A stretch of DNA of 64,000 nucleotides from Dyella silvae (GTDB lineage Bacteria; Pseudomonadota; Gammaproteobacteria; Xanthomonadales; Rhodanobacteraceae), in contig NZ_JAPJBQ010000008.1 of the NCBI RefSeq assembly GCF_026421305.1, forward strand, positions 124,001-188,000, in the 5' to 3' direction. Position 1 is the stretch's first letter; every line of letters begins with the position of its first letter. This document shows positions 1 to 64,000 of the stretch, piece after piece. Position numbers and translations under genes: made by a program. The notes under the pieces were generated by a model, which worked only from the letters and a program-made list of their open reading frames with translations, made no database searches and was not told where the DNA came from.

Positions 1-1586
1 TCCGTTGCGCCAGGCTGGCCCAGGATGCTGGCTATGACGGCATCGAAGTGATGGGTTCGGAAGGCTATTTGATCAATCAGTTTCTGACGGCCCGCACCAA
101 CCAGCGCAACGATGCATGGGGTGGCGATGCCGCCAAACGTATGCGTTTTCCGGTGGAAATCGTTCGCCGCACACGTGAAGCCGTGGGGCGTGACTTCATC
201 ATCATCTATCGTTTGTCGATGCTTGATCTGGTGGAGAACGGCCAGGACTGGAACGAGATCGTCACGCTGGCCAAGGCCATCGAAGCGGCTGGCGCAAGCA
301 TCATCAACACCGGCATCGGATGGCATGAAGCGCGTGTGCCCACGATCGTTACCAGCGTGCCTCGTGCCGGTTTTGCGTGGGTTACAAAGAAGCTGAAGGG
401 CGAGGTGTCGATTCCGCTCATCACCACCAATCGCATCAACATGCCTGAAGTGGCAGAGCAAATCCTCGCCAGTGGCGAAGCAGACATGGTGTCGATGGCA
501 CGCCCGCTGCTGGCCGATCCCGAGTGGCCCAGGAAAGCCCAGGCCGGGCGCAGCGAACGCATCAACACGTGCATCGCGTGCAATCAGGCCTGTCTTGATC
601 ACGTGTTCCAGAAGCGCCGTGCGAGCTGCCTGCTCAACCCTCGTGCCTGCCACGAGACGGAGCTCCGCATCGATCCCGCTCCCGCACGCAAGAACATTGC
701 GGTGATTGGTGCGGGCCCTGCCGGCCTGGCCTGCGCAAGCACACTTGCAGAACGCGGACACGCAGTAACACTGATCGACCAGGCAAGCGACATCGGCGGA
801 CAGTTCAACTACGCCAAGCGCATTCCAGGCAAAGAGGAATTCCACGAAACCCTGCGCTATTTCCGCCATCGACTGGAGGACACGGGCGTGACGGTCAAGC
901 TCGGCCAGACCGCTGATGCGGCCTCGCTGGCCGGCGCCGGGCATGACGAAGTCGTCATTGCAACGGGTATCACACCGCGCCGTATCCACTTCCCCGGCAG
1001 CGACGACGCACGTGTGCTCAGCTACCTCGATGTGCTTGCGCACAACAAGCCGGTGGGCCAGCGCGTGGCCATCATCGGCGCGGGTGGCATTGGTTTCGAT
1101 GTGGCGGAATTCCTTGTGGAGCACCCACCCTCCGCCACACTCGACATTTCGCGCTGGACCCGCGAATGGGGCGTGAACATGCAGCTCGACACACGCGGCG
1201 GCCTTGCACCGGCCAAGCCAGAAACACCGGCTCGCGAAGTGTGGCTGCTGCAGCGCTCAGAAGGCCGCCCCGGCGCACGCCTCAACAAGACCACTGGATG
1301 GGTGCACCGCGCCACGCTCAAGGCCAAGCGCGTCAACATGCTGGGCAGCGTCAACTACGAGCGCTTCGATGACCAGGGCCTGCACATCACTGTGGACGGC
1401 AAGCCGCAGGTATTGCCAGTGGACAACATCATCGTGTGCGCCGGCCAGGAACCCAATCGCGCCCTGGCTGACACCCTTACGACGGCTGGCATCAAGACGC
1501 ACATCATCGGTGGCGCTGATGTAGCCGCCGAGCTGGATGCAAAGCGCGCCATTGATCAGGGCACGCGCCTCGCCGCCACCCTCTGA
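1..1586 (+). CDS. fadH: NADPH-dependent 2,4-dienoyl-CoA reductase, 5' end outside the window
   Basis: FadH reduces 2,4-dienoyl-CoA intermediates during beta-oxidation of unsaturated fatty acids, using NADPH, FMN, FAD and a 4Fe-4S cluster. The frame is open from the first bases of the window, so the N-terminal part of the TIM barrel is missing. The visible part has the barrel motif EVMGSEGYLINQFL, then the cluster cysteines in CIACNQAC followed by a fourth Cys in the SCLLNP segment, then a FAD-binding GAGPAGLACA segment and a second nucleotide-binding GAGGIGFDVAEF. The domain order matches the old-yellow-enzyme/FadH family. It ends at a TGA before a GC-rich hairpin. The following LysR gene may or may not regulate it. 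Confidence 0.93.
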   Translation, partial: RCARLAQDAGYDGIEVMGSEGYLINQFLTARTNQRNDAWGGDAAKRMRFPVEIVRRTREAVGRDFIIIYRLSMLDLVENGQDWNEIVTLAKAIEAAGASIINTGIGWHEARVPTIVTSVPRAGFAWVTKKLKGEVSIPLITTNRINMPEVAEQILASGEADMVSMARPLLADPEWPRKAQAGRSERINTCIACNQACLDHVFQKRRASCLLNPRACHETELRIDPAPARKNIAVIGAGPAGLACASTLAERGHAVTLIDQASDIGGQFNYAKRIPGKEEFHETLRYFRHRLEDTGVTVKLGQTADAASLAGAGHDEVVIATGITPRRIHFPGSDDARVLSYLDVLAHNKPVGQRVAIIGAGGIGFDVAEFLVEHPPSATLDISRWTREWGVNMQLDTRGGLAPAKPETPAREVWLLQRSEGRPGARLNKTTGWVHRATLKAKRVNMLGSVNYERFDDQGLHITVDGKPQVLPVDNIIVCAGQEPNRALADTLTTAGIKTHIIGGADVAAELDAKRAIDQGTRLAATL

Positions 1587-1904
1587 GCACCTGACCGACC
1601 TCATAGCGGGAGCGCACGAGTGCACTCCCGTATCGGGCGGCCGTGGCCCAGAAACGACAACGCCCGGCTTTTGGCCGGGCGTTGTACTGAAAAAGAAAGC
1701 GCCCCGCTGGGCAACGCGTCGATATGGGTCAGGGGGGAGGAAGACCAGATATCGCGGGGATAGCGTTGCAGCGGGGCGAGGGTCGCCGCCACCTGGGGGG
1801 AGGGGACGGTGGCGGGACGGAAGAAATAATATGATCGACGAGTTATAGAAACAAATATATATTTAGAGGCCTACTTATTCGAAAAACCTATTAAAGCCCT
1901 TGCC
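1587..1904. other. intergenic region between fadH and the LysR gene
   Basis: About 318 bases without a convincing gene. The left part holds a strong hairpin (separate entry). The middle is G-rich. The last 80 bases turn markedly AT-rich, with an ATATATATTTA stretch, which probably contains the promoter of the LysR gene. No clear -35/-10 pair could be assigned. Confidence 0.5.
1657..1685 (+). terminator. GC-rich hairpin after fadH, possible terminator
   Basis: A perfect 12-base inverted repeat, ACAACGCCCGGC and its complement, flanks a TTTTG loop 70 bases after the fadH stop. No T-tract follows, so it is an imperfect intrinsic terminator or an mRNA-end stabilising hairpin. Confidence 0.55.
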
Positions 1905-2801
1905 ATGTTCGACTTCCGTCAGCTTCGTTACTTTGTAACGGTCGCCGAGGAGCTCAGCTTCACCCGGGCGGCCCAGCGGCTATACATTTCACAGCCCCCT
2001 CTTTCTCAGCAAATACAGGCACTTGAGAACGACCTAGGGGTACGCCTGCTGGAGCGCAACAAGCGCAACGTTTCGCTGACCGAACCGGGCAAATTGTTTC
2101 TTGAACAGGCCCGCCAGATCCTGGATAAGGCCGAGGAAGCACGCGCCCAGATGGCCGACGCGGCGACCGGCTTCAGCGGCAAGCTGCGCCTGGCCTATAC
2201 GGTGTCGGTCACGTTCCACCCCGCCCTGCCCCAGACCCTGCTGCGCTACCGCAGCTTTGCGCCGCAGGTGCGGCTGATCCTCAGCGAGATGTATACCGAG
2301 CAGCAGTACGCTGCCCTGCTCTCGGGCGATCTGGACGTCGGCTTCGTGCGCGACGAGCCAGAGCATCAGGGCATGGCGCGCAATCTGCGCCTGGACGTCA
2401 TCGACCGCGAGCCGCTGCTGCTGGCCCTGCCCTCCAACCACCCTTTGGCAAGCCGGGAAAGCATCTGGCTGCGTGAAGTGGCCATGGAGGCCTTCATCGT
2501 GCAGCCGCGCGAACTGGCCGCGACGCTGTATGACCGCCTTGCCCAGATCGCCGCCAAGGCCAACTTCCATCCGCTGATCCGCCAGCACGCCCAGCAGATC
2601 AATGGTTTGCTAGTACTGGTGGCGGCTGGCATGGGACTGGCCCTGGTGCCCGCCTCGATGCGTTCGGTGAGTCTCGCTGGCGTGAGCTATCTCCGGCTCG
2701 AGGATCCCGATGCGTTTATGCTGTTGGCCCTGGCCAGCCGGGCAGATGACCCCTCACCCGTGGTGCGGCGTTTTCTGAGCGTCATGACGGAACCGGAATG
2801 A
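1905..2801 (+). CDS. LysR-family transcriptional regulator
   Basis: A 298-residue protein with the standard LysR layout. The N-terminal winged helix-turn-helix (about residues 1-60) contains RQLRYFVTVAEELSFTRAA and SQPPLSQQIQALE, followed by a linker helix and a periplasmic-binding-protein-like effector domain. The SQPPLSQQI segment and RNKRNVSLTEPG wing resemble the BenM/CatM/HcaR branch, whose members often sense aromatic acids; this is an inference from motif style only. The gene stands alone on the plus strand behind fadH with an AT-rich upstream region. The target genes cannot be told from the sequence. Confidence 0.9.
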   Translation: MFDFRQLRYFVTVAEELSFTRAAQRLYISQPPLSQQIQALENDLGVRLLERNKRNVSLTEPGKLFLEQARQILDKAEEARAQMADAATGFSGKLRLAYTVSVTFHPALPQTLLRYRSFAPQVRLILSEMYTEQQYAALLSGDLDVGFVRDEPEHQGMARNLRLDVIDREPLLLALPSNHPLASRESIWLREVAMEAFIVQPRELAATLYDRLAQIAAKANFHPLIRQHAQQINGLLVLVAAGMGLALVPASMRSVSLAGVSYLRLEDPDAFMLLALASRADDPSPVVRRFLSVMTEPE

Positions 2802-2909
2802 ACGCTCGTTCATGCGCGAACCGACGCCCCCCCCGATTCGCGCGAACAGCCCTGCATGAGCGTCTTTCTTCACCTTCGTGAGGCAGAATTGCTCAGTTCA
2901 TCCAAAGAC

Positions 2910-2938
2910 TTGTGCAAAGTGCGCAAGTTGTTTACTAT
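2910..2938 (+). promoter_or_regulatory. candidate sigma-70 promoter of rpmJ
   Basis: TTGTGC at 2910-2915 and TACTAT at 2933-2938 are separated by 17 bases, 43 bases before the rpmJ start, in a locally AT-rich stretch. No recognisable Zur operator was found here. Confidence 0.35.
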
Positions 2939-2980
2939 TTCGTTCTTATATTTTCCATTAGTTCGTTTCAGGAGCTGGCC

Positions 2981-3106
2981 GTGAAGGTGCTTTCCTCTTT
3001 GAAGTCCGCCAAGGCGCGGCACCGTGACTGCAAGGTTGTGCGTCGTCGCGGCAAAGTTTTCGTGATCTGCAAGAGCAACCCGCGTTTCAAGGCTCGTCAG
3101 CGCTAA
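2981..3106 (+). CDS. rpmJ: 50S ribosomal protein L36 (41-residue, zinc-ligand-poor type)
   Basis: A 41-residue basic protein with GTG start, preceded by GGAG six bases upstream. It contains [20 protein letters not shown], the L36 core. Only Cys17 and Cys30 are present, so the four-ligand zinc ribbon of classical L36 is incomplete. This is the C-minus type, like E. coli YkgO, which in many bacteria replaces zinc-binding L36 during zinc limitation. In Xanthomonadales this short form is, from memory, the usual L36, so its presence need not mean zinc regulation. It is followed by a strong terminator and converges on the ArsR gene. Confidence 0.93.
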
Positions 3107-3127
3107 GTTTTGCGCGACGCACCTATG

Positions 3128-3155
3128 AAAAAAGGCCGCGCAAGCGGCCTTTTTT
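3128..3155. terminator. bidirectional intrinsic terminator between rpmJ and the ArsR gene
   Basis: The stem GGCCGC/GCGGCC closes a GCAA tetraloop, with six A on the left and six T on the right. It can therefore terminate rpmJ on the plus strand and the ArsR transcript on the minus strand. Confidence 0.9.
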
Positions 3156-3183
3156 ATTACGCGCACCAAAGTACTTGCCGCCG

Positions 3184-3549
3184 TTACTTCTCCACGAACG
3201 ACTTCAGCCTCGCCAGCGCCTGATCCCACTGCAGCGCAATCGCTTCCAGCGAACGCCTCGCCTCTTCCAGGTGCGACGGCTCGAACTCCCACAGGCGTTC
3301 GCGCCCCTGTTTGACGTCACGGACCAGTCCCGCCTCGGCAAGCACCAACAGATGCTTGGTCACCGCCTGACGGGTGATATCCGTGCCCGCCGTGAGTTGC
3401 GCGATCGACATGGCACCGCCTGCGCACAGCGCGGCAACCATGCGCAACCGGGTTTCGTCGCCCAGCGCGGCGAAGATCGACGCGGATTTGCGCAATACCG
3501 GAACCTTCAGCGCCGATGGCTTTGTCACTCGACGATCAACGGTCGACAT
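3184..3549 (-). CDS. ArsR-family winged-helix regulator
   Basis: A 121-residue helix-turn-helix protein with an ArsR/SmtB fold: an IFAALGDETRLRMVAAL helix, the recognition segment DITRQAVTKHLLVL, and a beta-wing with RERLWEFE. No cysteine metal-binding motif is visible, so it is unlikely to be a metal sensor. It belongs to the group linked to AHSA1/SRPBCC proteins. Its start lies inside the 3' end of the SRPBCC gene (14-base overlap), so the two are translationally coupled. The regulator is second in the operon, whereas it is usually first in such pairs. Confidence 0.9.
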   Translation of the reverse strand: MSTVDRRVTKPSALKVPVLRKSASIFAALGDETRLRMVAALCAGGAMSIAQLTAGTDITRQAVTKHLLVLAEAGLVRDVKQGRERLWEFEPSHLEEARRSLEAIALQWDQALARLKSFVEK

Positions 3550-3994
3550 AGGCCCCGATATTTGTCATCTGCTCGGTCCAGCCACTGCTATTCATGCGGA
3601 ATGCTTCGTCACGACGCGACAGCGGGATGCCATCGAAACCCGACTCCACCACCCGCAACAACGTGCCGTCCTTCACGGACTCCAGCTCGAACACCACCAG
3701 CGTCATGGGTTCCTGCGAGTAATCCATGGCGGGATCGACAGCGTAAGGATGCCAGCGGAATGACAGCACCCGCTGCGGCTCCACCCGCTCGACCAGCGCC
3801 TCGAACACGAGGTGTTCGTAGCCGGGATAGGTGATGTTTCCGCGCACAGGCTCGCCAGCGACAAAGCGCTGTCCTTTCAGGGCGACGCCGAACCACTCGC
3901 CAAACGATTCCGCATCGGCAAGCGCATTCCATACTTTTGCCAACGGGGCCTTGAGCAAGGTCTCGCGCTCAATACGATCAGTCGAAGCGTTCAT
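3536..3994 (-). CDS. SRPBCC (AHSA1-like) domain protein
   Basis: A 152-residue START/Bet-v1-like protein of the Aha1 C-terminal family: N-terminal IERETLLKAPLAKVWNALAD, middle GEWFGVAL, and the typical FRWHPYA and MTLVVFELE strands. Such proteins form a hydrophobic ligand pocket; the ligand is unknown. The start was chosen at the ATG preceded by GGAGG with a six-base spacer, not at upstream in-frame codons. It lies directly upstream of and overlaps the ArsR gene, so it is probably part of a self-regulated two-gene operon. Confidence 0.87.
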   Translation of the reverse strand: MNASTDRIERETLLKAPLAKVWNALADAESFGEWFGVALKGQRFVAGEPVRGNITYPGYEHLVFEALVERVEPQRVLSFRWHPYAVDPAMDYSQEPMTLVVFELESVKDGTLLRVVESGFDGIPLSRRDEAFRMNSSGWTEQMTNIGAYVDR

Positions 3995-4066
3995 AGGCAA
4001 CCTCCAAGCTGCATATTGCTCCCGCCATGACCCCATTGCAACCATTTGGTTGCTCTTTATCTGAAC

Positions 4067-4095
4067 AAAAAGAGAGGGCCAAAGGCCCTCTCTTT
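4067..4095 (-). terminator. intrinsic terminator of the car-greA operon
   Basis: Read on the minus strand, a 12-bp stem AAAGAGAGGGCC with a TTT loop is followed by a T-rich tract, 20 bases after the greA stop codon. Confidence 0.9.
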
Positions 4096-4114
4096 GTTTC
4101 TGCTTTCGACGCAA

Positions 4115-4587
4115 TCAGGCGTAGCGGACGCCGGTGATCTCGTAACGCTTCACACCATTGGGCGCATTGAACTCGAAGCTGTCCCCCTCGCTCTTGCCGA
4201 TCAGCGCGCGCGCGATCGGCGAAGACACGGCGATAAGGCGCAGTTTGATATCCGCCTCCAGGTCACCAACGATCTGGTAGGTCACGGCTTCGCCGTTGTC
4301 CTCGTCCTCCAGATCTACCGTGGCGCCAAACACGACGCGCGAACCGGCCGCCAAACGACTCACGTCGATGACCTCGGCAGTAGACAGCAACGCCTCGAGC
4401 GCAGCGATGCGACCTTCGATGAAGCTCTGTTGCTCACGCGCGGCGTGGTACTCGGCGTTCTCCTTGAGATCGCCATGCGCACGAGCCTCAGCGATGGCCG
4501 CAATGATATGCGGCCGATCGATGGACTTCAGCTTTTCCAGCTCACCGCGAAGACGCTCAGAGCCGATCTTGGTGATGGGAGCACGAC

Positions 4588-4591
<4 letters not shown>
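4115..4591 (-). CDS. greA: transcription elongation factor GreA
   Basis: A 158-residue protein that binds the RNA polymerase secondary channel and stimulates cleavage of backtracked transcripts. The N-terminal coiled coil carries the acidic tip in [17 protein letters not shown]. The C-terminal FKBP-like domain has [15 protein letters not shown] and [13 protein letters not shown]. The length is normal for the family. Its ATG overlaps the carB stop by four bases (ATGA), so it is the last gene of carA-carB-greA and is followed by a strong terminator. Confidence 0.97.
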
Positions 4592-7807
<3,216 letters not shown>

Positions 7808-7815
<8 letters not shown>

Positions 7816-8944
7816 TCGTGCGGGCCTCCTGCATCAGTGCAGCAAAACGATCAAACAAGTAACCGATGTCGTGCGGGCCGGGGCTGGCTTCCGGGTGACC
7901 CTGGAAGCAGAACGCCGGGCGATCCGTGAGCGCGAAGCCCTGCAGCGAGCCATCGAACAGTGAGGCGTGAGTCACGCGCACGTTGGCCGGCAGCGTCGCC
8001 GGATCCACGGCGAAGCCGTGGTTCTGCGAGGTGATCAGCACGCGGCCATCGTCCATGTCCTTCACCGGATGGTTCGCGCCGTGATGGCCGAACTTCATCT
8101 TCAGCGTCTTGGCGCCGAGAGCGAGGCCCATGATCTGGTGGCCGAGGCAGATGCCGAAGAGCGGGATCTTCGAATCAAGCAGCTCGCGCGTGGCGGCGAT
8201 GGCGTAATCGCAGGCCGCCGGATCGCCGGGGCCGTTGGAGAGGAACACGCCATCCGGCTTCATGGCGAGCACGTCGGCCGCCGGCGTCTGCGCAGGCACC
8301 ACCGTGATATCGCAGCCCTGCTCGGCGAGCAGGCGCAGGATGTTGTGCTTCACGCCGAAATCGTAAGCCGCGACCTTGAAGCGCTTGGCCGGCTGATTGA
8401 AAGCCGTGCGATCGAGGTCGTAGATGCCCGCGTTCCACGAGTACGACTCGCCGACGCTGACCACCTTGGCCAGATCCATGCCGTTGAGGCCCGGGAAGGC
8501 GCGCGCCTTGGCCAGCGCGGCCTCGGCGTCGATCTGCTCGCCGGCCACGATGCAGCCGTTGAGTGCGCCCTTGTCGCGCAGGATGCGGGTAAGCCGGCGG
8601 GTGTCGATGCCGGCGATGGCCACGATGCCATGGCGCTTGAGGTAATCGGGCAGGCTTTCGGTGCTACGCCAGTTGCTGGGGCGGCGCGGCACGTCGCGCA
8701 CGATCAGGCCGGCGGCGTGCACCGTATCGGACTCCGCGTCCTCGACGTTGACGCCGGTGTTGCCGATATGGGGATAAGTGAGGGTGACGAGCTGTTTGGC
8801 GTACGAGGGATCGGTAAGGATCTCCTGGTAGCCGGTCATGGCGGTGTTGAAAACCACCTCGCCGACGGTTTCACCAGTCGCGCCCACGGCGTGGCCGTGG
8901 AACACGCTGCCGTCTTCGAGGGCAAGCAATGCGGAAATGGGCAT
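7808..8944 (-). CDS. carA: carbamoyl-phosphate synthase small subunit (glutaminase)
   Basis: A 378-residue glutamine amidotransferase subunit that hydrolyses glutamine and passes ammonia to CarB. The N-terminal CPSase domain starts with [18 protein letters not shown]. The class I amidotransferase domain has the nucleophile in [10 protein letters not shown] and the catalytic His and Glu in [12 protein letters not shown]. It is the first gene of the carA-carB-greA operon, with a hairpin in its leader (separate entry). In related genomes dapB usually sits directly upstream; here a divergent oxygenase gene and an exchanger gene lie between. Confidence 0.98.
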
Positions 8945-8970
8945 GGGAGGCCGCCTTTAGGTGCAGCAAA

Positions 8971-9003
8971 GTCCGCAAGCCGCTGCGAAAGCAGCTTGTG
9001 GAC
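8971..9003 (-). promoter_or_regulatory. leader hairpin upstream of carA
   Basis: An inverted repeat with arms 8971-8978 and 8996-9003, an inner 5-bp stem and a four-base loop lies 27 bases before the carA ATG on the transcribed strand. It is not followed by a T-tract, so it is not a classical attenuator. It could affect translation or mark a regulatory leader; its function is unknown. Confidence 0.35.
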
Positions 9004-9149
9004 CTTGGTCGAGGAATGTTGCAGGGCGGGTCGCAATTCTAGGTGCTGGGACCCTTGGTGTCCACCCGGAAGAGCTGAACACGGGCAGCTAAAAACGCCA
9101 ATGGCTGACCATACGGGCGTTACACTTACGGCGTCTCACCCCTGACTGG

Positions 9150-9851
9150 ATGTCCATGAATTCCGCCTCGCTGCTCGATCCTGCCCGCCTCGACCGACCA
9201 GATACGGATATACGGCTGGAGCCGTTTCCGTTCCTGATCGCCCATGGGCAGCTGCCGGACGAGGCGCGCGGCGAGCTGGAGCGCGACTTTCCGCGCTACG
9301 CCAGCGCAGGCTTCTTCCCTTATGACGCCAGCGACTGCGGCCCGTCGGTCAATGCGCTGGTGCAGCGCCTGAGCTCGGCCGAGTTCGCCAGCGCCATTGG
9401 CGAGCGCCTGGGTATCGAGAACCTCGGGCAGTACCCCACCCTGATTACCCTGTGCCGCTCGCTGAACAAGCGCCACGGCACCATCCATACCGACAGCAAG
9501 TCCAAAGTGGCAACGGCCCTCCTCTACCTCAACAACCTGTGGCCCGACACCAGCGATGGCTGCCTGCGATTCCTGGGCAGCATCGACAGCATCGACAGCA
9601 TGATCGCCCCCGAGCTCAAGCCGCTGTACGGCGAGTTCGCGGTGTTCAAGCGCTGCGACAACTCGTTCCACGGCCACCTCCCCTACGAGGGTGAGCGCAG
9701 GGTCATTCAGGTGGCCTGGCTTACCAGCGAAGAGGAGAAGCTGCGCAAGACCAAGCGCGGCAAATTCTCTCGCGCCTTCAAGAAGCTGTTCGGTTCTCTC
9801 GATCGCAAGCTGGGCGCAGGCCGCGACCGCAACGCAGCGCACCGCGACTAG
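9150..9851 (+). CDS. 2-oxoglutarate/Fe(II)-dependent oxygenase-like protein
   Basis: A 233-residue protein of the prolyl-4-hydroxylase-like 2OG-Fe(II) oxygenase class. The iron-binding HxD lies in KRHGTIHTDSKSKVA. A distal His is in NSFHGH and a 2-oxoglutarate-binding Arg is in the RRVIQVAWL strand. The double-stranded beta-helix core spans about residues 80-200, and the C-terminus is basic. The substrate is unknown; similar proteins modify proteins or sugar polymers. The gene diverges from carA and converges on the exchanger gene. A second ATG two codons downstream is an alternative start. Confidence 0.82.
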   Translation: MSMNSASLLDPARLDRPDTDIRLEPFPFLIAHGQLPDEARGELERDFPRYASAGFFPYDASDCGPSVNALVQRLSSAEFASAIGERLGIENLGQYPTLITLCRSLNKRHGTIHTDSKSKVATALLYLNNLWPDTSDGCLRFLGSIDSIDSMIAPELKPLYGEFAVFKRCDNSFHGHLPYEGERRVIQVAWLTSEEEKLRKTKRGKFSRAFKKLFGSLDRKLGAGRDRNAAHRD

Positions 9852-9910
9852 ATGGTATGCAGAGGTGCGCGGACGGCTATGCCTCCGCGCACCGTTCGCT
9901 TTTCTACGAT

Positions 9911-10918
9911 CTACAACTGACTACCGTAGTGCCACGCGATGTACGCGGCAAACACGCCGTAGAGCAGACCCACCGGCATCAGCCAGCGCGCGTCCACGCG
10001 GCCACGGCGGAATATCCACCACAGGTAAATCACGGCGACTCCCGTGAGCACACCGGACACCATCAGCGGTGCGTCGAACATCCACGGTGTGGCGAACAAC
10101 GCGAGCGAGCTGGGGATGGTCGCCTGGATCATCATGGCGCCCGAGATATTCGCCAGCGCGAGGCGCTCCTTGCCCTGGCGCACCCAGATCAGCGCGTTCA
10201 TGGTCTCAGGCAATTCGGTGGCGACGGGACTGAGCACCAGTGCGACCAGGTGCGGCGACAGCTGCAATGCCACGCCAATGGCCTCGATCTGCTTGACGAA
10301 GGTGTGAGACGCAAACGCGATTACGATCAGTGCCAGCGTCGTTTGAGCCGCGACCCACCACAGGGAAGGGTCAGCGGCCTTCGGCTGAAACTTCAGCGGT
10401 TCAAGCGCTTCCTCTTCCGGCGCGGTGTCCGAGCTTTTCAGCTCGCGCCACACATACAGTCCGTAGGCGAGCAGGAAGAGCACACCAAGCCACGGCTTGA
10501 AGGCGAAAGCGACGAGACCAAGCCCACACTTCACCACGAAGATGGCGAGGAACCACGACTGGTCGCGCGCCAGGCGGCCGTGCTCGACGCGCACGATGTT
10601 GTCCGCACGCTGCAGGCGGCGACGATTAACCCATAGCGCCACGCCGACGACGGCATAGGCGATGGTGGCGAGAACCAGGGGGCCACCCAATGCCGCGCCC
10701 ACGCCGATGTCTTTTTGCTCTGGCGTCTTGCCGAGAATGACGGCCACAAACGTCACCGCACTCTCGGGCAGCGCCGTACCAAACGCAGCCAGGATGGTGC
10801 CGGTGGCGGTAGCCCCGAGATTGAGCTTCTGGCCGAACCATTCCACGCCGTTTACGAAGTACTCGCAAGCGAGGTAGATCGCACCGGCAGAGAGCAGGAA
10901 CAACAAGGCTATGAGCAT
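9911..10918 (-). CDS. sodium/calcium exchanger family membrane protein
   Basis: The protein has about ten transmembrane helices in two homologous halves, as in the CaCA exchanger superfamily. The first alpha-repeat is GTILAAFGTALPESAVTF; the second is LVLSPVATELPETMNALIW. Each contains the conserved acidic ion-coordinating Glu. The halves are joined by a short cytoplasmic loop with EEEALEPLKF. It probably exchanges Na+ or H+ for Ca2+ across the inner membrane. The start is taken at MLIALLF (335 residues), where the first helix begins. An ORF extending 45 codons further upstream is open but lacks a ribosome site. Confidence 0.87.
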   Translation of the reverse strand: MLIALLFLLSAGAIYLACEYFVNGVEWFGQKLNLGATATGTILAAFGTALPESAVTFVAVILGKTPEQKDIGVGAALGGPLVLATIAYAVVGVALWVNRRRLQRADNIVRVEHGRLARDQSWFLAIFVVKCGLGLVAFAFKPWLGVLFLLAYGLYVWRELKSSDTAPEEEALEPLKFQPKAADPSLWWVAAQTTLALIVIAFASHTFVKQIEAIGVALQLSPHLVALVLSPVATELPETMNALIWVRQGKERLALANISGAMMIQATIPSSLALFATPWMFDAPLMVSGVLTGVAVIYLWWIFRRGRVDARWLMPVGLLYGVFAAYIAWHYGSQL

Positions 10919-11225
10919 GACTTTTCCAAGGCCGGGCGAGCGGACAACCATTGGCTCAGCGACGCGAGCTCGCCCGGCAAAGGTGAGCGCGTCGTGGCCA
11001 AAGGTCTCGCCGGGCGGTCGATACCGGAAGGTACCGAAGGCCATCCACGCCATGAAGCCGAAGCTTCAAGTCTGTTGACGCGGATTCCTCTGAAGCTGCA
11101 ACCCAGTGCGGGCCGCAAGGGGGTGAGGATGGCTACTCCCCAATGACAGTGATCGGAATGGTAACGGTGGCCATGCGCCCCAGCAAGCACCACCCCAAAG
11201 GGGAGATGAAGCATGGGCCCGATGG

Positions 11226-12029
11226 TCAGCGCGCCGAGCGCTCCGCCAACATGGCATCAAGATCGTAGTCGCCAGCATCGCGACCACTGAGCCAATGCGC
11301 CGCCTCAAGGGCTCCGCGCGCAAAGATGGAACGATCCGTCGCGCGATGCACCAGTTCCAGTCGCTCACCCTGCCCCATCAGCAAGGCTTCGTGCTCGCCG
11401 ACGACGTCACCGCCGCGCACCACGGCGAAGCCGATGGTGCCGTGCTCGCGAGGCCCTGTACGCCCTTCACGGGCGTAGACGGCACTCTCGCGAAGTGACG
11501 TGTTGCGCGCCGCAGCGGCAGCCTCGCCAAGTGCGAGCGCCGTGCCCGACGGTGCGTCTTCTTTGCGGTTGTGGTGCGCCTCGACGATATCCAGATCCCA
11601 TTCGGGCAGCGCAGCCGCGGCCTCGCGCAGCAGGCGCGTCAGCACTGCTACACCGAGACTGAAGTTGGCCGCACGCAGCAGCGCAATACGCTGAGCCGAT
11701 GCGTTGAGCCGCTGCGCAAAGGTTGCATCGAGGCCCGTGGTACCCGTGACCAGCGCGACGCTGTGGGACTCGCAATACGTAAGCGCCTCAGCCAGCCCCG
11801 AAGGCCCGCTGAAGTCCACCACCACGTCGAGCGCGCCCGCCGCGGGCCACCCATGCGTGAAATGAAGACCGTTCTCGCCCGCGAACACCGGCTGCCCCAG
11901 CTTTGGCGATTGGGGCGAGGTCAAAGCCGCCACCAGGGTGAAGCGCGCGTCTTGCTTCACCAATGCGAGCAAGGCCTGCCCCATGCGGCCAGTGGCGCCA
12001 TTGATGGCGAGACGAACGGAACTGGCCAT
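11226..12029 (-). CDS. dapB: 4-hydroxy-tetrahydrodipicolinate reductase
   Basis: A 267-residue enzyme of lysine/diaminopimelate synthesis that reduces the dihydrodipicolinate product of DapA with NAD(P)H. It has a Rossmann N-terminus with LAINGATGRMGQALL, then VVVDFSGPSG and LVTGTTGLD, and the DapB signature EAHHNRKEDAPSGTALAL, which holds the catalytic His and Lys. GGAG sits seven bases before the ATG. It lies downstream of dnaJ on the same strand, separated by a long purine-rich hairpin. The 170 bases after its stop contain no convincing gene. Confidence 0.97.
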   Translation of the reverse strand: MASSVRLAINGATGRMGQALLALVKQDARFTLVAALTSPQSPKLGQPVFAGENGLHFTHGWPAAGALDVVVDFSGPSGLAEALTYCESHSVALVTGTTGLDATFAQRLNASAQRIALLRAANFSLGVAVLTRLLREAAAALPEWDLDIVEAHHNRKEDAPSGTALALGEAAAAARNTSLRESAVYAREGRTGPREHGTIGFAVVRGGDVVGEHEALLMGQGERLELVHRATDRSIFARGALEAAHWLSGRDAGDYDLDAMLAERSAR

Positions 12030-12088
12030 GCGAAAACTCCTGCCGGACTAGTGATGAGGTGCGAGCGGATGCTAACGGCAAAAGGACA

Positions 12089-12176
12089 GGAGTGAGTGAA
12101 GAGAAATGAGGAGTGAGAGAGAGCTAGGGCTCGCCACTCTCATTTCTCACTCCTTACATCTCACTTCTCTCGCTTC
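12089..12176. repeat. GAGTGAGAAATGAG-type inverted/direct repeat block
   Basis: Between the dnaJ stop and dapB lies a low-complexity stretch, purine-rich on the left and pyrimidine-rich on the right, built of GAGTGAG, GAAATGAG and GGAGTGAG words and their complements. It can fold into a long imperfect hairpin (GAAATGAG with CTCATTTC, AGTG with CACT) around a GCTAGGGCTC centre. It may end dnaJ transcription or be a dispersed genomic repeat. Confidence 0.6.
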
Positions 12177-13304
12177 TTACGATGTGACGCGCGACCAGAA
12201 CTGCTTGACGCCATCCACCCAGGTCTTCGCCCGCGGGGTGTGCTTGTCGGCTTCACCATCGGCAAAGGTGTTTTCGAGTTGCTCGAACAGCTCACGCTGC
12301 TGCTTGGTGAGGCGTACCGGCGTTTCCACCACAACACGGCAGATCAGGTCACCCGTGCGGCTGCTGCGCACGGATTTCACGCCACGCCCGCGCAAGCGGA
12401 ACATCTGGCCGGTCTGTGTTTCCGGCGGAATGTTGATCGGCACCTCGCCTTCCAGCGTCGGTACCTGCAGCTCGGCGCCCAGCGCCGCCTGCGAGAAACG
12501 AATAGGCAGTTCGCAATGCAGGTCGTTGCCGTCGCGTTGGAAGATGGCGTGCTCGCGCACGCGCACTTCCACGTAGAGATCGCCCGCTTCGGCACCCGAG
12601 CCACCCGCCTCACCCTGCCCGGCCAGGCGGATGCGATCGCCGTTGTCCACGCCGGCGGGAATGTTCACCGACAGCGTGCGGGTTTCTTCCAGGCGACCTT
12701 CGCCATCGCATTCTTTGCAGGGCTTTTCGATCGCCTGACCGCTCCCGCCACAATGCGGGCATGCCTGCTGGATGGAGAAAATGCCGTTCTGCATGCGTAC
12801 GCGGCCATGGCCTGCGCAGGTCTTGCAGGTCACTGTCTTGCCATCGTCCGAGCCGCTGCCGTTGCAATGGTGGCAGTTGACCTGTGTGGGAATCTCGATC
12901 TTCTTCTCGACGCCAAATACGGCTTCCTCGAGATCGAGTTCCATGATGTAGCGGAGATCGGAGCCACGGCGCACGCGGCCACGGCCACCGCCGCCCATGC
13001 CGAAGATGTCGCCGAAGATATCGCCAAAAATGTCGCCCATGTCGCCAAAGCCGGCGCCACCGCGACCACCCATGCCGTGCTCGAAAGCGGCATGGCCGTG
13101 CTGGTCGTACATCGCCCGCTTCTGCGGATCCGACAGCACTTCGTAGGCCTCTTTGGCCTCTTTGAATTTTTCCTGCGCATGCGGATCGTCCGGACAACGA
13201 TCCGGGTGGAACTTCATCGCCAGGCGGCGAAAGGACTTCTTCAGATCGCCTTCGGTGACGGTACGTTCAACGCTCAGGATTTCGTAGTAATCACGCTTGC
13301 TCAT
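12177..13304 (-). CDS. dnaJ: chaperone protein DnaJ (Hsp40)
   Basis: A 375-residue co-chaperone that delivers unfolded substrates to DnaK and stimulates its ATPase. The J domain carries the HPD motif in [10 protein letters not shown] Gly/Phe region around residues 75-110 has repeated DIFGDIF. Four CxxCxGxG zinc repeats follow: [24 protein letters not shown] and CKECDGEG. The C-terminal substrate domains come last. The start was set at [10 protein letters not shown] by family convention; in-frame ATGs 5 and 17 codons upstream are possible. It lies downstream of dnaK with a hairpin terminator between them. Confidence 0.97.
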
Positions 13305-13369
13305 TGTTGCATCCGGCATGGATCGCTCTCTTGCACATGAATCCAGGCGATCCATGTCTCCTCAGCAAA

Positions 13370-13405
13370 CAGCCCGCGGCCAGACTCAAGTCCGGACGCG
13401 GGCTG
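13370..13405 (-). terminator. hairpin terminator after dnaK
   Basis: On the minus strand CAGCCCGCG, a second stem CCGGAC/GTCTGG around a TTGA loop, and CGCGGGCTG form a long two-part stem followed by TTTGCTG. It lies 30 bases after the dnaK stop and probably reduces read-through into dnaJ. Confidence 0.75.
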
Positions 13406-13435
13406 CGTCAGATCGGCAGCGCCGACCGGCCAATA

Positions 13436-15355
<1,920 letters not shown>

Positions 15356-15405
15356 GTTGTCTACTCCCGAATGCTTTAAGCGACCCCTCGGCCGCGACTG
15401 GTTTC

Positions 15406-15435
15406 TAGATGGGGCTGTGCGTCTGGCATCTCAAT
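15406..15435 (-). promoter_or_regulatory. candidate sigma-32 heat-shock promoter of dnaK
   Basis: On the minus strand ATTGAGA (15429-15435) and CCCCATCTA (15406-15414) are separated by 14 bases. The -10 element matches the sigma-32 consensus CCCCATnTA and the -35 resembles CTTGAAA. It sits about 50 bases before the dnaK ATG. Confidence 0.7.
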
Positions 15436-15514
15436 GCCGACAAGACCCCGAAAGCCCTTCCACCATGGCCGACAGGGGACGCCGTTCAGGCGTCCTCGAC
15501 CGTCGGCTGTGGTG

Positions 15515-16048
15515 TCACTCCTTGGCGACCGCTACCAACGCGGGGCGCAGAAGCCGGTCGTTCAACACGTAGCCCTTCTGCAGCACGTTGACGACCGTGT
15601 TGGGGGCCGCGCCCGGGGCCTCCACCATGCTCACGGCGTGGTGCTTCTCCGGATCCAGCGGCTGACCCACCGGATCGATCTGCACCAGGCCATTGTTCTC
15701 GGCGATCTTCAGTAGCGACTTGAGCGTCAGCGCAATGCCCTCGCGCACGCTGGCCACGTCGCCACCTTCCACCTGCAGGCCCATCTCGAGGCCGTCGTAA
15801 ACCGGCAGCAGCTCGTTCAGCAGCTTCTCATTGGCGAAGCGGCGAGCCTGCTCCACGTCGCGATGCAGGCGGCGGCGCTGGTTCTCGATTTCGGCCTTTT
15901 CACGCAGCACGGTGTCGCGCAGCTCCACGTTGCTGGTTTCCAGCTCGGCGATGCGCGCCTTCAGTGCCTCCAGTTCCGCGCTGGACACTTCGCCCTGCGC
16001 GCCATTGCCCTGCGCCTCGTTGGGCGCCTTTGGATCGTTGCTCTGCAT
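15515..16048 (-). CDS. grpE: nucleotide exchange factor GrpE
   Basis: A 177-residue dimeric co-chaperone that releases ADP from DnaK. A long N-terminal coiled coil (about residues 25-80, ALKARIAELETSNVEL) leads to the beta-wing domain with the family signature near VVNVLQKGYVLNDRLLRPA. The start was set at MQSND, which has GGAG six bases upstream; an upstream in-frame TTG is unlikely. It lies 84 bases after hrcA and 159 bases before dnaK. Confidence 0.97.
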   Translation of the reverse strand: MQSNDPKAPNEAQGNGAQGEVSSAELEALKARIAELETSNVELRDTVLREKAEIENQRRRLHRDVEQARRFANEKLLNELLPVYDGLEMGLQVEGGDVASVREGIALTLKSLLKIAENNGLVQIDPVGQPLDPEKHHAVSMVEAPGAAPNTVVNVLQKGYVLNDRLLRPALVAVAKE

Positions 16049-16132
16049 GAATAACTCCAAGCCTCATCCGTGGCCGGTGCGCCAGGCACCAACCGTCAAT
16101 CACTTGCGGGCAAACCCCGCCTCCCGAGCGCG

Positions 16133-17185
16133 TTATAAGGTCGTAGCGGCGCGATTCAAGGCGTCACTGAGCAAACCGGCCGTCGCCTGCACCACCGGGA
16201 TCACCCGATCGTAAGCCATCCGGGTAGGACCAATCACGCCAACCGCCCCCAGCACACGGCCCTGGGCACCATAACTGGCAGTGACCACGCTGCACCCTTC
16301 CAGCGCAGCAAAGCCCGATTCTTCGCCGATAAACAGCCGCACGCCCGGGGCCTTGGCACAGACCTCCATCAGCTGCAGCAGCTCGTTCTTCTGCTGAAAC
16401 GCCTCGAACAGCTCGCGCAGGCGCTCCAGATTGGCCAGCTCCGAATACCCCATCAGGTTGGTCTGGCCGCTGACCAGCACGTCATCGGTCTCGCTCTGAG
16501 GGGCAAAGGAGGCCGCCGCCAGCTCCACCGCGCTCGACAGCAGCCGGTTGAGCTCGCCACTCGCCTCGCGCAGCTCCCGCAGCAGATGAGCCCGGATATC
16601 GTCCAGGCGCAGACCGGCAAACTGGGTGTTGAGATAGTTGGCCGCCTGCTCAAGCTCGCGGCCGTCCAGCGGCTTGGCCAGCTGGACGATACGGTTCTGC
16701 ACCTGGTTGTCGGCAAATACCAGGATCACCAGCACGCGGGCATCGGGCAGCGACACGAAATCGATATGCCGCAGGGGAAAGTCCACCTGCCGCGGCACCG
16801 TCACCACACCGGCAAAACGAGTCATGGCCGACAGCAGCGTCGACACATTGCCCAGCAGGTCGCGGGTGGTGGTCGGCCCCGGGGGCAGCTCGCGGCGCAG
16901 ACGCGCCATCTCGTCCACCGGCAGCGGTTGCAATTCGATCAGGCTGTCCACGAACAGGCGCAGACCGCGCGGCGTGGGAACGCGGCCAGCCGAGGTATGC
17001 GGCGAGGCCACCAGGCCGGCCTCTTCCAGGTCGGCCATGATGTTGCGGATGGTCGCGGGGCTCACGTCCAGGCCGGACGAACGCGACAACGTGCGCGACC
17101 CCACAGGCTCGCCGTCGGCGAGGTACTGGGCAATCAATGTGCGCAACAGGCGGCGTGCGCGGGCATCGAGTTGGGCGGTGAGCAT
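16133..17185 (-). CDS. hrcA: heat-inducible transcription repressor HrcA
   Basis: A 350-residue repressor. The N-terminal winged helix contains SGLDVSPATIRNIMADLEEAGL and HTSAGRVPTPRGLRLFVD; the C-terminal GAF-like effector and dimerisation domain follows. HrcA normally binds CIRCE inverted repeats upstream of chaperone genes. The start was set at MLTAQLDARA; the upstream extension is out of keeping with the family. It heads hrcA-grpE-dnaK-dnaJ. No CIRCE element was found in this window, so its target may be elsewhere, for example groESL. Confidence 0.96.
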   Translation of the reverse strand: MLTAQLDARARRLLRTLIAQYLADGEPVGSRTLSRSSGLDVSPATIRNIMADLEEAGLVASPHTSAGRVPTPRGLRLFVDSLIELQPLPVDEMARLRRELPPGPTTTRDLLGNVSTLLSAMTRFAGVVTVPRQVDFPLRHIDFVSLPDARVLVILVFADNQVQNRIVQLAKPLDGRELEQAANYLNTQFAGLRLDDIRAHLLRELREASGELNRLLSSAVELAAASFAPQSETDDVLVSGQTNLMGYSELANLERLRELFEAFQQKNELLQLMEVCAKAPGVRLFIGEESGFAALEGCSVVTASYGAQGRVLGAVGVIGPTRMAYDRVIPVVQATAGLLSDALNRAATTL

Positions 17186-17379
17186 GCTGTAGCAATCCGT
17201 GAGACAGAGAAGAAATAAGGTCTGGCGGAAAAGTTTGCAAGGAATGGGGCTGGGGAGTGGGTTGCGGAAGCGTGACAACCGAGCGCTGCGACACGGCTCG
17301 GGCGTCCGGGCTCAGACCCCACTACCCGTTTCCCATCCCCTCCCCCTTACAATCTCCCGACTTCACCACGCCATCGCCC

Positions 17380-19050
17380 ATGCTCACTTCGCTCTACGTT
17401 CGTCATTTCGCCGTCGTCGAAGAAGCCGAGATCGCCTTCGGCCTTGGTCTTACCGTTGTCAGCGGCGAGACCGGCGCCGGCAAGTCCCTGCTGGTCGACG
17501 CCCTGATGCTACTGGCCGGCGCCCGTGCGGACAGCGGCATGGTGCGTGCCGGCAGCGACCGCGCCGAGCTCACCGCCGAATTCGACCTGACCCATCTCCC
17601 CGAAGCCCGCGACTGGCTGCACCGCGAAGAGCTGGACGAGGACGACACTTGCCAACTGCGCCGCGTGATCCGAGCCGAAGGCAGCTCGCGCGCATGGATC
17701 AACGGCCGCCCCGCCAATGCCAGCCAGCTTGGCGAACTGGCCACGTTGCTGGTGGAAATCCACGGCCAGCACGAACACCAGGCGCTGCTGTCGCGCGCCC
17801 ATCAGATGGAGCTGCTCGACGCCTATGCCGGCAACGAAGCGCTGGTGGCGCAAGTGCGCGAGCTGGCGCAGCAATGGCGTGAGCTCGGTACCCGCATCCG
17901 GAAACTCAGCGGCGGCGATGACCGGGAACAACGCATCGAGATGCTCACCCACGAGCTGGGCGAGCTGGAAAAGTGGGCGCTACCTGCCAGCGAACTCAGT
18001 GAGCTGGAAGCCAGCCACAAGCGACTGGCGAATGCCGGCCGGCTCGCTGAAGGTGCGGGCAGCGTGGTTGAACTGCTCGATGGCGAAAGCGAATTCGCCC
18101 TGCGCCGCGCACTGGGCCGCGCCCAGCTGGAGCTGAGCAAGCTCGCACCGCTGGACGACCGCCTCGCACCGATGCTGGACCTGCTCGACAACGCCTCCAT
18201 CCAGCTCAGCGAAGCCGCCGATGGCCTCGGCCGCTACGCCCTGGACGTGGATCTGGACCCGGAGCGCTACGCCGAGGTCGACACCCACGTCACCCGTCTG
18301 CACGAACTATCGCGCCGTCACCGCGTACCCGTGCCGGAATTGCACGATAAAGCGGCCACGCTGCGGTTCGAACTCGACGAGCTGGAAGGCGCCGGCGACG
18401 CGCTGGAGAAACTCGCCAGCCAACGCACGCGCTTACATCAGCAATACGACGAACACGCCGCGAAGCTCAGCCATGCCCGGCAGGATGCAGCGGCTCGTCT
18501 CGGCAGCGAAGTCAGCGCACTCATGGGCGAACTGGGCATGAGTGGCGGACGCCTCGTGGTCGAATTGGAACCCACCACCGACAGCGACCCCGATCTTCAG
18601 GGCCGCGAACGTTGCGAATTGCTGGTCAGCGCCAACCCCGGACAGCCGCCACGCGCACTGCGCAAGGTGGCGTCAGGCGGTGAACTTGCCCGTATCAGCC
18701 TCGCCATTGAAGTGGCCACGCTGGGCAAAGACACCATCGGCACCATGGTGTTCGACGAGGTCGACACCGGCATCGGCGGCGCCGTGGCCGAAGTGGTTGG
18801 CCAGAAGCTGCGCGCGCTTGGCGGGCAGCGTCAGGTGCTGTGCGTCACCCACCTGCCTCAGGTTGCCGCGCAAGGCCATTCGCATCTGCGCGTGAGTAAG
18901 GCCAGCGATGGCGAATCCACGCGTACGCGCATCGAGAAACTGGATGCCAACGGTCGCCGTGATGAACTGGCTCGCATGCTTGGCGGCGTGGAAATCACTC
19001 GCGAGACGAAGGCACACGCCAAGCAGATGCTGGAGCGGGCGCAGGTCTAA
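17380..19050 (+). CDS. recN: DNA repair protein RecN
   Basis: A 556-residue SMC-like ATPase that holds broken DNA ends together during recombinational repair. The Walker A motif is in VVSGETGAGKSLLVDAL, the ABC signature region near VASGGELARISLAI, and Walker B in MVFDEVDTGIGG. The intervening segment (residues 150-420) is coiled coil, rich in Glu, Leu and Arg. The start was set at MLTSLYVRHFAVVEE, the family N-terminus. It diverges from hrcA and is followed by a dispersed inverted repeat. Confidence 0.97.
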   Translation: MLTSLYVRHFAVVEEAEIAFGLGLTVVSGETGAGKSLLVDALMLLAGARADSGMVRAGSDRAELTAEFDLTHLPEARDWLHREELDEDDTCQLRRVIRAEGSSRAWINGRPANASQLGELATLLVEIHGQHEHQALLSRAHQMELLDAYAGNEALVAQVRELAQQWRELGTRIRKLSGGDDREQRIEMLTHELGELEKWALPASELSELEASHKRLANAGRLAEGAGSVVELLDGESEFALRRALGRAQLELSKLAPLDDRLAPMLDLLDNASIQLSEAADGLGRYALDVDLDPERYAEVDTHVTRLHELSRRHRVPVPELHDKAATLRFELDELEGAGDALEKLASQRTRLHQQYDEHAAKLSHARQDAAARLGSEVSALMGELGMSGGRLVVELEPTTDSDPDLQGRERCELLVSANPGQPPRALRKVASGGELARISLAIEVATLGKDTIGTMVFDEVDTGIGGAVAEVVGQKLRALGGQRQVLCVTHLPQVAAQGHSHLRVSKASDGESTRTRIEKLDANGRRDELARMLGGVEITRETKAHAKQMLERAQV

Positions 19051-19073
19051 GGCGCCCATCACCCTTGCTAAGC

Positions 19074-19223
19074 CGTCATTCCGGCGCAGGCCGGAAGCGC
19101 TTCACAACAGCCGAAGGCTGGTCATCCAGTGACCGCGCGGGTGGGCTATCGCTAATCCGTGTGCAGGCTGTGGCGAAAACCGCGCACTCTCGCTACTGGA
19201 TTCCGGCCTGCGCCGGAATGACG
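19074..19223. repeat. REP/MITE-like element bounded by a perfect 22-base inverted repeat
   Basis: The left end 19074-19095 (CGTCATTCCGGCGCAGGCC plus GGA) is exactly inverted at 19202-19223, around about 106 bases with no coding potential. The CGTCATTCCGGC...GCCGGAATGACG ends are typical of dispersed non-autonomous elements of Xanthomonadales, to my knowledge. It sits between the convergent recN and response-regulator genes. Confidence 0.75.
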
Positions 19224-19260
19224 AGCGAAATGATCGCGGCCTTGCCGGACGGCTGAGCCT

Positions 19261-19905
19261 TCAGTTCTTGCGCGGCAGCAAGCCGCGCTCGGCCGCCATG
19301 CGATAGAGATCGAGTTCCGAACCCGCGCCCAGCTTGCCCATCAGACTGGCGCGGTGGATATAGACGGTTTTCTGGCCGATACCCAACTCACCCGCCACCT
19401 GCTTGGGCGCACGCCCCGCAGCCAGCAACAGGAACACTTCGCGCTCACGCGCCGTGAGCCGATGGATCGGATCGCGCGCTTCGCTCGGCCGCTCGGCACG
19501 GCGCTTGCGCAAATCCGAGCTGAGGAAACATTCGCCCTGCATCACGGCGCGCAGGCCGGCCACCAGCTCCTCCGGCGCCACGCCCTTGGTCACGTAACCA
19601 CTGGCGCCGCGACGCAGCGCCTCGGAAACGTAGGGTTCGCCGTCGTGCATGCTCAGCACCACGATGCGCGTGTCCGCCGCCACGCTGCGCAGATGTTCGA
19701 TCAACGGCAAGCCACTGCCATCGGGCAGTGAAAGATCGAGCGCCACGAGATCAGGCCGCCGCGTGCCAACCGCTTCTACCGCATCGTCGGCGCTGCGACA
19801 CTCCGCAACCACCTCCAGATCCGGTTCCAGTTCGATCAGCCGTTTGAACCCCTCGCGTACGATGGCATGGTCATCGACCAGGACGATGCTGTACATGGGC
19901 TGCAT
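19261..19905 (-). CDS. NarL/UhpA-family response regulator
   Basis: A 214-residue regulator. The receiver domain (about residues 5-120) has the acidic pair in IVLVDDHAIVREGF, the phospho-acceptor Asp in LVALDLSLPDGSGLP and the Lys in GYVTKGVAPEE. A C-terminal LuxR-type helix-turn-helix (about 148-205) contains LTAREREVFLLLAAGRAPKQ. It diverges from the MASE1 histidine kinase gene 44 bases away, its likely partner. A structured RNA lies on the far side of the kinase, so RNA control by this regulator is possible but unproven. Confidence 0.92.
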   Translation of the reverse strand: MQPMYSIVLVDDHAIVREGFKRLIELEPDLEVVAECRSADDAVEAVGTRRPDLVALDLSLPDGSGLPLIEHLRSVAADTRIVVLSMHDGEPYVSEALRRGASGYVTKGVAPEELVAGLRAVMQGECFLSSDLRKRRAERPSEARDPIHRLTAREREVFLLLAAGRAPKQVAGELGIGQKTVYIHRASLMGKLGAGSELDLYRMAAERGLLPRKN

Positions 19906-19949
19906 GTATAGCAGCCCGGGGGACGGCCGCCTATACCCCCGCTAACGCC

Positions 19950-21560
19950 ATGTACCATCGCCCGATGCGATCTAAATCCTCTCTGCTGCCTGATTCCAGC
20001 CTCCTGCTGGGCATTGGCTACTTCCTGCTCTGGTTGCTGCTGTGGCCGACTGAACAGCCCTATTGGATGCTGCCCTACGGCCTGCGCTTCGGCGCCCTGC
20101 TGCTGGCTCCGGCCCGGACGTGGCCTTGGCTGCTGGTTGCGGAGTTCGCCGCCACTGGCCTGATCGCGGTGGTCCATGGCATGCCGATGGGCTGGACGGG
20201 CTTTTTGCTGGGTGAACTGCCCGAACCCATCGTGGTGGTGATCTGCCTGTGGCTGATGCGGCGCGCCAATCTCCACGCCAGTCTGCGCGATCCGGAAGAT
20301 GTCGCCCGCCTGCTGCTATCAGCAGCGTTCACCGTGGCCGCCACCACGGCTACCGATGCCGTGCTGCTGGCGCTGGTACACGCAAGCCCGACCTCCGACC
20401 TGATGATGCAGGCGCTGGGCCAGGACTTGTTGGGCAATTATGTCGGCGTGCTGCTGGTGGTGCCGCTGCTGGTCATGCTGTTTCGCGCGCGCATGGGCAA
20501 GCGCGCGTTCGGCCGGTTGCTGATGGATGGCCTGCTGGTGCTGCTGCCGTCGCTCGCGATACTGCTGGTGCTTTCCTCGCACGAAGCACCGCAACCTCAG
20601 TTCGCACGCGTGCTGTCGCTTGCCCCTGTGCTGTTTTTCGCCTTCCGACATGGCTGGCGCGGCGCCAGCCTGGCCATGCTGATATCCAGCCTGGGTATCA
20701 CCCTGGTGGACCATATCTCAGGTCACGGCGCCCCCGGCGCCGCGGGCGAATTGTTCCTTGCCGTGGCGGGTACCGGCGCCCTGATGCTTGGCTCCGCCAC
20801 CGATGCGTTACGCCGCAGCAGCGAGCGCGTGGCCGAGCAGAACGTCTATCTCGCCGCGGTGAATCGGCGCCTCGACCATCTCGCGCGCCAGCTACGCGAC
20901 GCTGCACGCGGCAACTTGCGCACTGAAGAAAACCAGCGCCGCCACATGGCGGCAGAACTCCACGACGAACTGGGCCAGAATCTCACGGCGATCCAGACCC
21001 ATCTAAAACTGGCCCAGTCGCGCCTGGCGCAGGCGGGCATGGACGACATCGGCATCTCGATCAACACCATTCTTGGCCACATGCGCCGCGCGCTGCATCG
21101 CCTGCTCGATGATCTGCGTCCTGCCGTACTGGACGAATTCGGCTTGCTGCGCGCGCTGGACGAGGGTCCGATCCGCGACCTGCTCAACGCCGCCGGCGTG
21201 GCCTATCGCACCGACCTGCACGGCGACCCGCGCCTGCTGGATGACGATACGCGTACGGTGGTCTATCGGCTGGTGCAGGAGAGCGCGACCAACGCGGTAA
21301 AGCACGCGCACGCCGACACCTTCCAGCTGCGCCTGCGCATTGGCGAGCGGCAAGGCGTAGCCCTGGCCCTGCTCGACATCCGCGACAACGGCATCGGCCT
21401 GCCCGCCCGCATGCCGCGCGGCGGCCGAGGCATGCAGGGCATGCGTGACCGGGTAACTTCGCTGGGTGGGCTTTTCCGGGTGCGCCCCGAGTCGCAGGGC
21501 GTTCACCTACGAATTTTGTTGCGAAGCAACACGCAAACTAGTGACGTAGCTCGCACTTAA
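19950..21560 (+). CDS. MASE1-type membrane sensor histidine kinase (UhpB-like)
   Basis: A 536-residue kinase. The first 300 residues form about eight transmembrane helices of MASE1 type. A short coiled coil follows, then a HisKA_3 dimerisation domain with the phospho-His in MAAELHDELGQNLTAI (about residue 335) and a HATPase domain with NAVKHAHA, RDNGIGLP and GRGMQGMRDRV. It is the divergent partner of the NarL/UhpA response regulator. An in-frame ATG six codons downstream is an alternative start. The structured RNA begins about 50 bases after its stop. Confidence 0.92.
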   Translation: MYHRPMRSKSSLLPDSSLLLGIGYFLLWLLLWPTEQPYWMLPYGLRFGALLLAPARTWPWLLVAEFAATGLIAVVHGMPMGWTGFLLGELPEPIVVVICLWLMRRANLHASLRDPEDVARLLLSAAFTVAATTATDAVLLALVHASPTSDLMMQALGQDLLGNYVGVLLVVPLLVMLFRARMGKRAFGRLLMDGLLVLLPSLAILLVLSSHEAPQPQFARVLSLAPVLFFAFRHGWRGASLAMLISSLGITLVDHISGHGAPGAAGELFLAVAGTGALMLGSATDALRRSSERVAEQNVYLAAVNRRLDHLARQLRDAARGNLRTEENQRRHMAAELHDELGQNLTAIQTHLKLAQSRLAQAGMDDIGISINTILGHMRRALHRLLDDLRPAVLDEFGLLRALDEGPIRDLLNAAGVAYRTDLHGDPRLLDDDTRTVVYRLVQESATNAVKHAHADTFQLRLRIGERQGVALALLDIRDNGIGLPARMPRGGRGMQGMRDRVTSLGGLFRVRPESQGVHLRILLRSNTQTSDVART

Positions 21561-21609
21561 GACGGTTACATAGGAAATATTCCGATACCCGGCGTGTGAA
21601 GGCTTCGTT

Positions 21610-21817
21610 ACGCTGGATCCATCGATGTGGGGGAGCCACCATCGCAAGATGGTGAGCCATGCCAACCGTGGGGACGGTGGGCATGAAGAACGGCAGGATG
21701 CCGTTCCGCCGGTATCGGTGGCAAAACCAGGTTACGCGAGCAACTCGCCTTTCTCTGGAGCCATCCGGTAACGGATCAAGCCGTAGGGCGGACAGGAGTC
21801 CTCCCGCGGCTTTTTTT
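21610..21817 (+). ncRNA. candidate CsrA/RsmA-sequestering small RNA or structured 3' UTR
   Basis: This stretch has no coding potential but a series of clear hairpins: CACCATC-GCAA-GATGGTG (21637-21654), CATGCC...GGCATG enclosing ACCGT-GGGG-ACGGT (21658-21685), AACGGCA-GGA-TGCCGTT (21689-21705), GCGAG-CAA-CTCGC (21736-21748), ATCCG-GTAA-CGGAT (21763-21776), and an intrinsic terminator (21778-21812) with seven T. The apical loop of the terminator is AGGA and the third hairpin loop is exactly GGA. More GGA triplets lie at 21615, 21632, 21672 and 21757. This architecture matches CsrB/RsmX-type RNAs. The 5' end is unknown; no clear promoter or GacA box was found, so it could also be processed from the kinase transcript. 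Confidence 0.6.
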
Positions 21818-21891
21818 ATGGGCGCTTTTCGGCCTGCCCTCCTGGCCCGCCATGGCGCGCGTCCGGCACCGCCTGGAACCCCCATACCGCT

Positions 21892-21923
21892 AAAACAAAG
21901 ACCGGCGGCGTTTCCGCCACCGG
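21892..21923 (-). terminator. intrinsic terminator of fur
   Basis: On the minus strand the stem CCGGTGGCG/CGCCGCCGG (one mismatch) closes a GAAA loop and is followed by TCTTTGTTTT, about 30 bases after the fur stop. Confidence 0.85.
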
Positions 21924-21951
21924 CCTCGATCCATTCCCTGAGGGGACAGGC

Positions 21952-22371
21952 TTACTTGTTGCGGTGTTTCGGCCGCACGTACAGCACCAGGCTGTGGTCC
22001 TCGATAACGTAGCCATGGCGGGCAGCAATTTCATGCTGCAGGCGCTCGATTTCCTCGCTGACGAACTCAATGACCTTTCCGCTGTCCACATCGATCATGT
22101 GGTCATGGTGCTTGCCGCGGTCCAGTTCGTAGACGGCCTGGCCGCCCTCGAAGTTGTGCTTGACGACGATGCCGGCTGCCTCGAACTGGGTCAGGACCCG
22201 GTAGACGGTGGCCAGCCCGATGTCTTCCTGGTCGGCCAGCAGGCGCTTGTAGACGTCTTCGGCGGTGAGGTGGTGGGGTGCCTCCTCGTCCTCGAAGATC
22301 TGCAGGATGCGCATGCGGGGATGGGTGACCTTAAGCCCGGCTTTGCGCAGTTCTTTGGTTTCCTGTTCCAT
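21952..22371 (-). CDS. fur: ferric uptake regulator Fur
   Basis: A 139-residue iron-responsive repressor. The N-terminal winged helix has GLKVTHPRMRILQIFE and LATVYRVLTQFEAAGIV. The C-terminal dimerisation domain has the metal site residues in KHHDHMIDVDSG and ends with the His-containing RPKHRNK tail. The second cysteine pair seen in some Fur proteins is missing, as in Xanthomonadaceae-type Fur. The start is MEQET, with GGAG six bases upstream; an upstream in-frame ATG is less likely. It diverges from bamE, as in many gammaproteobacteria. Confidence 0.96.
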   Translation of the reverse strand: MEQETKELRKAGLKVTHPRMRILQIFEDEEAPHHLTAEDVYKRLLADQEDIGLATVYRVLTQFEAAGIVVKHNFEGGQAVYELDRGKHHDHMIDVDSGKVIEFVSEEIERLQHEIAARHGYVIEDHSLVLYVRPKHRNK

Positions 22372-22447
22372 AGCAAGCTCCACGCACACGGCGCCACAAG
22401 GCCGTTAGTGTATCATCCGACACCTTTACGATCCGGACGCAACACGC

Positions 22448-22888
22448 ATGCATAAGCTGATTCGCACGCTGGGTTTTGCCTTGTTGGCCCTGTCATTGGC
22501 CAGCTGCCGCCTCATCTATACCCCAGACGTGCACCAGGGCAACCTGCTCGACAAGAAGACCGTGGATCAGCTGCAGCCGGGCATGACCAAGCGCCAGGTG
22601 CTGGTGCTGATGGGCTCACCGTCGGTGAATTCGCCCTTCAACCAGAACCAGTGGGATTACGTCTCCACCGAGCAGCATCGCGGCGGCGACATCAAAGTCC
22701 ATACGCTGACGCTCACCTTCAATAACGACGCGCTGGTGCGCACCGAAGGCGATTTCTTTGCCGAAGACGCCCAGAAGCTGGTCGACGACACCAAGAAGTA
22801 CCACGCCAGCTATCCGGTGGACGAAACCAAGGGTGACAAGAGCACCGATGGCGGCGCCCCCGAAAAGAAGGACGACGGCGGCAAGTAA
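22448..22888 (+). CDS. bamE: outer membrane protein assembly factor BamE (SmpA/OmlA)
   Basis: A 146-residue lipoprotein of the BAM complex, which inserts beta-barrel proteins in the outer membrane. The signal peptide ends in the lipobox LASC (Cys near residue 20). The BamE fold follows with LDKKTVDQLQPGMTKRQVLVLMGSPS and the WDYVS strand. The C-terminal 40 residues are a charged tail rich in Lys, Asp and Gly, longer than in E. coli. It diverges from fur with a 76-base shared promoter region. Confidence 0.95.
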   Translation: MHKLIRTLGFALLALSLASCRLIYTPDVHQGNLLDKKTVDQLQPGMTKRQVLVLMGSPSVNSPFNQNQWDYVSTEQHRGGDIKVHTLTLTFNNDALVRTEGDFFAEDAQKLVDDTKKYHASYPVDETKGDKSTDGGAPEKKDDGGK

Positions 22889-22903
22889 GGCCCTGTGCCG
22901 GCG

Positions 22904-23185
22904 TCAGCCCTCGTGGGCGCGGCGTCGGCGGGCTTCCTTGGGGTCCAGCGTGAGCGGCCGGTAGATTTCCACCCGATCGCCCTCGCCCACCCGTTGATCC
23001 GGCGTTGCCTTGCGCGAAAAGATGCCCAGCCGCGCCGGGTCGATCACCAGACCGGGAACCGCCTGAGCGATGCCGGAAGCCTCGATGGCCTGCATCACCG
23101 TGCTGCCCTCAGGTACGGCCACGCGACGCACAAGCTGACTGACCGGCCCCGCATAAGCCACTTCCACGGTGATCTGCTCAGCCAT
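22904..23185 (-). CDS. rnfH: RnfH family ubiquitin-like protein
   Basis: A 93-residue beta-grasp protein (UPF0125). It has ITVEVAYAGP at the N-terminus, a central PGLVIDPARLGIFSRK and the C-terminal DRVEIYRPLTLDPKEARRRRA typical of the family. The function is uncertain; it is linked in genomes to RatA or to the Rnf complex. It overlaps the ratA 3' end by 8 bases, so it is co-translated with ratA, the usual arrangement. Confidence 0.93.
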   Translation of the reverse strand: MAEQITVEVAYAGPVSQLVRRVAVPEGSTVMQAIEASGIAQAVPGLVIDPARLGIFSRKATPDQRVGEGDRVEIYRPLTLDPKEARRRRAHEG

Positions 23186-23609
23186 AGGTTCGCTCCGCCT
23201 CGCGGCAGAAATCGTCGACCATGCGGCCAGCCAGTCCCTGGAAGCCCAGCTTCAGCGCGGTGCCTCCCAACTTGCCGGCATAGTCGAAATCAAGCGCAAA
23301 CGACACCTTGCAGCCGACGTCGCCCAGCGCAATGAACTCCCATAGTCCATCCAGGCTGCGGAATGGACCATCGACAAGATTCATGCGCAAGCGCTTCGGT
23401 TTCTCGGTGCTGTTGCGCGTAGTAAAGCTCTGACGAAAACCGGCGTACTTGAGATCCAGCCGGGCCACCAGCACATCATCGCCACGCTCCAGCACCTGGG
23501 AGTCGACACACCAGGGGAACCGCTTTGGGTATGCTTCGACCTCATTCACGAGGTCAAACATCTGGACCGGCGAATATCTCACCAGGGCGCTGCGGCGGAT
23601 TTCGATCAC
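23178..23609 (-). CDS. ratA: RatA-type ubiquinone-binding START-domain protein
   Basis: A 143-residue polyketide-cyclase/START protein (COQ10-like), known as toxin RatA in E. coli and implicated in ubiquinone function. The core has IRRSALVRYSPVQMFDLVNEVEAYP near the start and FRSLDGLWEFIALG further on. The start was set at a GTG preceded by AAGAGG with a five-base spacer, which gives the family length. A longer reading from an ATG at 23696 would overlap the divergent smpB start and adds residues without similarity. It is co-translated with rnfH. Confidence 0.92.
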   Translation of the reverse strand: MIEIRRSALVRYSPVQMFDLVNEVEAYPKRFPWCVDSQVLERGDDVLVARLDLKYAGFRQSFTTRNSTEKPKRLRMNLVDGPFRSLDGLWEFIALGDVGCKVSFALDFDYAGKLGGTALKLGFQGLAGRMVDDFCREAERTYG

Positions 23610-23694
23610 TTCAGCCTCTTCTTGAGCATTATCTAAGATCCCCGCACCAGCGGCCGGATCATCATCAGGGCGAACAGCCCGAAGTTTAACGGAC

Positions 23695-24186
23695 ATGGCC
23701 AAGCCTAAGGACAAAGACAAAAACGCGGGCGGCACCATTGCGCTCAACAAGCGTGCGCGCCACGAGTACCACATCGATCAGCGCTTCGAGGCCGGCGTGG
23801 AGCTGCAAGGCTGGGAAGTGAAATCGCTGCGTGCCGGCCGCATCAACTTCGGCGACAGCTACGCCATGGTGATCCGCAATGAGATCCAGCTGGTGGGCAC
23901 GTCCATTCCTCCTCTGATCAGCGCCTCCACCCACGTGGTCGCCAATGACCGCCGCACGCGCAAACTGCTGCTGCATCGTGCTGAGATCGACCAGCTCATC
24001 GGCGCCGTCGAGCGCAAGGGCTACACCCTCATCCCCATGGCCATGTACTGGAAAGGCAACAAGGTGAAGGTGGAGATCGGCCTGGCCAAGGGCAAGCAGG
24101 CACACGACAAGCGCGACACCGAGAAAGAGCGCGACTGGCAGCGCGAAAAACAGCGCACCATGCGCGCCCACAACAAGCACGCCTGA
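23695..24186 (+). CDS. smpB: SsrA-binding protein SmpB
   Basis: A 163-residue OB-fold protein that delivers tmRNA to stalled ribosomes in trans-translation. It carries [31 protein letters not shown] and NFGDSYA. The basic C-terminal tail, [19 protein letters not shown], inserts in the empty mRNA channel. It diverges from ratA, and the ssrA RNA gene lies about 600 bases downstream on the same strand with one convergent gene between. Confidence 0.97.
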
Positions 24187-24192
24187 CGTCGC

Positions 24193-24705
24193 TCAGCCTG
24201 ACCCCGCCCGCCAGGAGCCCGGTTCGCCTTCTGACAGACCGGCCACGCCTTCGTGCAGCGTCATGTTCATGGCATCCACTGACGTGCCGAAGCCGAAGCG
24301 CTCGTAGATGCGGTGTGCGGCGGCCGTCGAGTGCAGGTTCAACGAATCAATCTCCTGCTCCCTCGCCGCACCGCCGAGCGAGGCGAGCAAGGCGGCAGCA
24401 ACGCCTTGCCGCCGATGGGTCGGCTTCACGTACATGTTGAGTACGTACCAGCCCACACCGCGCTGGAAATACGCCGAAGGCATGTGCGAGTAGGGATGCA
24501 CCGCCACGCAACCGGCAGCGCGTCCATCCACCTCGGCCAGCCAGAACAGCAGGCGGCCCTCTGGCAGCGCTTCTTCGATCCATGCACGCAACTGGTCAGC
24601 AAAGCCTCCTGGCAGCTGCTGATGGAGCTCCTCTTCCAGAAACGCGCAACGCAAGTCGGTCAACACACCCGCATCGTGCAGCCCCGCCTGACGAATCCGC
24701 AGCAT
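24193..24705 (-). CDS. GNAT family N-acetyltransferase
   Basis: A 170-residue acetyltransferase with the GNAT core: a strand GWYVLNMYVKPTHRRQGVAAALL that includes the acetyl-CoA-binding RRQGVA loop, and the motif B region AAHRIYERFGF. The N-terminus MLRIRQAGLHDAGVL is a typical GNAT start, preceded by an AAGGGAAGG ribosome site. The substrate is unknown. It converges on smpB with six bases between the stops. Confidence 0.88.
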   Translation of the reverse strand: MLRIRQAGLHDAGVLTDLRCAFLEEELHQQLPGGFADQLRAWIEEALPEGRLLFWLAEVDGRAAGCVAVHPYSHMPSAYFQRGVGWYVLNMYVKPTHRRQGVAAALLASLGGAAREQEIDSLNLHSTAAAHRIYERFGFGTSVDAMNMTLHEGVAGLSEGEPGSWRAGSG

Positions 24706-24759
24706 GGCCTTCCCTTCCGGTGGTGGTCCGTGCCGCCACCATAGCGGCGACATACCGCC

Positions 24760-24789
24760 TTGATGAAAGCCCCGCTGCCTACATATACT
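24760..24789 (+). promoter_or_regulatory. sigma-70 promoter of ssrA
   Basis: TTGATG (24760-24765) and TATACT (24784-24789) are 18 bases apart, 24 bases before the mature tmRNA 5' end, consistent with a short processed leader. Confidence 0.75.
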
Positions 24790-24812
24790 GACTGACCAGC
24801 TTCAGTTTCCCC

Positions 24813-25164
<352 letters not shown>

Positions 25165-25170
25165 ATACGG

Positions 25171-25210
25171 CCATCTAAGCAATGACATTGCTTAGGTGGC
25201 TTTTTCTTTT
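25171..25210 (+). terminator. intrinsic terminator of ssrA
   Basis: The stem CCATCTAAGCAATG pairs with CATTGCTTAGGTGG (one G-T wobble) and is followed by TTTTTCTTTT, six bases after the tmRNA 3' end. Confidence 0.93.
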
Positions 25211-25386
25211 ACTGGCCTGTCCTGGTCGATCTTGGTCAGCGAAATCCAGGCCGTTAGATCCCCTTTTTGAATCTACGCTGCTTTACGCGAATCCAGCCGC
25301 ACTGTGGTGGAGCCAGTGACAGCTGGCTAAATCCAAAAAATAGAATCTTGCACGCACGTTCGCTATGGGTTGAATGCAGCGACGGC

Positions 25387-25869
25387 CTAACCGTGGTCCG
25401 TTGGTACTTCACCGGATCCATTGACGCCGGGCCTGACATTGCGGATCTGGCCGTGATCGTCATGCTCCACGTAGAGCGTCCTCGCCGCCTGCCATTGAGT
25501 GAGGCAAGGTTCGGAGGTCGAGGCTACGGCCGCCAGCTGGCCCAGGGTGACGGGCGCGGCGCAATGGCCGGAATACGGCCTGGACTCGCTCCGGATGTCC
25601 CACAGCTGCCTGCCGAGGATGCTCACCAGCGACAGCGCGATCAGCGCGATCCCGATGCGGCTGCCGATCGGAAAAGCGCTGAGGATTGCGCCCCTGACTA
25701 TGCCTGGTACGGCCACGTGGAGGCCTGCCAGCGCCAACAGCTCCCGCAAGATGGGTAGCCACGTAAGCGACAGCAGAGCCCATGCCGCCAGCGTTATCAG
25801 GACCGCGAGAAAGCGCCGGCGCCAAGGAATGGATGCGGGTTTCTCAATGATCAGCGTTCGTTGATTCAT
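25387..25869 (-). CDS. pgaD: PNAG biosynthesis protein PgaD
   Basis: A 160-residue inner-membrane partner of the PgaC glycosyltransferase. Two transmembrane helices (about residues 18-45 and 60-90) are followed by a cytoplasmic tail ending with QWQAARTLYVEHDDHGQI, which resembles the E. coli PgaD tail. In E. coli, PgaC and PgaD together bind c-di-GMP, which stabilises the synthase. The start codon overlaps the pgaC stop by four bases (ATGA). It is the last gene of pgaABCD. Confidence 0.88.
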   Translation of the reverse strand: MNQRTLIIEKPASIPWRRRFLAVLITLAAWALLSLTWLPILRELLALAGLHVAVPGIVRGAILSAFPIGSRIGIALIALSLVSILGRQLWDIRSESRPYSGHCAAPVTLGQLAAVASTSEPCLTQWQAARTLYVEHDDHGQIRNVRPGVNGSGEVPTDHG

Positions 25870-27137
25870 TTCCCCACCCCCCGATCGGGGCTGTGCCAGC
25901 GGGCCCGTTCGCCCTTCGCTCTGAGCAAGGCAACCGGGGTGCCGGCCACCGCCGCGGCCGCCGCGATCAGCCAAAAGGCGGCGGGATACCAGATGGCCCA
26001 CACATAGTTGCGCCACAGGTCTCGGTCGTAAGGATGGTCGAGGAAAAAACCAATCAGCACCTGGGCCAGGCAGACCGATCCCAGAACGACACCCAGTGGA
26101 CCTGGCAGCAGGATCGCCGAGCTTCCCAAATCCACCCAGGCGGTCACCAGATCGATGCAGCGATAGGTCAGTGCGATGGCAAAAAGCCACGCCCAGAGGA
26201 CGCCCAGATAGTATTCGGCGTACATGGGCCACAACGAGGCGCCGCGCGAGCCAAGGATTTGTCGCCAGCCGCCAAGAATCACCTGGGCACCGCCCGCGGC
26301 CCATCGCAAGCGCTGCTTCCACAAGCCACCCAGCGTTTCAGGCATCAGGATCCAGCACAGCGCCCTTGGCTCAAAATGGAGCTCCCAACCGGCCAGCTGA
26401 AGTTTCCAGGACACATCGACGTCTTCGGTCAGGCGATGCGGCGTCCAGTAGCCGACTTCATGCAACGCGCTTCGACGAAACGCAGCGACCACCCCCGACA
26501 CCGTAAAGATGGCGCCGTTGGATCGCTGGGCGCGCTTGATCATGCCCACCATCGCGGAAAACTCGCCTACCTGGATGCGGCCCAGCAAGGTAGAGCGGTT
26601 GCGCATCCGCGGGTTGCCCGTGACCGCAGCCACGGACGGCCGCTCAAAGTGACGAACGAGCCAGTGCACCGCCCATGGGTCAAGCAAGGCGTCTCCGTCG
26701 ATACCGATCAGCAAGTCCGCGCGGGTAAGCAGAGCCGCCGTGTTCAGCCCGACCGCCTTGCCCTGATTCTTCACGAGGTGGATGACCCGAAGCCTTTCAT
26801 GACGCTGAGATAAGCGATCCAGGACTTCGCCGGTGCGATCGGTGCTTCCATCGTTGATCGCGATGACTTCGTAGTTGGGGTACTTCGAATGCATGAGTGC
26901 CCCGATCGTCTCCTCGATGTTGCGCTCCTCGTTGTGGCACGGGATGAGCACGGCCACCAGCGGGTAGTCGGCCAGGTCAGGTGGCTGGCTGACGATGCGA
27001 TGCGGTATTCGTTCGTACCGCAGGTAGAAGACGATGGCACCGAACATCCAGATGAAGGACATCGTCAGGGGATAGAGAAGGAGATACCCCTTGGCGATAT
27101 GGGCGACCACCGCCCAGATTTGCATGAGCGTACTCAC
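25866..27137 (-). CDS. pgaC: poly-beta-1,6-N-acetylglucosamine synthase PgaC
   Basis: A 423-residue processive family 2 glycosyltransferase of the inner membrane that polymerises UDP-GlcNAc. N-terminal helices lead to the catalytic domain with VLIPCHNEERNIEE, NDGSTDRTG, the metal-binding IDGDALLD (about residue 145), the catalytic RLTEDVDVSW (about 235) and the processivity motif QRLRW (about 274). Three or four transmembrane helices follow. It overlaps both pgaB and pgaD by four bases. Confidence 0.96.
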   Translation of the reverse strand: MSTLMQIWAVVAHIAKGYLLLYPLTMSFIWMFGAIVFYLRYERIPHRIVSQPPDLADYPLVAVLIPCHNEERNIEETIGALMHSKYPNYEVIAINDGSTDRTGEVLDRLSQRHERLRVIHLVKNQGKAVGLNTAALLTRADLLIGIDGDALLDPWAVHWLVRHFERPSVAAVTGNPRMRNRSTLLGRIQVGEFSAMVGMIKRAQRSNGAIFTVSGVVAAFRRSALHEVGYWTPHRLTEDVDVSWKLQLAGWELHFEPRALCWILMPETLGGLWKQRLRWAAGGAQVILGGWRQILGSRGASLWPMYAEYYLGVLWAWLFAIALTYRCIDLVTAWVDLGSSAILLPGPLGVVLGSVCLAQVLIGFFLDHPYDRDLWRNYVWAIWYPAAFWLIAAAAAVAGTPVALLRAKGERARWHSPDRGVGK

Positions 27138-28681
27138 CGGAGAGGCTCGCTTCGGGGCGAGAACGCCTGCCGCACCTCGTCGTCGAGGCGCGGCGGAAGC
27201 TCATCGATAGCAAAATCGCCGAAGCCCTTGGCCTCCAGCGATCGCATCGTGCGCGCCGTGGCGTGTGCAGACGCCGTGGCGTCGAACACCAGAATCACGT
27301 GGCCTCTGGCGGCGATGGGAAGGCCGGCCAGCACCGCGTCGTTCGCAGGCAACTGCACCCAATCCCCCTCAGGCAACTGATTCCACACTTCAGGACTGGG
27401 CAAGGACGCCATGCGATAAACAAGATGCACCGGCCAGCGCCAACGGCCTGCGGCTCGGCGCAAGGCTTCCGCTGAGGCACTCCCTGGGGAAGCCTTCACA
27501 CGCAGTCCTTGGAACGGGACGTAACGTGCCAGGTCCTCCAACAATCCAGGGTTATCCAGCCAAACATCGGGTACGTCGATGTACGCTGCGGCACCGGTCC
27601 GTGATTCGATTTGCCACGCGATGCGATTGAGCACATCGGGACCAACGGGCAATTGGCTGGTGGGAAACAGGGCGACCTGTCCGGACGCCGTCGAGCGCAC
27701 GGGCGGGAGAAAAACCATGTTGGGCTGGATGACCAGCAACTGGTCCAGCGTTGCCGAGAGGCGACTCTCATCGTGCGCCGGCCATTCCGTAGGATCGACA
27801 CCCAATGCTCTGCGCGGTGGCGGTGGCCACGTTTCGCGCATTATCTCCGCCAGGTGCGTCAGGGTGGCGGGGTTCTGTATCAGGTGCCTGCGGATGGTCA
27901 GCAACGATTGCGGCCCCGTTTCCACATCCGTCTCCAACAACAGTCCGATGGGCATGCCCAGACTGGCGGCCATGTCCTGCGCGACGCGATTGCTGCGGCC
28001 GTAGGGCCACACGACCACGCGCGGTGGGCGACCAAGATGCACGTCGATCTGGTCGCGTGCCTTGATCAGGTCGTCGCGCATGCGCCGCTCGTAGCTGGCA
28101 TCCCCCTCATACATCCCACCGGCGTACAGGCGCGCGGTGACAGCCGGCTCGCGGTTGCCCTGCGGATTGGCCACGATGCCGAGGTGCTGCTGGTACAAAT
28201 GCGTCGCCACCTCGACCAGCCCTGACTGCTGCATCTCCTTCAGCTGGTCCCACGTCACGAAATCCGCCGGAGATAACTTGCTGCTTCCGTATTCCTCGGT
28301 GTCACCCGGCCGAAGGTCCATCCAGGCCCCCACGGGAGCGACCACTGCCGGATAGTGGAAGAGTTTCAGGAGTGGGTAGGCGCGCGAGTAGACGTTCGCC
28401 AGGCCATCATCGAAGCTGAGCAAGACGGCATGGTCAGGCAGCGGTGCCCCACCATGGCGCGACGCCAGGATCGCATCGATGCTGACGGGATGGTAACCAT
28501 TGGCCTGCAACCAGGCGAAGTGCGCGGCGAGCTCCCGCGCACTGATCGCCGTCGACGAGTACGGCTGGGGATCATCTCCCGTCACCTCGTGGTAGCACAG
28601 CGCCACAAAGTCGCCCTGCGCGCCTGCCCGCAGCGCCGTGCTGAGCAACAGCGCGAGCATCAGGGTCACCAGACGCCGCAT
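27134..28681 (-). CDS. pgaB: poly-N-acetylglucosamine N-deacetylase PgaB, short C-terminal part
   Basis: About 515 residues with an N-terminal signal peptide (MRRLVTLMLALLLSTALRA). The carbohydrate esterase 4 domain has ALCYHEVTG and the catalytic LLSFDDGLANVYS; partial deacetylation is needed for polymer export. E. coli PgaB is about 670 residues with a full GH153-type hydrolase domain. Here the C-terminal part is some 150 residues shorter and poorly conserved, so that hydrolase may be inactive or replaced. No lipobox is visible, so it may be soluble in the periplasm. The start overlaps the pgaA stop (TGATG). Confidence 0.9.
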   Translation of the reverse strand: MRRLVTLMLALLLSTALRAGAQGDFVALCYHEVTGDDPQPYSSTAISARELAAHFAWLQANGYHPVSIDAILASRHGGAPLPDHAVLLSFDDGLANVYSRAYPLLKLFHYPAVVAPVGAWMDLRPGDTEEYGSSKLSPADFVTWDQLKEMQQSGLVEVATHLYQQHLGIVANPQGNREPAVTARLYAGGMYEGDASYERRMRDDLIKARDQIDVHLGRPPRVVVWPYGRSNRVAQDMAASLGMPIGLLLETDVETGPQSLLTIRRHLIQNPATLTHLAEIMRETWPPPPRRALGVDPTEWPAHDESRLSATLDQLLVIQPNMVFLPPVRSTASGQVALFPTSQLPVGPDVLNRIAWQIESRTGAAAYIDVPDVWLDNPGLLEDLARYVPFQGLRVKASPGSASAEALRRAAGRWRWPVHLVYRMASLPSPEVWNQLPEGDWVQLPANDAVLAGLPIAARGHVILVFDATASAHATARTMRSLEAKGFGDFAIDELPPRLDDEVRQAFSPRSEPLR

Positions 28682-30660
28682 CAGAATCGCCATAGCAGGT
28701 GGATATCCGCGCGCAACTGCGTTTCCTGGACGCCATCATACGGGCGTCTCACCACAGCGACGCCGTAGTGCCATTCCACCGGGCCGCCCAGATCCCATGC
28801 GTGGCCATAGCGCAGATAGGTCATGTTTCCCGGCGAATAGTCAGCCTGCCAATAGCGCCCGACGCCAAGTTCCACGCGCTGCGTGAAGCGATAGTTGTAG
28901 TCCAGCCAGGTGACATGTTCGGCGATGCCTGTCAGCAGCACATCATGGTCATGGCGGGGATTGAAATAGCTCGCAGGCGTAGAGAGCGTGTTGGTGGATC
29001 CACTGCTGGCCAGCAGTGTTTCGACGGTCCAGCGGGCCTCGCTGACCCAGCGCTGCTCCCATTGAACGGACCAGGCCGTACGCTTGTTGCTGTCGGTGAA
29101 GTTAGTGCGCGTTGTTACTGCCGAAAGACCCAGAGACTCGTTCAGGCGCCAGTTGACGCCGAGGCTGACATCGTTCGCATAAATACCTTCGGCCACCGCC
29201 TTCAACGGGATGTCGTTTGTACGATAGTTCGCACTGGCGTCGATGCTCCAATGGTCATCCGGCGCCCAGCGGAGCGACGCGTTACCTCCCGTGCCACCCA
29301 CGTTTCCGCCATTCACCTCGGCCGCCAGGCGCCAGTTGAGCCAGCGCCACTCGACACCGGCGCCAGTCCGGTTCCATCGGACCCAGGAATCGGAGAAGTC
29401 CGCCAGCGCGATGTAGTTATGGGCATACCAGCGCCAGTACTCCCCCATCGGTGGGCCGTAGAGTGTGGTGTCCGCGTTCCAGTCGTCGTTGCCGAAGTAG
29501 TCCGACGCGTGTGAGTTGTTCGCCTGAGAGTGCTCGTAGTTCACGTCCACGCGCAGCTCATAACGGTCATGCAGCGCCATCGACGTGTCGGCACGCCGCA
29601 CCGCGCTGGTGTCCGGATCGAGGGTCTGCGCAACTTGCAGCGACTGGCGCGCCCTCTCCCAATCCTGGGTGATCAGCGCGGTTTCACTCAGTTCGGCAAA
29701 TGCGCCCGCGTCGCACGGTGCCATTGCGGTCACGCCTTGCAACCGCTGCTGCGCATCACGCGGCCAGCCCCGCGCGTGGGCCAGGCTGGCCATCGCACGG
29801 CGCACTTCCCCATTGAATGGCGCCTCGGACCATCGCACGGCTAGCCGCTGCTCCGCCTCATCGAGCCGATTGGCATCGATGCGTGCACGATCCGACAAGA
29901 CGTCCGCAGCCCAGCGTTCGCCATTGTATTTACCGTCCAGGCGGCGACGCTCCGGAAGACCCGCCGCATACGCATCAATGGTGTCGATGGCGGAAGGAGC
30001 GTCATGCATGTCAAGTAATGCATAGACCAGCCCCATGTGGGCCTCGAAATCCTCGGGATGTTCGGCAAGCACTGTTTGATAGAGCGCTACCGCTTCGGCG
30101 GGCCTTCTCACGTTGAGATAACTGCCGGCCACTTCCCTCAGCGTCCAGCTGGGAATTCGAAGATCACGCTGGCGCATCGCCTCGTAAAGCCGAACGGCGT
30201 CACCATCGCGGCGTCGTTCGTGCAACGCAATGATGCGATCGCCAAGGCGGCGAAGGTCCTCCTGATCGGGTGAATACCCGCCGAGGAATGTGCTTTCCAG
30301 CTGATCGGTTGATGCCAGGGCGCTGTCGAGACGATCAAAACGATGGGGGCCGCACAGCGTGTCACGATCGATGACGCCATAACGGATCGTCAGCGCCAGG
30401 CGGTCACCTTCGATCTGGCGATCCAGTTGCCGATGGTCGACGGGCGCGAACCTGGTCGCCCACTCGAACAAGCCGAGGTCCCGCGTAGCCTGGAAAACTT
30501 GAGCTCGCGCGTGCTGGTCATCGGGTGAGCGGGCAAGGATGCGAAGACCTTCACTGAGCATCTGGAGATCCTCATCACTCTTGCCCCCCGCCACAGCGCA
30601 GACGGGGAACAAGGCGATGGACAGGCAAATAACCTGACGGGTCCAGAGTGTGAGCTGCAT
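28681..30660 (-). CDS. pgaA: PNAG outer membrane export porin PgaA
   Basis: A 659-residue protein with a signal peptide ending near CAVAGG. A TPR-rich periplasmic domain spans residues 30-350 (for example RRPAEAVALYQTVLAEHPEDFEAHMGLVYALL). A C-terminal 16-strand-type beta-barrel spans 380-659, with alternating aromatic strands and terminal HLLWRF, ending in Phe as outer-membrane barrels do. It exports partially deacetylated PNAG. It is first in pgaABCD. Its start codon lies at the edge of a hairpin with a GGA-containing loop (separate entry). Confidence 0.94.
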   Translation of the reverse strand: MQLTLWTRQVICLSIALFPVCAVAGGKSDEDLQMLSEGLRILARSPDDQHARAQVFQATRDLGLFEWATRFAPVDHRQLDRQIEGDRLALTIRYGVIDRDTLCGPHRFDRLDSALASTDQLESTFLGGYSPDQEDLRRLGDRIIALHERRRDGDAVRLYEAMRQRDLRIPSWTLREVAGSYLNVRRPAEAVALYQTVLAEHPEDFEAHMGLVYALLDMHDAPSAIDTIDAYAAGLPERRRLDGKYNGERWAADVLSDRARIDANRLDEAEQRLAVRWSEAPFNGEVRRAMASLAHARGWPRDAQQRLQGVTAMAPCDAGAFAELSETALITQDWERARQSLQVAQTLDPDTSAVRRADTSMALHDRYELRVDVNYEHSQANNSHASDYFGNDDWNADTTLYGPPMGEYWRWYAHNYIALADFSDSWVRWNRTGAGVEWRWLNWRLAAEVNGGNVGGTGGNASLRWAPDDHWSIDASANYRTNDIPLKAVAEGIYANDVSLGVNWRLNESLGLSAVTTRTNFTDSNKRTAWSVQWEQRWVSEARWTVETLLASSGSTNTLSTPASYFNPRHDHDVLLTGIAEHVTWLDYNYRFTQRVELGVGRYWQADYSPGNMTYLRYGHAWDLGGPVEWHYGVAVVRRPYDGVQETQLRADIHLLWRF

Positions 30661-30679
30661 GGTTCGTCATTCCGAACCA
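30660..30679 (-). promoter_or_regulatory. hairpin over the pgaA ribosome-binding site, candidate CsrA/RsmA target
   Basis: On the transcribed strand TGGTTCG and CGAACCA form a seven-bp stem around GAATGA, with the last A of the stem being the A of the ATG. The only Shine-Dalgarno-like GGA lies at the 5' edge of the loop. In E. coli the pgaABCD leader is repressed by CsrA binding to GGA sites that overlap the ribosome site, so this is a plausible analogue. The 73 bases upstream hold no other clear element. Confidence 0.5.
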
Positions 30680-30733
30680 ACGAGTCTCAACGACGTGTGA
30701 ACTCCCTGGAATCTGCATCCTGCCCATGCTCTT

Positions 30734-31114
30734 CTAGCGGCTTTTATCGGCCTCGCGCGCGGTCTCCTGGATGCTGCGCACCGCCGCGGCAATGACCATA
30801 CCCGTGATCAGCAACCCGTTCAGGCCGAGCAGCAACGCATCGATGTGGCCAAGCGTCGTCGTAGGCACCACGTCGCCATAGCCGATCGTGAGTGCGGTAA
30901 TGCTGCAGAAATACAGGGTGTCCATGAACGACGACGGCGATCGATCCGATGTGGCTACGGGTCCGCCCAGGTAAAACATGCCGATGGTCAACAGGGCAAA
31001 GAGCACGAGCTGGAAGGCAAGGATCATTCGCAAAAACCACAGAGTTTCAAAGAACTCTGCCACGACGTCGCGGGCCTTCATGCGGTAGATGGTGGATTTT
31101 GTCTTGGATTCCAT
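30734..31114 (-). CDS. two-helix potassium channel family protein
   Basis: A 126-residue protein with two transmembrane helices (about residues 24-48 and 90-112) around a pore loop bearing the selectivity filter TIGYGD in ITALTIGYGDVVP. This is the minimal KcsA-like ion channel layout (Ion_trans_2). No regulatory RCK domain is attached. The start was set at MESKTKS, with TGAGG upstream; longer in-frame starts exist. It lies between pgaA and the DUF2955 gene, on the same strand as both. Confidence 0.88.
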   Translation of the reverse strand: MESKTKSTIYRMKARDVVAEFFETLWFLRMILAFQLVLFALLTIGMFYLGGPVATSDRSPSSFMDTLYFCSITALTIGYGDVVPTTTLGHIDALLLGLNGLLITGMVIAAAVRSIQETAREADKSR

Positions 31115-31175
31115 GATGAAAGCCTCACGGTTATGCATGGCACGCATCGAAGCGCCGCAACCAACGGCTATCGCC

Positions 31176-32198
31176 TTATCGAAAGCGGCGATGTGTGTTG
31201 AGCAGGTGGACCATCAGGTAGGCATAGAGTGTGACGGCAATAAACAGCGTCATACGTACGGCGAAGGCCGTATAGACGTCTTTTCCGGCCAGGCTATCCT
31301 GCACGGATTGGCCCAGCAGGATGATCATGGTTACCAGGCTATTGATCCAGAAGCTGGGGGTGTATCGGGTCGGGCTTATCGAATAGATCTTGCGTGCCAC
31401 CAGCAAGGCGAACAGCAAGGTCCACAGAAAAAACATCCACAGGTGCACAAAGCACTTGAGGGCGAACCAGAACAGAATCGCCATCGCGCCGGCGAGCAGC
31501 GTGGATCCCAGCAGCTCCATGCCGGCACTGCGCGTCGTTGTCGTGCAGCTCTGCCTGCCCAGACTGACTGCCTTCATGATGACGGGCATGTTGGTTGTCG
31601 GGTCGGTCAGCGCAAAGAGAAACGCCGGCAACACCACCAGGGTGGCACGCAACGCCAGACGCGAGGCGTCACTTTTCGACAGTTCCTGGGGAGATGGGGC
31701 TTTGGGTGCGCCGGCAGGGTCCGGAAGCAGCAGGTGACTGAGTGCCAGCACCAGCACGGCAAGAAAAAGCCCCTTGAGCAAGGCCTCTACGACCGTGACG
31801 GCCAGTTTGAATTCCGCTGTGCCGGCGGCGGAAATCATGGTCAGGCCCACCACGAGAAACGTAGTGACCAGGCTGTTGCCGCCGCGCATGTTGTAACGAA
31901 AGGCAAGGAACAGACACAAGCCGATCAGCAGCACGCCAGCAAACGCGTAGTAGCGAAGCAACGGTGTCAGCAACAGGCCGGTGCCCGTGGTTAACGCCAC
32001 GACCAACACCAGGCCCAATCCCTCTTTCAAGGAAAGCGGCTGATTGAACATCGCCAGCAGGAACACGGCGAATACCGGCGACACCATGGGAATGGGCAGG
32101 CCCATGCCGAAACTGGCGGCGAGGCAGAGCGCCGTGCCCACCCCGAGGCGAAGCGCGCGTTGCCCCAGTAGCCATCGTTTGTCGAGTGCGATGTCCAT
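31176..32198 (-). CDS. DUF2955/FUSC-like inner membrane protein
   Basis: A 340-residue protein with about ten transmembrane helices in two groups, separated by a cytoplasmic stretch (PAGAPKAPSPQELSKSDASR). The fold resembles the aromatic acid exporter (AaeB/FUSC) family, in the DUF2955 branch. Its start overlaps the stop of the HlyD-family gene by one base (TGATG). With HlyD- and NodT-type partners it likely forms a tripartite efflux system; the substrate is unknown. Confidence 0.8.
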   Translation of the reverse strand: MDIALDKRWLLGQRALRLGVGTALCLAASFGMGLPIPMVSPVFAVFLLAMFNQPLSLKEGLGLVLVVALTTGTGLLLTPLLRYYAFAGVLLIGLCLFLAFRYNMRGGNSLVTTFLVVGLTMISAAGTAEFKLAVTVVEALLKGLFLAVLVLALSHLLLPDPAGAPKAPSPQELSKSDASRLALRATLVVLPAFLFALTDPTTNMPVIMKAVSLGRQSCTTTTRSAGMELLGSTLLAGAMAILFWFALKCFVHLWMFFLWTLLFALLVARKIYSISPTRYTPSFWINSLVTMIILLGQSVQDSLAGKDVYTAFAVRMTLFIAVTLYAYLMVHLLNTHRRFR

Positions 32199-33328
32199 CA
32201 GTAGAGATAGGAAAGCCAGCTCATGACACGCAGGAATACACGACCCAATGGATTGAGCGGATTGCCCTTCGTTGGAAACGCCATCACTTCAGCCTGCCCA
32301 CCGACACGAATGTCACGAATCGGCACGGATGCTCCCGGCGTGAACTCCACGATGACCGGAAAGCGCTGTGCCGGCCGCAGCCAGTCGCGGCTGTTCTGCA
32401 CGGTCGGCAGGCTGCCAGGCGGTGTGCCCGGCCCCGGGCCCACGTTGATGCCATAACCGATGCTGCGGACCCGGCCGGTGAAGAGCTCTCCTGGCCGTGA
32501 ATCCAGCGCAATCGAGACCGGCGTACCCGGCTCAAGGTGGCCCAGGTTGTTCTCGGTCATGTCTGCGCTCACCCATACGTCGTGGATAGCGATCAGCGTC
32601 ATGACCGGATTGCCCACCCCGGCGTACTGACCGACGTCGGTACGCATATCGGTGATGAGCCCCGCCGAGCGAGCGCGAACACGAGTATTGGAGAGATCCA
32701 GCTCAGCCTTCTTCACCGCCGCGGCGGCAGCGCGTATCTGAGCATTCACGGCTTCGTTGCCGCCTTGCGTCTCTTTCGCACGCACGACGTCGGCCTCGGC
32801 GGCGCTGACCTGGCTCACCGCCTGTTCGTAGGTGGCACGCGCAACTTCCAGGCGGCGCAGCGACACGGTGCCTTTGTCCTCACGGTATAAGCGATCCAGT
32901 CGATCGCTGTCCTGCTGCGCCTTGAGCTCGTTGGCGCGGGCGGCGCGCAGCCCTGCGACGGCTGCGTCGATACCGGCCGTGCTCGCACCCAGCTGGCGGC
33001 GTGTCGTTTCCAGATCGGCGCGCGCGCGCACCAGGGCGATTTCGTAAGGCTCCGGATCCACTTCAAACAGGACCTCGCCCGCCTGCACTTCCTGATTGTT
33101 GTGCACCAACACCCGGGTCACGCGCCCCGCCGCTTCCGCAGCCACCGGAATGACAAAGCCTTGTATCCGGGCCTGCTGCGTATAGGGGGTGTAGCGATCG
33201 GCCAGCAGGTACCAAAGGAAGCTGATGCCGATCAGCACGAGCACCCATTTCACCCCCTTGCCGGAGGGCTCAGCCGCGGGCGGTGGTGATGGCGGCGCAG
33301 CCGCAGCGGGTGACGACGCATCGCTCAT
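32198..33328 (-). CDS. HlyD-family membrane fusion protein
   Basis: A 376-residue periplasmic adaptor of the EmrA/AaeA type. It has one N-terminal transmembrane helix (residues 27-45, VKWVLVLIGISFLWYLLA) and a lipoyl half-motif IPVAAEAAGRVTRVLVHNNQEVQAGEVLFEVD. A long coiled-coil hairpin (residues 100-215) and a second lipoyl and beta-barrel part with AGLITDMRTDVGQYAGVGNP follow. It links the inner-membrane pump to an outer-membrane channel. It overlaps the NodT gene by four bases and the DUF2955 gene by one. Confidence 0.93.
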   Translation of the reverse strand: MSDASSPAAAAPPSPPPAAEPSGKGVKWVLVLIGISFLWYLLADRYTPYTQQARIQGFVIPVAAEAAGRVTRVLVHNNQEVQAGEVLFEVDPEPYEIALVRARADLETTRRQLGASTAGIDAAVAGLRAARANELKAQQDSDRLDRLYREDKGTVSLRRLEVARATYEQAVSQVSAAEADVVRAKETQGGNEAVNAQIRAAAAAVKKAELDLSNTRVRARSAGLITDMRTDVGQYAGVGNPVMTLIAIHDVWVSADMTENNLGHLEPGTPVSIALDSRPGELFTGRVRSIGYGINVGPGPGTPPGSLPTVQNSRDWLRPAQRFPVIVEFTPGASVPIRDIRVGGQAEVMAFPTKGNPLNPLGRVFLRVMSWLSYLY

Positions 33329-34917
33329 CGGGATTGGCCTGCAGGCGTTGGGACGGTGGTGGATGGGGCATTCGACTCTTCTTTGATCAGGTCGCCCCAG
33401 TTCGTGCGCTGCTCCATCTGCTCACGGGTTGCCGGATCGATCATCGGCTGCTCCGTGTGCCAGCCGCCACCAACCGCTTTGTAGAGGGCGATAAGGCTGC
33501 CGACGGCATTGCTGCGGTTCACGACGTAGGCGTCCTGCTGGGCAGCCAGGGCGCGTTGTGCATCGAGTACACGCTCGAAGTCCGAGTAGCCTTCGCGATA
33601 GACGGTGTTGGCAAGTGAAAGCGAGCGGCTCGCGGCCTTTTCAGCATCGAAAAGAGCGCTGTCGCGCTGCAGCGCTGCGATCAGTCCGGTGGCCGCATCG
33701 TCAGCCTCGCGAGCGGCCTGACGCACGGTGTCCTGATAGGCGACGGTCAGCTGTTGCAAGCGAGCGTCCTGCACGCGCACGTTGTTGACGATCCTGCCGT
33801 GGTCGAACACGTTCCACGTGACGCTAGGGCCGACCGCCAAAGCCAATTTGCTGGGTGACCCCGCCACCTCGCTGGCGCTCAGGATCGAGCTGGGTGTTCC
33901 CGACGATGAACTCGCGCTCCAGGCGAGCGTGCCCAACAGGGTGACGGTCGGATAGAGATCTGCCTTTGCAACGCCTATCAGCGCCGATTGAGAGGCCATG
34001 TACAGTTCGGCGGCACGCACGTCGGGGCGGCGAAGCAACAGGTTTGCCGGCACATCCTGCAATACCGCGCGATCGACGAGCGGGATCACGCCCTCCTTGC
34101 CGGGCTGTTCATTCAACTCAGGCAAAGGCCCGGGCGGGCGCCCGATAAGCGTGGACAAGGCATGCTGCGCCAGCGTGATCTGGCTCTCGAAGTTGGGGAT
34201 GGTGCTCAGCGTGCTGAGGTACTGCGTCTTGGCTTGCTGAAGATCCAGCTCATCGGTTTGACCGCTTTTGAACAGCGCGTCAGTAATTTCGAGGCTGCGC
34301 TTCTGCAATGCAGCGTTCTCGCGGGCGATCTTCAGGCGCGCTTCCGCCGTACGCATGGTGAAGTAGGTGTCGGCCACCTGCGCGTGGAGCAGCACCAGCA
34401 CAGCGTCATGGTTGGCCTGCGACGCAAAGTACGACGCATTCGCGGCCTCGATGGCGCGCCTGAATCGGCCCCAGAAATCCAGCTCCCAGCCGATATCGAA
34501 GCCCACGCCGTATTGCCACGAGCCACTCGAATTGGCGCCACCGCCCCCGGAATGCTTGCTCTTTGTATAGAGCGCGTCGCCTCCGATCTGCTGCACCTGC
34601 GGGTAACGTCCGCTCTGGGCGATGCCCAGTTGTGCGCGTGCCTCGAGCACGCGCAACCCGGCGATCTTCAGATTGGCGTTATGGGCATCGGCTTCCGTCA
34701 TCAGGCGCTCGAGATTCTGATCACCGAAGACATGCCACCACTGGCTGAAATCAGGTTGCGACTGCTGCGATATGGCCTTCTCGAAGACCGGGTCGTCCCA
34801 ATGTTCAACCCACTCCTCATGCTGAGGATGAAAGTCCGGGCCCACCATCACGCAACCGGTGAGGCAGGCCACGCAAGCCAGCCCTAGTCGGGACAAACCA
34901 GTGAGGCGCGGCACCAT
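33325..34917 (-). CDS. NodT-family outer membrane efflux lipoprotein
   Basis: A 530-residue TolC-like channel with a lipoprotein signal ending in the lipobox CLTGC. Two OEP repeats form the coiled-coil tunnel; segments such as IGWELDFWGRFRRAIEAANA, NLLLRRPDVRAAE and LTVAYQDTVRQAAREADDA are typical of the family. It is the outer-membrane component of the tripartite efflux operon with the HlyD and DUF2955 genes. The C-terminus is a Pro/Thr-rich tail. Confidence 0.93.
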   Translation of the reverse strand: MVPRLTGLSRLGLACVACLTGCVMVGPDFHPQHEEWVEHWDDPVFEKAISQQSQPDFSQWWHVFGDQNLERLMTEADAHNANLKIAGLRVLEARAQLGIAQSGRYPQVQQIGGDALYTKSKHSGGGGANSSGSWQYGVGFDIGWELDFWGRFRRAIEAANASYFASQANHDAVLVLLHAQVADTYFTMRTAEARLKIARENAALQKRSLEITDALFKSGQTDELDLQQAKTQYLSTLSTIPNFESQITLAQHALSTLIGRPPGPLPELNEQPGKEGVIPLVDRAVLQDVPANLLLRRPDVRAAELYMASQSALIGVAKADLYPTVTLLGTLAWSASSSSGTPSSILSASEVAGSPSKLALAVGPSVTWNVFDHGRIVNNVRVQDARLQQLTVAYQDTVRQAAREADDAATGLIAALQRDSALFDAEKAASRSLSLANTVYREGYSDFERVLDAQRALAAQQDAYVVNRSNAVGSLIALYKAVGGGWHTEQPMIDPATREQMEQRTNWGDLIKEESNAPSTTVPTPAGQSR

Positions 34918-34933
34918 GGAGTGTCCGGCAGCA

Positions 34934-36037
34934 TCAAGGCTGCTTTGGCTCGACCGGCGCGTCGGCCTGCGGCTGGTCGTCGACCCAACGCCAGAACAGT
35001 TGATAGCCGACAGCGAGCACCACCGGGCCGATAAACAGGCCTATGACGCCGCCGGTCACCATGCCGCCCAGCGCACCGATCAGCACCACCGGCATCGGCA
35101 CGTCGACGCCGCGCCCCAACAGCAGAGGCTTGAGCACGTTGTCCGCCAGTCCTGCGATAAAAACATAGACGGCGAACACGATCGCCATCACCGAGAAGCC
35201 TTCGGTGGCGAAGACCCAGATAATCACCGGCACGGTAATCAGCGTTGCCGGTAGCTGCATGATGCCGAGCAGCAACACCGCCAGCGCCAGCAGGCCCGCC
35301 CCAGGAATGCCTTTCAAAATGAAGGCGACCCCGACCAGGAGCGTCTGGATAAAGGCGATGCCGACCACGCCCTGAGCTACCGCGCGGATAGTGGCGGCAC
35401 ACAGTTCCGTGATTTTCGGGCCGCCCTCGACGCCAAAGATGCGCGATGCAATGCGAACGGCGCTGCGCCTGGACTCCTCACCATAGGCCATGAAGATGCC
35501 CGAGATGATCAGCGCGAAGATGAAGATCATCAGCCCCGCGCCCACCCCGGTGGCGCCATGAAGCAAGGCAACACCTACTTCCTTGAGTTGCGGCGTGAAC
35601 GTCTGGATCAGGCCGGTCAGATTCGTGGAAGCCTGGAGCCAGAACGCATAAACCTTCCCTCCCACCAGTGGCCAGCCAGCGACCGACTCGGAGGGTGGCG
35701 GAATGCTGAAGGTTCCGTTTTTGACGATCTCCAGCCCATGGCTGGCCGAGCCGATCAGCGCGACACACAAGAAATACGTTGGAATGGCAAGTATGAGCAG
35801 CGCGATCAGTACGAGAAGCGTGGCGGTCAGGCCATCCTTGTTGCCTATGTGCTTGCGCAGGCGCAAATGCAGCGGATAGAGCGTGATGGCCAGAATCAGC
35901 GACCACACGAGCAGGCTGCCGAACGGATAGAAAATGCGGAAGCAAACCACGGCCAGAACGACGATCAGACCTGCGCGAATCAATACATCGAGCATGCCTC
36001 GGGACAACGTTTTTTCGGAAACCGGCGTCGTCAGCAT
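34934..36037 (-). CDS. AI-2E transporter family permease
   Basis: A 367-residue inner-membrane protein of the PerM/AI-2E family, with about eight helices: two N-terminal helices, a soluble stretch, and a C-terminal cluster including GIPGAGLLALAVLLLGIMQLPA and GALGGMVTGGVIGLFIGPV. Members have been linked to autoinducer export or Na+/H+ exchange, but their substrates vary. It is the first gene of the efflux operon, 16 bases before the NodT gene, an uncommon partner for a tripartite pump. Confidence 0.88.
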   Translation of the reverse strand: MLTTPVSEKTLSRGMLDVLIRAGLIVVLAVVCFRIFYPFGSLLVWSLILAITLYPLHLRLRKHIGNKDGLTATLLVLIALLILAIPTYFLCVALIGSASHGLEIVKNGTFSIPPPSESVAGWPLVGGKVYAFWLQASTNLTGLIQTFTPQLKEVGVALLHGATGVGAGLMIFIFALIISGIFMAYGEESRRSAVRIASRIFGVEGGPKITELCAATIRAVAQGVVGIAFIQTLLVGVAFILKGIPGAGLLALAVLLLGIMQLPATLITVPVIIWVFATEGFSVMAIVFAVYVFIAGLADNVLKPLLLGRGVDVPMPVVLIGALGGMVTGGVIGLFIGPVVLAVGYQLFWRWVDDQPQADAPVEPKQP

Positions 36038-36255
36038 CGTTGATCTCCTCGCATGTTGCAGCAGAGATACTCAAGCGGTAAGCCAGCCCTTCGACGAGAG
36101 CAGAACTGGCCAGCCCGTTAGCACGGCGCTGCGATAATCCGTCACCCAGCGTGTTTGCCATGAGAAGGCGCAGGCCCCTGGAGGCGCTCCAATCCTTAGC
36201 CGCGGGCTGCTCTCCGGACGCATGGATCATCACTTGGCCGCCAGCCTGCGGGCAA

Positions 36256-36271
36256 TAAGTAGATCTACTTA
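36256..36271. promoter_or_regulatory. 16-base perfect palindrome, candidate operator
   Basis: TAAGTAGATCTACTTA is a perfect palindrome in the divergent intergenic region. It is AT-rich against a GC-rich background, as expected for a dimeric repressor site. The cognate regulator is unknown. Confidence 0.4.
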
Positions 36272-36323
36272 GCGCCACGCAGGCGCCAGGCATCCGCGCC
36301 AGACGAAGCCGCGCCACCTGCCT

Positions 36324-36351
36324 TTGACTTCGTGAGGCGCTAAAGTAAAAC
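36324..36351 (+). promoter_or_regulatory. candidate sigma-70 promoter of the outer-membrane transporter gene
   Basis: TTGACT (36324-36329) and TAAAAC (36346-36351) are 16 bases apart, about 110 bases before the start codon. Confidence 0.4.
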
Positions 36352-36459
36352 CGCTCTTGCAGGGTGCCGCCCAACCGCCCCGTTCGATGGTGGGCAGCAC
36401 GTGACGTGTTACCGCCACGCAAGATCTTTTGCTGCGCAAATCATCCGAGCGAGTCGACA

Positions 36460-37383
36460 ATGAGGCGATTCTTGATCTATCGGGCCGTGCTGCTGGCAAC
36501 CCTCTTTGGGTTGCTGCTGTACATGGGGAACGTATCGGCGCAGGAGCTCGAACCTCGATCCTATTCGGCGTCGCCCGTCGGCACCAATTTCATCGGCGTC
36601 GGCTATTCCCGCCTGAGCGGTGACGTACTGACCGACCCGTCGCTCCCCATCACTCATGTCCAGGCAGAGATCAACACCTATGCGCTCAGCTATGTGCGCA
36701 CCTTCGGCATGGCTGGCCACCTGGCATCGCTGGGCTTCGCCCTTCCCTACGTCGATGGCAATCTGAGCGGCAGTGTGATCGATGCGCCGACTCAGATTCA
36801 CCGCTCCGGCATGGGCGATGTGAGGGTTCGGTTAGCCTTCAATCTCATCGGTGGCCCCGCTCTGACGCCACAAGAGTTCGCACGCTCGACACCGGCCACC
36901 ACAGTGGGCGTGAGCTTCACGATATCGGCACCAACGGGCCAATACATGCCGGACCGGCTCGTCAACGTCGGTACCAACCGATGGTCATTCAAGCCCGAAA
37001 TTGGCATCTCCAAACCCCTTGGAAACTGGTTCCTCGAGGCGTCTGCCGGCGCGTATTTTTTTACCAATAACGACAACTTCTATCGCGGAAACGAGCGCAC
37101 CCAGGATCCTCTGGCCATTGTGCAACTGCACGGTGTCTATACCGTCCGCCCGGGATTCTGGATTTCTGCCGACCTCGGCTACGTCGATGGCGGAGGAACC
37201 AGCCTCAACGGCGTTTCCAAAAACGACCGTCAATCGAACGCCCGCTATGGCCTTACTGGCTCGATACCCCTCACTCGTCGCTGGTCGGCCAAGATGGCCG
37301 TGTCGAATGGACTGGTGACACGCGTCGGTGGCAACTACAAGTCCATCACGTTTGCAGTGCAGTACCGCTGGTTCGATAGTTGA
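36460..37383 (+). CDS. outer-membrane transporter of the phenol MetA-pathway type
   Basis: A 307-residue protein with a signal peptide (MRRFLIYRAVLLATLFGLLL, cleavage probably at SAQE). An antiparallel beta-barrel follows, rich in Gly, Tyr and aromatic pairs and ending with ITFAVQYRWFD. The pattern resembles the SphA/Phenol_MetA_deg family of outer-membrane channels. The substrate is unknown. The start is set at the ATG of the signal peptide. It diverges from the efflux operon and may be co-regulated through the palindrome between them. Confidence 0.8.
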   Translation: MRRFLIYRAVLLATLFGLLLYMGNVSAQELEPRSYSASPVGTNFIGVGYSRLSGDVLTDPSLPITHVQAEINTYALSYVRTFGMAGHLASLGFALPYVDGNLSGSVIDAPTQIHRSGMGDVRVRLAFNLIGGPALTPQEFARSTPATTVGVSFTISAPTGQYMPDRLVNVGTNRWSFKPEIGISKPLGNWFLEASAGAYFFTNNDNFYRGNERTQDPLAIVQLHGVYTVRPGFWISADLGYVDGGGTSLNGVSKNDRQSNARYGLTGSIPLTRRWSAKMAVSNGLVTRVGGNYKSITFAVQYRWFDS

Positions 37384-37483
37384 ACGTCGACGACAATGTC
37401 GCCCGCGAATCTCTGGGGACACGACGATGGCGCAGGGTTAGCGCTACCATGCGGCGCTCATCGCGCCGTCCAGAGCCATTGAT

Positions 37484-37621
37484 TTGAACCCGACACGCAT
37501 ACTCGCCGTTCTCGGCATTGCGCTACTCATAGCCGCCATCGTCTGGACGCAACGCCACCAGAGTGCACAGGGTGTGCATATTTCGGGAGGACGCAGCGGC
37601 GCGTCGGGGATGACGCGGTAG
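37484..37621 (+). CDS. possible small single-helix membrane protein
   Basis: A 45-codon frame with TTG start encodes one hydrophobic helix (ILAVLGIALLIAAIVW) followed by a short polar tail with Gly/Ser. No ribosome site is visible and the start codon is weak. It sits alone in the 365-base gap between two genes. It could be real or chance; I do not recognise it. Confidence 0.3.
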   Translation: MNPTRILAVLGIALLIAAIVWTQRHQSAQGVHISGGRSGASGMTR

Positions 37622-37748
37622 GCTGCCGCCACAAAAAAATGGGCGATGTGTTTTCTGAAAAAGGGGAAAGCACGCCGGCCCCATGACGGGAAAACCGCAT
37701 CCCTTCACCGGGCGTTTTTCATTCAGGCTCCGCAGTCCGGCACGACGC

Positions 37749-38711
37749 TCAGACCATCCCCGCGATATCGACCTCGGCGGCATGTACACGCGCCCGCCCC
37801 TGCTGCTTGGCCTGATAAAGCGCCTTATCGGCCTGCTCGACAAACGTGGCCATGACGACATCGCTGCGCGGCACGGCGCTGACGACGCCGATCGATACAG
37901 TCACCTGTCCATCGATACCGCTGAGGTGCGGCAAGTGGAGCGCACGGATGGCGGCATCGATGCGCTGCAGTAGCTCCATGGCGTCCTGCAATGTGGTGTC
38001 CGGGAAGAGGCAGATGAATTCTTCGCCGCCCATTCGCCCCGCAAAATCGCCGGGCCGCTGCATGGAAGCCTGAATCGCCTGGGCCACGCTGCGCAAACAA
38101 TCGTCGCCGGCCAGATGGCCGTAGGTGTCGTTGAAGGCCTTGAAGTAGTCGATGTCGACCACGGCCACCGCCAGCGGCAGCTCCTCCCGTTTGCAACGAC
38201 GAAACTCCTGCTCCGATCGCGCATCGATCTGCCGCTTGTTGGGAATACCCGTCAGGCCGTCGATCCACGCCAGCTGGCGAAGCATGTCGGCCTGGTATTT
38301 CAGCGTGAGATGCGCACGCACGCGATTCCGGGTGGTCTTGGCGTTGATGGGTTTGGTGATGAAATCCACCCCGCCTACGTCCCAGCAAGCCCCCTCCTCT
38401 TCCGGATCGTTGAGCGAGGTGACGAAGATCACCGGAATATCCGCGGTCGCCGGGCTGGCTTTGAGCGCCCGGCAAACATCCAACCCGCTCAGCTCAGGCA
38501 TGACCACGTCCAGCAGAACGAGATCCGGCTGCGATGTCTCGCAGAACGCGATGGCATCTGCGCCGTTGGTGGCCATGAAAACATCGTGATCGCCCGCAAA
38601 GATCTGGTGCAGTGCCCGGATGTTCACCGGCTGATCGTCAACGATGAGCAGCTTTGGCCGGCTGTTTGCGACCACGGGCTGCGGCTGATTGAAACCAAGG
38701 CTGTCATTCAT
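37749..38711 (-). CDS. response regulator with GGDEF diguanylate cyclase domain (PleD-like)
   Basis: A 320-residue protein. An N-terminal receiver domain (about residues 20-140) carries the phospho-Asp in LVLLDVVMPELSGLD and the Lys in FITKPINAK. A GGDEF domain (about 155-315) has the active-site GGEEF in AGRMGGEEFICLF, preceded at five residues by the product-inhibition I-site RPGD. It should make c-di-GMP when phosphorylated. The start was set at MNDSLGF, which overlaps the 3' end of the hybrid kinase gene by 8 bases, so the two are translationally coupled and probably form one signalling pathway. Confidence 0.93.
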   Translation of the reverse strand: MNDSLGFNQPQPVVANSRPKLLIVDDQPVNIRALHQIFAGDHDVFMATNGADAIAFCETSQPDLVLLDVVMPELSGLDVCRALKASPATADIPVIFVTSLNDPEEEGACWDVGGVDFITKPINAKTTRNRVRAHLTLKYQADMLRQLAWIDGLTGIPNKRQIDARSEQEFRRCKREELPLAVAVVDIDYFKAFNDTYGHLAGDDCLRSVAQAIQASMQRPGDFAGRMGGEEFICLFPDTTLQDAMELLQRIDAAIRALHLPHLSGIDGQVTVSIGVVSAVPRSDVVMATFVEQADKALYQAKQQGRARVHAAEVDIAGMV

Positions 38712-41700
38712 GAGGGCGTCCCTTGTTTTCCGCCTCAAGAAGCTCGTTGCAGATGCGCAAACCTGTCTTGAGATCCAGCATCGACATGGCGTCATCCAGC
38801 TGCTGCCGGATATCCGGGCGCGCTCCCGCAAACTGACCGCGCATCCCTTCGTAATGATCGACGGCCGACAGGTTTGATGCTGCCAAGAGCTTCGCAAGTT
38901 CCGAAAGCGCATCGCGATCCAACGGCAGGTCGACCACCGACTCCGGGTTACCTTCCGGTGCCTTGAGGACCTGGCGGATGGCCGAGGCGACACGTCCGAT
39001 CAGCTCGGTCAGGTGACTGACCACGGTACTCTCACCCGTCAGGATCGACCCGGCGGAGGCTTCGCGCTCATAGGAGCCCGCCATGGCGGACAGGCGATTG
39101 GCGCCTATCGTCGCCGCTGCACCTTTCAGGGTGTGCAGCGTCATGGCGGCCTCCTTGGCGTCGTTGTTCTCCAGCGCCACCTCCAGACCCACGATGACTT
39201 CCTTTGCGGATCGCTCAAACGTCTTCAAGGCGGCGTGATAAGGCGCTTCCCTTCCCCCGAAACGCGCAAGCGATCCGGCATAGTCGAGGTCGGCATCAAC
39301 CCAGCCACTGGTCGGATGACGTTGCGGCGCAGCCGGTGCACTCTCGTCAGCGCTGCCTCCGCGCTTGTTCGTCCAGTGAAGAATCGTGTTCACCAGCACA
39401 TCGATATTGAACGGCTTGCCCAGATGATCGTTCATGCCCGCCTCAAGGCAGGCCAGGCGATCGGTCTCGAGCACGTTGGCCGTCATTGCAATGATGGGCA
39501 GGGTTTCCATGCCTGCGGTGGCGCGTATGTGACGGGTCGCGGTAAATCCGTCCATGCCAGGCATCTGAATATCCATGAGTACAACGTCGTACAGATGGAT
39601 ACCTTCATCGAGCATCGTGAGCGCTTCTATGCCACTGCTCGCCACGTCAACCACCGCGCCTTCGAACTCCAGCAGCTCCTTGGCTACTTGCTGATTGGTC
39701 GCGTTGTCTTCCACCACCAGGATGCTCACGCCGATCAACGGGCGCGGCTCCTCGCCCGGCCGGCCAGCCTCATGCAGCGCCGGAAGCACCGGCGTTCTGG
39801 AAGCCAGCGCATCGGCCACCGCGTCCAGCAGCATGGATGAGGTGACTGGCTTGACGAGAAAACCATCCATCGCGACGCTGGCCGAGGACATCTGCTCCGC
39901 CACCGCCTCGCGCTCGTGCATGGTGACCATCACGATCAGCGGGCATTGGTCGGGCTGACACATGTCCCGGATACGGCGCCCTGCCTCCCAGCCGTCCATG
40001 CCCGGCATGGACCAGTCCATCAGGATCACGTCGTAAACCATGGCCTGATCGCCTTTGCCACCCACGCGCCGAAGTGCTTCCGCACCGTTGGCCACGGCAT
40101 CGCAATGCCACCCGAGCGACGTGGCAATGTCGGAAAGAATGGTGCGCGCGCTGGCGTTGTCATCGACCACCAGCACCTTGAGTTCGCGGAGCTGGCTCAT
40201 GACGTCTGCCGATACGGCCGTCGGCCGCTCGGTCGTCTGGACGTCTACATTGAAATAGAACCGGCTGCCGATCCCCAGCTGACTCTCGACATGCAGCTCG
40301 CCGCCCATCATCTCGACCAGCCGGCGGGAAATGGCCAGGCCAAGCCCACTGCCGCCAAAACGCCGGGTCGTTGATGCCTCTGCTTGCGAGAACCCTTCGA
40401 AAATGGTCGCGAGCTTTTCCTCGGCAATACCGATGCCGGTGTCCTGCACTTCGAAATGAACGCCGACGCTGCCACCCGTGCGGCGCACCAGCCTTGCCTG
40501 CAAGCGGACCTCGCCAACCTCGGTGAACTTGACGGCATTACCGGCCAGATTGATGAGCACCTGTTGCAGCCGCAGCGAATCGCCTACCAGCCAGCTGGGA
40601 ATACCGGGGTCGATATCAAAGACCACCTCGATATCCTTGCCGCCTATGTTCGCGCTGACGATAACGGCGATCTCGCGCAGCAGCTTGTCGAGATCAAACT
40701 CATGCATTTCCAGCGTCAGGCGACCTGCTTCGATCTTGGAAAAATCGAGAATGTCGTTCAGCAAGGTCAGCAGCGTCGTTGCGGCGGTTTCGGTTTTCTG
40801 CGTGTAGTCCCGCTGTTTGGCGTCAAGCGACGTTTTCTGTAGCAGCTGCAGCATGCCCAGGATGGCGTTCATCGGCGTACGAATTTCGTGACTCATGTTG
40901 GCGAGAAAGTCACTCTTCGCCTGACTGGCCGCTTCGGCCGCGACGATCGCATTCACCATGGTCGCTTCCGCCAGACGCTGGTCGGTCGTGTCTTCAACGA
41001 TGGACCAGATGTACGGCTTGTCCTCGATACGCAAGGTCACGCCATTGAGGCGAACAGGTACCCGGGTACCGTCTTTACGTACATAGTGCTTGTCGTACGG
41101 GCCATAACGCCCCGTTTGCTCCAGCGTGGCGAGAATGCGCTGCTCCTGCGGCAAATACTCCGATGGGGTCAGGCGCCAGTAGTCCATCTCCATCAGTTCG
41201 GCATCGGTATAACCGGTAAGGTTGCGATACGCCGGGTTGAATTCGACCAGCTTGCCGGACTCGTCTGTCAGTGCAATGCCGAGCGGTGATAGCTCAAACA
41301 AGCCGCGCAACTTGCGCTGGTTCACCGCCAACGCGTTCTCGCGCCGCTTCAGCTCCTCGAGGCTGGCCGCGACGCCCAAGTAGCCCTCGATCGAGCCATC
41401 CTCACGTTTCATGGCGCTGATGTTGAGCAGCACGGGGAGGCGCTTGCCGCTTTTCTTTACATAGGTCCACTCGTGCACGTCGGGGGCGTGCTGCGCTTTG
41501 ACGGCCAAGGCCTCGAAGCCTGCGCGAACCGGACGGTGTAGCTCCGCCTCCAGCGCCTCGGCGCGCAGGATGACCTCGGTCTCATCGTGAAACTGGAGAG
41601 GCGATGCCTCGCCGATCAATTCGGGCGCGGCATAGCCAAGCATGGCCTCGGCCGCAGGATTGAACAGCGTGATCGTCCCCTGCGCGTCCGTGGCGAAGAT

Positions 41701-43197
41701 GGCGTAGCCGGCGTTGGACAGCACCGCCTTATGCAAGGCGGACACCGCCTTCAATTCGGCGGTGCGCTGCTGAACCTGATGCTCCAGCGTGGCGTTGAGT
41801 TCGCGCACCCGCCGCTCCGCCGCCTTGCGGTCGGTGATGTTGCGCAGGGTGGTCGCTACTCCGATGACGCGTTGCCGTTCGTCGCGAATCGGTGACGCCG
41901 AGACCTCGACGTACAGCATCGAGCCATCGCTGTGCCTGCGGACGGATTCAGCAATGGCGACGCTCTCCCCCGCAGCGACCCGCTGTCGTATGTCCTTGTC
42001 TTCATCCAGGTAACGCCTGGGCACGATGAGGTCGGCCATCGGCTTGCCCATCGCATGCTCAGCGTCGTGACCGAAATGACGGGTGGCCGCACGATTCCAT
42101 TCGATGATGGTGCCGTCGAGTGCGGTGCCAATGATGGCGTCGTGTGAGTCTTCGATAATCGTTGCCAGCCGCGCACGCTGCGCCAGCGAGCGCCGCCGCC
42201 GCGAGGTGGCGTACGCCACCAGCCCTGCGATCACTGCGAGCAAGGCGCCACCCGTAGCCATCCAGAACGCCTGCGCTACCGGGTCAGGCAATCCCAGGTC
42301 CTTGATGAACGCTGCGCTCGGCGCGATACCCAGGCGCCAGGTGCGGCCGTACATCGGGATATCCCGCGTCAGCGCGTGACTCAGCTTTCCGTTGGCGCGC
42401 GCCGGCCGCGACGTAAACACGCTTTCAGCGTTGCCACCACCGGACACGTCGGCGATGTCGAGCGACATGCCCGGATAGGATCGCGCAAACGTCGCGAGAA
42501 TCTCGTCCGTGACCAGCGGGGTATAGACCCAGCCGATCAGGTCCGCGTCGCGTTGCTCAGGCGCTGGCTCTTGCGTTGCGCGGTAGATCGGCAACAAAAA
42601 CAACGCACCCCGATCTTTTGCACCGGTGGCCTGAACCAGCGTAATGGGCCCGGTCAGCGTGGCGTGAGCCGATGCCATGGAACTCAGCGCGGCCGCGTGC
42701 CGGTTCGGATCCGACGCAATGTCCAGACCGATGGCTGCCTCATTGGGCGACTCGGGCTCAACGTACTTGATGATGAACCGGTCGCCGGTCGTGCCGGTGA
42801 GCTCACGCAGATGGAACGGTGCGCCCCGCTCGGCCTGGGCCTTGGCCACAAACCGGGTCAGTTCGCTCTCGGGCACCCGGACAATAAAGCCGAACCCCCG
42901 CGACCCCGGAAATTCCACGCCCATGTCGCGCGACTGCATGGCACGGGCAAAGGTGTCGTGGCTGACATTGCTGAAGCCCACGGCGATGACGGCGGCGCGC
43001 ACGCCGCGCAGGCCGTTGTCGTAAAGATGAAAGCGGGTCTGCAAATCCTGGGATATCTGGTCCGCGGTGAGATTCAACCGCTGTTCGACCACCCGATGAT
43101 TATTTGCCAGCAACCGCCAGCTTGCCGCGGCGGTCACGCCCCACGCCAACACCAGCACTGCCACCGACCAGAATACTGGGCCAAGTTTCCTTGCCAC
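38704..43197 (-). CDS. CHASE-PAS hybrid sensor histidine kinase with two receivers and an HPt domain
   Basis: A 1497-residue membrane kinase. The N-terminal helix is followed by a periplasmic CHASE sensor domain (about 60-260) and a second helix (about 305-330). Three PAS domains (about 340-455, 490-600, 630-745) precede the HisKA domain with the phospho-His in [14 protein letters not shown] (about 768). The HATPase domain has [12 protein letters not shown] and [13 protein letters not shown]. Receiver 1 has [12 protein letters not shown] (about 1060), receiver 2 [12 protein letters not shown] (about 1206). The HPt domain has [12 protein letters not shown] (His about 1353). It is a complete phosphorelay in one chain, and the downstream diguanylate cyclase is the likely output. 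Confidence 0.95.
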
Positions 43198-43474
43198 GCC
43201 GTCCCCCGTCTGGATGCGCCGCTGTGAGGTCGGCGGAGCGCATTATGACGCCGGCCGGCGTCCCGGTTCCATGAAGATGCCTTGTCCTTGCGCAGGTCCC
43301 CGCACGAGCCCCCGGGCACTCGCGCCGCAGGATTTCACGGCAGACACTCAGTGGCCCTTGCCCCCGTGACTCTGCCAGCATGAGGCCGCCCCGGCTCACG
43401 CTGGCTCGACGGTAGCGCAGGCAGGGTTGCAGGACATCGACAGGTTCGTTCCATTGATAGGGAGAGCACACTAA

Positions 43475-44242
43475 ATGGGTTTTATCCTTGGCCACCCGCT
43501 GGTGGTGTTTGTTGTCGCGGTCGTTGCTCTCTGGATCGCCGGACGCGTCGGCGCCAGCCTTGCAAAACGGCATGGCCGCGCTGAGTCCGAAGAGCGCGAG
43601 GCTTTCAATGTGTTGCAGGGCGCCACGCTGACCCTGCTCGGGCTGATCATCGGCTTCAGCTTTTCCATGGCGATCAGCCGCTACGACCAGCGCAAAAACT
43701 ACGAAGAGGCCGAAGCCAACGCCATCGGCACGGAATATGTGCGCTTCGACCTGCTACCGGCGGCAGCCGCCGCCAAAGCACGCCCCTTGCTCGTCCAGTA
43801 TCTCGATCAACGCATCAAGTTCTACGAGACGAGAGACCGGGATCAGCTCGCCCAGATCAATGCCCGCACCAGCGCGTTGCAGGCCAGCCTGTGGGACACC
43901 GTAACCCCTTCGGCCAAAGAGCAACCCAGTCCCATCATCGCCCTCGTGGTCGCGGGGATGAATGACGTACTCAACTCACAAGGCTATACGCAGGCCGCGT
44001 GGTGGAACCGCATACCCATCGCCGCGTGGATCCTGATGGCGACCATCGCTCTCGGCTGTAACGTGCTGGTTGGCATCGGAGCAGGCGGCCTCACCAGAGA
44101 CCCGGCGATGATGTTCGTGCTTCCGTTGGTCGTCGCCGTGTCATTCATGCTCATCGCCGATATCGACAGCCCACGCGGCGGCGTCATCCACGTGAGCGCG
44201 CAGAACCTGCTCGCGCTGAAGGCATCCCTGCCCCAGACATGA
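43475..44242 (+). CDS. DUF4239 (bestrophin-like) membrane protein
   Basis: A 255-residue protein with two N-terminal helices (one near residues 5-25, one in LTLLGLIIGFSFSMAISRYD), a long cytoplasmic or periplasmic stretch (residues 70-165) and two C-terminal helices (WILMATIALGCNVLVG and MFVLPLVVAVSFMLIADI). This is the pattern of DUF4239, annotated as bestrophin-like anion channel domains. The IGFSFSMAISRYDQRKNYEEAEANAIG motif is typical of the family. The function is not established. It stands alone. Confidence 0.82.
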   Translation: MGFILGHPLVVFVVAVVALWIAGRVGASLAKRHGRAESEEREAFNVLQGATLTLLGLIIGFSFSMAISRYDQRKNYEEAEANAIGTEYVRFDLLPAAAAAKARPLLVQYLDQRIKFYETRDRDQLAQINARTSALQASLWDTVTPSAKEQPSPIIALVVAGMNDVLNSQGYTQAAWWNRIPIAAWILMATIALGCNVLVGIGAGGLTRDPAMMFVLPLVVAVSFMLIADIDSPRGGVIHVSAQNLLALKASLPQT

Positions 44243-44339
44243 CAGACATCAGCACGATATGGGCTCACTCACCAGCGTGCCGGAGAGTGAGCCCGATCGG
44301 GTCATGGTTTTACTGCGTTGATCAGAACGGTAAAGCGGC

Positions 44340-44750
44340 TCAGCGCAATTGCTGAATACGGATCATGTTGCCGGCAGGATCACGAACGGCACAGTCGCGC
44401 ACGCCATACGGCTGATCGGTGGGCTCCTGGACAATATCGGCGTCGCGAGCCTGCAGCTGCTCAAAGGTGCCGGCAAGGTCTTTGGTAGCCAGCAGAAGAA
44501 TGCCGAAGGTGCCCTTGGCCATCATCTCGGCGATGGTGCGGCGCTCATCGTCGGTCATACCCGGGCTGGCCTCGGGCGGGTACAGCACAATGGAAGTACC
44601 GGGCTGGCCCGTCGGGCCCACGGTGATCCAGCGCTTTCCTGCATACCCGACATCGTTGCGCACTTCAAAGCCGAGGGTATCGCGATAAAACGCCAGCGCG
44701 GCGTCAGGATTGTTCTGAGGGAGGAAGCTCGAGTGAATGGAAATATCCAT
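44340..44750 (-). CDS. VOC (glyoxalase/bleomycin resistance) family protein
   Basis: A 136-residue vicinal-oxygen-chelate fold protein with two beta-alpha-beta-beta-beta modules: DISIHSSFLPQNNPDAALAF at the start, then YPPEASPG, and a last strand YGVRDCAVRDPAGNMIRIQQ typical of the family. The substrate is unknown. The gene follows the AraC gene by 37 bases on the same strand, so AraC probably controls it. Confidence 0.85.
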   Translation of the reverse strand: MDISIHSSFLPQNNPDAALAFYRDTLGFEVRNDVGYAGKRWITVGPTGQPGTSIVLYPPEASPGMTDDERRTIAEMMAKGTFGILLLATKDLAGTFEQLQARDADIVQEPTDQPYGVRDCAVRDPAGNMIRIQQLR

Positions 44751-44787
44751 GGCAGTTGCTCTCAGTGGTGGGTGAGGTCCATGGGGA

Positions 44788-45237
44788 TCAGTCTAGTTCC
44801 GGCTCCCGAACCGGCGCTTCTCGATTCCTGACGGGTCGCGCCACCTGACGCGCCACGCAGGGCGGCATCTCCGCGACGGCATGCGTCTCCTGGCGCCGGT
44901 AGACACCGGGTGACATGCCGACCAGTTCCGTGAATCGCGTTGTAAAGGTGCCCAGGGACGCGCACCCCACCGCAAAGCAAACCTCGGTGACGCTGAGGTC
45001 CCCACGGCGCAGCAAGGTCATCGCGCGCTCGATGCGGCGTGTCATCAGATAGCTATAAGGCGATTCGCCATAGGCAAGCCGGAACTGACGGCTGAGATGC
45101 CCGGCTGACATATGCACGCCGCGTGCAAGCGCTTCGACATCCAGCGGCTGCGCGTAGTCGCGGTCGATCCGGTCGCGGACCCGGCGCAAGCGGGCAAGGT
45201 CACGCAGATGCTGTGCTGCTGCGGGTCGCTTGTTCAT
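44788..45237 (-). CDS. AraC-family transcriptional regulator (DNA-binding domain only)
   Basis: A 149-residue regulator made almost entirely of the double helix-turn-helix AraC domain: ALARGVHMSAGHLSRQFR forms the first helix-turn-helix and VTEVCFAVGCASLGTFTTRF the second. There is no N-terminal effector domain, similar to SoxS/MarA-size regulators. The start was set at MNKRPAAA, close to the domain boundary. The downstream VOC gene is probably its operon partner. Confidence 0.9.
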   Translation of the reverse strand: MNKRPAAAQHLRDLARLRRVRDRIDRDYAQPLDVEALARGVHMSAGHLSRQFRLAYGESPYSYLMTRRIERAMTLLRRGDLSVTEVCFAVGCASLGTFTTRFTELVGMSPGVYRRQETHAVAEMPPCVARQVARPVRNREAPVREPELD

Positions 45238-45296
45238 AGGCGGGATCGTGTCATGTCGCCCTTTGTCGCTCAAGCCCGGGCAGGAACAGGGCTTGC

Positions 45297-45953
45297 TCAC
45301 GGATATCCGTGTTGCCGAGTCATGGCCACCCACGCAGACAGGCAGGCCAGCTTCTGCTCCTTGCGCCACGGCTTTCCCATGGACGCGCCCAACGCATTCA
45401 GCTGGACAGCGATCTCTGCCGATGACTTGCCGAACATCTCGCCGGCGAGATCCGGCAGCGACTTCTCGTCCAGCTCGGTAAGCGGGATACCGCATTCACC
45501 GGATGCGAACCGAAGCGCGTCGCGCACCGCCAGCGCTTCCGCAACGGGCACGTGCTCTGCCCAGGCAAGGCTGTATCCGACAAGATCGGTGATCCAACCG
45601 GCGCGATTGACGAGCAATGCCACCATGCCCGGCTTGTGTCCCGTCAATGCCAGTTGATCGATGATGGCTTGCAGACCACGTGTTGCCAGTTGCTCCTGAC
45701 GCCTGCGCCCCTCTGCTACCTTCGCCGATGCCTCGATTGATGCACCGCCCTGCGGGCCGCGTGGCATCTCAGCCGCTATCTGGTAAGGCTCCAGGGAAAT
45801 GCGGTCGCCTGCGGCGCTGGTTTCGAGAACGGTAGAAAGAATAGTGCGGGGCTCACCCGCAGCGATGGTTACGCACACCACCACGGCACCGCCCTTGTGC
45901 GCGCGCAATCCGATGCCAGTCATGACTTGAGCACGATGTTCCGGTGCTGGCAT
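45297..45953 (-). CDS. conserved-looking hypothetical protein
   Basis: A 218-residue protein, preceded by GGGAGG five bases before ATG, with no signal peptide or membrane helix. It starts with a strand segment GIGLRAHKGGAVVVCVTIAAG and has a helical C-terminal half. Alternating strand and helix segments suggest a soluble globular alpha/beta protein. I do not recognise a family or catalytic motif. Codon use and GC look like the neighbours. It lies upstream of the AraC gene on the same strand, with 59 bases between. Confidence 0.75.
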   Translation of the reverse strand: MPAPEHRAQVMTGIGLRAHKGGAVVVCVTIAAGEPRTILSTVLETSAAGDRISLEPYQIAAEMPRGPQGGASIEASAKVAEGRRRQEQLATRGLQAIIDQLALTGHKPGMVALLVNRAGWITDLVGYSLAWAEHVPVAEALAVRDALRFASGECGIPLTELDEKSLPDLAGEMFGKSSAEIAVQLNALGASMGKPWRKEQKLACLSAWVAMTRQHGYP

Positions 45954-46108
45954 AAGCGCCTCCCGGTAGCTGGTTGAACGCGGCTGCCTTCCCTGCCTCC
46001 CCATTTGCGGAAAATTTACTCAAATCCGCTCTTGCGCCATAGCGCTTTTACGCAGGCCTCATGGAGCATTTACCCATCCAATCCGGATGGCAAAACGTAT
46101 ACAACACT

Positions 46109-46534
46109 ATGAGTATAAGGATCATCCAGGGTCCCCACGCTCAATCACCCGACACCGAGGTACTGCGCCATTTGCAGCAACGGGCAAACGCAGCGGGCCG
46201 CACGTTGGAACTATGCCCTTGCGGCTGCCTGCCCGAGCTGATCGACCAGATACGCGCCACCGAAGCGGACTCCACGGAATTCATGCTGCTCGATCTCGGC
46301 GATCTGGCGTATCAAGCCAAAATCCATCCCGAAGCGGGTCTGGATGGCGCGCTCGATGAACTGAGCACGCCCTATGTCGAAGTCCACGAAGAAAGTGGCG
46401 CCGAGCTGGATCACCCTGCAGGGTTTCATCACGCGCCCATCGCCACCGTCATCATCCACGGTGACATCGGCAGCAGCTACCACATCGGCCTGGGTATTGC
46501 CCTGCGGCAACTGAGCCTGCAGCAGGCCGCCTGA
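46109..46534 (+). CDS. AroQ-like (type II 3-dehydroquinate dehydratase fold) protein lacking catalytic residues
   Basis: A 141-residue flavodoxin-like protein. Its start IRIIQGPH matches the INGPN region of type II dehydroquinases. The helix LIDQIRA and the strand-helix LDGALDELSTPYVEVH, FHHAPIATVIIHGD match the rest. The catalytic flexible loop with Arg and Tyr is deleted, and the NPGAYTH-like loop with catalytic Asn is replaced by LDLGDLAYQ. It is thus likely a non-enzymatic or repurposed paralogue. Alternative start at 46061 adds 16 residues. It stands alone on the plus strand. Confidence 0.75.
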   Translation: MSIRIIQGPHAQSPDTEVLRHLQQRANAAGRTLELCPCGCLPELIDQIRATEADSTEFMLLDLGDLAYQAKIHPEAGLDGALDELSTPYVEVHEESGAELDHPAGFHHAPIATVIIHGDIGSSYHIGLGIALRQLSLQQAA

Positions 46535-46705
46535 CCGCGTGCCTTGCGTCGTACTCGTCCCGGATATCGGCAGCGGGCCGAAAGCCAACATCTACCCAAA
46601 CGGCGTAAGGTAGGCGTGTCTACACAGCGCACGCCATGCCGCCGATCGCTTCGCTTGATTCGCGCGATTCATGATCCCGGAGATGGCGACGAAAGGACGC
46701 CTCAG

Positions 46706-47350
46706 ATGGCCGACCTGATTCTCACCACCTACGATTGGGTTCCCGAGTTACCTCGAGGTTCCGTGCGTGACCTGCGCATCCGCTGGGCGCTGGAAGAAGC
46801 CGGCCTGCCCTACCGTGTCGAGAGCACCTCGTTCAACGAACGCACCCCAGAGCACTTTGCCCACCAACCTTTCGGCCAGGTGCCGTGGTTGACCGACGGC
46901 GATCTCTCGATGTTCGAGAGCGGTGCGATTCTCCTTTATCTGGGCCAGCAGAGTGAGGCGCTGATGCCTTCCGATCCGCGTGGCCGCAGCGAAGTGATGG
47001 AGTGGCTGTTCGCAGCGTTGAATTCCGTTGAAATGGCCAGCCTGCCCTGGTCCATTTTTATGTTTGCCGGCGACACTACTGAAACGCCAGGGCGAAAGCG
47101 CCTGGACCAGTTCCTCAAGGCTCGCCTTCGCCACATGGAGGCGGTGCTGGCGGGACGGGAATGGCTAGCAAGGACCTTCTCCGTCGCCGATATCGCCATG
47201 GCCGACGTACTGCGCCTTGTTGACCGATTCGATGGGCTGGCGGCGTATCCCGCCTGCCGGGAATATGTCGCGCGCGCCACTGCCCGTCCGTCGTTCGTGA
47301 AAGCACACGCCGATCAGATGGCGCATTTCGCTGCGGCCGACCCGGCCTAG
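46706..47350 (+). CDS. glutathione S-transferase family protein
   Basis: A 214-residue protein with a thioredoxin-like N-terminal domain (RIRWALEEAGLPYRVES, then GQVPWLTDGDLSMFESGAILLYLGQQ, which carries the cis-Pro and Glu-Ser glutathione contacts) and an all-helical C-terminal domain containing FSVADIAMADVLR. It would conjugate or reduce electrophiles with glutathione; the substrate is unknown. The start was set at MADLILTTYDW with AAGGA upstream. Confidence 0.92.
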   Translation: MADLILTTYDWVPELPRGSVRDLRIRWALEEAGLPYRVESTSFNERTPEHFAHQPFGQVPWLTDGDLSMFESGAILLYLGQQSEALMPSDPRGRSEVMEWLFAALNSVEMASLPWSIFMFAGDTTETPGRKRLDQFLKARLRHMEAVLAGREWLARTFSVADIAMADVLRLVDRFDGLAAYPACREYVARATARPSFVKAHADQMAHFAAADPA

Positions 47351-47427
47351 CGTATTCGCTCGCTGCGCGGGCTTGCGACAGCGATTGCGCTGATGGTCAG
47401 CATCGAAAAGGGGGCTTCACCTGCTTA

Positions 47428-49695
47428 CTAGCGACTCGCGGTGCCGCTGGGGTATTTCGCCAGCACTGCCTTGAAGCGCGGATCGTCACGCAAGGGATCC
47501 CAAAGCGGATCGAGCCGAAGCACCGCGCTCGACAGGACGACGCCAGCAGGCATGGACAGCACGCGGTCGATCAGCGCGATAGCCTGCTCGGGCTGACCGA
47601 CCCGCATATAGATCTGCGCCTGATAGGAGAGCATATCCGCGCCGGTGAGCGCATCCTCAGCGACGGGCATCAAGGCCACGGCGCGCTCGCCTGCGGCGAT
47701 CGCCTCGGCTTTCTTCCCGAGACCGGCATAGGCAAAGCCCAGAGCGAGATGCAGATCCGCGTCGTCGGGCCGCTCGACGAGGGCGGCGCGAGCCTGTGCC
47801 GCAATCTCGGTATAGAGGTCCGCCGCTTTGGCCGTGTCTCCGTTCGCCTGCAAGGCCCATGCGAGATACAGGCGCCGGGGCAACACGATGTTGTCCGGAT
47901 CGTCCCAGTTCTCAAAATTGTCTGCCTCTGCCACCTTGATGGCGCCTGCATAATCGCGGGCCCACGTGCGCTCGTAATAGATCGCCATGGTGTTGCCCTT
48001 GTAGATATCGCTCCCCGGCGTGAGCGTCGCAAGCGTGGCGCGCAGCGGTGCAGGATCACCCTTCCACATCAGCTCATTGAAGATCTGTGTCAATCGTTCG
48101 CCGACCGGATTGCGGCTCAGCTTGATGGCAACGCCATAGGCCTGATCGGCATCGGCGTAGCGGCGCATACTTTGATAGGTCACGCCGAGTTGGTTGAACG
48201 CAAATTCACTATGCGGGTCGAGCACGGTGGCCGTGTGAAACAGCGCCACCGCTTCATCCCAGCGCCCCTGACGCCGTGCGATCGAGGCGATAAGCAGCTC
48301 CACCGTGGCACTGTTGGGCAACGCCTGCCGGGCCAGCTCCAGCTGCGTGGTGGCGCTGGCGTAGTCCCGGTGCCCCCAGTAGTAGTACAACCCCAGTGCG
48401 TAATGTCCCTGCCCAAGATTCGGCTGCAATGCCAGGGCGCGATCCGCGGCAGTTTTTGCTTCAGCCAGTCGCGCATTCGTACGATCGGGCGCGAAGAAAT
48501 ACATCTGCATGTGGGCGCGCGCCAGCGCGGCCGATGCCAGCGCAAAGTCCGGATCTTTGGCCAGTGCCTGTTGATACAGCGAGATCGCCACGGGTATTTC
48601 CGCGGATGACAGCGTGGGGTCGTCGTAGGCACGGTTGGCATGCACGCCCGCGCGCAGGAACAGATCGTAGGCTTCAGCGTTTCTGGTAGGCACTCGGTCG
48701 AGACGCGCGGTCTCGGCGGACGTCAGCTGCACCTTCAGCGCCTCTGCCACATTTTGCGCGACCTCGCCTTCCACATTGAATACGTTGTCCAGCGTGCGCG
48801 TATAGGCTTTTGCCCAGAGATGGTTTCCACTGTCGGCATCGATCAGCTGCACATTGATCAGCACCTGATCACCGGCCTTCTGCACCGTACCCTCGAGCAG
48901 CGTTGCCACGCCCAATTGGTGTGCGATGGTTTTTACGTCCTCGGGATGGCTCGGATACTTTTCCGTCGAGGTGCGGGAGATCACCTTGAGCCCGCCGATA
49001 CCCACCAGCTGGGTCAGGATCATGTCTTGCATGCCACTGGCGAAATACGCGTTGCTCTCGTCCGCGCTGAGACTCTGGAACGGCAGCACCGCGATGGACT
49101 TGATATCAACCACGGATGCCGTCTCCGCCGGGTGGCGTCCGAACTGGTGCCAGCTGAGCAATGCCGCCGCCAGTGCGAGCAATCCCGCAAGCACGGCAAC
49201 GAATCGCCTTGCGGGCCGGCCGGCCTCCGCTGGCGGCACGGGCGTCTCCGGGCTGGCTGGCGTTTCGGCCGGCGTGGCGGCGACCTGGCTGGTAAAGTCA
49301 TGTACGAACGCAAGTTCCGTGCCGCCCGGCACCCGGTCCGCCATCAACTCCTCGCGCGATCCGGCGGATCGCACATCGGCGTCGAGACGAAAGCCAACGC
49401 CATGCACGGTGTGCAGATAGTGGCTCTCTTCACCGCTCTCGCCGAGCGCATGGCGCAACAACGCGATGATGCGGCTGAGTGAGCCTGGGGTGACATTGCG
49501 GTGCCCCCACACCACGTCGAGAATCTCATCACGGCTCAATACGCGGCCGGGTTCGTTCGCCAGCAGGACGAGCACGGCGAACGCCTTGCGCTCAAGCCCG
49601 ACCTCTTCGCCATCGACAAAAAGGCGATGGCCCAGGGTGTCGATCTCGACGGCATCGAACGCAATCCACGCAGCAGAGGCGGTCTCTGCGGTCAT
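47428..49695 (-). CDS. winged-helix DNA-binding protein with TolB-like and TPR domains
   Basis: A 755-residue CadC-like protein. An N-terminal OmpR-type winged helix (about residues 10-105) includes GLERKAFAVLVLLANEPGRVLSR and SLSRIIALLRHAL. A linker and a single transmembrane helix (FVAVLAGLLALAAALLSW) follow. A TolB/adenylate-cyclase-associated segment starts SIAVLPFQSLSADESNAYFA and about eight TPR repeats extend to the end. This layout is a membrane-embedded regulator with a periplasmic sensing part. The start was set at the ATG preceded by GGAGG; an ATG 11 codons upstream also has GGAG. Confidence 0.88.
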   Translation of the reverse strand: MTAETASAAWIAFDAVEIDTLGHRLFVDGEEVGLERKAFAVLVLLANEPGRVLSRDEILDVVWGHRNVTPGSLSRIIALLRHALGESGEESHYLHTVHGVGFRLDADVRSAGSREELMADRVPGGTELAFVHDFTSQVAATPAETPASPETPVPPAEAGRPARRFVAVLAGLLALAAALLSWHQFGRHPAETASVVDIKSIAVLPFQSLSADESNAYFASGMQDMILTQLVGIGGLKVISRTSTEKYPSHPEDVKTIAHQLGVATLLEGTVQKAGDQVLINVQLIDADSGNHLWAKAYTRTLDNVFNVEGEVAQNVAEALKVQLTSAETARLDRVPTRNAEAYDLFLRAGVHANRAYDDPTLSSAEIPVAISLYQQALAKDPDFALASAALARAHMQMYFFAPDRTNARLAEAKTAADRALALQPNLGQGHYALGLYYYWGHRDYASATTQLELARQALPNSATVELLIASIARRQGRWDEAVALFHTATVLDPHSEFAFNQLGVTYQSMRRYADADQAYGVAIKLSRNPVGERLTQIFNELMWKGDPAPLRATLATLTPGSDIYKGNTMAIYYERTWARDYAGAIKVAEADNFENWDDPDNIVLPRRLYLAWALQANGDTAKAADLYTEIAAQARAALVERPDDADLHLALGFAYAGLGKKAEAIAAGERAVALMPVAEDALTGADMLSYQAQIYMRVGQPEQAIALIDRVLSMPAGVVLSSAVLRLDPLWDPLRDDPRFKAVLAKYPSGTASR

Positions 49696-50035
49696 TTGTT
49701 CGACCTCCAGTGCCCTTCGTTGGCCCATTGAGCTTACTCCAAGTCTGACGCAAGTCCCGTCGCGCGCACGTGTGGATTCCGTTGCTGATTGGGCAGCCTT
49801 TGGCTCACCCAAAAAATCCTTCTTCTATACGACGAGTCAGGGGGTGCCAGATCGACATTCGCGCCTTATGCGGCGCCAGCGTCACACGGAGCGGGAGATG
49901 CAAAAAAGCCGGCCGGAAGGGCGAGCTGGCGCTTCCTAGTTGGACGCACAGACGTCTGTTTCACGGTAGCGGCCATGACGGCCATGCAAACCAAAGCGCC
50001 CGTCAGGTGAAGATCTGCAAGTCGCGCGCTGCGGA

Positions 50036-50674
50036 TCAACCCGCCTCAAGCTGAACCAGAGTGGCCTTGAACTCCTCGGCCGCCCCTGCAAAACCCGCTG
50101 CGCCAACATCAAATACCCAGCGACGCAATGAAGGTGCCGGTGCCAGGCCGTAGCCCGCAAGGCTCACCTGGGCGTCGATAGCACGGGTAACGGCCTTCAT
50201 CATTGCCGATGCGGCGCCCGTCGTTTCCTTGGGTGCCAGGCCCGCGTCGAGCAGACTTGGCGCAAAAGCGGCACTGGCCACGCCAAGTTGCGTGGCAGCG
50301 CGAACCGCCGTGGCGGCCGCACTCGCCGTCACTGCCGTCGTCCACTCCGATGGCTCGCCCATACCGATCACCATGACCGCGCGTGCCGCGATGGCCGCGG
50401 GCGGCTGACGGATAAGCAGCGTCTCCATGGGGTTGGCGAGAAACACGCCCTCATCGCGCAACCGCAGCAGCATGCCCGACAGCACCTGGTTCAGATGGAG
50501 CAACCCACCGCGTGGCCCACCATCAAGCTCGCGGGTGAACATGCAGGCAAAAGAGAGGTCGACATCGGCCGCCACGCCATCCCAGGCAGCGATGTCGAGG
50601 GATATCCCCTGCCAATGGCCCAGGGTCTGCTGTTCAGGCATGCGTTCTCCGGAGACGATTACAGGTTTGATCAT
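50036..50674 (-). CDS. orphan protein resembling the N-terminal domain of M17 leucyl aminopeptidases
   Basis: A 212-residue protein without signal or membrane helix. Its middle (GLLHLNQVLSGMLLRLRDEG and TLLIRQPPAAIAARAVMVIGMG) resembles the macro-like N-terminal domain of leucyl aminopeptidase. The catalytic M17 domain is absent, so it is not a peptidase by itself. The C-terminal half is Ala-rich helical. An in-frame ATG 11 codons downstream is an alternative start. The gene is on the same strand as the next membrane protein gene, 84 bases away. Confidence 0.7.
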   Translation of the reverse strand: MIKPVIVSGERMPEQQTLGHWQGISLDIAAWDGVAADVDLSFACMFTRELDGGPRGGLLHLNQVLSGMLLRLRDEGVFLANPMETLLIRQPPAAIAARAVMVIGMGEPSEWTTAVTASAAATAVRAATQLGVASAAFAPSLLDAGLAPKETTGAASAMMKAVTRAIDAQVSLAGYGLAPAPSLRRWVFDVGAAGFAGAAEEFKATLVQLEAG

Positions 50675-50758
50675 GTCACACGCGTACGCGCGGCCGACGC
50701 GATAGCCACCGGCGAACTTTTTCGACCACGGCCCAGGCGCAGGTGTTACGGCGCGATC

Positions 50759-51970
50759 CTAGAAGAATACGCCGAACAGCTTTTTCACCAGATCCTCCAG
50801 CGACCAGATGGTCAACGCCAGCGGCGCAATCGGCGCAAGTACAGCAGCCGCTAACTGGATGATGGCGTCCCGGGTAATGGGTACGACGCGCATACCCTGC
50901 ACTACTTCGTAGCTGTTGCTCAGGTCCGCCAGTGACTGGATGTCGGCACTCCCTACGAAGGGCTCATCACCAGGCGCGCCACCCCGCAGCCATTTGACAT
51001 CGAAGTCGCGCACGTAATGCTCAGCAAGTGTGCCGTATTCACGAAGACCCGTCCGCCTCGCCAGCGAAAGCTGAGGTGCAAACACCAGCAGTGGACCAAA
51101 GACCACGAACAGCAGGAACACCACCATGGCCGCGATCTCGATCTTGAATTCAAAAAGAGTCGCACCGAGAAGGATGATGCGATTGGCGAGCTGCGCAGCC
51201 ACCATCGCACCGTGGGCTACCAGTAGCACACCGAAGGCATAGGCCGTCGCCGAAAGAAATCCCAGGCCGGCGAGGCGATCCGGGTGCGTTGGAATCAGGC
51301 TGAGCTTGATGCGTGATACCTGCCAGAGAAATCGCGCCCAGATGAAGACTCGGAAATACCAGCGGACCAATAGAAATTGGAACAGCGGGAGGCTTACGTA
51401 GCCATACCATATTCCCGCAAACGAGAGCTGTGAGCCGGCTCTGGACGAAGTCCCGTACCAGGTGTCGGCATTGAGCGCCGTGTAATGGCGCCAAACGATC
51501 AGGACACCCACCGCATATACGATGAGTACCAGCAGTACTTCAGCAAGCACCGAGTCGCGCAGGCGCAATGCCGACGTGATCGCGCCGTCGAAGTGCGATT
51601 TGTCAGCATCGGGAATCAAATTCCGATCCAGGAACGTCTGCGCAATCGGATGCAGGCGCCGGTTTACTTCGACCTCGGCAACAACCAATAAGGGCACGGC
51701 CACCAGGAAGCGAATATGTACTTCCATATCCTTAAGGAAAGGTACCGCCACGGCGCCGCCCCACAAATGGCCTTCCAGAGCAGAGAGCGCCAGGAGCGGT
51801 AACCACGCAAAGAGCGCGATCACAATGACGCGTTTGCGCAACAGGGTCAGCGCGTCACCCGCCAGGCGCGCCCGGCGCAAGAGCTGAAAGAGCGGCCCGC
51901 CGAGAACCAGCGAAAAATCCTGCGCGCCTGGTGGGACGCGGCGGTCGGTACTGTTCGTCGTCGATGTCAT
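50759..51970 (-). CDS. uncharacterised multi-spanning membrane protein
   Basis: A 403-residue protein with about six hydrophobic segments, for example VIVIALFAWLPLLALSAL, FLVAVPLLVVAEVEV, VLLVLIVYAVGVLIVW and AAMVVFLLFVVFGPLLVFAP. It ends with a C-terminal helix near LAAAVLAPIAPLALTIW and a Lys/Phe tail. I do not recognise a specific family. The start was set at MTSTTNS with GGAT upstream; a reading 21 codons longer is possible. It is upstream of the M17-N-like gene on the same strand and may form an operon with it. Confidence 0.75.
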   Translation of the reverse strand: MTSTTNSTDRRVPPGAQDFSLVLGGPLFQLLRRARLAGDALTLLRKRVIVIALFAWLPLLALSALEGHLWGGAVAVPFLKDMEVHIRFLVAVPLLVVAEVEVNRRLHPIAQTFLDRNLIPDADKSHFDGAITSALRLRDSVLAEVLLVLIVYAVGVLIVWRHYTALNADTWYGTSSRAGSQLSFAGIWYGYVSLPLFQFLLVRWYFRVFIWARFLWQVSRIKLSLIPTHPDRLAGLGFLSATAYAFGVLLVAHGAMVAAQLANRIILLGATLFEFKIEIAAMVVFLLFVVFGPLLVFAPQLSLARRTGLREYGTLAEHYVRDFDVKWLRGGAPGDEPFVGSADIQSLADLSNSYEVVQGMRVVPITRDAIIQLAAAVLAPIAPLALTIWSLEDLVKKLFGVFF

Positions 51971-52172
51971 ATGCGATCCGTAGACAGAACTTCGAATCGA
52001 ATGCCCCGGGCCAATGTATACAGGATACGGCACCCACCCACCATCACCCGTGCCATGGCCGCAAAGGCGGCTGAACCGCCATGCCCACCCGAACCCCCCG
52101 TCGATCTACTGTAGAACAGCGGGCAGTAACGTGTGCACCGATGTGCTTAATCGCAGGATCACAAGTTCGTAC

Positions 52173-52877
52173 TTAGGCCTCCCGCACTGCTGGCCTGCGT
52201 CCCGCCAACGCCACCGCGAGCCGCTCCACCAGGGCATCCACTTCTGCCTCGGCCGCTGCGATGGACGCGTGCAAGCGTTTATCGCTGAATTCATCGTATT
52301 CGATGGCGACACGGTCCACTTGATCGATCCCGATGTAATCCAATGGGACCGTCACGCCACCCTCCACATGGTTGCGCAAGCCAAGGCGCTCACCGGGCTC
52401 GTACCCGTAATCGCCGCGCGAGCTGAGCAGGACCAGACGTTTCCCCTGCCCGGCAAGCATCGGCCAATAAGGCTCACCTGTGCGGCTACGATCGAAGCCA
52501 AAGGTGCGGCCAACGCGCACGATGTTGTCGATCCAGGCCTTGAGCGTCGACGGCATGCCAAAGTTGTACATGGGCACGCCGATCACGATGAGATCCGCAT
52601 CTATCAGCTCGGCGACAAGGTCATCGCTCTGCGAGAGAACCTGATGCATCCAGGGTTCCCGCTGGGTGGGTGGAGTGAAGGCCGCATGCACCCATGGGCC
52701 GGTGACCGGGGCCGGCGGTTGTTCGGCCAGGTCGCGATAGACAACCGCATCGCGCGGCCTGCGCTCTTGCCACTGACGGACGAACTGGGCCGACAGGCGC
52801 CGCGTGTGCGACCCGTGCGTCCATTGATCAGAACGGCCGCTGCGGGCACTGGAATCGATATGCAGTAGCGTGATCAC
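52173..52877 (-). CDS. azoR: FMN-dependent NADH-azoreductase (flavodoxin-like)
   Basis: A 234-residue flavoprotein. The flavin-binding N-terminus is LLHIDSSARSG, with the AzoR motif VPMYNFGMPSTLKAWIDNIVRVGRTF and the SSRGDYGYE segment. It probably reduces quinones or azo compounds with NADH. The start codon is GTG, with AGGTG seven bases upstream. It diverges from a LysR gene; the 56-base gap and an overlapping GTGAT-N5-ATCAC repeat suggest LysR control. It carries a slightly longer C-terminus than E. coli AzoR. Confidence 0.9.
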   Translation of the reverse strand: MITLLHIDSSARSGRSDQWTHGSHTRRLSAQFVRQWQERRPRDAVVYRDLAEQPPAPVTGPWVHAAFTPPTQREPWMHQVLSQSDDLVAELIDADLIVIGVPMYNFGMPSTLKAWIDNIVRVGRTFGFDRSRTGEPYWPMLAGQGKRLVLLSSRGDYGYEPGERLGLRNHVEGGVTVPLDYIGIDQVDRVAIEYDEFSDKRLHASIAAAEAEVDALVERLAVALAGRRPAVREA

Positions 52878-52884
52878 AAATCAC
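52870..52884. promoter_or_regulatory. candidate LysR-type operator at the azoR start
   Basis: GTGAT, five spacer bases and ATCAC form an interrupted inverted repeat overlapping the azoR GTG start and lying close to the divergent LysR promoter. LysR proteins often bind T-N11-A repeats; this one partly fits. Confidence 0.35.
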
Positions 52885-52933
52885 CTGTAACCTGAGGGCG
52901 CTTGAGCATCCACCGCAACGACACCGGCGTAAA

Positions 52934-53866
52934 ATGATCATTCCCCATGCATCAGATGAACTTGTTTCATCCATTGGCCGCCGCCTGCCACCGTTGACGG
53001 CATTGCGCGCGTTTGAGGCTGCAGCCCGGCACCTCAGCTTCAAGCACGCCGCCGCAGAGCTGTCACTGACCGCGACTGCCATCAGCCACCAGATCCGTCA
53101 GCTGGAGGATCATCTGGGCGTCCAGCTGTTCGTGCGTGGTACTCGCCGGGTGGACCTCACGCCGGCGGGCCAGAGCCTGTTCCCGGCGCTACGTGAAAGC
53201 TTCGATACCATGGCGCGCGCCGTGCAGGCCGTTCGGCCGAGTAAGAAGCCCCGCACTGTCGTGCTGAGTACGACCATGGCGTTCGGTTCGCGCTGGTTGC
53301 TGCCGCGCCTCGCGCGATTCGCGTCGCTGAGGCCAGACATCACCCTTTACCTTCACACCAGCGACCAGCCGGTCGATCTGCATAGCGGCGTTGCCCAGTT
53401 GGCCGTCCGCTATGGGCCTGGGCACTATCACGGGCTCAACTCAGCACCGTTGCTGCCTTCTCACTTTACCCCGGTGTGCGCGCCAGGCCTTGGCGTCCAT
53501 CAACTGAAAGATCTCGAGCGGGTCCCGTTAATCGGCTTCGACTGGTTTCGCCGCGATGCGACGACGCCGGACTGGCCGCTATGGTTTGAGCGCGCCCGGC
53601 GCGCAGCGATACCAAGGCAGCTTCAGTTTTCCGATGAAGTCCACGCCATCCAGGCTGCCATGGCTGGCCAAGGTATCGCCCTGGTCAATCAGACGCTGGT
53701 GGCGGACGTGTTAGCCGCCGGAATGCTGTGCCAACCCTTCGGCCCCACGCTCACGGGTCATCCCTTTCATCTCGTTTGGCCGGAGGCGTGCGACCTCGAT
53801 CCCGTGATCTCAGACGTCCGCCATTGGTTACGGGATGAAGCCGCAGGTGCCGCGCAGCCAAGGTAA
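52934..53866 (+). CDS. LysR-family transcriptional regulator (GcvA-like)
   Basis: A 310-residue regulator with LysR helix-turn-helix PLTALRAFEAAARHLSFKHAAAELSLTATAISHQIRQLE and wing RGTRRVDLTPAGQSL, followed by the effector-binding domain with LYLHTSDQPVDL and AAMAGQGIALVNQ. The AFEAAARHLSF pattern places it in the GcvA/AmpR-like branch. It diverges from azoR, the probable target. Its N-terminus is slightly long (about 19 extra residues before the conserved start). Confidence 0.92.
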   Translation: MIIPHASDELVSSIGRRLPPLTALRAFEAAARHLSFKHAAAELSLTATAISHQIRQLEDHLGVQLFVRGTRRVDLTPAGQSLFPALRESFDTMARAVQAVRPSKKPRTVVLSTTMAFGSRWLLPRLARFASLRPDITLYLHTSDQPVDLHSGVAQLAVRYGPGHYHGLNSAPLLPSHFTPVCAPGLGVHQLKDLERVPLIGFDWFRRDATTPDWPLWFERARRAAIPRQLQFSDEVHAIQAAMAGQGIALVNQTLVADVLAAGMLCQPFGPTLTGHPFHLVWPEACDLDPVISDVRHWLRDEAAGAAQPR

Positions 53867-54059
53867 CAAAGCCGAGAGTTGCGATAGCGGCTACGTGGTG
53901 GATATAAGCGTGAAGAACCCACTTGCGCCTTCCCTCCGCTGACCACCGGCCTCTACAAAGGCATCACAACCTCCTCACCAACCTACGCCTTGCCGGGGGG
54001 CATACGGCTATGCCGGCATTTGGTCAGACGGCAGGACTTATGCGAGGTGATGCGCGGCC

Positions 54060-55817
54060 ATGTCCCACAAAGTGTCGTCCGGTGATTCGATCTACGCACG
54101 GTTCCGCCGCATCATCATCACCTTCTACCTCGTGCTTGTGGCGTTGGTGGTATGGCGGTTCGTAGATCAGTGGGAGGGCTACTGGAACGCCCATCAGGCG
54201 CACACCGAGTTTGCGGCGCTGCAGGCTGCGCTGCGCACGATGGCGGATGTCTCCGCCGAACGCGGCCCCGCCTTCGCCGTGCTCAACAACGGCGTCACGG
54301 TTTCAAGTGACCAATTAGCCGCGCTGAAAAAGGCGCGTCAGGCAACAGATGCCCACTTTGCCGAACTCGACGCGGCATTGCGTCAATCGGAATGCAAAGG
54401 ATGCGCCGCGCTGATACAGCCGCTGTCCCAGGCGAAGTCTGATCTTGCGCTGGCAAGACGGGAGGTCGATTCGATCGGACAACGTCTGCGCGACGAGAAC
54501 GCGTATGCCAGTTCGCTGCATGCGTTCGACCATCTGGTCAGCATCGTCCCGCAGCTATCGTCCATCGCGGATACCACTGCCATGGGTGTCATCAGGGAAA
54601 ATGCCGATGTGCAAAGTTACCTTTTGGCTGCGCGCCTGGCTGCCCTGCTGCGCGAACAGGCGGGCCTGCTGAGCTTTCATCTGGTGCGCGCGCTGGAGTA
54701 TCAACGAGCCCTGACCGATGACGAGTCGTTCGATGTCGGGCGAACACTGGGCAGCATTGAGCAGTTGCGGATCCTGCTTGGCCCGAGCGTTCATGGCCTT
54801 CCGCCCCAGCTCAAGAACGATTTCGACGAGGTCGACCGACGCTACTTCGGCGACGGTATCGCCTATATCGAACAGGTCAGGGAAAACGCAAAACGTCCTG
54901 GCGGAGCCGCTACGACGGCCACTCAGCTACTGGACCACTACAACCCGAGTCTTGCCCCCATCGGCCGCTTCCGTGAGGACGCCTTAGGGCTGGCAGAACA
55001 AGTCATTGTTGAGAGCCTTCGCTGGCATCTGATGCTGTTGCTGGGCGCCGGCCTGTTCGCCGCGGCACTCACCGCCTTGTTGATGCTGATGATCTGGCGC
55101 TTCCGGGACAAGATCATCCGCCCCTTTGTGGAGGCAAGGAAAACCATTCTCGCTATCGCCTCCGGTAACCTCTCGGTCGCCATTCCGCAGACAGGCTATA
55201 TCGGCGAAATCAAAGACCTCTTCGGCGCACTGGCTGTGCTCAAGGCGAATGATGCCGAGCGGCTGAAGCTTGAGAGGGAGCGCAAGCGTCTGATCGGCGA
55301 GCTCAAAGTGATGGCGGAAACCGACCCACTCACGGGCTTGCTCAACCGGCGTGCCTTTGAGAGCCGGTCACGGGTCATGCTGAGAGACAAGCGCGGTGGT
55401 GAGCCATTCCTCGCGCTGATCATGCTGGATATCGATTTCTTCAAGCGCATCAATGACACCTACGGCCACGACAGCGGCGATCGCGCCCTGGTGGGCCTTG
55501 CCAAGGTATGCCGCGATACCGTGCGGATCGACGACATCGTCGCTCGCTTCGGCGGCGAGGAATTCGTGGTCCTGCTTCGCGTGACCCAGCCGTCTCAGGC
55601 CATCGAGCTGGCAGAGCGGTTATGGCAGGCGCTTGGCCAGGAAAAGATCACCGCCACCGACGGCACGGTGTTCGGCTTCACCGTCAGTCTTGGCGTCGCC
55701 CTTGCGCGACGCGCCGACTCGCCAGCCATCGCGGACTTATTGCAGCGCGCCGACGCCCTGCTCTATCAGGCCAAATCCAACGGACGTGACCGCATCGAAG
55801 CGGAAACTGTCGCGTGA
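54060..55817 (+). CDS. membrane diguanylate cyclase with HAMP and GGDEF domains
   Basis: A 585-residue protein. An N-terminal transmembrane helix (about residues 20-35) and a second at about 325-345 enclose a helical periplasmic sensor domain. A HAMP linker follows (WRFRDKIIRPFVEARKTILAIASGNLSVAIP), then the GGDEF domain from about residue 415 with ETDPLTGLLNRRAFESR, the active-site GGEEF in ARFGGEEFVVL and the I-site RIDD five residues before it. It probably makes c-di-GMP. The gene converges on the cellulose operon, separated by four bases from its last gene. The ribosome site is weak. Confidence 0.93.
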   Translation: MSHKVSSGDSIYARFRRIIITFYLVLVALVVWRFVDQWEGYWNAHQAHTEFAALQAALRTMADVSAERGPAFAVLNNGVTVSSDQLAALKKARQATDAHFAELDAALRQSECKGCAALIQPLSQAKSDLALARREVDSIGQRLRDENAYASSLHAFDHLVSIVPQLSSIADTTAMGVIRENADVQSYLLAARLAALLREQAGLLSFHLVRALEYQRALTDDESFDVGRTLGSIEQLRILLGPSVHGLPPQLKNDFDEVDRRYFGDGIAYIEQVRENAKRPGGAATTATQLLDHYNPSLAPIGRFREDALGLAEQVIVESLRWHLMLLLGAGLFAAALTALLMLMIWRFRDKIIRPFVEARKTILAIASGNLSVAIPQTGYIGEIKDLFGALAVLKANDAERLKLERERKRLIGELKVMAETDPLTGLLNRRAFESRSRVMLRDKRGGEPFLALIMLDIDFFKRINDTYGHDSGDRALVGLAKVCRDTVRIDDIVARFGGEEFVVLLRVTQPSQAIELAERLWQALGQEKITATDGTVFGFTVSLGVALARRADSPAIADLLQRADALLYQAKSNGRDRIEAETVA

Positions 55818-55821
55818 CGCT

Positions 55822-56016
55822 TCAGTCCTCGGGTCCACGAGGCGTTTCGAGGTTCAGCACCGCGGCGAGCAGCGGCCAACGCTGCAAAGCGGCGGTGCGC
55901 ACTTGTTGCGCCTGGCAATCGTAGTAGCGCGCAGGATCCATGCTACCGACGTACTGCGCGTACGTGTCGATATCGCTGGGCATCAGCCTGGTGTGCCCGT
56001 TGCGCTCCGCGGTCAT
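55822..56016 (-). CDS. small BcsR-like cellulose biosynthesis protein
   Basis: A 64-residue protein with a polar N-terminus and a C-terminal amphipathic helix ending in LQRWPLLAAVLN, which matches the LKRWPLLAEF-like end of E. coli BcsR (YhjR). BcsR is a small partner of BcsQ needed for cellulose secretion. Its ATG overlaps the bcsG stop by four bases, so it is the last gene of the bcs operon. In E. coli bcsR heads the operon before bcsQ instead. Confidence 0.72.
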   Translation of the reverse strand: MTAERNGHTRLMPSDIDTYAQYVGSMDPARYYDCQAQQVRTAALQRWPLLAAVLNLETPRGPED

Positions 56017-57605
56017 GGCTTGCCCTCTATCCAGACGTTATCCGGTGTGTGGATCACGTAGCCTTCCGGCGTTTTCATGGTAACGGTGTTTTCGTTCTCG
56101 CCCACCAGACGCGTCTGCGGCAGGTCGGTGGCGTATTGATCCGGCGCAGGCGCGCCCTCCCGGAACGGACTGTTTGCCACCAGTCCGGACAGAAGCTGCG
56201 CAAGCGCCAGATAACTGCTGGGGGCATCGATGACCACGCTGTGCCCGGCTTGGTTGGCAGGGGTTGGCAGGCCGATCAGCTTGACGCCTACCGGCACATT
56301 GACGATGCGTGGCGTGGGTATTTCACGCAGGCCCGACACCTGCCCGGCATCGCCGCGCAACGCAGCGCCATGCTCGGGCACAAAGACCAGCACGGCCTTG
56401 CGGCCGGAATGCTGGATCAACAGGATGAGACGATCGATATCGTCCAGCATCGTCTTCAGACGAACGGGATACGACTGCTGGCTGGTGAGATTGCTATTGG
56501 GCAGGCGATTGCCATCGTGCATGGTCACCGTGTTGTAGTAGAGCGCCACCGGACGGGCTTCGCCGTTGAGGCGCGATTGGTACCACCGGGCCAGCACATC
56601 GTAATCACTGATCAGAGGTGAGCCGTCGAAGGCCCGCATCGCTGGCGGCAATCCTTCATTCGATATCGGCTGCAAGCCTGCCGGGCCGATCTCGCGCTCT
56701 ATCACGCCGCGGAAGTTGTCGAAGCGCCCATCGTGGTTCATCAGAAACTGGACGTCATAGCCAGCCGCCGCCAGATCGGAGAACAGGTGGCAGTCTTGCG
56801 GTGCCTGGCTATAAAGGTCTTTGTGGGCTTGCTGCCCGCAGGAGGCACGCAGCAGGCGAATCGCGGCCGGTCCGCTGTAACTGGCGGCGCTGCTGAAGTT
56901 CTTGAAGATGTAGTCGAACCGGCTGAACAACGGATTGTCACGCATGTTGACCACATCCAGGTCGTCCCACGACAGCGAACAGATGTGGATGATGATGATG
57001 TCAAACTGCGCGCTGGGGATCGCGCTCATCGGAAAAAAGGCGACGTGGCGATTCTTCTCGTTGAGGTGAAAAGCGGCGAGCTGATCGTCGTAGCTACCGG
57101 TCGTGGCGTTGGCATTGGCGTTGGCGTTTGCTGCCGCCTCATCGCTGCCCGTACCGGTTGCGTACTGCTGACCACCTGCCGACTTGGCGATCAGTGCCCC
57201 CATGCTTTGCCATAGCGGGAACACGATCAAGGCAAGCAGCACCAGCGTGGTAACCCGTATCCATCGATTGACGACAACGTAAATCAGTATGGCGGCGATG
57301 GGCACATAGATCATGGCGGGCTTGAACACCCGCCGGGCCAGCTCCATCAGGTAAGTCGGCGAAAAGCCGGCCAACCCCGATAGCTGCGTCAGCACGTAGC
57401 CGATGGGCGGCAAACTCGACTCGCGATACATCAGCGCAAAAGCCACCACCAAGGCAAGCACCTGCCGTGTGGTGGACTGCCACCGGCGAGAAAGCGGCAC
57501 CAGCAGCGCCAAAGCAAACAGCAGGTTGAGCCACCAGATCGGCTTGAGGACGTCGATGGAGGCCAGGTAGATCTTGGCGATGAAGTAAAGATTCCAGAGT
57601 CCCAT
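56013..57605 (-). CDS. bcsG: cellulose phosphoethanolamine transferase BcsG
   Basis: A 530-residue inner-membrane protein. Four or five N-terminal transmembrane helices (MGLWNLYFIAKIYLASIDVL onward) lead to a periplasmic alkaline-phosphatase-like domain with the nucleophile Ser in HICSLSWDDLD (about residue 212), a metal-binding His in TMHDGN (about 362) and the VFVPEHGAALRGD motif (about 411). In E. coli, BcsG adds phosphoethanolamine to cellulose. A short Ala-Asn repeat at about residue 160 derives from a hexamer DNA repeat. It follows bcsA by 11 bases. Confidence 0.93.
   Translation of the reverse strand: MGLWNLYFIAKIYLASIDVLKPIWWLNLLFALALLVPLSRRWQSTTRQVLALVVAFALMYRESSLPPIGYVLTQLSGLAGFSPTYLMELARRVFKPAMIYVPIAAILIYVVVNRWIRVTTLVLLALIVFPLWQSMGALIAKSAGGQQYATGTGSDEAAANANANANATTGSYDDQLAAFHLNEKNRHVAFFPMSAIPSAQFDIIIIHICSLSWDDLDVVNMRDNPLFSRFDYIFKNFSSAASYSGPAAIRLLRASCGQQAHKDLYSQAPQDCHLFSDLAAAGYDVQFLMNHDGRFDNFRGVIEREIGPAGLQPISNEGLPPAMRAFDGSPLISDYDVLARWYQSRLNGEARPVALYYNTVTMHDGNRLPNSNLTSQQSYPVRLKTMLDDIDRLILLIQHSGRKAVLVFVPEHGAALRGDAGQVSGLREIPTPRIVNVPVGVKLIGLPTPANQAGHSVVIDAPSSYLALAQLLSGLVANSPFREGAPAPDQYATDLPQTRLVGENENTVTMKTPEGYVIHTPDNVWIEGKP
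57105..57128. repeat. hexanucleotide repeat inside bcsG
   Basis: Four copies of GGCGTT or GGCATT in tandem encode an Ala-Asn run between the membrane and catalytic domains. Copy changes would stay in frame. Confidence 0.6.
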
Positions 57606-57616
57606 GGCTTATCCCA

Positions 57617-60184
57617 TTAACCCCTCTGGCTCGGCCGGCGGAGGAATACCGACCCGATGCCTTCCAGGCAGGCGTCGAGGAGCCGCAGCACACCCTGTAT
57701 GCCCATTTCGATCACCTCGACAAAGCTTTGCAGCGGCGAGTCCGGCACCAGCTGCTCTTCCCAACGAACCCACGCATCGGCGCGGCCAAACGTGCACTGG
57801 ATCAGCTGGGTCTCTTTCTCGTGTGACCACTCCTCGAACTTGAGGCCCAGGTGCACGCCGTTGCATCGCGCGACGACGGCGGAAAAGTAGTAATCCAGCT
57901 CCCCGCGCGACAGCGCGACACCGATCGCCTCGCCGCGCTCCAATGGCATCGCCTCCGGCAGCACGATGGCGAGTCCGCCGGTGGAATAGTCCTGCGTGTG
58001 GCAGGCCATCGTTTTGCCATTCGACAAGATAAGGGTGGCCGGCACACGCAGGGGAACGTGATGGGAAACGCGCACCTGCCGGGTCTCTTTGGCGACACCG
58101 ACCGCCGCACCAAGCATGGCGACATTGAACAACGCCCACACCATATTCATCAGTACGGTGATGGGTTCGTCGCGCTCAACGGTGAAGATACGCACGACAC
58201 CCGCCACCAGCGCCACGAGATTGATGGCAAGCAGCCAGACGTAGGGTTTGGAGGTACCCCAGTCCAGGTACTCCTGCTCGATCAGGCCGCCCTTGGCCGT
58301 GACGTTGAACTTGCCCTTCTTCGGGTTGATAAAGGCCACCGTGGTGGGAAGCACCGTGTACCACGCCAACACCGACTCGTAGACCTCGGCCCAGAATGAG
58401 TGGCGGTACTGCCCCTGGATGCGCGAATTGGCGAGGCCGGAGATGAACAGATACGGCAACACGTACGCCATCACCGCCAGCGCATCCGCGTTGAACACAT
58501 GCAGGCCGAAGAACAGGAAGGCGCTCGGCATCAGAATGAAGATCAGACGCGGAATGCCGTAAAAGAAATGCAGCATAGCGTTGCTGTAGCAGATGCGCTG
58601 GAAGAACTTGAGCCCTTTGCCGAACAGCGGCGTATCGATGCGGAAGATCTGCGCCATGCCGCGCGCCCAGCGGATACGCTGGCCGATATGCCCCGACAGG
58701 CTTTCGGTCGCCAGACCCGCGGCCTGCACGATGCGCAGATAGGCCGTGCGATAGCCGCGACGATGGATCTTCAACGAGGTATGTGCGTCTTCAGTGACCG
58801 TTTCCACAGCGATGCCACCAACCTCTTCCAACGGCACGCGGCAAATCACCGCGCACGAACCGCAGAAGAAGGTGGCGTTCCAGAAATCATTGCCGTCCTG
58901 GATCAAGCCGTAGAACAGGCTGCCTTCGTTGGGAATGCGCAGAAAGGTGTCGAAGTTGCGCTCGAACGGATCGGGCGAGAAAAAGTGATGCGGCGTCTGC
59001 ACGATCGCGCATTTCGGATCGACGGTGAATTCGCCCATCGTGGTCTGCAGAAACGAACGCGTCGGTATGTGATCGCAGTCGAAGATGGCAATGAAATCGC
59101 CACTGGTCAGCTTGAGCGCGTTGTTGATGTTGCCGGCCTTGGCGAAGTGATGTTCCTCGCGGGCGATGTAACCCACCCCCACTTGCTCGGCGAAGTGCTG
59201 AAACTCCTCACGCGAACCGTCATCGAGCAGATACACACGTAGCTTGTCCCGCGGCCAGTCCATGCTCTTGGCCGCAAGCACCGTGGGGCTGACCACGGAC
59301 ATGGGCTCGTTGTAGGTGGGAATGTAGACATCTACCGTGGGCCAGCTCTCCGGGTCGTCCGGCAAAGCTGCGGGTTGACGGTTGAGTGGCCACGCTGTCT
59401 GCATGTAGCCGAAGAACAGTACGATCCATGTGTAGATCTCGGCCATGAACAGCAGATAGCCGAAGACAGCTTCGATGGGGCTGGCGAAGTTGAGCGTCTG
59501 CGTAACGCGCCACCACATGTAGCGCCCTGTCATGAGGATGGACAGCGACACCATCAGCATGGTCGGCCAGCGCCCGGGTATGAACCGCGTCACCAGCATG
59601 ACCGCGGCGACCACGATGAAGAGCCGGAACTGTTCGGACAGTTGCAACGGCGTCGTCCAGAAGGCGGCGCCGACGGCAAACGCCATCAGCAGAATCACTA
59701 CCTTCAGATAGGGCAAACGATCCAGCACAGCCGACCAGCGCGCGATATGTTCCCCAACCCCACTCCAGGGAATGCTGGGCAACCGGGCGGACACACGATG
59801 TCCCGCTTTGCTGACCACGCCGTGGACTGGCTGCAACCAGGCACTGATCCGCCCCAGCAACAGGGAGCCACGACGCTCTCCACGATGGTGGCGAACGCTG
59901 CGCAAGTTGGCCGCCAGCCGCACCCGGCGGCGCGGCGGCCGGAAAAACAGGTGTTTGATCCATGTGCCGATACTGGCGTCGGCATTGACATCCAGTTCGC
60001 TGCGCAGGCGCCGTTCCATACCCTGGAACCAGTGCAATACCCAGTCACGTTGCCCCTCGCGAGGTGGACGGAACACCAGTCGTAACGCCCAAAGGCTTCC
60101 GCTGTCGCCGGGCTCGACGCCCAGCTGTCGGGCCAGTAGCTGTTTGGCGCGATCTTTCAGACGCACAGGGGCGGCTCCGCTCAC
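57617..60184 (-). CDS. bcsA: cellulose synthase catalytic subunit BcsA
   Basis: An 855-residue inner-membrane family 2 glycosyltransferase using UDP-glucose. It has an N-terminal extension (to about residue 150), several helices, and catalytic motifs LLDDGSREEF (about 320), FDCDHIP (about 369), FFCGS (about 440), TEDAHTS (about 463) and the processivity motif QRIRW (about 500). A PilZ c-di-GMP domain lies at about 700-800 with DYSTGG intact. However, the RxxxR motif reads RVSHH, the second Arg being replaced by His. It overlaps bcsQ by four bases. Confidence 0.97.
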   Translation of the reverse strand: MSGAAPVRLKDRAKQLLARQLGVEPGDSGSLWALRLVFRPPREGQRDWVLHWFQGMERRLRSELDVNADASIGTWIKHLFFRPPRRRVRLAANLRSVRHHRGERRGSLLLGRISAWLQPVHGVVSKAGHRVSARLPSIPWSGVGEHIARWSAVLDRLPYLKVVILLMAFAVGAAFWTTPLQLSEQFRLFIVVAAVMLVTRFIPGRWPTMLMVSLSILMTGRYMWWRVTQTLNFASPIEAVFGYLLFMAEIYTWIVLFFGYMQTAWPLNRQPAALPDDPESWPTVDVYIPTYNEPMSVVSPTVLAAKSMDWPRDKLRVYLLDDGSREEFQHFAEQVGVGYIAREEHHFAKAGNINNALKLTSGDFIAIFDCDHIPTRSFLQTTMGEFTVDPKCAIVQTPHHFFSPDPFERNFDTFLRIPNEGSLFYGLIQDGNDFWNATFFCGSCAVICRVPLEEVGGIAVETVTEDAHTSLKIHRRGYRTAYLRIVQAAGLATESLSGHIGQRIRWARGMAQIFRIDTPLFGKGLKFFQRICYSNAMLHFFYGIPRLIFILMPSAFLFFGLHVFNADALAVMAYVLPYLFISGLANSRIQGQYRHSFWAEVYESVLAWYTVLPTTVAFINPKKGKFNVTAKGGLIEQEYLDWGTSKPYVWLLAINLVALVAGVVRIFTVERDEPITVLMNMVWALFNVAMLGAAVGVAKETRQVRVSHHVPLRVPATLILSNGKTMACHTQDYSTGGLAIVLPEAMPLERGEAIGVALSRGELDYYFSAVVARCNGVHLGLKFEEWSHEKETQLIQCTFGRADAWVRWEEQLVPDSPLQSFVEVIEMGIQGVLRLLDACLEGIGSVFLRRPSQRG

Positions 60185-60987
60185 GTCGTGCCTCCCGCTG
60201 CCGATTCGGCCCGCCGGGATGCGTCATGCACCCAATGAGAGAGCCACGACGCCAGGCCCTGCATGTCGTGCGCTGCCTGCGAATGCGGTGCGCTCCGGCA
60301 GAAATTCTCGTTGCGGGCCAATGCTTCGGGAATACCTGTATCCGCGTGAACGCGATAGGACAACAGCGCTGCCCCCAGTGTGTCGCGCAGCAACACCAGG
60401 ATGTCTGTATGCAGTTGCGACGCTGGCGATATCGCGTTGGCGACATACACGCTGGTCTTGCCCATGGCGCGCAGTTCATGCCGCAGACGCTGAAGCGTTG
60501 CCGCCGCCTGCACTTGCGGCGGCAGCACCACCAGCACGAGATCGGCCGCATGGATGGCCTGCGTCGCATGAATCGATGGCCAGGCTGCGGTATCCACCAG
60601 AGTGATGCCGGGCTCAGGAAGATCCACTTGTGCCAGCAGATCACGCAACCATAAAGGATGGTTGTGCAACGTGGCCGCGATGGCGGCAGCCTGCGCTGCA
60701 TCGGGCTCCCTGGCGTCATCGCGTGCACTGCCCCATGGCAGCCAGAGCACGCCGTCTTCGCTTTGCAACGCGGCGTGGCTCCACCCGTCACCTGGCGATA
60801 GCAGCTGCGTCACCAGTCCTTGCCGGGCTGGCTCGCGCAATCCCACATGAAGCGAGAGCACGTTGCGCGGGTCGCACTCCACCGCGAGCACAGGATGCCT
60901 GCGCGCCATCAGCAGACCGGCAAGCTCGGCAGTAAGCGTGGTGCGCCCCGCGCCTCCCGCCGGGGCGATGATGGCGATGGTCTTCAT
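60181..60987 (-). CDS. bcsQ: cellulose biosynthesis MinD-like ATPase BcsQ
   Basis: A 268-residue ParA/MinD-family protein starting IAIIAPAGGAGRTTLTAELAG. The deviant Walker A has no signature lysine and an Arg in place of the P-loop lysine, so ATP hydrolysis may be weak. Switch and Walker B-like parts ITLVDTAAW and ADLVLVVLPPQ are present. BcsQ organises the cellulose secretion complex, in E. coli with BcsE, BcsF and BcsR. The start was set at MKTIAII; it overlaps bcsF by four bases. Confidence 0.9.
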   Translation of the reverse strand: MKTIAIIAPAGGAGRTTLTAELAGLLMARRHPVLAVECDPRNVLSLHVGLREPARQGLVTQLLSPGDGWSHAALQSEDGVLWLPWGSARDDAREPDAAQAAAIAATLHNHPLWLRDLLAQVDLPEPGITLVDTAAWPSIHATQAIHAADLVLVVLPPQVQAAATLQRLRHELRAMGKTSVYVANAISPASQLHTDILVLLRDTLGAALLSYRVHADTGIPEALARNENFCRSAPHSQAAHDMQGLASWLSHWVHDASRRAESAAGGTT

Positions 60988-61190
60988 GCCTTTTCCCTCA
61001 CGCCTCCATCCTGACGTTTGCCAAGGATGACCAGTCCTTCCACGCTTGGCGGCAACTTCACCGTCCGGCGCCGCAAGAGGGAACGCCAGCGAGGCAGCCA
61101 ATAACCGAGCCGCAGGCGCCACGCCAGCCACCAGAGCGGTGCCGCCAACATCAGTCCCCAAATGAAATAGCCGAAGAACGGCGTCGTCAT
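60984..61190 (-). CDS. bcsF: small membrane protein BcsF-like
   Basis: A 68-residue protein with one N-terminal transmembrane helix (YFIWGLMLAAPLWWLAW) and a basic tail (RWRSLLRRRT). Size, topology and position between bcsE and bcsQ fit BcsF, which recruits BcsE to the membrane in E. coli. Sequence similarity to E. coli BcsF is weak, so the call rests mainly on context. ATGA overlaps link it to both neighbours. Confidence 0.78.
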   Translation of the reverse strand: MTTPFFGYFIWGLMLAAPLWWLAWRLRLGYWLPRWRSLLRRRTVKLPPSVEGLVILGKRQDGGVREKA

Positions 61191-62962
61191 GGCCCTGTCC
61201 TTCGTGCTTTGAGCGGCACCGATGCGGCACGCGGCGTACGTATCGTGGCGGCAGTTGCAGGCCCCGGCGCCGCCGCATCCGGTGTGCCCCAGATCGGAAG
61301 CGTTGCGGTTTTCAGGCCACCGTCTGTGTCCGATGCCGCCTCCGGTTCTTTGGGCAGCGTCGTCGAGAGCATGGGCGCGGCCGTCTCGACCAGTCCGGTG
61401 TAATCCGGTGCGGGCAGTTCGGCGATGGTTTTCTCAAGTGCATCGAGCAGCGAGAAGATCGTTTCGCGGTCGCCGCAACGCAGTTCGCCGCGGAATAGCT
61501 CCGCCGGCGATCGTTCAAACGCCCGCTCCATCGCCTTGCCGACGTCATCGACGTGGCAGGCAAAGAAAAACAGATAAATACTGTCGCCACTCGCCGTGCA
61601 AAGATCGCCCGTGCGGCGCATATGGCAGGCATTCAAGGCATCGATAGCAGCCACGTCCAGCCCTAGCGGGAGTTGCAGCAGTACGTTCGGCATGCGCACC
61701 GTACGGCTACGCTCCACCGCTTCGCGTACCAGCGACACGAAGCGCGGCGCGGGCACATAGCCGGTAGTCGAGTCGCGCATGGCAGCAGCCAGCGAGGCGT
61801 GGTAGTCGTCCGGCACGGGACGCGAGAACAGCTGCCCCTGCACGCTTCCCACGATGACTTCGACTTGCGCAAACGGTGTGTGGCGCGGAATCACGGCGTT
61901 GGCGCCCAGCGTCAGCAGCACCAGCTCATAGCGAATGCTGATGTTGTCCTCGCGCACGAGAATCTTCAGTGCCTTGCCACACTGGCGGCGAAGGTAATTG
62001 ACCTGCTTGGCCAGCGTGGCGAGGTTGACGTTGATGCCGTAGTGCAGGATCACAGTGGCCGCGACGGCATGGCTGGCCGCGCCCACCAGCACTTCGTTGT
62101 CGGACAGCACTTGCCACGACTTGGGTACGGAGCGCTCGTTGGCGATGGCATCCTGTGCCACCATCACCGACGACTCATCGGGGGCCAGCATGCCAATGCC
62201 TGCGTCACGGCCCTTCTCGGGGTCGATGACGGCAACCAGCCGGTGCCCCTCGGCAGAGAAGCGCAAAGGAATCGATTGCACGGCCGTAAGTGCGCCGCGG
62301 TTGTCGCGCCAGAACGCGACTTCCCAACGGTATTCGCCTTGCTCGTGCACCAGCTGCGCGGCGCCGGCGAACTGAATCTGAAAGTCGGTCAGCGGAAGGA
62401 AACCTTCGTGCTGATCCACCAGCGGCGGCAGCATCACCATGAGTACGGTGTGGCGCGTCTGCTCACACCACTGTGCCAACGCAGCGCCCTGCCGGATCAA
62501 TTTGGAGCGGTCATCCCATGCGAAACATGCCGCAACGCCCTCGACCAGAAACTGAGATGCCGGCGACGCACATTGCTCGGACAACGCTTTGAGCGCCTCC
62601 ATCAGCACATCGCAGCCATCTCGATTCGCCGACAGACGCAGGCTGCAGACATTGGAGCGCGGATGCACGGCACCGGGCTGGTCGATATCCAGGCCATGCT
62701 GGCGCAGCGCTTGCGCGATGTCCTGTGGCGCTCGCGTCGACAGCACGGTGACCGGCGTCAGCAACGCCGTGGCTGCTGTTTTCCAGAACAGCGCATCGCG
62801 CGCCGGTGAGCGGCTCGCATAGGCCGCGTAAACGCGCCCGGTGGCGAGCCCGGCGAGTGACGGCGGCAACCCATCGATGGCGAGCGACTGGTTCAGGCGC
62901 AGCCGGGCACGGGATACCGGACCCTGCGGCTGTTCAGTAGCTGATGATGAAGGGTTGGCCAC
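61187..62962 (-). CDS. bcsE: c-di-GMP-binding cellulose regulator BcsE
   Basis: A 591-residue cytoplasmic protein with an N-terminal domain, a REC-like domain with GANAVIPRHTPFAQVEVIVGSVQGQLF (about 360-400) and a degenerate GGDEF domain in which the I-site RTGD is followed, five residues later, by GDSIYLFF (about 450-465). This RxGD motif is the c-di-GMP site of the family. The second RxxD site described in the REC-like domain of E. coli BcsE is not evident. The C-terminal about 90 residues are low-complexity Pro/Ala/Thr. BcsE boosts cellulose secretion. Confidence 0.9.
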   Translation of the reverse strand: MANPSSSATEQPQGPVSRARLRLNQSLAIDGLPPSLAGLATGRVYAAYASRSPARDALFWKTAATALLTPVTVLSTRAPQDIAQALRQHGLDIDQPGAVHPRSNVCSLRLSANRDGCDVLMEALKALSEQCASPASQFLVEGVAACFAWDDRSKLIRQGAALAQWCEQTRHTVLMVMLPPLVDQHEGFLPLTDFQIQFAGAAQLVHEQGEYRWEVAFWRDNRGALTAVQSIPLRFSAEGHRLVAVIDPEKGRDAGIGMLAPDESSVMVAQDAIANERSVPKSWQVLSDNEVLVGAASHAVAATVILHYGINVNLATLAKQVNYLRRQCGKALKILVREDNISIRYELVLLTLGANAVIPRHTPFAQVEVIVGSVQGQLFSRPVPDDYHASLAAAMRDSTTGYVPAPRFVSLVREAVERSRTVRMPNVLLQLPLGLDVAAIDALNACHMRRTGDLCTASGDSIYLFFFACHVDDVGKAMERAFERSPAELFRGELRCGDRETIFSLLDALEKTIAELPAPDYTGLVETAAPMLSTTLPKEPEAASDTDGGLKTATLPIWGTPDAAAPGPATAATIRTPRAASVPLKARRTGP

Positions 62963-62991
62963 GGTGATCGTCCCAGGTAAGCATCGGCAGG

Positions 62992-64000
62992 TCAGTAGGT
63001 GGAGTACGGCTGAACCGGATTGGGCGGGTACGGCACCGGCATTCGCTGCCGATCGAAGAAATAACGCAGGTACAGCGTGCCAAGGTTGGGGGCGTAATCG
63101 TGTGAACGGTCGAGCTTGAAGCGCGTACCCGCGACCCAGTGCGGCGTGAGGCGGTACTCCAGCGCGGCGGCTACGGTGTAACTGAAACCACCGCCCCTGC
63201 CACTGCCGAAGATGGGCGATCCGAGATCGGCTGCCGCCATGCGAACCGCTGCCGCCTTTTGCAGGTCAGGCCGCGTGGGAAAGAACGGCGCGTCGTCTTC
63301 GTGGGTAGAAGATCGGCCTACCCCCGCCTCCAGCTCCCACGACAAGCGCCGGTACCGACCGGCCCAATCCAAAGGAATGCTCACCGACAGATACCGCTGC
63401 GGGCTGTAATAGCCACCGTTGCCAAAGGTGTAAAAGTGCTGGTTGTTGTCGTAACGCCAGTAGTTGATGACCAGGCCGCTGGTAAAGCGTTGGTCGGTAC
63501 CTCTGACGATGGGCCAGTCGATACCCGTGCGCACCTTGAAGTCGTGATTGGTCTCTGTGTTCTTTCCGGTAAGCGCGCCATAACCGACGGAGGCGAACAG
63601 CGTGGTGCGCCCCACGTCCTGTGCGCCGCGCACGCTGAAACCGCTGCGCACCACCCCGCCCCAGCTCTCGCCGGTGACGGGATCCCGCGCGCCCGCATAC
63701 GACACCAGGCTGCTGGTGACCGGGCGGCGCGACACGTCCAGCGAAAACGACGAACTGTAGAAGTCGTGCCGGTATTGAAAGCCACCCAGCACCTGGGTGG
63801 CGGTGAACCCCAACGGCGTCGTACCGATGTCGGCACGCCAACTGTTGCTTGCGCCGCTGAATTCGTAGCCTGCCGCCAGCGCCACGCCGCGGTCGCTCTG
63901 GTCGACAGGATGCAAGCCAGCATTGCCAAGCGCCGCAATCTTGCCGAACTTGTAGGCTGGATCGAACTGGTCGGCGGGAAGCTCGCCCGCGCGCAGCAGC
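62992..64000 (-). CDS. bcsC: cellulose export outer-membrane protein BcsC, C-terminal part
   Basis: The gene runs off the right edge, and only about 335 C-terminal residues are visible. These form the outer-membrane beta-barrel: repeated strands such as ATQVLGGFQYRHDFYSSSFS and YNPEXX-free aromatic pairs, with an end in RYFFDRQRMPVPYPP. The missing part should hold the periplasmic TPR scaffold. It lies upstream of bcsE with 29 bases between, probably in the same operon. bcsB and bcsZ are not in the window and may lie beyond the edge. Confidence 0.9.
   Translation of the reverse strand, partial: LLRAGELPADQFDPAYKFGKIAALGNAGLHPVDQSDRGVALAAGYEFSGASNSWRADIGTTPLGFTATQVLGGFQYRHDFYSSSFSLDVSRRPVTSSLVSYAGARDPVTGESWGGVVRSGFSVRGAQDVGRTTLFASVGYGALTGKNTETNHDFKVRTGIDWPIVRGTDQRFTSGLVINYWRYDNNQHFYTFGNGGYYSPQRYLSVSIPLDWAGRYRRLSWELEAGVGRSSTHEDDAPFFPTRPDLQKAAAVRMAAADLGSPIFGSGRGGGFSYTVAAALEYRLTPHWVAGTRFKLDRSHDYAPNLGTLYLRYFFDRQRMPVPYPPNPVQPYSTY

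Follow-up and report, generated by a model that had tools for sequence, protein, structure and literature searches.

What is encoded in the non-coding stretch between the gene of a MASE1-type sensor kinase and fur in Dyella silvae, and what controls it? A preliminary description of the window (the whole 64,000-nucleotide stretch of contig NZ_JAPJBQ010000008.1 that was analysed) proposed that positions 21610–21817 hold an RNA of the CsrB/RsmX type, which would titrate CsrA/RsmA through GGA-containing hairpin loops, and that the adjacent two-component system could be its controller. CsrA governs lifestyle switches in many bacteria. We have examined the structure of the predicted RNA, its GGA motifs, its promoter and its distribution among relatives of Dyella.

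A conserved, structured candidate RNA between a kinase gene and fur

The features of the locus are collected in Table 1. The gene order recN, regulator, MASE1 kinase, RNA, fur is the same wherever the fetched flanks reach, and the kinase is immediately 5′ of the RNA in every locus whose fetched flank reaches that far.

Table 1 Features of the locus, in window coordinates.
Feature	Position	Strand	Remarks
Response regulator, NarL/FixJ family, UhpA-like	19261–19905	−	Proposed activator; Pfam Response_reg and GerE
Sensor kinase, UhpB-like	19950–21560	+	MASE1–HisKA_3–HATPase (Pfam)
Inverted repeat TAGGAAATATTCCGA	21571–21585	+	Probable response-regulator site, centred about −43
Probable −10 hexamer TACGCT	21609–21614	+	Form TAnnnT, in the same position in nearly all loci
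Small RNA gene	21621–21817	+	About 197 nt; probable CsrA/RsmA-sequestering RNA; predicted 5′ end
5′ module GATGTGGGGGAGCC	21624–21637	+	Near-invariant in the alignments; contains GGA 21632–21634
Hairpin P1	21635–21657	+	Mostly GNRA tetraloop
Hairpin P2	21658–21685	+	Loop segment GUGGGGAC; GGA 21672–21674
Hairpin P3	21688–21706	+	AGGAU loop with closing pairs C-G, then G-C; GGA 21696–21698; typical of CsrA/RsmE sites
Long-range helix P4	21709–21717 with 21766–21774	+	Span 21709–21774; encloses P5
Hairpin P5	21736–21748	+	Inside P4
Intrinsic terminator	21779–21817	+	Loop ACAGGAGU with AGGA 21794–21797; seven T
fur	21952–22374	−	Convergent to the RNA; Pfam FUR; conserved downstream neighbour

The minimum free energy of positions 21610–21817 is −102.3 kcal/mol, compared with −78.3 ± 4.8 kcal/mol in dinucleotide shuffles (z = −5.0), and none of the 200 shuffles is as low. 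The 3′ end is a real G+C-rich stem followed by seven T residues (21811–21817). The fold and the terminator of the preliminary description are thereby borne out, and its count of six hairpins is roughly right: P1, P2, P3, P5 and the terminator are hairpins, with P4 as a long-range helix. The order of elements is 5′ module GAUGUGGGGGAGCC, P1, P2 with GUGGGGAC, P3 with AGGAN, P4 around P5, and the terminator with ACAGGAGU.

In an alignment of 71 non-redundant sequences (A2), 95.0% of the cells are paired, compared with 86.1% after shuffling and 36–47% with slid partners, and 34 base pairs show compensatory changes, compared with 21.6 after shuffling; none of the 500 shuffles reaches this number of pairs or matches any of the five structure measures, figures that are not probabilities, the sequences being related, although the slid control keeps this relatedness and is yet far lower. 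The seven-pair stem of P1 is paired in 99.6% of the cells, with compensatory changes at five pairs, and its loop is GCAA, GTGA, GAGA, or GCGA in most rows. The outer stem of P2 has compensatory changes at all six pairs. P3 has five such pairs, P4 six (88.5% of the cells paired), P5 three (92.5%), and the terminator seven.

These changes also bear on the possibility that the stretch is a short open reading frame rather than an RNA gene. A frame of 48 codons begins with an ATG at 21625, and this start is conserved. However, the lengths of the frames scatter from 13 codons upwards, the frames are not conserved, insertions and deletions do not come in threes (columns 2–100 vary from 85 to 91 in length), and the changes in the stems are compensatory, so that a reading frame is extremely improbable.

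By blastn against 61 genomes, every one of the 19 congeners has the stretch, 11 of 17 other genomes of the family have all or some of it, and none of 24 genomes from other families of the order has it. A pattern scan of GTDB, with one genome per species, yielded 94 stretches. The named matches belong to Dyella, Rhodanobacter, Luteibacter, Frateuria, Fulvimonas, and Pinirhizobacter; a small number of metagenome-assembled genomes with different labels matched as well and have the same gene neighbourhood, and the scan found no homologue in Xanthomonas, Stenotrophomonas, or Lysobacter. With covariance model R1, the RNA is strongly found in 85 of 147 family genomes. The same model gave no strong match outside Rhodanobacteraceae among 348 genomes of the order, and among 369 genomes of the class it gave only the genome of the window (G000) and one 25-bit match, with strict filters, which can lose weak matches. 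In the genomes searched, the predicted RNA is conserved across, and confined to, the Rhodanobacteraceae, and its carriers are soil bacteria.

A short second match in G019 was rejected, the rest of the RNA not lying alongside. Two isolated weak matches, in two genomes of one genus (G082:C3:62390–62417 and G094:C9:67442–67469), cover no more of the model than its terminator hairpin; they are possibly further CsrA-type hairpins or chance matches.

The stretch matches no Rfam family at the gathering threshold, cis-acting elements included, and so no unrelated known RNA family either, a check that the preliminary description had called for. The nearest model is PrrB/RsmZ, with a score of 16.2 bits (cut-off 44; E = 0.16), and this model has no match in the loci of 17 relatives up to E = 10. 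The proposed CsrB/RsmX type is thus to be split: an RNA that works alike is supported, and membership of the CsrB/RsmX/Y/Z families is not. No account of this RNA was found in the open-access literature searched. Elsewhere in the window, Rfam models match a tmRNA gene (24813–25164, + strand; 200 bits), upstream of which lies an open reading frame (23695–24186) that is smpB-like in appearance, and a yybP-ykoY manganese riboswitch (10985–11153, − strand; 64 bits).

GGA motifs and the predicted CsrA partner

The preliminary description located the GGA motifs of the 5′ module, P2, P3, and the terminator correctly (Table 1). The GGA at 21615 is present as well, but it precedes the probable 5′ end and is thus probably outside the RNA, and the GGA at 21757 falls in a poorly conserved stretch. 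In the sequence from the window alone, GGA occurs seven times against an expectation of 5.0 (32 of 200 shuffles have at least as many), and twice within hairpin loops, compared with 0.35 expected (7 of 200 shuffles). Since this one sequence exceeds the expected GGA count only mildly, the argument depends on comparison. The number of GGA motifs by itself is near chance, but their conservation and their recurrence in diverged lineages, as judged from the sequences, go beyond it.

The loop of P3 contains GGA in 70 of the 71 aligned sequences. It is AGGAN or AAGGAN in 68 and AGGGA or AGGGAA in two, and it is without GGA in one (L060). The loop of the terminator contains GGA in all 71, as ACAGGAGU in 69 and as GCAGGAGC and ACAUGGAGU in the remaining two. 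Both loops lie outside the pattern used for fetching the sequences, and both retain A(N)GGA while their stems vary. The covariation analysis that had been suggested as a check on the hairpins and GGA loops therefore comes out in their favour: they are conserved among relatives, with compensatory changes.

The five-nucleotide AGGAX loop of P3 and its closure by C-G then G-C are the same as in SL3 of RsmZ (PMC4005645). A(N)GGAX sites may lack the N, at some cost in affinity (PMC4005645), and the P3 loop, which is either AGGAN or AAGGAN, varies in length in the manner of CsrA/RsmE sites. The consensus of CsrA sites from SELEX is RUACARGGAUGU (PMC7652899). Only two loops of the Dyella RNA are of the textbook kind, one of five and one of four nucleotides, and neither is the top-affinity ANGGAN hexaloop. 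Each RNA has 5 to 10 GGA motifs. The prospective partner is encoded in the same genome, by a single csrA gene that has a match in 58 of 61 relatives. Residues L4 and R44, which are critical in CsrA (PMC7652899), are in place in the Dyella protein, and its RNA-binding residues are intact.

The RNA could instead be a regulatory RNA that acts by base pairing, or on another protein partner, through GAUGUGGGGGAGCC and GUGGGGAC, with GGA as a mere by-product of G-richness. These two segments, one at the 5′ end and one in P2, are the most invariant parts of the RNA (the P2 loop segment is identical in all 71 sequences). The bases of the 5′ module belonged to the fetch pattern, and unselected blastn homologues retain them as well. 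The invariance of GAUGUGGGGGAGCC and GUGGGGAC exceeds the requirement of CsrA binding, and GGG is, like GGA, enriched in loops. However, among loop trinucleotides GGA ranks above GGG, by a clear margin in the diverged lineages described below, the loops of P3 and of the terminator keep A(N)GGA on varying stems, and the diverged genera have canonical sites such as ACAAGGACGU. We regard this alternative as unlikely. The wider G-rich modules GATGTGGGGGAGCC (21624–21637) and GTGGGGAC (21668–21675) are likewise more invariant than CsrA binding needs.

Binding of CsrA by GGA loops is further suggested by loci in which the sequence itself has diverged. The regulator is present, and a strong R1 match absent, in 13 family genomes. 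All 13 loci were fetched, two of them cut short by the end of the contig. Nine of the remaining 11 (genera g2 and g43) have, between kinase and fur, the inverted repeat and then a predicted hairpin RNA that is rich in GGA and too different in sequence for alignment with that of the window. The loops are GGCACAAGGACGUGCC, which contains ACANGGANGU, and GCAGGAAGC in g2, and AUCAGGAUGAU and GGUCAGGACGAUC in g43; GGCACAAGGACGUGCC, CCGCAGGAAGCG, AUCAGGAUGAU, and GGUCAGGACGAUC match CsrA/Rsm sites. GGA is the most enriched trinucleotide in predicted hairpin loops, both in six diverged sequences (13 versus 2.1) and over all 13 sequences (27 versus 5.3). No other finding argues as strongly for the retention of GGA loops as such and not of a particular sequence. 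One diverged relative (L152) has many GGA motifs, none of them in a predicted hairpin loop.

Of the other two among the 11 loci, L160 (genome G084) has orthologues of the regulator and the kinase and no recognisable repeat or GGA-containing RNA downstream; fur is absent from the fetched stretch. The other, L166, has a variant of the repeat and then a protein gene.

The promoter and its candidate activator

The preliminary description missed a conserved promoter. The sequence TAGGAA-N3-TTCC or a close variant is found in all 124 loci, 52–54 nt upstream of an invariant GATGTGG, and in the window the stop codon of the kinase gene lies about 10 bases 5′ of the repeat. Among the variants, TAAGAATTTTTCTTA and TAGGAATTATTCCTA are symmetric, and in the TAAGAATTTTTCTTA locus both halves have changed together. 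The −10 hexamer takes the forms TAGGAT, TACGAT, TACGCT, TAGCAT, and similar. The repeat and the hexamer would place the 5′ end of the RNA near 21621, and the presence of this promoter in all 124 loci argues for the independent transcription that had been proposed.

The promoter also speaks to the possibility that the stretch is a cis-acting element (a 3′ UTR of the kinase gene with a terminator, an attenuator, or a riboswitch) and not a free RNA. The stretch does lie directly 3′ of the kinase gene in the same orientation. Yet its own promoter is located beyond the kinase stop codon, no cis-acting element of Rfam matches, and the next gene, fur, is convergent and has its own terminator (21927–21898, − strand, by terminator scan). 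A cis-acting element is thus very improbable, and fur has no role in the mechanism proposed here.

Each of the 85 family genomes that have the RNA also encodes an orthologue of the adjacent response regulator, and the 49 family genomes without the regulator have no strong RNA match. In none of 20 Dyella genomes does any match to the repeat surpass the one at the RNA promoter, and no second repeat site recurs across the genus in these genomes. A candidate second site with two mismatches (G000:C17:112585) was rejected, having no counterpart in other Dyella genomes. The earlier suggestion that the adjacent two-component system controls the RNA gains support from the invariant linkage and from the co-occurrence with the regulator, both of which point to such control. 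The regulator scores 127.8 bits with the UvrY/SirA/GacA model (NF007018; cut-off 280) and 150.5 bits with the NCBIfam model of UhpA (cut-off 258), and the kinase scores 178.4 bits with that of UhpB (cut-off 408), so that all three scores are below the cut-offs.

A CsrA-sequestering RNA might also be driven by a different activator, such as a GacA-like regulator elsewhere in the genome. A GacA/UvrY-like response regulator is indeed encoded on the same contig outside the window (G000:C21:98696–99331; 223.9 bits, below the cut-off of 280), and it is found in nearly all relatives. However, these include G023, which is without the RNA, whereas the adjacent regulator tracks the RNA. The GacA upstream activating site is TGTAAG-N6-CTTACA (PMC9911603); it is absent at the RNA promoter, and across Dyella genomes its frequency is about as low as that of control sites. 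In addition, a distant relative of the adjacent regulator (locus L166) precedes a variant of the repeat, TAGAAATTTTCTA. The chance of a different activator is accordingly small. In L166 (genome G114), the distant two-component relative and the variant repeat are followed by an open reading frame instead of an RNA, and the start of this frame resembles a signal peptide; perhaps the same type of regulator has a protein target there.

A proposed circuit and its relation to known systems

We estimate a probability of roughly three in four that the locus encodes a CsrA/RsmA-sequestering RNA activated by the neighbouring UhpB/UhpA-like two-component system. The observations behind this estimate are made at the level of sequence: the covarying structure, the GGA loops, the terminator, the promoter with its repeat, the linkage, the co-occurrence, and the intact CsrA. 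In response to a presumed signal, the MASE1 kinase would phosphorylate the UhpA/NarL-type regulator, which would then bind the TAGGAA-N3-TTCC site near −43 and activate the RNA. The RNA, transcribed independently, would bind the single CsrA/RsmA through GGA motifs, mainly in hairpin loops (P3, the terminator, and probably P2, together with the 5′ GGGGGAG), and would take CsrA off its mRNA targets. Conserved GGA hairpin loops, a promoter and terminator of its own, and a csrA gene in the same genome are features expected of an RNA of this functional kind.

Under this reading, the locus would be a self-contained counterpart of GacS–GacA–RsmX/Y/Z. As with RsmX, RsmY, and RsmZ of Pseudomonas, the RNA is short, has several hairpins with A(N)GGA in their loops and ends in an intrinsic terminator, and it is preceded by an inverted repeat as the site, here predicted, of a response regulator of the NarL family. 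In contrast to the Gac/Rsm system, the promoter repeat is TAGGAA-N3-TTCC rather than TGTAAG-N6-CTTACA, and the regulator and kinase are UhpA/UhpB-like and encoded beside the RNA, which is longer than RsmX, RsmY, and RsmZ and has a long-range helix and invariant G-rich modules. The proposed titration of CsrA by GGA loops and the two-component control are shared with CsrB/CsrC and BarA/UvrY of E. coli, but CsrB has 22 GGA motifs (PMC7652899), compared with 5 to 10 here, and there is no match in sequence or model.

RsmU of Xanthomonas campestris is processed from the comEA 3′ UTR and has been reported only in Xanthomonas (PMC7694677). It binds RsmA, as is proposed for the Dyella RNA, comes from a related bacterial family and likewise stands outside the classic RNA families. 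The Dyella RNA differs in having its own promoter, in lying between the MASE1 kinase gene and fur, and in its restriction to Rhodanobacteraceae; the different locus and clade set it apart from RsmU. With UhpB/UhpA, the system shares a kinase with a MASE1-type membrane part and HisKA_3 and a NarL/FixJ-type regulator, but an RNA would take the place of the sugar-phosphate transporter as its target.

The 5′ module and the P2 loop are conserved beyond the need of a CsrA site, and on this basis a wider reading can be put forward tentatively: the kinase–regulator–RNA cassette may have replaced GacS/GacA–Rsm in most of the family, with an RNA that is both a CsrA sponge and, through its G-rich core (GAUGUGGGGGAGCC and GUGGGGAC), a ligand of a second partner. 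We hold this to be possible but doubtful.

For the Xanthomonas relatives, RsmU is the sole known antagonist RNA in the open literature searched. If the main reading is correct, Dyella, Rhodanobacter, Luteibacter, Frateuria, and their relatives would have a Csr antagonist of their own, and the two-component system that probably drives it would be named. The wiring from a two-component system to a CsrA sponge could then be built with a non-Gac system encoded beside its RNA.
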